This document shows, in pieces, positions 1 to 40,772 of a DNA stretch of 40,772 nt. Position 1 is the first letter of the stretch; the number at the start of each line of letters is the position of its first letter. The position numbers were made by a program, and so were the translations under genes. Under the pieces are notes generated by a model. That model was not told where the DNA came from, did not search any database, and saw nothing but the letters and a program-made list of their open reading frames with translations. This DNA is from Kofleriaceae bacterium. GTDB taxonomy: Bacteria; Myxococcota_A; Polyangia; Haliangiales; Haliangiaceae. The stretch spans positions 1-40,772 of the forward strand of contig JANTGM010000049.1 of the NCBI GenBank assembly GCA_024762925.1, in the 5' to 3' direction.

Positions 1-117
1 AGAGGGAGTTTGCTGGGGCAAGCGACCGAGGAACAACGAAGAAGACGGGCTGAGCCAGTCTGTCCAGCGGGCGAGAAGACCAGTGAGCGCGTTCTATGTT
101 CATGAATCGCGCACTAG
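1..117 (+). repeat. CTAG-bounded dispersed element, copy 1 (cut by window start)
   Basis: This non-coding stretch matches the right three-fifths of the element seen complete at 14869-15051 (opposite orientation). Shared blocks include AGAGGGAGTTTGCTGGGGCA, GTCCAGCGGGCGAGAAGAC and GAGCGCGTTCTAT. It ends in ATCGCGCACTAG. The terminal CTAG (114-117) contains the reverse-strand TAG stop codon of the neighbouring gene. Confidence 0.8.
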
Positions 118-3100
118 CTTGCGAAACTCTCTACATGCTCAGCCATCCACTCCTTGAGTGCATCCTCCGTGTACTTCTCGGCCTCCGCACTCTTGGCCAA
201 GCTCTTCGCCTCCGCAGCGAATCCCGAGATGCCGTGTGCATGGATCGTTTGCAACAGTGAAATTGCCGCGCCCACTTTCATGCTGCCCTTGGTGAGTGTG
301 GCAAGCACTGCTCGGGCCCGCTCTGTGGTCTCAGCAATTGCATCGCTGCCGACATCAAGTTCAATGAGACCTGCAAGCAGTGCTGCGGTCTCACACTCTG
401 TGCGGACGTCCTCTATGGAACCAAGCCAGCCAAGAATCTCAGCGCGAGCCTCGGGCCCTGCGCACTTGGCATAGGCCCTCACCACGATCGCTCGCTCGCC
501 ATCGTCATGGCGCCCAAGTCCCTTTTCGACAGCAGCCTTTAGCCCCTCCTTCATGAGTGGGGAAGGCTTCTCGAGAAAGCGTCTTGCAATATCAATCGAC
601 TCAGTCCAATTGGAGCCTGAGAAGCTGGCACCACAGAATCGTTCGTTGATCGCGACCAATTGTGCTTCGTCTCCCAACTCGGCAAGCATGCGATCTGCAT
701 AGTCAAAGGTGTCAGTCTTCCAGCCTTCCGATTGCTCAGCAAAGCGAGCGGCTTCGGTCCGCAAGAATGTTTGCGCGGCTTGTGAAGTTTCAAAGTGTGG
801 AGTTGCCAGCATTGCCAGCTCAAGCCGACGGAACCGTCCGAATTTTTCTGGATAGAAACCGAAACCCTCGACCCGCTTCAGAAACGCATCGAACCCTGCA
901 GCATCCTCAATGGTGAGAATGCCGAGGCCATAGAGTGCGCCTGGCATCGTATTGGAATGGTCGTCGGGGCTCTCTGCGCTTCGGGCAATTGCCGCTTCAA
1001 AGAGCTTGCGAAGCGGCTTTTCGCGCTCTGGCTTCTCGGTAATGCGCTGAGGCAAGATGTCCAGCCTTCGGTAGAGGTCTTCAAACGGTGTCACCCGGCC
1101 CTTCTTCATCGACATGAAGTAGTCCATAGGTTTCTCAAGGTGGCGAGATAGCGATTCTTGTGAACCATCCAGAGTACCTGCACACTCCCTCAATACCCCC
1201 AAGAATCCAACGAGGCCTTCGTTCTCCGGGTCCTCTCCGAGTTCTTCTAGTGCTGCACCAATGGTAGCATCCGCTTCAAAGACGGCCTGGTTGTCGCTCA
1301 TCAGTTGCGCCTTGGCATCGTCGCTAAGCAAGTCGGGTCTCTCTTCGAGTGCTTGCATCCGGTATTCCTGAACGCGATCGAGATTCCAGAACTCTTCCTC
1401 AATGTCTTCCCCTGCCAAGAGTTGCTTTGCAAAGATCGAGAGTTCAGAAACGGCTGGGTATCGAAGATTGGCATGTTCCAGCACTTCGGCTAGCAACGTG
1501 TGGTTTCCGAAGACAGCGTGGTGGAAGAGCCAGTATGCCTGAAGGTGCGGCCACTGCAGATGCTCACGCTCGGCCTCCCAGTCTTCGTTTGTGGCGGCCG
1601 TAGCTATACCTTTACCTAAGAAGATTTCGCTTATGATGTCGGGGTTCTTCCCCACTAGAAGATTCACAATCCAGTGGGTGCGTGGCTCCAGAAGCAACAA
1701 TTCAAAGGGAGCGGGAAACGCCTCATAAGTGCTCGTTGCTTCAGCTGCAGCAAGCCACTGATTCTTGGTGCGCTCGGATATCGTTGTCTCGGTATCCTCG
1801 TCATCAAGCTCAAGGTTGCCCGCTATCATCGCGGAGAGGGACTCCCCTCGATGATAGAACTCTGCTTCATCCTGGTGAATCGAGTAGATGCGACTGGTTT
1901 GGTGTGCCGTTGGGTGCCACGAAGCGAGCTGCATTGATTCGTCATCAATGTTCACAATCGACGCTGGCAAAAAGATGCTCTGGATGCGCGCAAGCCAGTT
2001 GCCATCAATGGTCTCTACAGCTGCTGTGAGCGTGGACTCACAGCCACTAGCGTTCTCCCCCCGATAGTCATGCAGGTCAATTGTGCTTGCCAGTTGGCTA
2101 AAGCGCTGAAGCTCGGCGCTGCAGCTTGGAAGCGAGCCCAGGTCAAAGGGATGATCTAAGCAGATATCCATCGTCTCTGGGTCGAATACCTGGCGTGCTC
2201 GTTCGTCGTCCTCGTCGGCATCCTCGTCGTCCTCGTCGGCATCCTCGTCGTCCTCGTCGTCCTCGTCCTCATCATCCACCAAGACCCCTTGGTACTGCTC
2301 AAGCCTCGTGCCAGCATCCCCAAGGATCGCCCATGCGCCTTCCACTGTCATCGAGTCTGGGTCGATGGCTTTGAGCCACTCAGAGAAGTTCGGATCATCT
2401 TTGTACTGAGCAACCTCAGGGGCGTCTGCATCGATACTCAGAGCAGCCTTGATGCTAGCGAGTTGCTCATCTGTGCGTCCCAGCATCGCAAGCGCATCGG
2501 CCTTGATTGCGTAGTAGCGAGCCTGTGCTCTGGTTGTGTGGTCAATCGCGTCGCGAATTTTCCGCAGTGCCTCCTCACCACGGTCTTCGCCGAGATAATG
2601 AAGAGCAAGATGCGCCTCCAGCTCCGCTGTGGCGTTGTAACCGCGCTGACCCTGCGTCATAAACCGGCCCCAGTGAAGACCGATGGGAAATGACTCAAGA
2701 GCTTCGCTTGCGGTTTTTACCGCTCCCGCTGCATCGCCTTCTTCGGCTTGGCATTCCACCCGCAGCGCGAGAAGACAGAGTTGTTCTACATCGTCTTCAA
2801 GCTCGGCCATGCCTGCGTCAATCGCATCCATGCACCCAGCAAAATCTGCATCGCGAAGACGCAGTGCTGCGGTAGAGGCATAGCGGTTGTAGTATCTCGT
2901 GTCGCTCTGAATCTCCCCCGCCGAGTATTCGATCTGTTGTTGAATCCAGCCATCTTGTGTGAAAAACGTCCAGGTTCCCTCACGCTCATAGCTATCGTTT
3001 GTGCTGCCCAAGACCCATCGCCCCGAAGTGCTGCTGTACACCGCTTCCTCGGGAACCTCACTCGGCCTATCTGGGCACGGAACGCCATCTTCCCCAACCT

Positions 3101-3488
3101 GCTGGCCCTCTTTGTTGTAGAGCCGGCCTGCCACCATTGAGCCGTTCACCATGTCCATCTCTGCGCGCCAAACGTCGGCGCTCAGCCCATGGGGAAAGTT
3201 CTCAGTTGTCTCGGTCTCCGTCCGCAGGAAGACATCAGTGCCCTGAAGCTTGCCTTGCACAAATGTTCCCTGTCGCGAAATCTCGCCGCACTCGTGGTAG
3301 CGTTTGTAGACTCCGTGCGGTGTGCCATGCTCGTAGTTGCAGTGATTCACCAAGGTGCCATCCGGGCGCCAGTAGGTAACCAAACCGTGAAATTTGTCGT
3401 TGTCGTCTTTTGGACCAAGGACCCACTCGTTGTCTGAGGCGGACCACCACGCGTTTGCATCAACAGTTTCAGGCTTTGTTTTACTCAT
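114..3488 (-). CDS. Large MORN_2/YwqK-like repeat protein with acidic tract
   Basis: The product has 1124 residues and I cannot assign a function. The first ~200 residues hold MORN_2/YwqK-like repeats (patterns such as GLVTYWRPDGT, HGVYKRYHECGE and GTWTFFTQDG), as found in YwqK-type antitoxin-like and membrane-associated proteins. Residues ~205-370 are helical and TPR-like. Residues ~404-432 form a low-complexity Asp/Glu run encoded by tandem repeats at about 2205-2275. The rest is helical and HEAT-like, with no catalytic motif I recognise. There is no signal peptide or membrane segment, so it is probably cytoplasmic. The ATG at 3488 is preceded by a good ribosome site, GAGGAAAAG. The TAG stop lies inside the CTAG end of a repeat element. 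It is divergent from the DoxX-like gene. Confidence 0.85.
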   Translation of the reverse strand: MSKTKPETVDANAWWSASDNEWVLGPKDDNDKFHGLVTYWRPDGTLVNHCNYEHGTPHGVYKRYHECGEISRQGTFVQGKLQGTDVFLRTETETTENFPHGLSADVWRAEMDMVNGSMVAGRLYNKEGQQVGEDGVPCPDRPSEVPEEAVYSSTSGRWVLGSTNDSYEREGTWTFFTQDGWIQQQIEYSAGEIQSDTRYYNRYASTAALRLRDADFAGCMDAIDAGMAELEDDVEQLCLLALRVECQAEEGDAAGAVKTASEALESFPIGLHWGRFMTQGQRGYNATAELEAHLALHYLGEDRGEEALRKIRDAIDHTTRAQARYYAIKADALAMLGRTDEQLASIKAALSIDADAPEVAQYKDDPNFSEWLKAIDPDSMTVEGAWAILGDAGTRLEQYQGVLVDDEDEDDEDDEDADEDDEDADEDDERARQVFDPETMDICLDHPFDLGSLPSCSAELQRFSQLASTIDLHDYRGENASGCESTLTAAVETIDGNWLARIQSIFLPASIVNIDDESMQLASWHPTAHQTSRIYSIHQDEAEFYHRGESLSAMIAGNLELDDEDTETTISERTKNQWLAAAEATSTYEAFPAPFELLLLEPRTHWIVNLLVGKNPDIISEIFLGKGIATAATNEDWEAEREHLQWPHLQAYWLFHHAVFGNHTLLAEVLEHANLRYPAVSELSIFAKQLLAGEDIEEEFWNLDRVQEYRMQALEERPDLLSDDAKAQLMSDNQAVFEADATIGAALEELGEDPENEGLVGFLGVLRECAGTLDGSQESLSRHLEKPMDYFMSMKKGRVTPFEDLYRRLDILPQRITEKPEREKPLRKLFEAAIARSAESPDDHSNTMPGALYGLGILTIEDAAGFDAFLKRVEGFGFYPEKFGRFRRLELAMLATPHFETSQAAQTFLRTEAARFAEQSEGWKTDTFDYADRMLAELGDEAQLVAINERFCGASFSGSNWTESIDIARRFLEKPSPLMKEGLKAAVEKGLGRHDDGERAIVVRAYAKCAGPEARAEILGWLGSIEDVRTECETAALLAGLIELDVGSDAIAETTERARAVLATLTKGSMKVGAAISLLQTIHAHGISGFAAEAKSLAKSAEAEKYTEDALKEWMAEHVESFAS

Positions 3489-3667
3489 CTTTTCCTCGCG
3501 GGGTTGGGGATTGTCATTGCGCTTTGAACGCCGTCATATGTGGAGTTGCCGTTTGGGGGATTTTGCTCCCAACTTTCTTCACGTATCTCAGAAGTACGCG
3601 ATTTGTCGGTGTGCGCCCCAGTGTCTCACTTGCAGCGGCAAAGTCTCAGCACTACGCTGAACGATAC

Positions 3668-4054
3668 ATGAAACTGTTTAAGCCCGTCCTCCGTGCCGCC
3701 ATTGCGGTGGCGATGATTGCGGTTGGAGTGGCGCACTTCGTCAATCCGGAGCCCTTTGTCCGCATCGTGCCAAGCATTCTGCCCGCTCCGAGAATGCTGG
3801 TCTTTATCAGTGGTGCGTTTGAGATCGCCGGTGGGCTTGGGCTCCTTTGGCCCCACACTCGTCGCTTGGCCTCGTGGGGGCTTGTCGCGCTCTTCGTTGC
3901 GGTCTTTCCCGCCAATATCAACATGGCGATCAACGAGATTCAGTTGCAGCCTGGCGACACGATGCCGGTTTGGGCGATGTGGATGCGGCTGCCGTTCCAG
4001 GCTCTCTTTATTGCGGGAGCCTGGTGGGTCGGGAAAGATACGAGAAACTCTTAG
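3668..4054 (+). CDS. DoxX-like small membrane protein
   Basis: The product has 128 residues from the ATG at 3668. An open frame extends further upstream, but that part looks like translated intergenic sequence, and the hydrophobic N-terminus typical of the family starts here (MKLFKPVLRAAIAVAMIAVG). Four hydrophobic helices are visible: about residues 8-25, 44-62, 67-85 and 103-120. The spacing and motifs such as AHFVNPEPF and GAFEIAGGLGLLWP match DoxX/DoxX-like inner-membrane proteins. Members of that family have been tied to redox balance or quinone chemistry, but the substrate here is unknown. The gene converges with the TerB-like gene and their stop codons overlap by four bases. Confidence 0.8.
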   Translation: MKLFKPVLRAAIAVAMIAVGVAHFVNPEPFVRIVPSILPAPRMLVFISGAFEIAGGLGLLWPHTRRLASWGLVALFVAVFPANINMAINEIQLQPGDTMPVWAMWMRLPFQALFIAGAWWVGKDTRNS

Positions 4055-4440
4055 CTCTCGACTGGGTCGTCGCCGATGGCGAGCTTCCAGCCAGCCGCAA
4101 TCTGATCGAGCAACTCATTCTCGCCTTCCCCACTTGAGTCGGCGATGCTGAGTTCATACAGCGCGCCGTACATAATCTCGTGAGCATCGCTTGTGCCCAC
4201 GGCTGCGACCTGCGCAAGGATGGTAGCTTGGTCATCTTCAGACGCCGCTGCCGCGTCCAAGAGGGCCCAGAACGAATCGCCACCGGCGTCGATTGCGATG
4301 CTGTCGATCTTCGCGCGCTCTTGGGGGCTAAGGTCGCCATCGGCTCGGGCGACCAATCGAATAAGTTTGGCGAGGGCAGCTTTTTCACCATCATCTAGGT
4401 CGGAGATGCTCTCTCTTGAGTTTTCGCGATAGGCGCTCAT
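4051..4440 (-). CDS. TerB-like acidic protein
   Basis: The product has 129 residues, is acidic, and has no signal peptide. The segment LIRLVARADGDLSPQERAKI (about residues 26-45) is the typical first helix pair of TerB/TerB-like domains, where acidic residues line a possible metal-binding surface. The remainder is helical and Ala/Asp-rich, consistent with the helical bundle of this fold. TerB proteins occur in tellurite-resistance and membrane-associated stress complexes, but no other ter gene is visible, so a specific role cannot be given. The start ATG at 4440 has a poor ribosome site. A repeat cluster follows immediately upstream of the start, at 4473-4815. Confidence 0.65.
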   Translation of the reverse strand: MSAYRENSRESISDLDDGEKAALAKLIRLVARADGDLSPQERAKIDSIAIDAGGDSFWALLDAAAASEDDQATILAQVAAVGTSDAHEIMYGALYELSIADSSGEGENELLDQIAAGWKLAIGDDPVES

Positions 4441-4472
4441 AGGCCAAGTATCGCGTGCTTCTAAATCCGGCG

Positions 4473-4706
4473 CTAGTGCGCGATCCAGAGAGACTGAGAT
4501 GGGATCGCGAAGTCAGCTCGTTTGCTGGCAAGACGGGAAGAGGGAGTTTGCTTGGGCAAGCGACCGATGAAAAACGAAGAAGACCGGCAGAGCCCGTCTG
4601 TCCAGCGGGCGAGAAGACGAGTGAGCGCGTTCTATATTCATGGACATTGATTCGTGATCGCGAAGTCGGCTCGTTTGCTGGCGAAGGGGGAAGTGCTTGC
4701 TGGGGC
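4473..4706 (+). repeat. CTAG-bounded dispersed element, copy 2 with a partial second copy
   Basis: The copy begins CTAGTGCGCGATCCA, which is the terminal inverted repeat of the family. It then carries the usual internal blocks (GATCGCGAAGTCAGCTCGTTT, AGAGGGAGTTTGCTTGGGCA, CCAGCGGGCGAGAAGACGAG). At about 4640 it runs into the left part of a second, truncated copy (CATGGACATTGATTCGTGAT) that breaks off at about 4706, next to another repeat type. No coding sequence is supported here. Confidence 0.75.
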
Positions 4707-4777
4707 AAGGTTTCGGGACGCCGAGATGCGCCGCAGATCGGGACTCAGACGACCGAAGAGGTTATGAGATACGCTCT
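4707..4777 (+). repeat. Second dispersed repeat family (E2), copy a
   Basis: The unit contains GGACTCAGACGACCGAAGAG and ends GAGATACGCTCT. Related copies lie at 7802-7874 (reverse), 14777-14830 and 36663-36733. The last has both ends, AGAGCGTATCTC and GAGATACGCTCT, as an inverted repeat, so this looks like a second small non-autonomous element. Confidence 0.7.
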
Positions 4778-4815
4778 AGCTAGTTTTTGTCCCTAGCGGG
4801 ACGGAAACTAGCTAG
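4776..4815. repeat. CTAG-ended palindromic hairpin repeat (H), copy a
   Basis: A 40-base near-palindrome: CTAGCTAGTTT (4776-4786) pairs with AAACTAGCTAG (4805-4815), with GTCCC/GGGAC inside around a TAGC loop. The right CTAG contains the TAG stop of the reverse-strand fusion gene. It could act as a transcription terminator for that gene. Near-identical hairpins lie at 7661-7700 and 7766-7804. Confidence 0.75.
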
Positions 4816-6236
4816 TGTGCGTCTCCCGTAGCGCGTGAAAGTTCGGCTTCGATTGCTTTGCGCACAACATCGATCTTCTCTTGAACGAGCACCTTCACGC
4901 GCTTGCCGCGGGTGTCGTAGATCCAGACCAAGGGAAGGCCCTTGGCATTTTTGAGGTGCTGCTTGGCAACGGGGGTATCGAAGCTAGGAACCTCGACCTT
5001 GCGAAGAGCAATGCCTGGGTTGGCTGCGGCGAGTGTTTCTAGACCGTGTGTAAGTGGTTTGCAGGGGCCGCACCAATCTGCCCAAAAATCGACAACAGTA
5101 ACTTTGCCAAGAACAGCGATACCAACTGCATCGAATGTCGCGCCATCGCGGGCTGCGTCTTGTCCATCGGCTTTCACATGCTGATGGTCGTGTTCGTCAT
5201 GCTCGTGCTCATCGCGGGCTGCGTCTTGTCCATCGGCTTTCACATGCTGATGGTCGTGTTCGTCATGCTCGTGCTCATCGCCATGGTCATGCTCACGCTC
5301 ATCACCATGGTCGTATTCACCCCCATGGTCGTGCTGATCTCCATGGTCGTGTTCATCGCCATGGTGGTGTTCCTCCTCGTCCCCATGCTCGTGTTCCTCC
5401 TCGTCTTCACCACCAAAGCGATAGGCCAGTTGCACAAGTCCTGTGAGACTTTCTGTGATCTGCTGCCCATTCACATTTCGGTAGGCAGGAATTCGCGCCG
5501 TTGCCGAAACAGAGAACTTGTCTGTGGCTCTCCAGGATGCGATGAGTTCGCCATTAATCCAAGTGCCGCCAGAGTTAATGAGCTCACCGTTTTGGGTCGA
5601 TCGCGAGTGAGTCATGAAGGAGCCAGAGACTTGCGGAGCTAAGGTCCAACTTCCGTTGACCAAATAAGAGACACCAACTCCGCCAGTTACAACGCTCCCG
5701 AACGTGATGTTGTTGGCGTTGGCCGACAGTGGAGAGCCCCCACCGAGCCATCCGCGAAGGGAAAGCTCGCGCGTAAGAAATTTGCTTAGTCCAAGTCGTG
5801 TGCGAACGCCAAATGCACCGCGTCCCAAGCTCAAGATATTGGGCGGCGCCGTTGCTCCGGCCTGGGCCATGCTCAGAGAGCTCTCGCCAGTGGGAAGTGC
5901 GAGCGCCGCTTCCAAGTCAACGTTGAGCCCATAGCCCACACCACGCTTGAGCAGGTACCGGCCCTGCAGTTCAATATCGCCAAAGCCCGAAGCGCGCTGA
6001 ACTGACGCCGTGCCACCAGGATCAAAACGCAAGAAGCCCGCAGGCAAAGAGAAGCCCGCACTCAGGCGGTCGGTAAAGTAGTGCCGAAGACGAACATCGG
6101 CGATTGAGCTATCCACCTCGCCACCACCATTGATAGAAGTTGAGCCCTCGTGCTGCCCATAGAACGCGCTCTGGCGGATGCCAAAGGCGATTTGGGTAAT
6201 TCCCGTTAGCGCTTTTCCCAGTGCGCCATCATCCAA
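4812..6236 (-). CDS. Outer-membrane beta-barrel / His-rich / thioredoxin fusion
   Basis: The open frame has 474 residues from a TTG. Residues ~1-275 alternate in the style of an outer-membrane beta-barrel (many amphipathic strands, ending LVQLAYRFGG). Residues ~276-365 are a low-complexity His/Asp/Glu linker likely to bind metal ions. Residues ~370-474 are a thioredoxin domain with the WCGPCK active site. The linker includes an exact two-copy 66-bp duplication. Upstream in the same frame is a plausible signal peptide, but two TGA codons (6285-6287 and 6276-6278) separate it from the barrel. Either the 5' end is mutated (or mis-sequenced), or a shortened product is made without export signal. 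A barrel needs a signal peptide, so I suspect a damaged gene or a sequencing error. The TAG stop lies in a CTAG hairpin repeat. Confidence 0.75.
   Translation of the reverse strand: MDDGALGKALTGITQIAFGIRQSAFYGQHEGSTSINGGGEVDSSIADVRLRHYFTDRLSAGFSLPAGFLRFDPGGTASVQRASGFGDIELQGRYLLKRGVGYGLNVDLEAALALPTGESSLSMAQAGATAPPNILSLGRGAFGVRTRLGLSKFLTRELSLRGWLGGGSPLSANANNITFGSVVTGGVGVSYLVNGSWTLAPQVSGSFMTHSRSTQNGELINSGGTWINGELIASWRATDKFSVSATARIPAYRNVNGQQITESLTGLVQLAYRFGGEDEEEHEHGDEEEHHHGDEHDHGDQHDHGGEYDHGDEREHDHGDEHEHDEHDHQHVKADGQDAARDEHEHDEHDHQHVKADGQDAARDGATFDAVGIAVLGKVTVVDFWADWCGPCKPLTHGLETLAAANPGIALRKVEVPSFDTPVAKQHLKNAKGLPLVWIYDTRGKRVKVLVQEKIDVVRKAIEAELSRATGDAH
5145..5276 (-). repeat. 66-bp tandem duplication in the His-rich linker
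   Basis: Two back-to-back copies of a 66-bp unit (5145-5210 and 5211-5276) encode 22 residues each, including DEHEHDEHDHQHVKADGQ. They appear identical, so the duplication is recent. The reading frame is kept. Confidence 0.9.
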
Positions 6237-6275
6237 GTCAAATGCAGACCCTCCGACCGGAAGGTTTGGGTTTGA

Positions 6276-6371
6276 TCAGCCACCTCATTGGCCGTAGGCG
6301 GGACGCGCCATCACCAACAAAGCCAGGCTGTGAACAAGAAGGCCAAGGAGAGTGACTCGAACTGCTCGCAC
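6276..6371 (-). other. Stranded signal-peptide segment of the fusion gene
   Basis: From a GTG at 6371 the reverse strand encodes RAVRVTLLGLLVHSLALLVM followed by ARPAYGQ. That is a basic start, a hydrophobic core and a cleavage-like end. It is in frame with the beta-barrel gene but is followed by TGA (6287-6285), GG, then TGA (6278-6276). Past the stops, the in-frame text SNPNLPVGGSAFDLDDG looks like a normal mature N-terminus. The rest of 6372-6537 shows no supported gene. Confidence 0.6.
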
Positions 6372-6537
6372 GATGGGGCTAGCCTACAGGAACTAGCAGA
6401 TGGCCGAGAGCTGTGGGGTTGGAAAACACGATGGTGTAGGACCGGCTTGCGGCAGGGTTTAAGGACTTGCGGGATTTCGCGACATGGGTGTCGCACTCGC
6501 TGCCTTTGGACTCTATGGAGGCTCCGGAAAGACTGCC

Positions 6538-6553
6538 TGGCACGTCGCTTGCT
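6538..6553 (+). promoter_or_regulatory. Consensus sigma-54 (-24/-12) promoter
   Basis: TGGCACG-TCGC-TTGCT matches the sigma-54 consensus TGGCACG-N4-TTGCW at every defined base. With the C at 6552 as -12, transcription would start near 6564, only about two bases before the lipoprotein ATG at 6566. Confidence 0.55.
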
Positions 6554-6565
6554 GAACAACTCCAC

Positions 6566-7036
6566 ATGCTTCGCACGTCCCTCGCCCTTGCTGCCATGCT
6601 TTGTCTCGCCAGCGGTTGTCCCGAGCAACTGCCCCAACAAGACCTCTGTTCTGCTGTTGGAGAGGCTCAGGTCTCAAGGATCGAAGTTGGCGATGCGTAC
6701 GAGGGCTTTATGCCTTTGGGCCCAGAGTCATTCACTGAGGTTCAGTACGGAGCGCAGGGAGGCGCAATGCTCTTCTTCAAAGTTCGCGCGTTTGGAACTC
6801 AAATGCCAACCTGCATGACAGTTCAATTGCGCCTGACAAGCGATGAGGGCGAAACCATGGCCAACACCGAAGTTGCTGTGAACTTCTATGAGGATCAATC
6901 CGGCATGTCGAGGACCAGCAGGCCGCTACAGCTAACGCTCTATGGCATTGGCCCCTTCGATGGCCAGACCGCGACTCTACACACACAGATTGGCTCTGCT
7001 GCGATGGATGCCGAAGTCACGATTCGCGAGCCCTAG
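6566..7036 (+). CDS. Predicted lipoprotein, function unknown
   Basis: The product has 156 residues from the ATG at 6566. The N-terminus MLRTSLALAAMLCLASGC is a lipoprotein signal peptide with the lipobox LASG-C, so the mature protein should be lipid-anchored at Cys18. The remainder is beta-rich without a recognised domain. An open frame runs 33 codons further upstream, but those residues are not signal-like and would overlap the putative promoter. If the consensus sigma-54 site at 6538-6553 is used, the mRNA would be almost leaderless. The stop sits in CCCTAGGG. Confidence 0.75.
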   Translation: MLRTSLALAAMLCLASGCPEQLPQQDLCSAVGEAQVSRIEVGDAYEGFMPLGPESFTEVQYGAQGGAMLFFKVRAFGTQMPTCMTVQLRLTSDEGETMANTEVAVNFYEDQSGMSRTSRPLQLTLYGIGPFDGQTATLHTQIGSAAMDAEVTIREP

Positions 7037-7113
7037 GGCTGAGGAAATGGTGGCAAGGAGCCGCCACCACCCAGATCATCGAGTCCAAGAACACAGGCGT
7101 CTAAGGCCATTGA

Positions 7114-7458
7114 GGGATCCGTGATTTCATCAAGTCTGGTGGAGAGTGAATCTCGTCGGTCGCACTGGAAAACATTGCCATTGCCCACCCTTCCGCCGCC
7201 AATGCTGCAGTGATTTGTGCGCGGCACGCCAAGTGGGATGAGCGACCAGTCCTTATTGTTGCAGCAGCCTCAGATCAAGCCCCGACGGAAGAAGAACTCG
7301 TAGCCTTCTTCAAGGACAAAGTTCCCACTTGGCAGATTCCCGATCGAGGCATTGTCGTCGAGGCATTGCCTCTCGGGGCATTGCCTCTCGGGGCAACCGG
7401 TAAAGTTCTCAAGCGCAAGCTACGCGAAGAGTACGGCGCGATCCTCATCGAGGCTTGA
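7114..7458 (+). pseudogene. Decayed C-terminal fragment of an acyl-CoA synthetase
   Basis: The frame starting at 7117 reads IRDFIKSGGE-stop-ISSVALENIAIAHPSAANA and continues through AVICARHAKWDERPVLIV to ATGKVLKRKLREEYGAI. This is the C-terminal domain of AMP-forming medium/long-chain acyl-CoA ligases (family motif SGGEWISS and the catalytic Lys in TGKxxKRxLR). The Trp codon of GGEWISS has become TGA (7147-7149). The ~400-residue adenylation domain is missing, and a 15-bp tandem duplication at 7365-7394 inserts LPLGA. It is a relic, not a functional ligase, and no direct link to the box genes can be shown. Confidence 0.8.
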
Positions 7459-7660
7459 CGGGCTGGGAGCGATGGTGCAATGAGCGAAGGCCCAAACTTT
7501 CGTCTCGGAGCGATTCGAGGGTCTCCGTTCGCAAGTTGCAAGCTGTGCACTTGCTTAAGGCGCGCCGAAAACGCAAACGCCGCGGATGTGCGCGCGACCT
7601 TTCGGAGACGGGCACACCGCGGCTTTATCCTGTACCCGTTGTTGTCAACGAGCCAGCAGA

Positions 7661-7804
7661 GCTAGCTAGTTCGCGTCCCAGTTGGACGCGAACTAGCTGA
7701 TTTCTGGTGTGAAACACCAGACCACAGCGCCGAAGGCGCGAAACACCACGCTTGCTCGCAAGCGTTAGCTAGTTTTTGTCCCTAGCGGGACGAAAACTAG
7801 CTAG
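7661..7804. repeat. Hairpin cluster with two H-type palindromes
   Basis: Two CTAG-type hairpins (7661-7700 and 7766-7804) flank three small ones. In the first, AGCTAGTTCGCGTCC pairs perfectly with GGACGCGAACTAGCT. The second is almost identical to 4776-4815. Between them are CTGGTG/CACCAG at 7703-7719, a GCGCC/GGCGC stem, and CGCTTGC/GCAAGCG at 7750-7765. No gene is supported between 7459 and 7889. Confidence 0.75.
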
Positions 7805-7874
7805 AGCGAATCTCACAACCTCTTCGGTCGTTTGAGTCCGATCTGCGGCGCATCTCGGCGTCGCAAGACCTTGC
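7802..7874 (-). repeat. Dispersed repeat E2, copy b
   Basis: Reverse-oriented copy of the element at 4707-4777, sharing AACCTCTTCGGTCG, GAGTCCGATCTGCGGCGCAT and CTCGGCGTCGC. It again abuts an H-type hairpin, as at 4776, so the two units travel or sit together. Confidence 0.75.
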
Positions 7875-7889
7875 CGTACAGCCATGAAG

Positions 7890-8990
7890 TTAGCTGAGTT
7901 GGTCGGCGAGAAGCTCTCCGGGGAGCAACTTGCCAATGCCATCGGCGCCCACGACAACGCGAACGGTTTCGATTCGCTCGGCGATATCCTTCATTGCTTC
8001 TAGCTCTTTTAGGCGCAGGAGGACCGGGTGATCCGCCATGACTCGCGCCGTATTTGCGAGGGAGCGTGTAGCAGCGGTTTCTTCTCGTCGGAGAATCACG
8101 TTTGCTGCGGCTTCCTTTTCCGCCTCGATGACTCGGTTCAGAAGAGTTCGCATCTCACCCGGAAGTACAATATCTTTGATGCCAACGCGTTCGACATGCA
8201 CACCCAGCGAAGCGGCTTCCTTCGCCACCTGCGCCTGCATGAACTCAGACATCTCGTTTCGACCTTCGAGCAACTCGTCCAAACGCTTTCCGGCCAAGTA
8301 GTCGCGAGCGGCAAGCTGCACCATTAGGTACACCGAGTCGCGCACAGCCCCTATGACCTTCGACGCCAAGACCGGATCGACAACAGCGAATTCAGCGCTG
8401 AGCGTGAGACGCAAGCTGACTTTGTCGCGCGTAAGCACTTCCTGCCCTGGGATCGCGAGCTGCTCACGACGCATGTCTACAAGCTGCACCCGAACCCGAG
8501 ATTCGGAGTGCACCCAGTACGCGTAGCGCCCAGGCGCAAGAACCTGTGTGAACTGCCCTTGGACAAACTCGAGGCCACGTTGGTGTTCATCGACTTCAGC
8601 CAATACATATTCCTTATTGGGAATGATGGATAGCATTTCGTCAGTAAGTTCAGGCATGGGTTCATCAACCGAGAAGACTGCGAGTTCTACTGAGTCGTCG
8701 AGAGTCCAGTATCGGTGTGTTCCAGGTCGCAAGAATTCCTGTGGCACGCCATCTTTGCTCAAGACCGCTCGCTCGCGACTGCGCAGCGTGATCTCGGAGA
8801 ACCAAGAGTCAGGTACGACTTCGCGAACTTCCGGCTGAGCATCAAAATGCAGAAAATCGGTGCAGAAGCGCTGCTCTGTGCACTTGCGTCCCCACAGGCG
8901 ATAGACGCCGGGAGCTAGCGCTCGCAAAGGCAGGCCATCTCGGAAGATGACGACACGTTCGTTTAGTTTAACTTTCACTTTTTGAAACAT
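7890..8990 (-). CDS. SPFH/band-7 (slipin-like) family protein
   Basis: The product has 366 residues. The central to C-terminal part (about residues 150-320) has SPFH/band-7 features: LVDMRREQLAIPGQEVLTRD, then KVSLRLTLSAEFAVVDP, AARDYLAGKRLDELLEGR, and the coiled-coil EAEKEAAANVILRREE region typical of slipins. The first ~130 residues carry two repeated beta segments with ERVVIFRDGLPLRALAPGVY-like sequence. No clear transmembrane helix is seen at the N-terminus, so membrane attachment would be peripheral or via oligomerisation. SPFH proteins scaffold membrane microdomains, but the partner here is unknown. The ATG at 8990 follows a purine-rich AAGAAAGAGAA. Confidence 0.85.
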   Translation of the reverse strand: MFQKVKVKLNERVVIFRDGLPLRALAPGVYRLWGRKCTEQRFCTDFLHFDAQPEVREVVPDSWFSEITLRSRERAVLSKDGVPQEFLRPGTHRYWTLDDSVELAVFSVDEPMPELTDEMLSIIPNKEYVLAEVDEHQRGLEFVQGQFTQVLAPGRYAYWVHSESRVRVQLVDMRREQLAIPGQEVLTRDKVSLRLTLSAEFAVVDPVLASKVIGAVRDSVYLMVQLAARDYLAGKRLDELLEGRNEMSEFMQAQVAKEAASLGVHVERVGIKDIVLPGEMRTLLNRVIEAEKEAAANVILRREETAATRSLANTARVMADHPVLLRLKELEAMKDIAERIETVRVVVGADGIGKLLPGELLADQLS

Positions 8991-9443
8991 GGGTTCTCTT
9001 TCTTCTTAAAGAGCTCTGTGAGTGGCCAAAGGCCTCTTTCGTGGCTAGATGCTCGTTTGGAGATGCTAGACACTCTTGCCGGAACCGCCGGCTTGCGGAC
9101 GCATTTTGGGCGTTGTTGATTTGTCGTGAAGCCTCGGCACTCGGCCGAAGCGGGGTAAAAGTTGGAGGGACGAATCGGCGCCGACGGACACAAGGGGCGA
9201 GGCGGGTCACGACCGTCCTTCGAGTAAGGTCGCTCCGCTCCCGTCTTGCTTGTGACTCAGAAATGTTCCTTAGCGCCAATGCATCGGAACCAAGGGTGGT
9301 GCAAACGGCGGCCGCTCGAGCGGTGGCTGCTTGCATGATCCCCAGTCGCTTTGCATCGGGGGCTTGGGAACCCCGCTACACCCAAACTGACGAGCAGCTA
9401 TGGGTGCGGCGATGTCTTCACAAATTCGCCACTCCGTAAGGAC

Positions 9444-9815
9444 CACGTTTCCGTGTGAATCATTTGGTGTTTCAGACCAAGTCTAGTGTTCTACCAAGCT
9501 GAACTATGAAGGCGTTGCCCTCAAGAGGATTTGAACCTCTGACCGCTAGATTAACAAGGGTGGTCGGTCTACGGACGTCGTGCATGAGAATTTCACATTC
9601 AACCGCGCACAAGGGACTAAAACCAACCTCCGTACGCAGAGCAAAGACCTTCGTTTCTGAGGTTTGCAAGACGCGGCGTTGCGATCCCATGGGTTGCCAT
9701 AGATCGGTTGCGCGCGCCGGATTCGAACCAGCCTGTAGCCAAATACTATACCTTCAAGACGGATCTCGAGCGTAAGAGTTATTCTAGTCGCGCAAATGGC
9801 GATATTGCGTATCCA
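9444..9815 (-). ncRNA. Putative permuted group I intron-like structured RNA around a tRNA
   Basis: The reverse strand is rich in stems. Upstream of the tRNA 3' half lie GACTAGA (9789-9783) and TGAAGGTATAGT (9756-9745), resembling the P7 strands of the Azoarcus tRNA-Ile group I intron (GACTAGA and TGAAGGCATAGT as I recall them). After these come hairpins at 9716-9732 (GCTGG/CCGGC), 9682-9706 and 9641-9667. Downstream of the 5' half come TTGGT/ACCAA (9464-9480) and CACG-GAAA-CGTG (9444-9455), a GNRA-loop hairpin like P2. The order fits a permuted intron-exon arrangement. I could not place a convincing P1 or P5, so this remains an inference. The limits are approximate. Confidence 0.35.
9479..9555 (-). 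tRNA. Circularly permuted tRNA gene, Lys (UUU) or Asn (GUU)
   Basis: On the reverse strand the 3' half comes first (9555-9516: GTTAA, TCTAG, CGGTC, AGAGG-TTCAAAT-CCTCT, TGAGGGC, A). After two bases comes the 5' half (9513-9479: GCCTTCA, TA, GTTC-AGCTTGGTA-GAAC, A, CTAGA, CTT). Joined 5' to 3', every stem closes: acceptor 7/7 with one G-U, D stem 4/4, anticodon stem 5/5 and T stem 5/5. T8, A9, A14, G18G19, A21 and TTCAAAT are present. The junction falls in the anticodon loop. If a group I-like rule applies (upstream exon ends in U, intron ends in G), the loop is CUUUUAA (Lys), which fits discriminator A73. A break one base earlier gives CUGUUAA (Asn). No CCA is encoded. Confidence 0.6.
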
Positions 9816-9950
9816 CGTGTGCCTTATCCCCCAGTAGCCCGGCGTGGGGACAGGCGTATGTGCCGGGTCACATGCCGACTCTCGTATGACGGCCACGAGG
9901 GAGCGACGTTCGTCGCTTCTCGATGAAGTGCTTGCAGATACGCAATTTCG

Positions 9951-9963
9951 ATTGTCAAAGAGC
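9951..9963 (-). promoter_or_regulatory. boxA-like antitermination motif
   Basis: The reverse strand reads GCTCTTTGACAAT, close to the rRNA-leader boxA bound by NusB/S10 (TGCTCTTTAACA in E. coli). It lies about 400 bases upstream of the permuted tRNA on the same strand. That suggests a long untranslated transcript protected from Rho, though no rRNA gene is visible. Confidence 0.4.
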
Positions 9964-10190
9964 TAGAACCCACCGGTGTGCCGCCCACGTCTGCCAATCA
10001 AGGCCTTGTGCCAGCGTGCGCACGAGTTTGAAGCGCAAACCAGCACACGCGACGGTGGCAAGAAGGCGCAGATGTCTTGAGCCGTTCGCAATCTGCGAGC
10101 GGGAAAGGGCCCCTAGACGCTAGAGGCGCGCTCTAGAGGGCAATACGTGATTTGGGTTGAGAGAGAAAGAAACCGGGAGAGCAAACGCGA

Positions 10191-10223
10191 AAACGCCGCC
10201 AAGTGACTCACAGGGCGGCGTTT
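10191..10223 (-). terminator. Strong hairpin, possible terminator
   Basis: AAACGCCGCC pairs with GGCGGCGTTT across a 12-base loop. Read on the reverse strand it is followed by TTTTC, so it could end transcripts coming from the genes at 10535-12012. Confidence 0.45.
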
Positions 10224-10241
10224 GCAGTCTGACGAGGTCTT

Positions 10242-10267
10242 AAAGACTCTCTATCATTGAGTCTTTT
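10242..10267 (+). terminator. Hairpin with T-run, possible terminator
   Basis: AAAGACTC (10242-10249) pairs with GAGTCTTT (10259-10266), followed by another T. A second stem, CATACCA/TGGTATG, lies at 10277-10293. The stretch 10294-10534 shows no supported gene. Confidence 0.4.
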
Positions 10268-10534
10268 GCCTCACTGCATACCACCCTGGTATGGGAGTTC
10301 TGTTCTATCGCTACCAATAAACGCCTCATCCTGTGTACGCAGGAGTAATGCTTTGGCACTTATGCGGCAGGGGGTTGAGGTTGGATTGGAGTGGAACATG
10401 ATGTTTCGCTTTGTTGAGACCCAATATATCACGAGATCCACAAGGTGCAGAGAGGAAATTGAGACTTTTTCTAATGTGAGGTTGGCAAGCGCTATGGAGC
10501 GGCGATGCAGCCGGAGAAGCAACCCGGGGAGCCT

Positions 10535-10853
10535 TCAATTGCACGCCTGAGTACATGTGAATTCACAACCTGGAGTTCCACCATGGATAACAACACGCGA
10601 GGTTCGGGCCGCAGGTCTGTCCGTGAGCGTCACGACCACAGAGTTCGCCAAGAGCTGCCCCACCTGACATTGCATCGGGCAAAGGCTGGGGCATCGCATC
10701 GACAGCTGGGCGTGAATCGGCAGCACCTGGCGTTGGCTCATCGTCATCCGCTCCTCCCGAGCAGGCTAGATCACGCCCAGTGTGTTCAAGCAGCGTCGTC
10801 GTCACTAACGTCAGCCCGCTGAATTTCAGTGGCGCGACGTCCCCACTCTTCAA
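10535..10853 (-). pseudogene. Frameshifted small Cys-rich lipoprotein
   Basis: One reverse frame gives a lipobox-like DLAC followed by SGGADDDEPTPGAADSRPA, then GELCGRDAHGQTCGPNLACCYP, before running off as WWNSRL. The next frame supplies GTPGCEFTCTQACN and a stop. Together they make the familiar myxobacterial small lipoprotein pattern (CCYP-CG-PGC---C---C). A single extra G in CCATGGTGG (near 10580) explains the shift. The N-terminal signal peptide is also not intact and overlaps the 3' end of the response-regulator gene, so I regard it as decayed. A sequencing error is an alternative for the 3' shift. Confidence 0.6.
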
Positions 10854-12012
10854 GCTTGTCAGCTACCCCAAGACGCTCTAGATACGGGGTATCGATGGCT
10901 CTTAGATAGAGCGGTTTGAGCGGCCGTGGATCGGCAAGGTAGTTGGCGACGTGAACCGCGGAGATGACGTCGAAGGCATCGTGCTGCACACGATCCGGTT
11001 CATGATGAAACGCGACGGCTTCTACCACGGGATCGGGTAAGCCCCAAAGCGCCAATAGGTAGGCCCCGATCTCTGCGTGGGTTGTCCCAAGTTCTTCGCG
11101 TTCAATTTCTTCGATCGGCCGATCTTCAAGTAGGCAGCGGTGAAAGCACTCAGCAAACCGCTCGGTCATGTGTGATGCCAAGACGAGCTTGCCGATGTCG
11201 TGCAAAACGCCGGCAGTGAAGGCGTGATCAACAAAGTCTGGCGAAACCAACTCGCGCGCGATCTTCGCCGTTAGAAGCGCATGCTCTCGCTCGTACTCCA
11301 TTGAGTAGTAGCGCAGCTTCTTGTCTTTGGGTTCTTCGAACGCTTCAAAGACTTCGAGCACGAGAAGAAGCTGGCGTATCTGTGGGAGACCCAAAAAGGT
11401 GACGGCTTGCTGGACATTGGTCACAGAAACCGTGGTTCCGAAAAACGCTGAGTTAACCATCTGCAGAACCTTTGCGGACATCGCAGGGTCTTGTTCAACG
11501 ATTGCTCCCACAGTCTGCATTGAGGTTCGCGGGTCGGCCAGCGCTTGTGTGAGTTCTTCGTAGATACCGGGCCTCATTGGCAATGCATCAATCTCGCCGA
11601 CGATCGCTTTGAGATGCTCGTTGCAAAGGAGATCGCGAAGATTGCAGGAACGCACAACCGCTTCGCGCAGTCTTGGCAGTTCTAGCGGCTTCTTGAGAAA
11701 TTGGTGGGCGATTGGAATGACGCGCAGATTGGCCTCAAGGTCGGCAGCTCCCGAAAGAACCACTCGAATCATTTGCGGGTGGCTCTGCCGGACCTCCGTG
11801 AGAAATGTCGGTCCATCCATCTCGGGCATGCGCATGTCGGCGACCACAACGTCAAAGGGCTCGCCATCCTCGGTGGCCTTCGAAAGGGCGACCAGACCTT
11901 CCTGTCCCGAATTGACAAACTCACAGGACCACTCGGGTTCGCGACGACGAATTACACGCCCAATGGCATTGAGCACCTCTGGCTCATCATCGACGAAAAG
12001 GACCCGATACAT
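10786..12012 (-). CDS. Response regulator with HDOD output domain
   Basis: The product has 408 residues starting MYRVLFVDDEPEVL at 12012; a longer frame to 12105 adds non-homologous residues. Residues 1-120 are a receiver domain: acidic pocket D8/D9, phosphoacceptor D59 in VVADMRMPEMDG, Ser/Thr region VVLSGAA and Lys in FLKKPLE. Residues ~135-330 are an HDOD domain (LPMRPGIYEELTQALADP, then IVEQDPAMSAKVLQMVNSAFF and GVLHDIGKL), a relative of the HD phosphohydrolases that usually works as a signalling scaffold. Such REC-HDOD proteins act downstream of histidine kinases in motility or cyclic-di-GMP circuits. No kinase gene is adjacent. The 3' end overlaps a decayed lipoprotein. Confidence 0.88.
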   Translation of the reverse strand: MYRVLFVDDEPEVLNAIGRVIRRREPEWSCEFVNSGQEGLVALSKATEDGEPFDVVVADMRMPEMDGPTFLTEVRQSHPQMIRVVLSGAADLEANLRVIPIAHQFLKKPLELPRLREAVVRSCNLRDLLCNEHLKAIVGEIDALPMRPGIYEELTQALADPRTSMQTVGAIVEQDPAMSAKVLQMVNSAFFGTTVSVTNVQQAVTFLGLPQIRQLLLVLEVFEAFEEPKDKKLRYYSMEYEREHALLTAKIARELVSPDFVDHAFTAGVLHDIGKLVLASHMTERFAECFHRCLLEDRPIEEIEREELGTTHAEIGAYLLALWGLPDPVVEAVAFHHEPDRVQHDAFDVISAVHVANYLADPRPLKPLYLRAIDTPYLERLGVADKLEEWGRRATEIQRADVSDDDAA

Positions 12013-12119
12013 GTCAGAACCCCAATCGACGCGTTCGCCACATTCCTTGAGCCACAACATCGCAAGAATGTTTGTTGTCACCATGTCCGCGCTCGCCATC
12101 TCCAACTAGGATCCAGTAC

Positions 12120-13187
12120 ATGTTGACCTCTTCTACACGTAAGCAATCTCTCTTGGCTGCATGCCTTCTCTCCCTGTGCCTTGCGGGCTGCTCGAAAGAC
12201 AAGAAGAAGGACAAGGAGCAGCCAGAGTCTCCAAAGGCAATGGCCGCCGAAACAGTGCCAGCAAAGAGTGCGGGTGATGCACCTGTCGCGCTCAAATCAG
12301 CCACCAGTGGTGCCTTGGCGTATTTGCCTGCCGAATGCGCTATCGCAATGCACGCAGACTTGCGTTCCATTTTGGCAAACGCGGCTGTCTCCGCGCATCT
12401 TCTTCCCGCTCTGCGCGAGGGGCTAAAGAAAGGGACGGATTCGAGTAAGGAATTTGCGAGCTTCTTGGATGTGACGGGCCTCGATCCCTTCACCAACTTC
12501 CATGAGGTATCTGGATGTCTTGGCGAGATTCCCTTGAACGGCCAAGACCCTAGGGGAGTCATGACGGTTGGTGGCAAGATCGGCAGCAACGTCTTTGATG
12601 AACTCGTGAAGAGTTCGGGTGATCTCAAGAAGGACACCATCATCGACATCAAAGGCCAGAAGGCCGTGGATGACGATGGCGCCGTCTTCACGCAGATGGC
12701 CGATGGCTCGCTTTCGGGGGGCAATGACAAAGCCCTAATCACTGCCGCGATCGGCAAGCCGAATGCCTTTGCGTCTGACTTCGACGCTCTTGGCAAGAGC
12801 GATCTATCAATCGTGATTCCTGCCAAAACCGTCACCATGGGCCTTGGCATGCCTGGCAGCCCCTTTCAGCAATTTGCTGAGAAGATCGATGGAGCCACGA
12901 CCGTTGGTGTAGACATTGACAAGACAACGCTCACCGTCAAGATCGGCACCGTCGACGAAGCGACCGCCAACGAACTTGCGGGGATGGCAAAGCTGCTTCT
13001 CGGCCAGGTACCCAAGGAAGGTGAGGGTATGGAAGCTGGGCTCATGGCAGCGCTGGCTGCGGCGAAGACCGGTGGCGAAGGCAAGCAATTTGTCATGTCC
13101 ATGAAGCTACCTGCGGACCAATTTGAAGCGGCTTGCAAGATGCTCGCGGAGAAGATCCGCTCGGAGATTTCGAGCGGCGCAAAGTAG
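12120..13187 (+). CDS. Predicted lipoprotein, DUF3352-like architecture
   Basis: The product has 355 residues from the ATG at 12120, chosen because KQSLLAACLLSLCLAGC is a lipoprotein signal peptide with lipobox LAGC; 16 extra upstream codons lack signal character. A Lys/Glu-rich spacer follows (SKDKKKDKEQPESPKAM). The folded part starts near YLPAECAIAMHADLRSIL and resembles periplasmic proteins in which each half carries a 'value as model of a protein's own level' pattern like DUF3352. I cannot assign a reaction. It is divergent from the REC-HDOD gene and precedes the sigma-54 activator by about 90 bases in the same direction. Confidence 0.75.
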   Translation: MLTSSTRKQSLLAACLLSLCLAGCSKDKKKDKEQPESPKAMAAETVPAKSAGDAPVALKSATSGALAYLPAECAIAMHADLRSILANAAVSAHLLPALREGLKKGTDSSKEFASFLDVTGLDPFTNFHEVSGCLGEIPLNGQDPRGVMTVGGKIGSNVFDELVKSSGDLKKDTIIDIKGQKAVDDDGAVFTQMADGSLSGGNDKALITAAIGKPNAFASDFDALGKSDLSIVIPAKTVTMGLGMPGSPFQQFAEKIDGATTVGVDIDKTTLTVKIGTVDEATANELAGMAKLLLGQVPKEGEGMEAGLMAALAAAKTGGEGKQFVMSMKLPADQFEAACKMLAEKIRSEISSGAK

Positions 13188-13278
13188 GAGATGCGCATAG
13201 TTGGCGGGGACTCCGGGGCCATTGCCCTCAGCCCGCTATACTCTCTGTGTCGAGTTCCAAGAGCGAGGCGTCGGATCC

Positions 13279-14763
13279 ATGGACCAAGGCAGCATTGATA
13301 AAGAACTGCACGACGCGCAAAATTTTGAAGCGCTCGACAAGAAGATCATGCAAATCGCCCAAGCGAGTACGGGCGCACGCAACGGTGCGCTCTTTCTTTG
13401 GGATCCAGAGGCCGACGGCCTCACCATTGCTCATCATGTCGTAAAGGGCCTCACCGTCACTCTTCCACACACGGTGATCCGCCGAGACAAGCCCGGAATC
13501 GCGCTTTGGGTCTACGATCACAACCAGGCGTACCTCTGCCCCGACACTCGCAACGATCCCAACTACACACGCTATCTCCAAGATGTGCGGTCCATTGCAG
13601 CGGTACCCATTTGCTATCAGCGAAGGCCCATCGGCGTTATCAGCGTGTCATCGAGCCGTCCCGACGCGTTCCACAAGGGGGACTTGGAGTCGCTGGCCGA
13701 AATCGCGAGCTCCGCCGCCAAGTTTGTGCGAAGGGCGCAACTTGAGCGAGCCAGCATTGAGCGAACTGGCCGCCCGTATTTGATCAAGGGACTCTCTAAG
13801 CAGTGGCTTGAGGTAGAACGGCGCATTGAGATGGCCTCACCCACGAACGCGCCCGTTCTAATTCACGGAGAGAGTGGCACCGGAAAAGATTTGGTCGCCT
13901 CAGCGATTCATTTCAACAGTGCGCGCTCAGAAAAACCCTTAGTCACGGTAAACTGCGCTGCCATTCCTGAGAACATGCTTGAGAGCATTCTCTTTGGACA
14001 CGTTAAAGGGGCGTTTACTGGTGCGAGCTTCAACAAGATCGGTGAATTTACCAAGGCCGATGGTGGAACGCTCTTTCTCGACGAAGTTGGCGAGTTGCCG
14101 CTGCTGTTACAAGCCAAGGTCTTGCGAGCTGTTGAACAAGGAGAAGTGCAAGCACTCGGTAGCAACTCGGCTTCTGAGCATGTTGATGTGCGGCTTGTGT
14201 GCGCAACAAATCGCGACCTCGAACGCATGGCTGCCGAAGGCACCTTTCGCGCCGACCTCTACTATCGTCTGAGCGTGATGAGCATGGAACTGCCGCCGCT
14301 TCGCTCGTACAAGGAAGGCAACCTTGAAGTTCTAGCCAACGTCTTTCTGCAGCAGGCCGCGCAGAAACACAACATCCCGCCCCCCAAGATCTCGACCAGC
14401 GCTTTGAGCGTATTGGAGAACTATCAGTATCCAGGCAACGTCCGTGAGCTAAAGAACGCGATCGAACATGCGGTAATCATGGCTGGTGATGAAATCGAGG
14501 CCAAGGACTTACCAAATCGTTTTGTCATGCACGCGGACTCACTTGCTGAGAGTGGCAATGCCGCGCCAAACCAAAATCTGCAGGAGCTGCGCGAACAGTG
14601 GCTAGCCCCTTTGGAGAAGCGCTATCTCAGCAATCTTCTAGAGGCCTGTGAGGGCAATGTGCGAAAGGCTGCGGCCATCGCGGGCATTAATCACGTCACA
14701 CTCTACCGATTGCTAAAAAAGCGCGGCTTGAGCGTTGGACGCCAAGTGCGCGATATTGACTAG
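13279..14763 (+). CDS. Sigma-54-dependent transcriptional activator with GAF domain
   Basis: The product has 494 residues from the ATG at 13279; upstream in-frame codons look untranslated. Residues ~10-165 form a GAF sensor domain (ARNGALFLWDPEADGLTIAH through IGVISVSSSRPDAF). Residues ~178-405 are an AAA+ sigma-54 interaction domain: Walker A GESGTGKD (about 197-204), the sigma-contact loop GAFTGA (about 244-249), Walker B GGTLFLDEVGEL and arginine-finger region FRADLYYRL. The C-terminus (about 445-490) is a Fis-type HTH (GNVRKAAAIAGINHVTLYRLLKKRG). It should bind an enhancer and open sigma-54 promoters on a GAF-sensed signal. Two consensus sigma-54 promoters occur in this window (6538 and 33077), but no link to this protein is shown. 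Confidence 0.93.
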   Translation: MDQGSIDKELHDAQNFEALDKKIMQIAQASTGARNGALFLWDPEADGLTIAHHVVKGLTVTLPHTVIRRDKPGIALWVYDHNQAYLCPDTRNDPNYTRYLQDVRSIAAVPICYQRRPIGVISVSSSRPDAFHKGDLESLAEIASSAAKFVRRAQLERASIERTGRPYLIKGLSKQWLEVERRIEMASPTNAPVLIHGESGTGKDLVASAIHFNSARSEKPLVTVNCAAIPENMLESILFGHVKGAFTGASFNKIGEFTKADGGTLFLDEVGELPLLLQAKVLRAVEQGEVQALGSNSASEHVDVRLVCATNRDLERMAAEGTFRADLYYRLSVMSMELPPLRSYKEGNLEVLANVFLQQAAQKHNIPPPKISTSALSVLENYQYPGNVRELKNAIEHAVIMAGDEIEAKDLPNRFVMHADSLAESGNAAPNQNLQELREQWLAPLEKRYLSNLLEACEGNVRKAAAIAGINHVTLYRLLKKRGLSVGRQVRDID

Positions 14764-14776
14764 ATAGTTGCTACGG

Positions 14777-14830
14777 AAAGGTTTCGCGACGCCGCAGATC
14801 GAGACTCAGACGGCCGAAGAGGTTGTCACC
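14777..14830 (+). repeat. Dispersed repeat E2, copy c (shortened)
   Basis: Shares GGTTTCGCGACGCCGCAGAT and GACTCAGACGGCCGAAGAGG with the other copies but lacks the GATACGCTCT end. It lies between the activator stop and the CTAG-bounded element, again next to the other family. Confidence 0.7.
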
Positions 14831-14868
14831 GAGAACAAGCAGAGGCGATCAAATTTTTCGCTCCCGGT

Positions 14869-15051
14869 CTAGTGCGCGATTCATGAAGATAGAACGCGCT
14901 CACTGGTCTTCTCGCCCGCTGGACAGACGGGCTCTGCCACTCTTCTTCGTGGTTCATCCGTCGCTTGCCCCAGCAAACTCCCTCTTCCCGCCTCGCCAGA
15001 AAACGAGCTGACTTCGCGATCACGAATCAATGTCCATGGATCGCGCCCTAG
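14869..15051 (-). repeat. CTAG-bounded dispersed element, complete copy (183 bp)
   Basis: This is the reference copy. It starts CTAGTGCGCGATTCATGA and ends TCCATGGATCGCGCCCTAG, which are imperfect inverted repeats of about 18 bases with CTAG at both extremes. It has no open frame of note. A short non-autonomous transposable element (MITE-like) mobilised in trans is the simplest explanation; no transposase gene is in the window. Confidence 0.8.
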
Positions 15052-15108
15052 CCTGCTGGGTTGCGAAAGAAACCACCAAGCTGTGGTTTTTGGGCTATCC
15101 TATCCGCG

Positions 15109-15711
15109 ATGTCTCGGTTCGCTAGCCTTGTCATGTTGCTGTTGGCGGCATGTACCTTCGACACAAACAATCAAGTAAGCGGTGATGGCGAAGTACCCAA
15201 CGGACAGACCCCTCTCATTGATGGGAGCGTTGTTGACGCGCGCACAGAGGTTGCTCTGGACGCTCAATCCGACGCACAAATCTCCGAGGATTGCGTTGGC
15301 ACTCTTGTAGACTTTGAGCAAGGTCTCGATCTCGGGTTCTTTCCTGATGTCGGGGTCTATTCCGGACTCGACTTCGACGACGCCTGGACCGCGTATGCTG
15401 TAGGACAGTACAACGCAGCGTCGGCATCAATCACATTTAGCAACAACCGTCGTTCGGGAGAGTTCTGGTTCGAGGATGATGATGCTCGAATCCTGCGCAG
15501 CTTGCGGGTCACATGGTCTGGTTTTGATGCAACCGTGACGATCTCTGATCCCGACAATCCAGCCAATGCTCCCGTTGTCGTGCATGTTGATGAGGTGACG
15601 CGCAGTGTCTTCGTTCCAACCAATTGGATGGTGGCGTCTTCAACTGTGGTTGTTGACAGCACTGCCAACTGGCAGTTCTACCTTGACGACATCTGCCACG
15701 ACGCGCCCTAG
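15109..15711 (+). CDS. Predicted lipoprotein, function unknown
   Basis: The product has 200 residues. The ATG at 15109 is chosen because MSRFASLVMLLLAAC is a lipoprotein signal peptide ending in lipobox LAAC; the frame extends 16 codons upstream into non-signal sequence. A low-complexity Asp/Gly/Ala spacer (about residues 22-60) precedes a beta-rich domain with one Cys near the start (EDCVGTLVDFEQG) and one at the end (DDICHDAP), possibly a disulfide. The C-terminal region resembles a jelly-roll carbohydrate-binding-like fold, but that is only an impression. It is probably surface- or periplasm-exposed. Confidence 0.7.
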   Translation: MSRFASLVMLLLAACTFDTNNQVSGDGEVPNGQTPLIDGSVVDARTEVALDAQSDAQISEDCVGTLVDFEQGLDLGFFPDVGVYSGLDFDDAWTAYAVGQYNAASASITFSNNRRSGEFWFEDDDARILRSLRVTWSGFDATVTISDPDNPANAPVVVHVDEVTRSVFVPTNWMVASSTVVVDSTANWQFYLDDICHDAP

Positions 15712-15729
15712 CCGCGCCAAAACGAAAAA

Positions 15730-15762
15730 GACGCGACATACTCCCCCAGAGTAAGCCGCGTC
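15730..15762 (-). terminator. Intrinsic terminator of the YegP-repeat gene
   Basis: GACGCG pairs with CGCGTC, with TACTC/GAGTA continuing the stem. On the reverse strand the hairpin is followed by TTTTTC, and it lies 34 bases after the stop of the gene at 15796-16560. Confidence 0.7.
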
Positions 15763-15795
15763 CGAATCGGAAAACCGATATCGTAGGTAATTCTC

Positions 15796-16560
15796 TTAGA
15801 GAATGTTGACGTTTGGCAGAAGCTTGATGACCGAGTTAACGGCGCGCTTTGCATTCGAGGTTGAGTAGTACACTTCGCTCGTTGCGATGATTTCCCCGTT
15901 TGCAGCTTTGAGGTTGAAGTACGCTCCACCGTCTGCGGACTTTTTGACGTCGTAGTTGCCCTTCTCGAGACCAGCTTCGGCCACCGCAAAGGTGGCGTTG
16001 AGAGCGGCCGCTTCGCTGCTGTAGGCCTGTGACTGAAGGACAATCTCGCCATTGGAAGCTTTGAGGTTGAAGTAGTAGAGGCCGTTCTGTCCTTCAAGCG
16101 TTGTGAAGCGGGCGCCCGTGCGAGTTGCAACGAATGCGAGGTAGCTGTCGGAGACGTCAACTACGGTGCGGATGCCCCGGGTAGCGTTGCCCTTGGTGCT
16201 GTACAGCTCGCTCATGCCAATCGTCTGACCGTTCTGAGCGTGGAGCACGAAGTATGCTTGCCCATTGGTGGCCTCGCGAAGCTCGTAGTTGGCTTCGTCG
16301 CCAGCGTTGTCGAGCACAGAGAGGATTCCCGAGAGAGCGCCGGTACGGCTTGTGTACCCTTCGGAGGAAAGCACGATCTCATGGTTGGTTGCCGCGAGGT
16401 TGAAGTAGTACTGGCCGTCTTGTCCCTCGAAGAGTTCGAAAGAAGGTCGGCCGCTGACTCCGTTTGCGGAAGCACCGATTTGCTCAGGTGCACAAGCACT
16501 GGCAAGCATGCTGAGTGCGAGAACAAAGATAGCGAGAATTGATTTGCGGGGGTCGTTCAT
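15796..16560 (-). CDS. Exported protein with four YegP (DUF1508) repeats
   Basis: The product has 254 residues from the ATG at 16560, which has an AGGA site about ten bases upstream. The longer frame to 16734 adds residues that look untranslated. The N-terminus KSILAIFVLALSMLASAC is a signal peptide with a weak lipobox (ASAC), so it is either a lipoprotein or cleaved. Four YegP-like repeats of ~50 residues follow, each with YYFNLKAANGEIIATSE-like sequence (EGQDGQYYFNLAATNHEIVL, NGQAYFVLHAQNGQTIGMSE, EGQNGLYYFNLKASNGEIVL, DGGAYFNLKAANGEIIATSE). YegP is a small beta protein usually found in one or two copies, with unclear function. A terminator follows. Confidence 0.85.
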   Translation of the reverse strand: MNDPRKSILAIFVLALSMLASACAPEQIGASANGVSGRPSFELFEGQDGQYYFNLAATNHEIVLSSEGYTSRTGALSGILSVLDNAGDEANYELREATNGQAYFVLHAQNGQTIGMSELYSTKGNATRGIRTVVDVSDSYLAFVATRTGARFTTLEGQNGLYYFNLKASNGEIVLQSQAYSSEAAALNATFAVAEAGLEKGNYDVKKSADGGAYFNLKAANGEIIATSEVYYSTSNAKRAVNSVIKLLPNVNIL

Positions 16561-16754
16561 GGTTCGTGTCCTATTGAGGTGTTGGCCATGACTAGAGCAA
16601 GGGGTGTGCCACGGTCCTACATGTCGCATAGCACTGAAATCATTAGAGTAGCGACCCTTGGATCTGTTTACCTCTTGATACTTCTGTTGCACAGAATAAA
16701 CATTAGTATGTCGAGCGCACCAATCTGCCATCAAAATCCCGGATGAACGGGTGT

Positions 16755-17975
16755 CTAACGGCCTTTGAGAAGCGACTTAATACGCTTGGCAGCCAGGGCA
16801 TATCCGCCTGCTGCCCCATCAACAAAGTGGGCGTGGCTCCCCTGAAACGAATCGACAACACACGTCATCAGCGTCTCGGATGCGGTGTGAATGCCATAGA
16901 CCAGCTGGCCCATATCCTCGGCCTGCTGCAGGACATGCTTGAGCCTATCGAGTTGACCGCGACGCAAATCGAGATGCATGCGAAGCACGTTGTCAAACTT
17001 GCGAAAGTCGGTGTTGGCGACCATTTCAGTCTTGTACTGCTTTGGGTTGAAGCCACCTACAGTGATGCCGGTGGCAAAGAGAACCTTGCCGATGCGCAGT
17101 TGCTTGCGAATCTTGGTCTTCACGGCAACGGCGTCTTCCGAGTCAACACTGCCAGTCTTTAGTATCGCCTCGGCGTCAAAGTTGGTCTTGCCGGGAAGCA
17201 TCTTGAGAGTCTTCTTTGCAATCGGTCGCCCCTCATCAGGTAGCAAGGCAATGCCACTAATCTCATTCACCACTCGGCTGTAGACGGCGTTTCGCTCAGA
17301 TGCCGACTCGCTTAGGGCCTTTACAATGATGCTCGCCACAAGGCCGTGCTGACTAGGAATGGGCTTCCAACGGCATTCAAAGCCCTCAAAAATGCCGTAG
17401 CTCTCGCCCTCTTCGCTGACGTGAAACTCTGCGGCTTGGGAATCGTCTTTCACCCAGTCCTCGGCGATATCGATGCCCTCACCTCGCAGCATGGCGAAAC
17501 TCACATTGGGACTGGCGGCAAATCGCGCAATAGCAACATCGTGCCCCGCGCTCTTGAGCCTTGCTATTGGCACCACACCAACGCGCATCGATAGATCATA
17601 GGCATCTCGGCAACGAGTGCGGAGTCCTCGCAATGCGGCGAATAGCGAATCTCGTCGTGATGATGGAGTCATGAGCGTTGCTCCATCGCCGCCAAAGACA
17701 AACGGAATGTCGACGTCCTTCATGCAGTTGCGCACAACAACGATGGATGCCACGCCGGCGGCATTCACATCTTTGTAGCGACCCGCCTCGATTGCTTTGG
17801 TAGAGCCCTTGACGTCGGTAATCACGAGATCCCAGCTCTCCGGAACATCGTGGTAGTGCCCGGCATCGCAAACATTGGCAAACGTCTCAAACGCGGGGAG
17901 TTCGCGATAGAAGGTCTCGTCAGACACTGGCTGAACTGAATATACCACGCACAGCCCAGCAGCTTCGTATCGCAC
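16755..17975 (-). CDS. DUF3095 family protein (cyclase-fold-like)
   Basis: The product has up to 406 residues. Family marks of DUF3095 are visible: SDETFYRELPAFETFANVCD at the start, then WDLVITDVKGSTKAIEAGRY, and PFVFGGDGATLMTP (about residue 93). The DVKGSTKAI...FGGDGA pairing resembles the metal- and substrate-binding strands of class III nucleotide cyclases, and I believe DUF3095 is grouped with them; activity is unproven. A GTG at 17927 (VSDETFYREL) matches the family's usual start better than the ATG at 17975. The C-terminal ~130 residues are a second domain (KTKIRKQLRIGKVLFATGI). It is divergent from queE with ~40 bases between, so the promoters overlap. Confidence 0.8.
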   Translation of the reverse strand: MRYEAAGLCVVYSVQPVSDETFYRELPAFETFANVCDAGHYHDVPESWDLVITDVKGSTKAIEAGRYKDVNAAGVASIVVVRNCMKDVDIPFVFGGDGATLMTPSSRRDSLFAALRGLRTRCRDAYDLSMRVGVVPIARLKSAGHDVAIARFAASPNVSFAMLRGEGIDIAEDWVKDDSQAAEFHVSEEGESYGIFEGFECRWKPIPSQHGLVASIIVKALSESASERNAVYSRVVNEISGIALLPDEGRPIAKKTLKMLPGKTNFDAEAILKTGSVDSEDAVAVKTKIRKQLRIGKVLFATGITVGGFNPKQYKTEMVANTDFRKFDNVLRMHLDLRRGQLDRLKHVLQQAEDMGQLVYGIHTASETLMTCVVDSFQGSHAHFVDGAAGGYALAAKRIKSLLKGR

Positions 17976-18017
17976 CTCTACCGCAAAACAAGCAAAACGC
18001 GGATTCTCCCGATTCCA

Positions 18018-18704
18018 GTGGATCTCTCAGAGCAGCCAAGCTACACGCCGGCTGTGGGCTATGCGGTAAAAGAACTCTTTCGGACCCTGCAGGGCGAAGG
18101 GGCAAATACGGGGCGCGTTGCGGTGTTTTGTCGCTTTGCGGGCTGCAACCTCTGGTCGGGGCGCGAGCAAGATCGGGCGAGCGGAGCTGGTGGATGCTCT
18201 ATGTGGTGCGACACTGACTTTGTCGGCATCGATGGCGAGGGTGGCAACAAGTTCGCCAGCGCCAAGGCCCTTGCCGATGCTGCGTGGACAATCTGGGGGC
18301 ACAGTGTGCACGCCAATCACCGACCGCTCATCGTCTGCACCGGTGGCGAGCCGCTATTGCAACTCGACGACGAGTTGGTTGAAGCATTTCAGGTGGTCGG
18401 CTTTGAAGTCGCCATTGAAACCAACGGGACCATAGCTGTGCCCAAGGGCGTCGATTGGGTTTGTGTGAGTCCGAAGCAAGGCGCGGATCTGGTTGTGACC
18501 TCTGGGCACGAACTCAAACTCGTCGTTCCCCAAGAGGGCTTCGATCCAGCGGATTTTGAGACCATGGAATTTGCGCATCGCTTCTTGCAACCCAAAGATG
18601 GCCCAGATGCGGCAAAAGCGCTCAGGCTCGCCCTTGCCTACTGTCTGGAGCATCCACAGTGGCGCCTCGGCCTGCAAAGTCATAAGTTCATCGGGATTTC
18701 GTGA
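18018..18704 (+). CDS. queE: 7-carboxy-7-deazaguanine synthase (radical SAM)
   Basis: QueE converts 6-carboxytetrahydropterin to 7-carboxy-7-deazaguanine in the queuosine/7-deazapurine pathway. The product has 228 residues from a GTG. The N-terminus [20 protein letters not shown] is the substrate-contact segment, followed by [13 protein letters not shown] and CDTDFVG. The iron-sulfur cysteines are C43, C60 and C64, spaced C-x16-C-x3-C. The usual QueE of this subtype has C-x14-C-x2-C, so the loop is three residues longer here. TGGEPLLQ is the radical-SAM GGE motif, and AIETNGT is typical. The TGA stop overlaps the ATG of queD by one base, so the two genes are translationally coupled. QueC is not in the window. 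Confidence 0.93.
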
Positions 18705-19069
18705 TGGAGATATTCAAAGAAGTACGCTTTGAGGCGGCGCATCGCCTTCCCAATGTTCCCAAAGGCCACAAGTGCGCGCGGCTTCACGGTCACTCCTTCA
18801 TGGTGCAGATTCACGTCGAAGGTGACGTTGGCGAGCGAAGCGGTTGGCTAATGGACTTCTCCGACATCGACAAAGCCTTCAAGCCATTTTACGAGCAGCT
18901 CGACCATCACTACCTCAACGATATTGAGGGGCTCGAGAATCCCACCTCAGAAAATCTCGCACGGTGGATTTGGGACAACCTCAAGCCCCGATTGCCCGAA
19001 CTGAGCTGCATCATGGTTCGCGAAACCTGCACCTCAGGCTGCATCTACCGCGGACCAGCATCGTCATAA
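18704..19069 (+). CDS. queD: 6-carboxytetrahydropterin synthase
   Basis: QueD turns dihydroneopterin triphosphate into 6-carboxytetrahydropterin, the substrate of the preceding QueE. The product has 121 residues from the ATG at 18704 (a GTG three bases earlier is possible). Zinc ligands: His in FEAAHRL (H13), and both His in LHGH (H29 and H31). The catalytic Cys is in KCARLHGH (C25), and the acidic Glu lies near the C-terminus in VRETCTSGC. It is an ordinary T-fold enzyme of normal length. It shares one base with queE (TGATG), so both are expressed from one mRNA. Confidence 0.93.
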
Positions 19070-19335
19070 CGGCTAGCAACTTGGAATGCTGATAGGTGCG
19101 ACCAACGCCCGCTAGAGCTTCTTGAAACGCTTCGGCGGGAGTTACTGCACTTCGACCGAATCCGTCAATGCTCTCGGGGACACTCTCGAAGCTCGATAAT
19201 CGCTGCTGCCTATTCCGCATCGATCCGTAGTGCGGCGCACAACCGCACCCAGGCGCAATCTGTGCCGATTTCACAGCCCCAAAACCAAGAAAAGACCGTA
19301 GGTAAAGCCGGTCTCTAGGGCTATTCTCCGCCACG

Positions 19336-22300
19336 ATGAAGGCAAGTTTTAGGCTCATTCTTTTTCTCAGCTGTGCGCTCGCCGCCTGTGGCGATGACGA
19401 CAACAACAGCGATGCCACCTGCGGCGATAGCGTTCTCGATACCGGCGAGGATTGCGATGATGGCAACACCACACCGGGCGATGGCTGTTCTGCAACCTGT
19501 GAGATCGAAACGCAGGGCGAATGTGGAGACGGTACCCAAGGCATTGGTGAGCAATGCGATGACGGCAACACAATGAGCGGTGACGGTTGCTCGGCCACCT
19601 GCGAAGAAGAGCTGGTCGAAATCGTCTGCCAAGAGCTCGAACCTCTGGCTAGTGGTACCTGCGAAGTTGCCGCTGGTGATGCAAACACCGCGCTTGTTGG
19701 TGATGTTCTCTCTCCCGAAGGCATTTACCGCGGCGGCACCGTCTTGGTCGATACATCGGGCACCATTACCTGTGTGGGTTGCGATTGTGATCCTGCCGGC
19801 GCAACGGTTGTCACCTGCCCCGAGGGCGTAATCTCTCCAGGCCTCATCAACTCTCACGACCACATCACCTTCTCTCAGAACGATCCCTACACCGACACTG
19901 GTGAGCGTTACGAGCACCGACACGATTGGCGACGTGGCCTACGCGGTCACACCGAAATTAACGCCGCTGGCAGCGCAAGTGGCGATCAGATGAAATGGGC
20001 CGAGCTTCGCTTTCTCATTGGTGGCGCGACTTCAACCATTGGTTCGGGAAGCACCGATGGTTTCTTGCGAAACCTCGACCGCAACGCTCAAGAGGGCTTG
20101 GGCCAGCCTCCGGTTGAATACGCCACCTTCCCGCTCGGCGATTCCAATGGCACGCTACTCGACCAAGGTTGTGGCTACCCCAACATCAACACGAACATCG
20201 CAAACGAAGACGCATACGTCCCACACATCTCGGAGGGCGTGGATGACGAAGCTCGCAACGAGTTCCTTTGCACAAGCTCCACCGAGGGTGGCGGCGAAGA
20301 TCTTCTTGAATCGCAAAGCGCATACATCCACGGTGTTGGACTTAAAGCGGTCGACTTTCAGAACATGGCCGATGCGCAGACCAAGCTCATTTGGTCCCCA
20401 CGCTCCAACATCACGCTCTACGGCGACACCGCTCGCGTCGCTCTTGCCGACCGCCTCGGTGTGACGATCGCTCTCGGCACCGACTGGATGCCGACAGGGT
20501 CAATGAACATGCAACGCGAACTCGCCTGTGCCGATGGCTTCAACCGCGACAACCTTGGTAGCTACTTCACCGATGCCGACCTTTGGCGAATGGTAACGGA
20601 AAACGGCGCCATCGTTTCGGCAATGGATGACGTTATCGGAACGCTAGCGGCTGGCAAGGTTGCTGACATCGCCATCTTTGATGGCTCCGCGAACCCCGAC
20701 TACCGCGCTGTGATCGACGCACGAGCACAAGACTCCGTGATGGTCATGCGCGGTGGTGAAGTTCTCTATGGTGAAGAAGCCATCACCAATGCACTCGGAA
20801 CCGGCAACTGCGATCTCATCGACGTTTGTGGTTCCAACCGACGCCTGTGTGCCGAGAACGACATTGGCCAAAGCTACGCAACCCTGAAGCAAAGCAACAC
20901 AGGCGCCTACCCAGACTTTTTCTGTGGAGAGCCAACTAGCGAGCCTAGCTGCATTCCTTCTCGTCCAATGAGTGTCGAGTCTTCATCAATCTACTCGGGT
21001 ATTCCTTCAGCAGACGACTCGGATGGCGATGGTATCCCCGATGCCGACGATTTTTGTCCAAACGCGTTCAATCCAATTCGTGTACTTGACCATGGTGAGC
21101 AAGCCGATGCCGATGGCGATGAAGTCGGCGATAGCTGCGACCCATGTCCTCTCGATGCCGACACAACCGATTGCAGCCTCTTTGATCCAACCGATCCAGA
21201 TGGTGATGGCATTCCCAACACCGAGGACAACTGCCCGAACATTGCCAACGAATTGCAAGAAGATGGCGACTCCGACAATATCGGTGACGTCTGTGACGAG
21301 TGTCCTGACTTTGCAAACCCTGGTCTCTTGGCATGCGAGGCAACGATCTACGAGATCAAGACGGGCACCGCTCCAACCACGGTTTCTCTCTCCGACACCC
21401 TGGTCACAGGTTGTGTCGATACCGTCGGATTCTTCATGCAAACCGTTGACGGAGACCCAGGCTTTGTTGCTGCGGAAAACTCTGGTGTCTTCACATTTCA
21501 TCCCGAGACCAGCTGTGGCGTAAACCTTAGCGTTGGCGACCGAGTGGACATTAAACCTTCGGCCACCGTTGGTGAGTTCTTTGGGCAGGTTCAACTCTCC
21601 AATGCAACAGTCACCGTCCTAAGTTCAGGCAACGCAATGCCAGCACCGGTTCTGCTCACGGCCGCGCAGGCCGGAGGAACAGCTCCCAACGACTACGAAG
21701 CAGTGCTCACCGAGGTTCAGAACGTTGTTGTTACCGACATCGCGCCAACACCTGGCCCGGGCGACTCGACACCGAATAACCAATTCGAGGTTGACTCCGC
21801 GCTTCGCGTAGATGATGTCATGTTCCTAACCTCGCCGTTCCCGTCTTTGGGATCGAACTTCCCCTCCATTCGCGGCATCTTGTCGTTCCGCAATGGATTC
21901 CAAGTGCTACTTCCTCGCGATGCTGCGGATGTCACTCTTGGTGATCCAGTTCTCGTAGACCTCGACCCTGCCCTCTCCTTTGTGAATGTCGGAGACACGG
22001 GCGTGACGACGGGGCCAGACGATGTGGAAGTGGTTCTTAGCCATGATGTAACGGTCGACACCTTTGTTGCTGTTGTGTCTTCGGATCCAACGAGCCTTGC
22101 GGTTGTTGGTGGTGGAGTCACCATCACAGCGGGTACCCAGCGCGCACCCGTTCTTCTGGACGGCCTTCAGCAAGCTGCGCTCGTGACTCTCACCGCAACG
22201 CTTGATGGAAACAATCAAACCGCCGATGTGCGAGTTGTTGGAGCAGCGGAGATTCCTCAAGTAGTGGCACTATCGCCTGCAACGGCAACTGGCAGCCCGA

Positions 22301-23085
22301 ATGGAACCATCACTCTTACGGTGAGTTTGGACATTCCTGCTGGGGCCGGTGATGACGTTGTCGGCCTTTCCGCAAGCCCAGGAATCACCGCGAGCGTTCC
22401 TGCGAGCGTCACGGTTCTCCAGGGTGAAGTCGAAGCGACCTTTGATGTAACGCTTGGAGCGGACGCTGGAACCGAAACCATCACAGCTTCGCTCAACGGC
22501 GCGGATGCAACTGCCGACATTGAGGTCATTGCTGGTGGCCTGGTCATCAACGAAGTCGACTACGACCAACCGGGATCCGACGATGCCGAGTTTGTCGAGA
22601 TCTACAACGGTAGCTCGGCGGACATTGGCCTCTCCGGACTGAGCCTGGTTTTCATCAATGGAAGCAACGGTGCGGAGTACAGCAGCATCGACCTCAGTAG
22701 TGCTGGAACGCTGGCGGCTGGACAATACCTTGTGGTGGGTAGCAACTCGGTCCTTGGCAACGTGCCGGGCACCGAGCTCACCATTGCGTTCGCGCAAGCA
22801 ACCAACAACGTGCAAAACGGCGCTCCCGACGCTGTGGGTCTCTACAATAGCAACACCGACGAGCTGCTTGATGCGCTTTCCTACGAAGGCAGCGTGACTG
22901 CAGGAACAATCAACGGCAGCGCAACCGGGACCTTCAACTTTGTCGAAGGCACTGCAAGCATCGCTGAAGACAGCAACGTGGACACAGGCTCGCTATGTCG
23001 TAGCCCCAACGGCATCGACACCGACGATGCCAGTGTCGACTGGGCGTTTGTGAGCACGCCCACACCGGGCGCTGCAAACCTGTAG
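19336..23085 (+). CDS. Giant multidomain amidohydrolase lipoprotein
   Basis: The product has 1249 residues. It begins with a lipoprotein signal peptide ([13 protein letters not shown]). Next come two DUF4215 Cys-rich repeats ([20 protein letters not shown]; about residues 29-90). An amidohydrolase domain spans about 115-480, with metal motif INSHDHITF (HxH), IHGVG, LGTDWMP and the closing [15 protein letters not shown]. Then follow thrombospondin type-3 calcium repeats (about 555-660; [15 protein letters not shown]), an OB-like/nuclease-associated segment, two beta-sandwich repeats (about 870-1065), and a C-terminal lamin-tail domain (about 1067-1249; [20 protein letters not shown]). It should sit on the outer surface. 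The substrate is unknown, and fusion of a metal hydrolase with an LTD is unusual. No adjacent secretion gene is visible. Confidence 0.88.
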
Positions 23086-23104
23086 CGTTTCGATCGCGAA
23101 TCAC

Positions 23105-23136
23105 GGCGCCTGGGAGACTTTCTCCTGGGCGCTTTT
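23105..23136 (+). terminator. Intrinsic terminator after the amidohydrolase gene
   Basis: GCGCC-T-GGGAG pairs with CTCC-T-GGGCGC around an ACTTT loop, followed by TTTTCGTTT. It lies 20 bases after the stop. Confidence 0.8.
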
Positions 23137-23190
23137 CGTTTCGGTTCACGGTGGGTTCTAATGCCCGCAATGCCGTTCCGAAGTATGCCG

Positions 23191-23742
23191 ATGCGAATAC
23201 TTCTGCCCGTCACTATTGTGCTGCTCACTGGAGGAATCGCCAACGCCCAAGAGCAAGAACAACCGGGCCGGGGCTTCCATCTACAGGCGGGCCTTGGCAT
23301 GACACAGGCCTTCGCGGGAGAATCGATTCCCGTGCAACTTCACCCCAGACTCTCTTTGCGATACGACCGAAGTACCGACCGAGCTTGGCGTGTCACAGGG
23401 CGGCACCAAAGGCTGAGCCTCAACAACGATGCTGGCCACTCCGAGCTCACGGTAACCCCTACCATCCTTCAGCGCTGGCGCATCGCAGAGAGCTTCTACG
23501 CGATGGCTGGAGTGGGCATCTCGCTTGGCGCGTTCTCTCGGTTCGTTCCCGAGGGAGTTGAGCCACGACCCGAACAAGAGTATGGAATTCCTATCGCGGG
23601 CGAAGCGTCAGCAACGCTCAATTGGAAGTTCCACACATCGCTAAGCCTTGAGCTGACAGCAGACTATCGACCCGTGTTTTTCTCAGACGGCGCTCTCGAG
23701 CACGTCATGACCCAGAGCGTCTCGTTGAGCTTGGATTTGTAG
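23191..23742 (+). CDS. Outer-membrane beta-barrel protein
   Basis: The product has 183 residues from the ATG at 23191; an ATG ten codons earlier (23161) is in frame but gives a less typical signal peptide. The N-terminus MRILLPVTIVLLTGGIANAQ is a cleavable signal (AxA-Q). The mature part alternates hydrophobic and polar residues in about eight strands, with aromatic girdle residues and a C-terminal strand ending SVSLSLDL, as in small outer-membrane beta-barrels. No specific family motif is visible. It follows the terminator of the amidohydrolase gene and has its own terminator, so it is probably a single-gene unit. Confidence 0.75.
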   Translation: MRILLPVTIVLLTGGIANAQEQEQPGRGFHLQAGLGMTQAFAGESIPVQLHPRLSLRYDRSTDRAWRVTGRHQRLSLNNDAGHSELTVTPTILQRWRIAESFYAMAGVGISLGAFSRFVPEGVEPRPEQEYGIPIAGEASATLNWKFHTSLSLELTADYRPVFFSDGALEHVMTQSVSLSLDL

Positions 23743-23774
23743 CGAGGGCGATGGTGGGGAAGCGCCGAAATGCA

Positions 23775-23800
23775 AAAGCGCCGCCCCAAGGCAGCGCTTT
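23775..23800 (+). terminator. Intrinsic terminator after the barrel gene
   Basis: AAAGCGC pairs with GCGCTTT around a 12-base loop and is followed by GT. It lies 33 bases after the stop at 23742. Confidence 0.6.
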
Positions 23801-23825
23801 GTCTCGAAAGATGGCTCGTGTGTGA

Positions 23826-23957
23826 TTCAAAGATGTTGAGCGTGCTCACTCGTCTTCTCGTCCGCTGGACGCGTTGACGAGCCAACGCTCATCGTTGCTT
23901 GATGGGTCACCTCAGCAAGCTCCCTTCGCGCGCCAGCGAACAATCTCCCGTCTCTAG
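23826..23957 (-). repeat. CTAG-bounded dispersed element, diverged copy
   Basis: Keeps blocks such as GCTCACTCGTCTTCTCG, CGCTGGAC and CAGCAAGCTCCCTTCGC, but with many changes and a deletion. The right end CTAG (23954-23957) contains the reverse-strand TAG stop of boxB. Confidence 0.6.
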
Positions 23958-25369
23958 GCCATGCGTACGTATTCGTATTCGAAAGGCTGTCCGTTAATGC
24001 CGCGGCGTGGTGCGGCAATCCAGTTTGCAATTTTTCCAGGCTCAAGACATGGTTTCATGATGCTAGCAAGATAGATCTCATCTTCGGCACTTGAGACGTA
24101 GGTAGATTTCTTAAGCTCCCACTCCTCTGGAGTTAGCATGTTGCCATCGGGATCAAAGTTGTGCTCGGCGAAGTTTCCGATACTGCGATTAAACCGCGAG
24201 CTTGGAAGCTTGAGCACATAATTGATTCCCGCTTTCTCGATCGTCTTGTTCCACCGGTCGACTGCGCGCTGGCAGTCAACAATGTAGTCATCACGAAGAT
24301 ACTCATTCATGGCGTTGCGCATGGAGACTTCACGACTAACAACCTTGCCACCTTCGACAAAATCGATCTCACGACCACCCTCAAGGCAAACGTGATCCTC
24401 GAAGCGGCTTTGCTCTTTGTAGCGACCTTTGAGTCCCGAGGCGAAGGCGTCAGCAGCGTTCGAAGAAGACTCGCCACCAAAGAGATCGAGACACACCGAG
24501 TACCACTGATTGATGTACTTCTGAAGTGTCGGTAGGTCGATTCCGCCTTGTGCGCGGGCGTCATCATTGGGGTCCTTCTTCATGAGCTCGCAGGTGCGTT
24601 CCACAATACGGCCAACTCCGGTCTCACCAACAAAGAGGTGATGCGCCTCTTCGGTAAGCATGAAGCTACAAGTTCGAGCAAGAGGATCAAAGCCACTCTC
24701 TGCGAGAGCTGCGAGCTGGTACTTGCCATCACGATCGGTGAACATGGTGAACAAGAAGAAGCTCAGCCAGTGGTTCGTGGGCTCGTTGAAGGCTCCAAGT
24801 ATGCGTGGTTTGTCTTCGTCACCAGAACGACGAGCTAAGAGATCTTCTGCCTCCTCACGACCATCGCGACCGAAGTATCGGTGAAGCAAGTAGACCATTG
24901 CCCAAAGGTGACGGCCTTCCTCGACGTTGACCTGAAAGAGGTTGCGCATGTCGTAGAGCGACGGGGCGGTGTCGCCAAGCAAGCGCTGCTGCTCGACAGA
25001 GGCAGGCTCAGTATCACCTTGCGTAACGATGAGGCGGCGAAGTGCATTGCGATGCTCGCCAGGAACCTCGTCCCAGACCGGCTTGCCAACATGGTCACCC
25101 TGGCCAATGGTCTTGCCTTCAGTCTTTGGCTCTAAGAAAATTCCCCATCTATAGTCAGGCATCTTGACGTGGTCAAAGTTAGCCCATCCGCCAGTCTCAA
25201 CAGAGATTGCCGTTCGAAGGTAGACATTGTCAGCCTGGTGACCAGCAGGTCCCATCTCTTTCCACCAGTCGATGTAGTTTGGCTGCCATTTTTCCAGCGC
25301 GCGCTGAAGGCGTTTGTCGGTGCTTAGATCGACGTTATTGGGAATTTTCTCATTGAGCTCAATAGACAT
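23954..25369 (-). CDS. boxB: Benzoyl-CoA 2,3-epoxidase, oxygenase subunit
   Basis: BoxB is the diiron oxygenase that epoxidises benzoyl-CoA with electrons from BoxA in aerobic benzoate breakdown. The product has 471 residues, the usual length. The N-terminal LQRALEKWQPNYIDWWKEMG is typical. The diiron ligands lie in NVEEGRHLWAM (about residue 150) and LTEEAHHLFVGETG (about 240), with more from the middle helices. The ATG at 25369 has a strong ribosome site, AGGAG. The gene lies 67 bases after boxC in the same direction, so they form an operon. The reductase gene boxA and the benzoate-CoA ligase are not in this window. Confidence 0.95.
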   Translation of the reverse strand: MSIELNEKIPNNVDLSTDKRLQRALEKWQPNYIDWWKEMGPAGHQADNVYLRTAISVETGGWANFDHVKMPDYRWGIFLEPKTEGKTIGQGDHVGKPVWDEVPGEHRNALRRLIVTQGDTEPASVEQQRLLGDTAPSLYDMRNLFQVNVEEGRHLWAMVYLLHRYFGRDGREEAEDLLARRSGDEDKPRILGAFNEPTNHWLSFFLFTMFTDRDGKYQLAALAESGFDPLARTCSFMLTEEAHHLFVGETGVGRIVERTCELMKKDPNDDARAQGGIDLPTLQKYINQWYSVCLDLFGGESSSNAADAFASGLKGRYKEQSRFEDHVCLEGGREIDFVEGGKVVSREVSMRNAMNEYLRDDYIVDCQRAVDRWNKTIEKAGINYVLKLPSSRFNRSIGNFAEHNFDPDGNMLTPEEWELKKSTYVSSAEDEIYLASIMKPCLEPGKIANWIAAPRRGINGQPFEYEYVRMA

Positions 25370-25436
25370 AGAGTTCTCCTGATGTTGCGAGGTCGCTGAT
25401 TTGCATGAAAGAAGCTAGGGGTCGACTCCGCGAGAG

Positions 25437-27080
25437 CTAGGTGCGCTTCCAATCGAAGTTCGGGCGCTCTGGCTTGCCGTAGAGGGTGAGTGCACCTTGG
25501 CCACCGGTGGCATTCGGGCGCGTGAAGATCCAGTTCTGCCAGGCAGAGAGGCGCGCGAAGATCTTTGTCTCCATGGTCTCCGGCCCAGGAAAGCGAAGCG
25601 AAGCCTCCATCCCTGTGAGAGCATCGGGTGACAGCGAGGCGCGCTCTTCGACAGCAATACGCAACTCGTCTTCGAAGTCGATGTCATCGGCAACGATGGT
25701 GGGTATGCCGAAGGTATCGGCCTCCACCGAAGGAATCATGCCTTCGGTACCGCGAGCCAATGCCTTGTCGATCATCTCTGGGGTGTGGAAGAAATGCAGC
25801 CGCATGCGACTGAGCCCGTTGGAGGTTAGGTAGGCGCCTGCGTTTGCGTCCGATGTCCAAATGCCGACCTTCTCATCGTCGTCTTCAAGCATGTAGAAGC
25901 GATCGGCGCCGATTGCCAGCTCCAGAAGAATTCCGGCAAAGCAGCTGCCCTCTTCAGCGACGGCGAAGAACGAGCGAGCGGTAAGATCGTAACAGCGAAG
26001 AACACGAGCTTGGAGCAGCTTAACTTCGCGAAGGAAGCCATTGTCTTGGTTTGCCAGCAATGCCTTGTCAGCGGCAAGCACATGCTCGGCCTTGCCAACG
26101 GTACGAACTGTGATCATTCCAACTTCGGGTTCGTTGAAGCGCAAGTTGAGAAGCGCGTCATGGAGTTCGCGGAAACAGCGAAGCGACCAAAGCTCACTTC
26201 CCTGGGCAACCATTTCAGCTGCATCGACAGGTGGCGCTTCGCTTGGCGCTGCTACGGTGAGTTGCGCCGTGCGTGCGTTGCGATCGAGATTGAGCGTCAC
26301 GTATTTGTACTTGTACTCGTTCTCTTCGATTGTGGGATTTAGCGGAGTGAGCTCCACAGCAGGTCCGCGAACAACGTCTGCAACTTGTTCTGCGAGTTTA
26401 TCTGCTCGAGCTTTGATGCCTTCGGCGAATTTGCTCTTTGGGAATGTGGCATCAATGAGCCCCCACTCCACAGACCGCTTTCCCTTCATGCCCTCAGCGA
26501 GTGTGCAAAAGACATCCGCTCGGTCGCGGCGCACGTGGCGCTTGTCGACCAGGCGAGTGAGCCCACCAGTTCCTGGAAGCACGGCAAGCAGCGGCGTCTC
26601 TGGAAACGACACGGTTGAGTTTCCGTCCTCAACCAGCACGATGTCATCGCAGGCGAGCGCAAGCTCATAGCCACCGCCAGCAGTCGCACCATTGCATGCC
26701 GCCAAGAATCGCAAGCCACTATTCTTTGATGCGTCCTCAATAAAGAGTCGTGTCTCGTTTGTGAACTTGCAGAAGTTCACCTTGAAGCTATGGCTGGAGA
26801 GACCGAGCATGTAGATGTTGGCCCCTGAGCAGAAGCACTTGTCGACCTCAGAGGTAATCGTGACGACACGAACCTCCGGGTGTTCAAATCGAATACGCTG
26901 GGTTGCATCGGCAAGTTCGATGTCAACGCTGAGGTCGTACGAGTTGAGCTTGAGCTCATAGCCGGCGAACATTGGGTGCTCGGGGTCGACCTGCATGACT
27001 AGGCGGGCACGGTCGCCCTCGACTTCGAGTTTCCAATGCTTGTAGCGGGAGGGGTGAGTCTCAAACCGGACAGGATCCAT
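25437..27080 (-). CDS. boxC: 2,3-epoxybenzoyl-CoA dihydrolase (ring-opening)
   Basis: BoxC hydrolytically opens the epoxide to 3,4-dehydroadipyl-CoA semialdehyde and formate. The product has 547 residues, normal for the family, with two crotonase-like halves. The first half has the oxyanion-hole segments CFCSGANIYMLG and NGATAGGGYELALACDD, then TVSFPETPLLAVLPGTGGLTR is truncated in description here to its core PETPLLAVLPGTGG. The second half has EEGSCFAGILLELAIGADRF. The start ATG at 27080 is clear. It is first in the boxC-boxB operon and divergent from the boxR-type regulator; the intergenic region (86 bases) holds the putative operator. Confidence 0.95.
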   Translation of the reverse strand: MDPVRFETHPSRYKHWKLEVEGDRARLVMQVDPEHPMFAGYELKLNSYDLSVDIELADATQRIRFEHPEVRVVTITSEVDKCFCSGANIYMLGLSSHSFKVNFCKFTNETRLFIEDASKNSGLRFLAACNGATAGGGYELALACDDIVLVEDGNSTVSFPETPLLAVLPGTGGLTRLVDKRHVRRDRADVFCTLAEGMKGKRSVEWGLIDATFPKSKFAEGIKARADKLAEQVADVVRGPAVELTPLNPTIEENEYKYKYVTLNLDRNARTAQLTVAAPSEAPPVDAAEMVAQGSELWSLRCFRELHDALLNLRFNEPEVGMITVRTVGKAEHVLAADKALLANQDNGFLREVKLLQARVLRCYDLTARSFFAVAEEGSCFAGILLELAIGADRFYMLEDDDEKVGIWTSDANAGAYLTSNGLSRMRLHFFHTPEMIDKALARGTEGMIPSVEADTFGIPTIVADDIDFEDELRIAVEERASLSPDALTGMEASLRFPGPETMETKIFARLSAWQNWIFTRPNATGGQGALTLYGKPERPNFDWKRT

Positions 27081-27148
27081 ATGGGAACTAAGTACACGGG
27101 CTTGGCGGCTGAATCAAGCATTTTAATGCTGGACATTCTTCTGAGTGC

Positions 27149-27162
27149 TGCACTATCTTGCA
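27149..27162. promoter_or_regulatory. Putative BoxR operator (TGCA-N6-TGCA)
   Basis: TGCA-CTATCT-TGCA lies between the divergent boxC and boxR-type genes, ending five bases before the chosen ATG of the regulator. TGCA repeats are the reported recognition element of the related BzdR/BoxR regulators of Azoarcus as I recall. The position fits autorepression and control of boxCB. Confidence 0.5.
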
Positions 27163-27166
27163 TGCC

Positions 27167-27916
27167 ATGCGTCATCGAGCCATGCTGCAGACGGTAGGAG
27201 CCCGGGTTCGGGCACGTAGGGACGAAAAATCGCTATCCCGCCGAGAACTCTCACGTTTATCGGGTGTCTCGGAGAGGTTTCTCGCTCAACTGGAAGGTGG
27301 ACAGGGCAATATCTCGCTCAGTCGCCTCGCCGATGTCTGCGATGCCCTTGGCACGACCCCAGGCGCCATCCTCAACGGAGCAAGTACCATTGGCAAACAT
27401 GAGATCATCGCCCTGCTTGGAGTTCGAGGGGCGGGAAAGTCTTCGGTTGGAGCCAGTCTCGCCCGACGTCGATCTGTCGACTTTGTGGAGATCGATGGGC
27501 TGATCGAAAAGGCGGCAGGACTCTCACTCTCAGAAATATTCGAACTGCACGGTGAGAGCTACTATCGAAATCTCGAGCGAGAGGTTCTAGGTACTATTCT
27601 TAGTGAAAGCAGACCTGCGGTTATCGCGACCGGTGGCTCTATCGTCAATCACCAGGAGAACTTTGCCTTGCTCCAAGATTCGACGTGTACGGTGTGGCTT
27701 CGAGCGCGCCCACAAGACCACTGGAATCGAGTCATTGAGCAGGGTGATGAGCGACCAATGGCGGAGAATCCGCACGCGTTCTCCGAACTGAAAGCACTGC
27801 TAGCAGCACGAGAGCGGCTCTATGCAAGCTCCAACTTCGTCGTTGACACTGCAGACAAAAGTGTCGAGCAGGTCGTTAACTCAGTGGCACAAGCGATTGG
27901 CAGCGTATCTGAGTAG
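27167..27916 (+). CDS. boxR: BoxR-type regulator (HTH plus shikimate-kinase-like domain)
   Basis: The product has 249 residues from the ATG at 27167 (27182 is also possible). Residues ~10-65 are an XRE-type helix-turn-helix (SRRELSRLSGVSERFLAQLE). Residues ~78-245 resemble shikimate kinase, with Walker A GVRGAGKSS and ATGGSIV. The BoxR/BzdR family has exactly this pair of domains and binds benzoyl-CoA in the kinase-like part, de-repressing the box genes. The kinase-like domain keeps the P-loop, but catalysis is not expected. It is divergent from boxC. The family assignment is strong because of the neighbouring boxC-boxB genes. Confidence 0.92.
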   Translation: MRHRAMLQTVGARVRARRDEKSLSRRELSRLSGVSERFLAQLEGGQGNISLSRLADVCDALGTTPGAILNGASTIGKHEIIALLGVRGAGKSSVGASLARRRSVDFVEIDGLIEKAAGLSLSEIFELHGESYYRNLEREVLGTILSESRPAVIATGGSIVNHQENFALLQDSTCTVWLRARPQDHWNRVIEQGDERPMAENPHAFSELKALLAARERLYASSNFVVDTADKSVEQVVNSVAQAIGSVSE

Positions 27917-28001
27917 CTCGACCTACGGCTACTCAGACAGACAAAACGCGCACTCTACTCAATCACTTCGCACAGGCACGTCAACACACTGTGAAACAAC
28001 G

Positions 28002-31026
<3,025 letters not shown>

Positions 31027-31121
31027 CCGGTTTGCGAGTCTATCGCGCGCCGAGAGCTAGAGCATTGATGCTGCACAGGAATGTGCAACCAGCGGCGTGA
31101 AATGCTCTAGAGTGCGCTCAT

Positions 31122-32954
31122 ATGGCGGGACCCCACAGCCGAGCCGAGCCCAACTTCAACTCGAAGTCCTTCCTTGGCGTCTTTCGCTACAGCGGCCAGG
31201 CCGTGAAGCTCGTTTGGGAAACAAGCCCAAGGCTCACGATTGCTCTCGTTGTCTTGAGCCTCATCGCAGGTCTTCTACCAGCGGCAATCGCCTACATTGG
31301 AAAGTGGCTTGTCGATGCGGTGGTACTCAGTGCGCAGACCAACGATCCTGTGCACCGAGCCGAGGCCATTCGCTATGTGATCATGGAAGCCGGGCTTGTT
31401 GCGCTGCTTGCCGCCACCCAGCGCGGGCTCTCGGTGTGCCAATCGCTACTCCGGGCGCTCCTTGGCAACCGAGTGAATGTGATGATCTTGGACAAGGCGC
31501 TGAGCCTCGATCTCACTCTTTTCGAAGACTCAGAGTTCTACGACAAGATGACTCGTGCGCGAAGGCAGGCCTCTTCCCGCCCGCTCAGTCTCGTGATGCG
31601 AACCTTTGGACTCATCCAAAATGCCATATCGCTCGCAACCTATGGCGCGTTGCTTATCAGCTTCTCTCCCATCGCTGTAGCGATTCTCGCCTTTGCGGCG
31701 TTGCCGACATTTATCGTCGAGACCAAGTTCTCCGGTGAAGCGTTTCGACTCTTTCGATGGCGCACTCCTGAGGCACGAGAGCAGATGTACTTGGAAACCG
31801 TGATTGCTCGCGAGGACTACGCAAAGGAGGTCAAGCTCTTTGGACTTGGCCGCACGTTGCTTGACCGATATCAGAGTATTTTTGACAAGCTCTACAAAGA
31901 AGATCGCAGCCTCACGATGCGACGAGGCGTATGGGGATATCTCTTAGGATTACTAAGCACAGCGGCGTTCTACGGCAGCTACGCTTGGATCGTAATATCG
32001 GCGATCGATGGCGACATCTCAATCGGCGAAATGACGATGTTCGTGATGGTCTTTAAACAAGGGCAATCGGCGATGGCTGCTGCACTGAGTGCGATCGGCG
32101 GCATGTATGAAGACAACCTCTACCTCAGCAATCTCTATGAGTACTTGGAGCAAGAAGTGCCAGTTTCCGCGGGAGGTGCCATCGTTGGCCCAGAGCCCGG
32201 TGATGGGCTCCGTTTTATCGACGTTAGCTTCGCGTACCCAGGCAGCGAAACGAACGCGGTCGAGCACATCAGCTTCCATCTGCACCCGGGTACCAAGCTG
32301 GCCCTTGTGGGAGAAAATGGCTCCGGCAAAACAACGATCATAAAACTTCTTACGCGACTGTATCGGCCGAGTGAGGGCACCATCACCCTAGATGGACTTG
32401 ACCTGCAACAGTGGGATGACCAGACCCTTCGCGACCGACTTGGTGTCATCTTTCAGGACTTTGTGCGCTACCAGTTCAAGGTAGGTGAGAACATTGGCGT
32501 CGGTGATGATGCGGCATTTGCTAACGAGGAGGCATGGCGCGAAGCGGCAAAGGAAGGGATGGCTGCGCCATTCATTGAGGAGCTTCCAGATCAGTACCAG
32601 ACCCAACTAGGTCGGTGGTTTAAGGGCGGACGGGAGTTGAGTCTTGGTCAGTGGCAAAAGATCGCTCTCTCAAGAGCCTTCATTCGCAAGACCGCCGATG
32701 TGGTTGTGCTCGATGAGCCCACTGCCTCCATGGATGCAGCAGCAGAGGCACAGATTTTCGAGCACTTTCGGGAAATCACCCAGGATCAGATGGCAATCGT
32801 TATAAGTCACCGATTTTCGACTGTCCGGATGGCGGACGAGATCATCGTGCTCGACAAGGGGCGGATTATGGAGCATGGCAGTCACACGGAACTCATCGCC
32901 GCAAAAGGTGACTATGCCCGGCTCTTTGAGATTCAGGCCAAGGGCTATCAGTAG
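31122..32954 (+). CDS. ABC transporter, fused permease and ATPase
   Basis: The product has 610 residues. The N-terminal half (about residues 25-330) contains about six transmembrane helices (LTIALVVLSLIAGLLPAAIA, then VALLAATQRG, and so on) in type IV exporter style. The nucleotide-binding domain has Walker A GENGSGKTT (about 397), Q-loop VIFQDFVRY, signature LSLGQWQK (about 505), Walker B VVVLDEPTASMD (about 527) and H-loop VISHRFST. Such half-transporters dimerise to export lipids, peptides or drugs. The substrate cannot be told. No neighbouring biosynthetic cluster is visible. Confidence 0.92.
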   Translation: MAGPHSRAEPNFNSKSFLGVFRYSGQAVKLVWETSPRLTIALVVLSLIAGLLPAAIAYIGKWLVDAVVLSAQTNDPVHRAEAIRYVIMEAGLVALLAATQRGLSVCQSLLRALLGNRVNVMILDKALSLDLTLFEDSEFYDKMTRARRQASSRPLSLVMRTFGLIQNAISLATYGALLISFSPIAVAILAFAALPTFIVETKFSGEAFRLFRWRTPEAREQMYLETVIAREDYAKEVKLFGLGRTLLDRYQSIFDKLYKEDRSLTMRRGVWGYLLGLLSTAAFYGSYAWIVISAIDGDISIGEMTMFVMVFKQGQSAMAAALSAIGGMYEDNLYLSNLYEYLEQEVPVSAGGAIVGPEPGDGLRFIDVSFAYPGSETNAVEHISFHLHPGTKLALVGENGSGKTTIIKLLTRLYRPSEGTITLDGLDLQQWDDQTLRDRLGVIFQDFVRYQFKVGENIGVGDDAAFANEEAWREAAKEGMAAPFIEELPDQYQTQLGRWFKGGRELSLGQWQKIALSRAFIRKTADVVVLDEPTASMDAAAEAQIFEHFREITQDQMAIVISHRFSTVRMADEIIVLDKGRIMEHGSHTELIAAKGDYARLFEIQAKGYQ

Positions 32955-33076
32955 CTGGCGACTCCTGTGGCCAGGGGCATGGTTGTCACCACCTAGGTGG
33001 CTACTAGAGTTGACAGCAGCATTCTTGTGCACACCTAGCCAATGTAATTCTAGAGGTATACGTGAGTAGGTATGTG

Positions 33077-33092
33077 TGGCACGCAGGTTGCT
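33077..33092 (+). promoter_or_regulatory. Consensus sigma-54 (-24/-12) promoter
   Basis: TGGCACG-CAGG-TTGCT matches TGGCACG-N4-TTGCW at every defined base. With C33091 as -12, the start would be about 33103 (an A). It lies in a gene-free region, upstream of a strong terminator. Confidence 0.75.
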
Positions 33093-33102
33093 TTACCTTG
33101 TG

Positions 33103-33295
33103 ACCACGAAAGCAACTCGGTCCCCCAGACTGTAATCATCCCCCTAGCACCAAGGAAACCCTCCCCTAGTTTTACCTCGCTCGCCAACACGCTGCTTGCA
33201 CACCATCCCCCCTAGTGCTTGAGCGGCATGTGGGCTGAGCGCCCCCTCTCAAAGCCGGCTGACCCTTCCCCCCAAGGTCAGCCGGCTATTTTTTT
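33103..33295 (+). ncRNA. Putative sigma-54-dependent small RNA with C-rich motifs
   Basis: The ~193-base interval runs from the predicted start to the terminator at 33253-33295. It has no convincing coding frame. It holds six C-runs: TCCCCCAG, TCCCCCTAG, CTCCCCTAG, TCCCCCCTAG, GCGCCCCCTC and, in the terminator loop, TTCCCCCCAAG. Three of them end in CCCTAG. Unpaired C-rich stretches of this kind can pair with GGAGG ribosome sites, as in several known bacterial small RNAs. In Myxococcus, the sRNA Pxr is reported to be sigma-54 dependent, a precedent in this phylum; I cannot say whether the sequences are related. The rest of 32955-33569 shows no gene; a CCTGCG/CGCAGG stem lies near 33326. Confidence 0.6.
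33253..33295 (+). terminator. Strong intrinsic terminator
   Basis: AGCCGGCTGACC pairs with GGTCAGCCGGCT across a C-rich loop, followed by ATTTTTTTG. It is about 300 bases after the ABC transporter stop, which makes it a better fit to the small RNA than to that gene. Confidence 0.9.
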
Positions 33296-33569
33296 GAGGG
33301 TTACCAGGCTAAATCTTGAAGGAGCCCTGCGGTGTTTCGCAGGAGCGGTTTCCCGAGAGCCTTCATTTTCGTTGTTCTTGGGTCGGCCAGGTATTTCTGG
33401 AGGCTTGGTTCTCGATTGCATCGGAAATCTGAGGCTCATCAACTGTCGCGGCTTCTAATTCCAGTAGGTTAGAAGTGGCATGGTCACGGCCCCACCCTTG
33501 CTTTTGCCGTAGGTCGCTCGCGACTCCCTTGTTGTGGGCACTCTGACTTTCACGCAAGGAACCCATTCA

Positions 33570-35339
33570 ATGCTGAACCTGTCCAAGAAGGCGCTTTTTG
33601 CCGCCTCTCTCGCCACCGCCCTTTGCGCTGGCCTCTATGCCGCCGATGCTCCAGAAGCTGAAGCCTGCGGTTGCTTTGTCCCACCTGATCCCACGGTACC
33701 AATCGTCCAGGCAGGCGAGCGGATTCTCTTTGGCCAGCAAAATGGTCTCGTCACTGCGCACATTCAAGTGCAGTACTCTGGTGCCGCCGAAGAATTCGGC
33801 TGGCTTTTGCCAATGCCTTCGGTTCCTGAGATGACTCTTGGCACCGATGAGCTGTTCGCACAACTCATTGCCCAAACCCAGCCTACGTATCGTTTGGACC
33901 GCACCTACAAGGGCGATTGCCCCTTCGATCCAAACCGCGGCCAAGGTGGTGGTGGCGCGTTTCCCTCAAACGACTCAGCTGGTGGAGCTGAAGGTGGTGA
34001 CGTCAACGGAACTCCACTCGTTCTTCGCGACAGCATTGGTCCCTACGACTTTGCTGTACTTCGCGCCGATGCCAAGCAGCCTATGCTCGACTGGCTCGAT
34101 CAAGAAGGCTTCTTCGTGCCAAGCGGAACAGAAGATGTCGTAGACGCCTACATTCAACCCGGCGGCTACTTCCTCGCTCTCAAGCTGCTCAGCGGAAACG
34201 ACGTTGGTGACCTGCAGCCTGTGGTTCTTGAGTATGAAAGCGACTTGCCGATGATTCCGATCATCCTCACAAGCGTCGCTGCCGACCCCAACATGGGAGT
34301 TCAGGTTTGGGTTGCTGGTGAAGACCGCGCGATCCCTCGCAACTACCACCACACCAAGATCAATGATGCAGCCATCGACTGGAACAAGGCTGGCGCAAAC
34401 TATGTCGACGTCGTCACCGATGCTGTTGATGAGATCGACGGACATCACTCCTTTGTTACCGAGTACGCCGGCAGCAGCAACGTCATGCTTGACGTGCTCG
34501 ACTACCAAGGGCGCTTTGGCAACATGGCAGAGCTCGCCGCACAAACGACCGCAGTCGACTTTGTTGGCTACATGAACAACACCGGCTACCCGCTCTTTAA
34601 CAACAACGGGCCAAACGGATTCTCTCCAACCTATGCTTCGCAGATTCTCAACATCCTGCAGAGCCACCTTCCAGTCCCAAGCAAGCTGCTCGAGCAGGAC
34701 ATCACTCCTGCAGACTACTACTGGAACATCTACTACTACCTTGGTGACTACCGCGAGCAAAACCCTGGAGACTTCCTCGACCTCGACATCGACTTTGATC
34801 CTGTGGTTGTTGCACAAGAGCTTCAAGAGCGCGTCGTTGACCCAACTCTTGCCGCTGGCAAGATGTTCCGCGACCATGACTACCTCTCACGACTCTTCAC
34901 CACGCTCTCACCAAACGAGATGACAAAGGACCCAGTCTTCAGTTTCAACCCGGACCTTCCAGACGTCTCCAACGTGCACTCTGGGGAAATCACCTACTAC
35001 TGCCATCTCCTTGCAGAACCGACCCTTGAAACGACTCCAGCTGTGCTCATCACCGAGCAAGGCTTCAAGCTTGTCTACTCAAACGGGACTGGCGACGCAG
35101 ATGCAGTGAATCCTTACGAAGGCATCTCAATGCCACGAAGCCACTACCAAGAGGTGCTTCGCGAAGAAGGTGAGCCTGAGGTGGTTGTCGACAACACGGA
35201 CGAGATTCGACTTGCACTAAGCGAAGCGCGCCAAGCTGACAATGGCGGCTGCTCGGTGAGCGGCTCTGGTACTGGAGTTGGAAGCCTTGCCCTTCTCGGC
35301 CTTGCGCTCCTTGGCCTTCGCCGTCGACGGGAAGACTAA
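33570..35339 (+). CDS. DUF2330 protein with MYXO-CTERM sorting tail
   Basis: The product has 589 residues from the ATG at 33570, with AGGA 11 bases upstream. Residues 1-28 are a signal peptide (KKALFAASLATALCAGLYAA). DUF2330 follows: EACGCFVPPDPTVPIVQAGE, then HIQVQYSGAAEEFGWLLPMP, YFLALKLL and TDAVDEIDGHH. The tail has a Cys, Gly/Ser spacer, hydrophobic helix and Arg cluster (GGCSVSGSGTG, then LALLGLALLGLRRRRED), the MYXO-CTERM arrangement expected for cell-surface sorting in Myxococcota. The Cys may be the processing and lipidation site. The next gene starts five bases later, so they form an operon. Confidence 0.92.
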   Translation: MLNLSKKALFAASLATALCAGLYAADAPEAEACGCFVPPDPTVPIVQAGERILFGQQNGLVTAHIQVQYSGAAEEFGWLLPMPSVPEMTLGTDELFAQLIAQTQPTYRLDRTYKGDCPFDPNRGQGGGGAFPSNDSAGGAEGGDVNGTPLVLRDSIGPYDFAVLRADAKQPMLDWLDQEGFFVPSGTEDVVDAYIQPGGYFLALKLLSGNDVGDLQPVVLEYESDLPMIPIILTSVAADPNMGVQVWVAGEDRAIPRNYHHTKINDAAIDWNKAGANYVDVVTDAVDEIDGHHSFVTEYAGSSNVMLDVLDYQGRFGNMAELAAQTTAVDFVGYMNNTGYPLFNNNGPNGFSPTYASQILNILQSHLPVPSKLLEQDITPADYYWNIYYYLGDYREQNPGDFLDLDIDFDPVVVAQELQERVVDPTLAAGKMFRDHDYLSRLFTTLSPNEMTKDPVFSFNPDLPDVSNVHSGEITYYCHLLAEPTLETTPAVLITEQGFKLVYSNGTGDADAVNPYEGISMPRSHYQEVLREEGEPEVVVDNTDEIRLALSEARQADNGGCSVSGSGTGVGSLALLGLALLGLRRRRED

Positions 35340-35344
35340 GAACA

Positions 35345-35875
35345 ATGCGCATCGCCCTTGCAATCACTGCAGCTACGCTATTTGCCTGCACCGGAACTCC
35401 AGGTGACGAAGAAGATGAGCTTCCGCTCATCGCCAATATGCAAATCGGTTTGAGTGTGGATGGTAGTGAGGGCTTTGTGGAAGCCGTCGATGGCATGGAT
35501 GTGCAACTCGCATCTGGTGCCCAAGGCGGCTTCCACGTTTGGACGGCTCCGCGGATTCGTGGAGCCATGGGAACGCTGTACATGGACCGAGAGGCTCGCC
35601 GAGTCTCTGACGGCGCCTTGATGCTTCGGGCATCTAGGCTTGTGATCGACGTTCCCGAAGAGGCGTTGGACAGCTGGTGGCGGGAGCAACAGGCAATCCC
35701 AAGCTTTATGTGCCCGGCTCCTGTTGGCATCCAGGCCTTCGACGTCGAAGTGGAGTTCTCTTTTGAGCTTCGCAACGAAGATGAAGAGCTCATTGCCAAA
35801 GACTCGCTCATCGTCGTCCCTCGCTGCGAGGCGGGCGAAGCTGGTGGGTTCTGTCGCAGCGTTTGTAGCGGCTAG
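35345..35875 (+). CDS. Predicted lipoprotein, function unknown
   Basis: The product has 176 residues. MRIALAITAATLFAC is a short lipoprotein signal with lipobox LFAC, followed by an acidic spacer (TGTPGDEEDELP). The mature domain is beta-rich and contains three Cys near its end (PRCEAGEAGGFCRSVCSG). It begins five bases after the DUF2330 gene, so it is likely co-expressed and may act with that surface protein. I recognise no family. The TAG stop forms the left CTAG of a truncated repeat. Confidence 0.75.
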   Translation: MRIALAITAATLFACTGTPGDEEDELPLIANMQIGLSVDGSEGFVEAVDGMDVQLASGAQGGFHVWTAPRIRGAMGTLYMDREARRVSDGALMLRASRLVIDVPEEALDSWWREQQAIPSFMCPAPVGIQAFDVEVEFSFELRNEDEELIAKDSLIVVPRCEAGEAGGFCRSVCSG

Positions 35876-35911
35876 CCGATCACGAATCAATGTCCATGGA
35901 TCGCGCACTAG
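35872..35911 (+). repeat. CTAG-bounded dispersed element, 40-bp remnant
   Basis: CTAG, then CCGATCACGAATCAATG, TCCATGGATCGCGCA and CTAG. This is the right end of the family with CTAG at both sides. The left CTAG is the stop codon of the lipoprotein gene. It looks like a deletion derivative. Confidence 0.75.
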
Positions 35912-35978
35912 CGAGATTGGGGCGCTTGAGATCGCCGATCGGAGAAGCTAAGAACATCTCTTATCCCTCCTCAAACAG

Positions 35979-36548
35979 TCAGCTGGCGGAATCTAAGAGG
36001 TTAAACAACTCGCCGACAAGCTGGTGTGTCGAGCCGTGTTGCTCACTCACACCGGCAATGAGCTCGCGCATTCCCATACCCCACAGTGCCGTGAGCGCAA
36101 CCTCGACAATCGAGGGCGCGTAGTGGGCTCCCAAGACCGCCACAAGAAACTCCCTAGAGCGGCTCGCATTCATGCGACACAGCTCCATCAGTTCCTCTTC
36201 CTCTTGGGCTTGCAACATCAGCGAGAGCAAGACGCGTGAGCGCTGCTGGTTGCTCACAAGTTCAGTAAGAAGAGCAATAAGCTTGGGTCGAAGATCCGTC
36301 TTAGAGCCTTCAAGTCCTGATGTGGAAAGTAGGGTTGCAAACTGTGCCTCCATCTCATCATGGGCGCGTTCAGCGGTTGCAATCCACAGGTCCGACTTGC
36401 GTGGAAAGTAGTACGTTAGGTGGCCTTGCCGCAGACCTGCTACCTTTGCAACGCGAGTCTGTGTGAGCTTGGTTGGTCCTTCATCTTGTAGTACTCGCAC
36501 GGCTGCTGACAGAATCATGTCGCGAGCAGAGTGTTGTTCGTCTGACAT
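35979..36548 (-). CDS. TetR-family regulator (BetI-like)
   Basis: The product has 189 residues from the ATG at 36548; an in-frame ATG 13 codons earlier (36587) is also possible. The N-terminal HTH is clear (ARDMILSAAVRVLQDEGPTK, then TRVAKVAGLRQGHLTYYFPRKSDLW), with the TetR YYFxxKxxL motif. The C-terminal ligand-binding domain is helical (LIALLTELVSNQQRSRVLLS, ALTALWGMGMREL). The regulated gene is unknown. A 16-base inverted repeat, TCACG-N6-CGTGA, lies upstream at 36606-36621 and could be its operator. Confidence 0.88.
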   Translation of the reverse strand: MSDEQHSARDMILSAAVRVLQDEGPTKLTQTRVAKVAGLRQGHLTYYFPRKSDLWIATAERAHDEMEAQFATLLSTSGLEGSKTDLRPKLIALLTELVSNQQRSRVLLSLMLQAQEEEELMELCRMNASRSREFLVAVLGAHYAPSIVEVALTALWGMGMRELIAGVSEQHGSTHQLVGELFNLLDSAS

Positions 36549-36605
36549 AGGCTGGCGGGAAGCTATGTCAGCCGTAGCATGCGTCACAAGAGCGGTTTCA
36601 CAATC

Positions 36606-36621
36606 TCACGGTAATTCGTGA
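36606..36621. promoter_or_regulatory. Inverted repeat, possible TetR operator
   Basis: TCACGGTAATTCGTGA is an imperfect palindrome about 58 bases before the chosen start of the TetR gene. It has no other obvious role; autoregulation would be typical. Confidence 0.35.
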
Positions 36622-36662
36622 AAAGTCATTCACCAACTGCTCCATAACGGAACACCTTGAAG

Positions 36663-36733
36663 AGAGCGTATCTCGTAACAGCATGAGGCCCTAGCTGGAC
36701 TCAGACGACCGAAGAGTTGGTGAGATACGCTCT
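36663..36733 (+). repeat. Dispersed repeat E2, copy d (both ends present)
   Basis: AGAGCGTATCTC (36663-36674) and GAGATACGCTCT (36722-36733) are exact inverted ends around CTAGCTGGACTCAGACGACC and GAAGAGTTGG. This copy shows the family is a small palindromic-ended element. The stretch 36734-36886 holds only weak, diverged similarity to the CTAG family. Confidence 0.75.
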
Positions 36734-36886
36734 GGTGCCAAGGTTAGGGGCATAGATTTCCTCTCACGAAGCAGACTTGTTCTCTGGAAAGCGCGAACGG
36801 AGCTGAGCAACGAGCACTGGCCATGCCAGCGCGTCCAGAGGGCAAGAAAGCGGCGAACTCTCTTCTTCAGATGACCAATGTCAATG

Positions 36887-37067
36887 CACTGCGATCCATG
36901 GACATTGACTCGTGATCGCGAAGTTAGCTCGTTTGCTGGCGAGACGGGAAGAGGGAGTTTGCTGGGGCAAGCGAGGAAGAAGACTGGCTGAGCCAGTCTG
37001 TCCAGCGGGCGAGAAGACGAGTGGGCGCGTTCTATATTCGCGAATCGCGCACCAGCCAGGGCACTAG
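36887..37067 (+). repeat. CTAG-bounded dispersed element, near-complete copy
   Basis: From ACTGCGATCCATGG through GAAGTTAGCTCGTTTGCTGG, AGAGGGAGTTTGCTGGGGCA, and GTCCAGCGGGCGAGAAGACG to the right end, with GCGCACCAGCCAGGGCACTAG interrupting the usual terminus. The final CTAG (37064-37067) contains the reverse-strand TAG stop of the patatin-like gene. Orientation matches copy 1. Confidence 0.8.
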
Positions 37068-38272
37068 CCAAAGACCCGCAAAAGCTCATCCTCCTGAGCC
37101 TTCGCATCCCGATACCCGAGTTCAAGCAACTCACTGGCAAACTCTCCATCGAACAGCAGATACGAGAGCATGTCTGCTTCTCCCGCTGCCTCGTTGCCCG
37201 CTAGGCGCTGCAAGAGCTTTCGCGCAACCCGACTGGAGAGCTTGGGGCCGCCGCGCGCCAAAAGGTCGGCCGCAATCGCACCGATGTCTTCCGATGGTTG
37301 AATGTGCACTGCTTGCAACTGCCGCAGCGGATCATGCTGGCGGTCTCTTGACGAAATCACTTTTGCAAACTCGCTGCCATACGCAGTTTCGCCAGCACGC
37401 AGAATTGCATTGGTCTTTTCCATTCGCTCCAGATCATATTCGGTCGGATCGAGCATTAGAGAGTTAAGAGCTTTACCTAGGAGAAATAGCGGTTTTGGAT
37501 AGTCGGCTTCATGCATAACCGCCTTGGCGTTTTCTTCCACTTGTGTAGCTTTGTGGCGCAAAGAGACCACAAGCATGCGATCTGCGCCAAGTCGAATTGC
37601 CGGCGACATTGGAGTGTTGTTGCGAAGACCGCCATCGACGTAGAACGCACGCCCCACTTTCACCGCCGGAAAGAGCATGGGAATCGCCGCGGAGGCAAGG
37701 GCGTGACGCGGACTGATGGCAGCGGGAATCGAGCGGATAAAGGGATTCTGTGACCAAGTGGGAATTCGCTCTGAGCTGTCGAGAAAGACGACAGTGTGCC
37801 CTGTGCCCACGTGAGTCGCTGTGATTGCCAAGCTCTTGAGCGCACCACTTCGAATACTTCGACGAATGCCACGCCATGGCACAAACCGAAAGACAAACTC
37901 CTCGAGGCCCGCGGTGTTGAGCACACCTCCATAGCGATAGGTGCCAGGCTCTGGCGGCGGAGGGCTCTTGCCCAAGAGCAGGCGCCCCGCTTTGAAAATG
38001 TCGCGGGGCTGCAGCGCGATAAGCTGTTCCAGATGCAAATCGCGCCATGCCTTGGCGAGCCGCTCAGCTTGGTGATCTTCGTCTGTCGCCGTGGCTGCCA
38101 AGAATGAGCCATTCAGAGCCCCCACGCTTGTCCCCGTAATTACATCGAAATGCAGGTGTCTCCCGAGCCTCTTGGGCAGTTCTTCGCGAATAAACTGCAG
38201 GACTCCAACCTCATATGCACCTCGGGCACCACCACCTGCGAGAACCAATGCATTGGATGAGCCCACTTGCAC
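37064..38272 (-). CDS. Patatin-like phospholipase
   Basis: The product has 402 residues from a GTG. The patatin catalytic parts are visible: glycine-rich oxyanion loop GGGARG (about residues 13-18), nucleophile Ser49 in GTSVG, and Asp in [10 protein letters not shown] (about residue 217), which gives the Ser-Asp dyad. It should hydrolyse acyl ester bonds of phospholipids. There is no signal peptide. The C-terminal ~120 residues form a helical tail. It is divergent from the VIT-VWA gene (63 bases apart). Its TAG stop is in the CTAG end of a repeat. Confidence 0.9.
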
Positions 38273-38335
38273 GGTCTAAGATTAACGCATTTGGGTGCAA
38301 CATTCTGGCTTCACCCCGTCTACGTTGTTGAATCC

Positions 38336-40648
38336 ATGCCCACAATCGCCAAAGCCCGACTCACAAGCCTCTTTCTCTTGGGCGTGTTCATCGCATGCTT
38401 TCCATGCAGCGCCCATGCGGAAAGTAACCTTCGCGCGCTGGGTCAAGGCAAAGTCGCCGAACTGTCGCACCGTCTCGATATTCGGCTAGGTGCACAAGTC
38501 TACGACGTCGAAGAAACTCTTGTGTTTGCAAACCAGAGCAAAGGTTCGGACGCAGAGGCGATCTACACATTTGAGCTGCCTGCCCGCGCCGCCATCGTCG
38601 ACCTCTCGATTCGGACAGCGGATGGCGAACATAGCAACTATGCGGTCGTTGGGGCAAAAGCCGCCACGAGATTCGTCGAAGATCCAGCGGCGGACCACGC
38701 TGCTGATATGGGTCTCGTGCGAATGACCGCGATGGAAGGAAGCGGACCTAGCGACCTCACACAGTATGAACTACGAGTTTTTCCGATCCCGGCAGATCGA
38801 ACGACTACAGTCAAGATCAAATGGCATGGTGCGATGCGACTGGTGGCTGGCAATTCTACGATTCGGCTGCCAAGTCGCGGACAGGCGCCGAGGTTGGCCC
38901 GCACCGAGATTGTTCTGACAACCGGAATCGCCATGAGGCAGCTCTACGGGGGAGAAACGCAGCTTGCCGCAAGAAGTCGCGGAGGACAGAAACACCGTTT
39001 CTTTGCCCCGGCCAACGGTGATTTGGTGATTCAAGGGAAAACTAGCGATCGGGGCTCTGGTCCAAGAGCGGAGGTCGCCCTCTTTCCGCTATCCGCGAAC
39101 AGTGGCGTTGCTGCCATTCGAGTTCTCTTACCCGACGCCTCGCGAACTCCCATACCCACAATCGACCGGGCAGTTCTGATTGTCGACACGTCTTCTTCGA
39201 TGGGTGGCGCAGGTATGCAAGCGGCAGCAAAACTCATTGACGGCCTCTTGGGAGGATTGGGCGGAGGTACTCGCATCGAGGCGCTGCTCTATGAACGCGA
39301 GACAAAGGCCGTTCTTGGGGGGTTTCAGGAGGCGACTCGTGAGGTGCGCAGCAAGGTCTTGCAGAGCATACGCGAAGCCAACGGTGGCAACGGCAGCAAT
39401 CTTGGGTCAGCGCTCGCACGTACCCGGAAACTCTTGGAGTCAGATCCTACTTCGGATATAGGGAAAACTCTTATCGTAGTCCTCAGCGATGGGATGATTC
39501 CAACAACGCTCACGGGAGATCGAGCCGCCGACCTACTCGGGCAAGAGGTGTTGGAGAAGGCCTCGCTTCTCACCGCTGTGCTCGTTCCCCCCAACGCCCC
39601 CGTGCCCAACGTCCACCGCAGTGCGCTGGGCGAGATGATGATGCGCGGCCGGGGCCGAATCGTGGCATTGCGGCACGCGGAGGCGAAAACAGCCAGCATG
39701 TCGCTGCTAGGCGAGCTGAGCCAGCCCTTGGCGCTTGGTACCTTGGAGGTCGAACTCTCCTCAGGCGATTGGGTTGGGGCGAACCTGGAGGGCCAACTAC
39801 GACCGGGATCGAGCATCACAGCGTTGGGCTTCTATCAGGGCAAGGCGCCCAAGAAAGTGACCGTGCGCGGCCTGCGAGGAGGAGTCCCCGAGACACTTAC
39901 GGCGACCAAGCTGCGGGCAAACCATGCTCTTGCTGCCATCGCGGTTGCCAACGCGAGGCCGTTTGGAATGCCTGGAGTTGATACCTCGGCTGAGCAATCG
40001 CAAGAGTCTCTGCGACAGGCTGCGGCAAAGCTTGGAGTCGTGACACAGGTGAGCGCTGCCATCGCAGTGTCCGCAACCGATGGCTATGCCGCCGACCGAA
40101 TTCGCATGGCCCAAAAATGGGGCATGCAAACCTATCTCCGGGTCGCTCCACCAGCAGAACGAGCCGCGAAGAAATCATTCAAGCGCTTTCGATTGCGACC
40201 GCGCAGAAAGGCCCTGGATCGGGGACGTACTGGCTACATCGACGAGAAGATGATCGCCCGACGTGTAAAGGCGCATGTCATTCCTGTGGCCCGCCGTTGT
40301 TACGAGACGCTACTTCGAAGAGATCAGACCGCAGCGGGCGCGATCACTCTTCACATAGAAATGGCCAGAGGCGAGGTGTTGCATGCAGACGCTTCCTACT
40401 TGCCATCGAGCTTGGAGCCGATTCGGCGATGCCTTGAAGATGCGATGTATGCGATGCCAGTGCCGATCGTGCGCCAAGGGCAAGCAGCCGAAGTCGTGAG
40501 TGTTGCCAACTACCCTCTTCGATTTCGAATGGCTCAGAAGGGCGCGAAGGGCGCGAAGGGCGCGAAGGGCGCGAAGGGCGCGGTTGAGCCCGCGAAGCTC
40601 AACGACCCAGACAGCACAGACAACCCGCTGTTGGGCCTTCCTGAATAG
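38336..40648 (+). CDS. Exported VIT-VWA protein with AgmX/PglI-like C-terminus
   Basis: The product has 770 residues from the ATG at 38336, chosen for the signal peptide (RLTSLFLLGVFIACFPCSAHA). A VIT domain follows (about residues 30-160; ETLVFANQSKGSDAEAIYTF, YELRVFPIPADRTTTVKIKW). Then comes a VWA domain (about 275-430) with MIDAS DTSSSMGG. The C-terminal part has a region (RRVKAHVIPVARRCYETLLR, ITLHIEMARGEVLHADA) like the AgmX/PglI C-terminal domain found in Myxococcota gliding-related proteins. A (KGA)n linker precedes the tail. It may bind a metal-dependent protein partner in the envelope; the role is unproven. Confidence 0.87.
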   Translation: MPTIAKARLTSLFLLGVFIACFPCSAHAESNLRALGQGKVAELSHRLDIRLGAQVYDVEETLVFANQSKGSDAEAIYTFELPARAAIVDLSIRTADGEHSNYAVVGAKAATRFVEDPAADHAADMGLVRMTAMEGSGPSDLTQYELRVFPIPADRTTTVKIKWHGAMRLVAGNSTIRLPSRGQAPRLARTEIVLTTGIAMRQLYGGETQLAARSRGGQKHRFFAPANGDLVIQGKTSDRGSGPRAEVALFPLSANSGVAAIRVLLPDASRTPIPTIDRAVLIVDTSSSMGGAGMQAAAKLIDGLLGGLGGGTRIEALLYERETKAVLGGFQEATREVRSKVLQSIREANGGNGSNLGSALARTRKLLESDPTSDIGKTLIVVLSDGMIPTTLTGDRAADLLGQEVLEKASLLTAVLVPPNAPVPNVHRSALGEMMMRGRGRIVALRHAEAKTASMSLLGELSQPLALGTLEVELSSGDWVGANLEGQLRPGSSITALGFYQGKAPKKVTVRGLRGGVPETLTATKLRANHALAAIAVANARPFGMPGVDTSAEQSQESLRQAAAKLGVVTQVSAAIAVSATDGYAADRIRMAQKWGMQTYLRVAPPAERAAKKSFKRFRLRPRRKALDRGRTGYIDEKMIARRVKAHVIPVARRCYETLLRRDQTAAGAITLHIEMARGEVLHADASYLPSSLEPIRRCLEDAMYAMPVPIVRQGQAAEVVSVANYPLRFRMAQKGAKGAKGAKGAKGAVEPAKLNDPDSTDNPLLGLPE
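40538..40582 (+). repeat. 9-bp tandem repeat inside the VIT-VWA gene
   Basis: Five copies of AAGGGCGCG encode Lys-Gly-Ala repeats near the C-terminus. The length keeps the frame, and slippage would change the protein by whole units. Confidence 0.9.
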
Positions 40649-40672
40649 ATTCCGAGCCCAGCTTGGCAGCCG

Positions 40673-40762
40673 GCGCGTTCGCCGCTCATGGCCTTGACAG
40701 GCCACGCTTGGAGGCCAGCGCGTTCGTGGCTCATGGCCTTGACAGGCCACGCTTGGAGGCCA
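40673..40762. repeat. 45-bp tandem repeat with internal hairpin
   Basis: Two copies of a 45-bp unit (GCGCGTTCG, GCTCATGGCCTTGACAGGCC, ACGCTTGGAGGCCA), differing by two bases. Each holds the stem TGGCCT/AGGCCA. A partial third copy runs to the window end (40772), so the array probably continues. The stem could also end the upstream transcript, but there is no T-run. Confidence 0.85.
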
Positions 40763-40772
40763 AGTTCGTTCG

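Follow-up and report, generated by a model that had tools for sequence, protein, structure and literature searches.

Hairpin loops with runs of at least six C characterize the 6C RNA of Actinobacteria. In Xanthomonas, the C-rich loops of sX13 repress mRNAs that carry G-rich motifs near the start codon, and this repression is independent of Hfq (PMC3771888). Small RNAs of the sX13 type, with C-rich loops, are treated here as a functional kind, not as a sequence family.

The myxobacterial RNA Pxr controls the switch from growth to multicellular (fruiting-body) development in Myxococcus, and it is not known which targets it acts on directly or how (PMC11928866). Its own trait is a block of development when nutrients are plentiful. 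The pxr gene adjoins the response regulator gene pxrR/nla19 (PMC5568312). Pxr with a mutated SL1 loop still accumulates but is without function, and myxobacteria have no known hfq homologue (PMC5684412). M. xanthus pxr was located by a search with a Pxr primer sequence from the same study (PMC5684412) and is confirmed by Rfam family RF01812 at 129 bits (L074). Upstream of it lies the sigma-54 box CTGGCACGGCGACTGCT, and its promoter has the form CTGGCACG-N4-CTGCT. SL1 is composed of GCUGAAGGCGG-UUCCCCCCCA-CCCCUUCAGC, with UUCCCCCCCA as its C7 loop, and the original Phoenix mutation presumably lies within this run of seven C.

The locus described here belongs to a window of 40,772 nucleotides, the whole stretch of DNA that was analysed, from a Kofleriaceae bacterium. 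A preliminary description had proposed a sigma-54-dependent small RNA in it. The proposal is supported by a diverged, structure-conserved copy with the same perfect promoter in a genome of the same genus (G001) and by the many loci of similar build across the class.

The predicted RNA gene and its likeness to known RNAs

In a promoter scan of the window, TGGCACGCAGGTTGCT matches the sigma-54 consensus TGGCACRNNNNTTGCW without mismatch, as had been claimed for the -24/-12 promoter (Table 1). Such perfect sites number 12 in the 6.8-Mb genome, compared with 7 in the backward control. All 12 end in T despite the W of the consensus, which permits another base, and most of those inspected closely precede a start codon, in many cases that of a predicted lipoprotein. 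The uniform final T suggests that many of the 12 are real promoters and, together with the position of most inspected sites ahead of start codons, that this promoter type is in use in the genome. Three of the 12 occur on the 40.8-kb contig, at 6538-6553 (+), 16596-16611 (-) and 33077-33092 (+). Those at 6538 and 16596 are just upstream of predicted lipoprotein starts, and the lipoprotein after the 16596 site has YegP-like repeats.

The predicted RNA has a folding energy of -64.4 kcal/mol, compared with -44.1 +/- 3.8 kcal/mol for dinucleotide shuffles, none of 200 of which is as good. Six C-runs, three of them ending in CCCTAG, had been reported, and six runs of at least four C are indeed present (33122-33126, 33140-33144, 33163-33166, 33207-33212, 33242-33246 and 33268-33273), with TAG directly after the second, third and fourth. 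The terminator, likewise described as strong, has 12 perfect pairs (33253-33264/33276-33287) followed by T7 at 33289-33295; it is one of three strong terminators in the window and the only one with a C-loop. The region had also been said to hold no reading frame, and no frame of at least 20 aa both begins in the RNA and stops before the terminator. A 47-aa frame (33072-33215) begins upstream of the +1 and so falls outside the RNA, a 79-aa TTG frame (33219-33458) reads through the terminator, and the ORF scan of the RNA region found no other same-strand frames of at least 20 aa. Judged from these sequence features, 33103-33296 is very probably a real small regulatory RNA gene, and we infer that it is transcribed in dependence on sigma-54.

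Table 1. Features of the RNA locus and its neighbourhood, in window coordinates
Feature	Position	Strand	Remarks
Methyltransferase gene, neighbour common to the window RNA and the G001 copy	30037..31026	-	Pfam Methyltransf_31; DNA match G001:C115
ABC transporter gene, upstream of the RNA	31122..32954	+	Pfam ABC_tran; no match in G001
Sigma-54 -24/-12 promoter TGGCACGCAGGTTGCT	33077..33092	+	Perfect consensus; predicted +1 at 33103
Predicted small RNA, about 190-194 nt	33103..33296	+	Fold z -5.3; bounded by promoter and terminator; no internal ORF
Small 5' hairpin round the first C-run (33122-33126)	33118..33132	+	MFE only; not conserved in G001
Mostly unpaired stretch with two CCCCTAG motifs	33140..33169	+	Gap in G001 alignment; specific to the source genome
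Long hairpin with C6 loop (33207-33212)	33179..33240	+	Kept in G001; one U-G pair is exchanged for G-U
Terminator: 12-bp stem, loop CTTCCCCCCAA, T7	33253..33295	+	Three compensatory base-pair changes relative to G001

Pxr and the window RNA have the same type of promoter and are alike in their stem-loop architecture, in their terminator and in that no Hfq is known (PMC5684412, PMC5568312). The C7 loop of Pxr nearly equals the terminator loop of the window RNA (CUUCCCCCCAA), the loop at L186 (GGUUCCCCCCCCACC) and that at L193 (ACCUUCCCCCCCAGG). In the 108-nt Pxr, however, the C-loop sits in SL1 near the 5' end and the terminator loop is not C-rich, whereas the terminator loop of the window RNA is C-rich and its C-loops, of C5-C6, are placed elsewhere. 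The gene neighbours differ as well, with pxr adjoining pxrK/pxrR (nla19) and the window RNA adjoining methyltransferase and ABC transporter genes. The Rfam Pxr model RF01812 (cut-off 80 bits) gave no match to the window at gathering or at E 10, with L074 as positive control at 129 bits. The likeness to Pxr, initially mentioned with reserve, is stronger than claimed in the sigma-54 box and the C-loop hairpin plan; the suggested Rfam search for Pxr gave no match. Because the RF01812 test failed, the window RNA is not called Pxr, and the best reading, by analogy, is that it would work like Pxr without membership in the Pxr family.

The sX13 family (RF02232) has several apical C4-C5 loops, and the window RNA is likewise C-looped: as a structured sRNA with C-runs of at least four in apical loops, here the C6 loops of a hairpin and of the terminator, it has the sX13-type trait. 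The two RNAs nevertheless have no sequence relation and come from different bacterial groups, and the sX13 model scores 17.2 bits against the window, below its cut-off of 50. The description of sX13 (PMC3771888) mentions no sigma-54 promoter, whereas the window RNA has one. The 6C model (RF01066), also from a different bacterial group, reaches 23.4 bits (E 0.83) against a cut-off of 47.

The diverged copy in a genome of the same genus

BLASTn of the RNA against 55 relatives returned no matches. The diverged copy in G001, which BLASTn missed, was located by synteny through the methyltransferase neighbourhood; it lies directly upstream of the methyltransferase gene on the opposite strand. Its promoter is the perfect sigma-54 box TGGCACACTCATTGCT. 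Its hairpin, CACAC-UCCCCCCAUUU-GUG within GCUCGCC...GGCAGAGC, has a C6 loop, and its terminator, AGCCGGTCAACC-ATCCCCCAA-GGTTGACCGGCT followed by a T-run, has a C5 loop, so that the sX13-type C-loops of the window RNA are kept as C-loops. The two RNAs have 30 base pairs in common, and at four pairs, three in the terminator stem, both partners differ between them. The copy is shorter than the window RNA, without the stretch that bears the first C-runs and the CCCTAG motifs. Because the shorter RNA keeps only its two hairpins with their C-loops, along with the promoter, these are, by this sequence comparison, the conserved elements. The expected conservation of C-runs in relatives holds for the C-run loops but not for the 5' part or the CCCTAG endings, and CCCTAG can no longer stand as the key feature of the RNA.

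Beyond the source genome, a homologue of this RNA was found in G001 alone: searches of 26 further family genomes gave none at E <0.05. The G002 contig stops short of the RNA site, and where loci of other family members were inspected through synteny with the ABC transporter gene, they hold no such RNA.

CCCCTAG was also considered as a family motif and rejected, as it is absent in G001 and no triple occurs in 29 other family genomes. Paired CCCCTAG in the source genome is confined to the RNA locus and a repeat array on contig C28. The latter cluster was discarded as an RNA, since it looks like 22-bp iterons beside a Rep-like gene. Six direct repeats, each of about 22 bp and with CCCCTAG, make up this array (L031 4497-4615; G000:C28:16496-16614), which adjoins the Rep-like gene at L031 4657-5457 (-). 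They probably serve as iterons at the origin of a plasmid or second replicon.

C-loop hairpins behind sigma-54 boxes in the class and phylum

A covariance model built from the window and G001 RNAs (R1) was run on 318 genomes of the class and matched G211 (E 3.6e-6) and G035 (E 5e-5). In G211, a sigma-54-like box is followed by six consecutive hairpins with C5-C8 loops, most of them with T-rich tails and without a sequence tandem repeat (L167 6834-7270). This array is a striking tandem row of C-loop terminators, several of which have their own T-run. Weak matches to the model in G250, G007 and G002 lack a C-loop and were dismissed. G018 has a C6-loop terminator without a sigma-54 box.

Since G211 combines a sigma-54-like box with C-loop hairpins, the 318 class genomes were searched for this architecture, defined as a C6 run at a distance of 21-81 bases downstream of a sigma-54 box. 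The pattern occurs in 153 of the 318, compared with about 78 genomes with control matches (the control being counted by hand), and many matches to a sigma-54 box plus C-run are ordinary protein genes. Forty loci, picked as non-coding-looking, were inspected. Most of those in f12, f16, f24, f25, f26, f21 and f23 carry a single stem or a pair of stems (9-22 bp) with a C6-C9 loop straight after the box, and a T-run often follows the last stem. A C7 search of 379 genomes of the phylum supplied a second set of 30 loci, independent and unselected, which added cases in f14, f27 and f32. Hairpins with C6-C9 loops behind a sigma-54 box are found in at least 11 families (f1, f12, f14, f16, f21, f23, f24, f25, f26, f27 and f32), a count from which f10 (G111, G114, G116) and several f1 matches were left out as protein-gene leaders.

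In the C7 set, 16 of 35 C-runs lie in stems of at least 9 bp, whereas shuffling of the flanks predicts 2.2 (binomial p 8e-11); when other C-runs of these loci serve as the comparison, Fisher's test gives p 0.14 (C7) and 0.012 (C6 runs). Loop enrichment is weak in the C6 set (5 of 31 vs 1.9 expected), which happened to list mostly protein genes. Of the strong terminators in the window plus 20 loci (up to 14 kb each), all 10 with a C-loop and none of the 15 others lie within 400 bp of a sigma-54 box; these loci were chosen because they have a sigma-54 box with a C-run, but that choice does not account for the absence of C-loops in the 15. Rfam release 15 holds no family for any of the 19 other loci tested.

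Members of this wider group share architecture and loops but not alignable sequence, so they may or may not be of common descent; convergence on sigma-54 with C-loops would be almost as interesting as common descent. The results agree with the placement of the source genome in the phylum of Myxococcus, as given in the preliminary description, although Myxococcaceae may be outside the phylum-wide sample, since no Pxr-like sequence is among the listed matches of that scan. On balance, we lean towards the view that sigma-54-driven RNAs of one to six C-loop hairpins form a widespread, unrecognised regulatory class in this bacterial class and phylum. Pxr would be its sole studied example and the loop (roughly UUC6-9A) its conserved unit, with stems, hairpin number and neighbours evolving freely. 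If Pxr is one of many such RNAs, comparison across families marks the C-loop as the functional element. The predicted G-rich targets would then make the mechanism directly testable, sigma-54 signalling would be tied to RNA-level control in bacteria without a known Hfq, and looking for a C-loop hairpin behind a sigma-54 box would be a simple way to find sRNAs where none are annotated.

Outside the class, five f38 genomes (G323, G505, G509, G542 and G583) have a conserved sigma-54 box and, after it, a stretch resembling CACGAAC...AGTTCCCCCC, which makes this another candidate C-run RNA.

Mode of action and competing explanations

Because the C-loops recur on stems that vary among these RNAs, the functional unit is likely to be the loop, and the C-loops of the window RNA are quite probably its functional part. 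Taken as a whole, the best explanation, and a reasonably probable one, is a sigma-54-driven, trans-acting, Pxr-like C-loop sRNA that represses several mRNAs. Sigma-54 RNA polymerase would transcribe the RNA from the 33077 promoter, and its own terminator would end the transcript. The working parts would be the C5-C6 runs in the hairpin loops (33207, and 33268 in the terminator) together with nearby single-stranded stretches, and the RNA would be one of a broad, class-wide group that is sigma-54-driven, C-rich in its loops and built like Myxococcus Pxr. Most likely without Hfq, base pairing of the loops with G-rich motifs in or close to ribosome-binding sites would repress translation of several mRNAs. 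We infer these targets and this mechanism by analogy, and action through C-loop pairing with G-rich ribosome-binding sites is about an even call.

The loops might instead form a decoy or scaffold for a C-rich single-strand-binding protein (Rho, cold-shock or KH-type), as CsrB/RsmZ do for CsrA, with several identical loops titrating the protein. Near-identical loops on varying stems, up to six per transcript and without a sequence tandem repeat (L167/G211), do have the look of a protein array. Although both modes fit, pairing is favoured over binding of a C-specific protein because members with a single C-loop exist (many in f12 and f25), because no cognate protein gene was seen recurring next to the RNAs across families, and because myxobacteria have no known hfq and sX13 is Hfq-independent. 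C-loop RNAs tested elsewhere use base pairing (PMC3771888), and a decoy role is unlikely here.

Two further readings would deprive the locus of a role in trans. As the RNA lies between the ABC transporter and DUF2330 genes on the same strand, it might be a cis element, either a DUF2330 leader or the 3' end of the ABC transporter transcript. The terminator, however, lies 275 bp before the DUF2330 gene, the G001 copy adjoins neither gene, and no such RNA lies upstream of the G001 DUF2330 gene. Because the G001 copy is without the ABC transporter neighbour, the RNA is not simply the end of that transcript; on this comparison of neighbourhoods it is no cis part of either gene, and a cis element is very improbable. 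Given a genome rich in G+C, a chance promoter match next to an ordinary terminator whose loop happens to be C-rich could explain the lack of BLASTn relatives, and shuffled windows do contain a mean of 1.15 near-matches to the sigma-54 promoter. Against this coincidence stand the perfect promoter and compensatory changes conserved in G001, the lack of C-loops in the 15 other terminators, and the recurrence of the sigma-54 and C-loop combination in many families, which make it extremely unlikely.

The trigger of the preferred trans-acting RNA would be a signal that activates the enhancer-binding protein of its promoter. An activator gene had been assigned to 13279-14763, and Pfam finds GAF, Sigma54_activat and HTH_8 domains in its product. 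Unlike PxrR, a receiver-domain sigma-54 response regulator whose gene adjoins pxr, this GAF-type activator is encoded 18 kb from the RNA; no activator or kinase gene adjoins the RNA, and as a regulator of the 33077 promoter it is a candidate only. In f16, the gene of a Sigma54_activ/AAA-lid/HTH_8 protein adjoins the C-loop RNA in five genomes (L157-L160, L163). No GAFTGA motif is visible by eye in the AAA domain of this activator-family protein, which may therefore be a non-standard activator. In f12, a receiver-kinase hybrid gene ends beside the C-loop RNA (L152, L153). Pairs of neighbouring C-loop RNA paralogues, both members behind a sigma-54 box of their own, occur at L158 6081 (-) and 7284 (+) in G157 and at L185 in G202.
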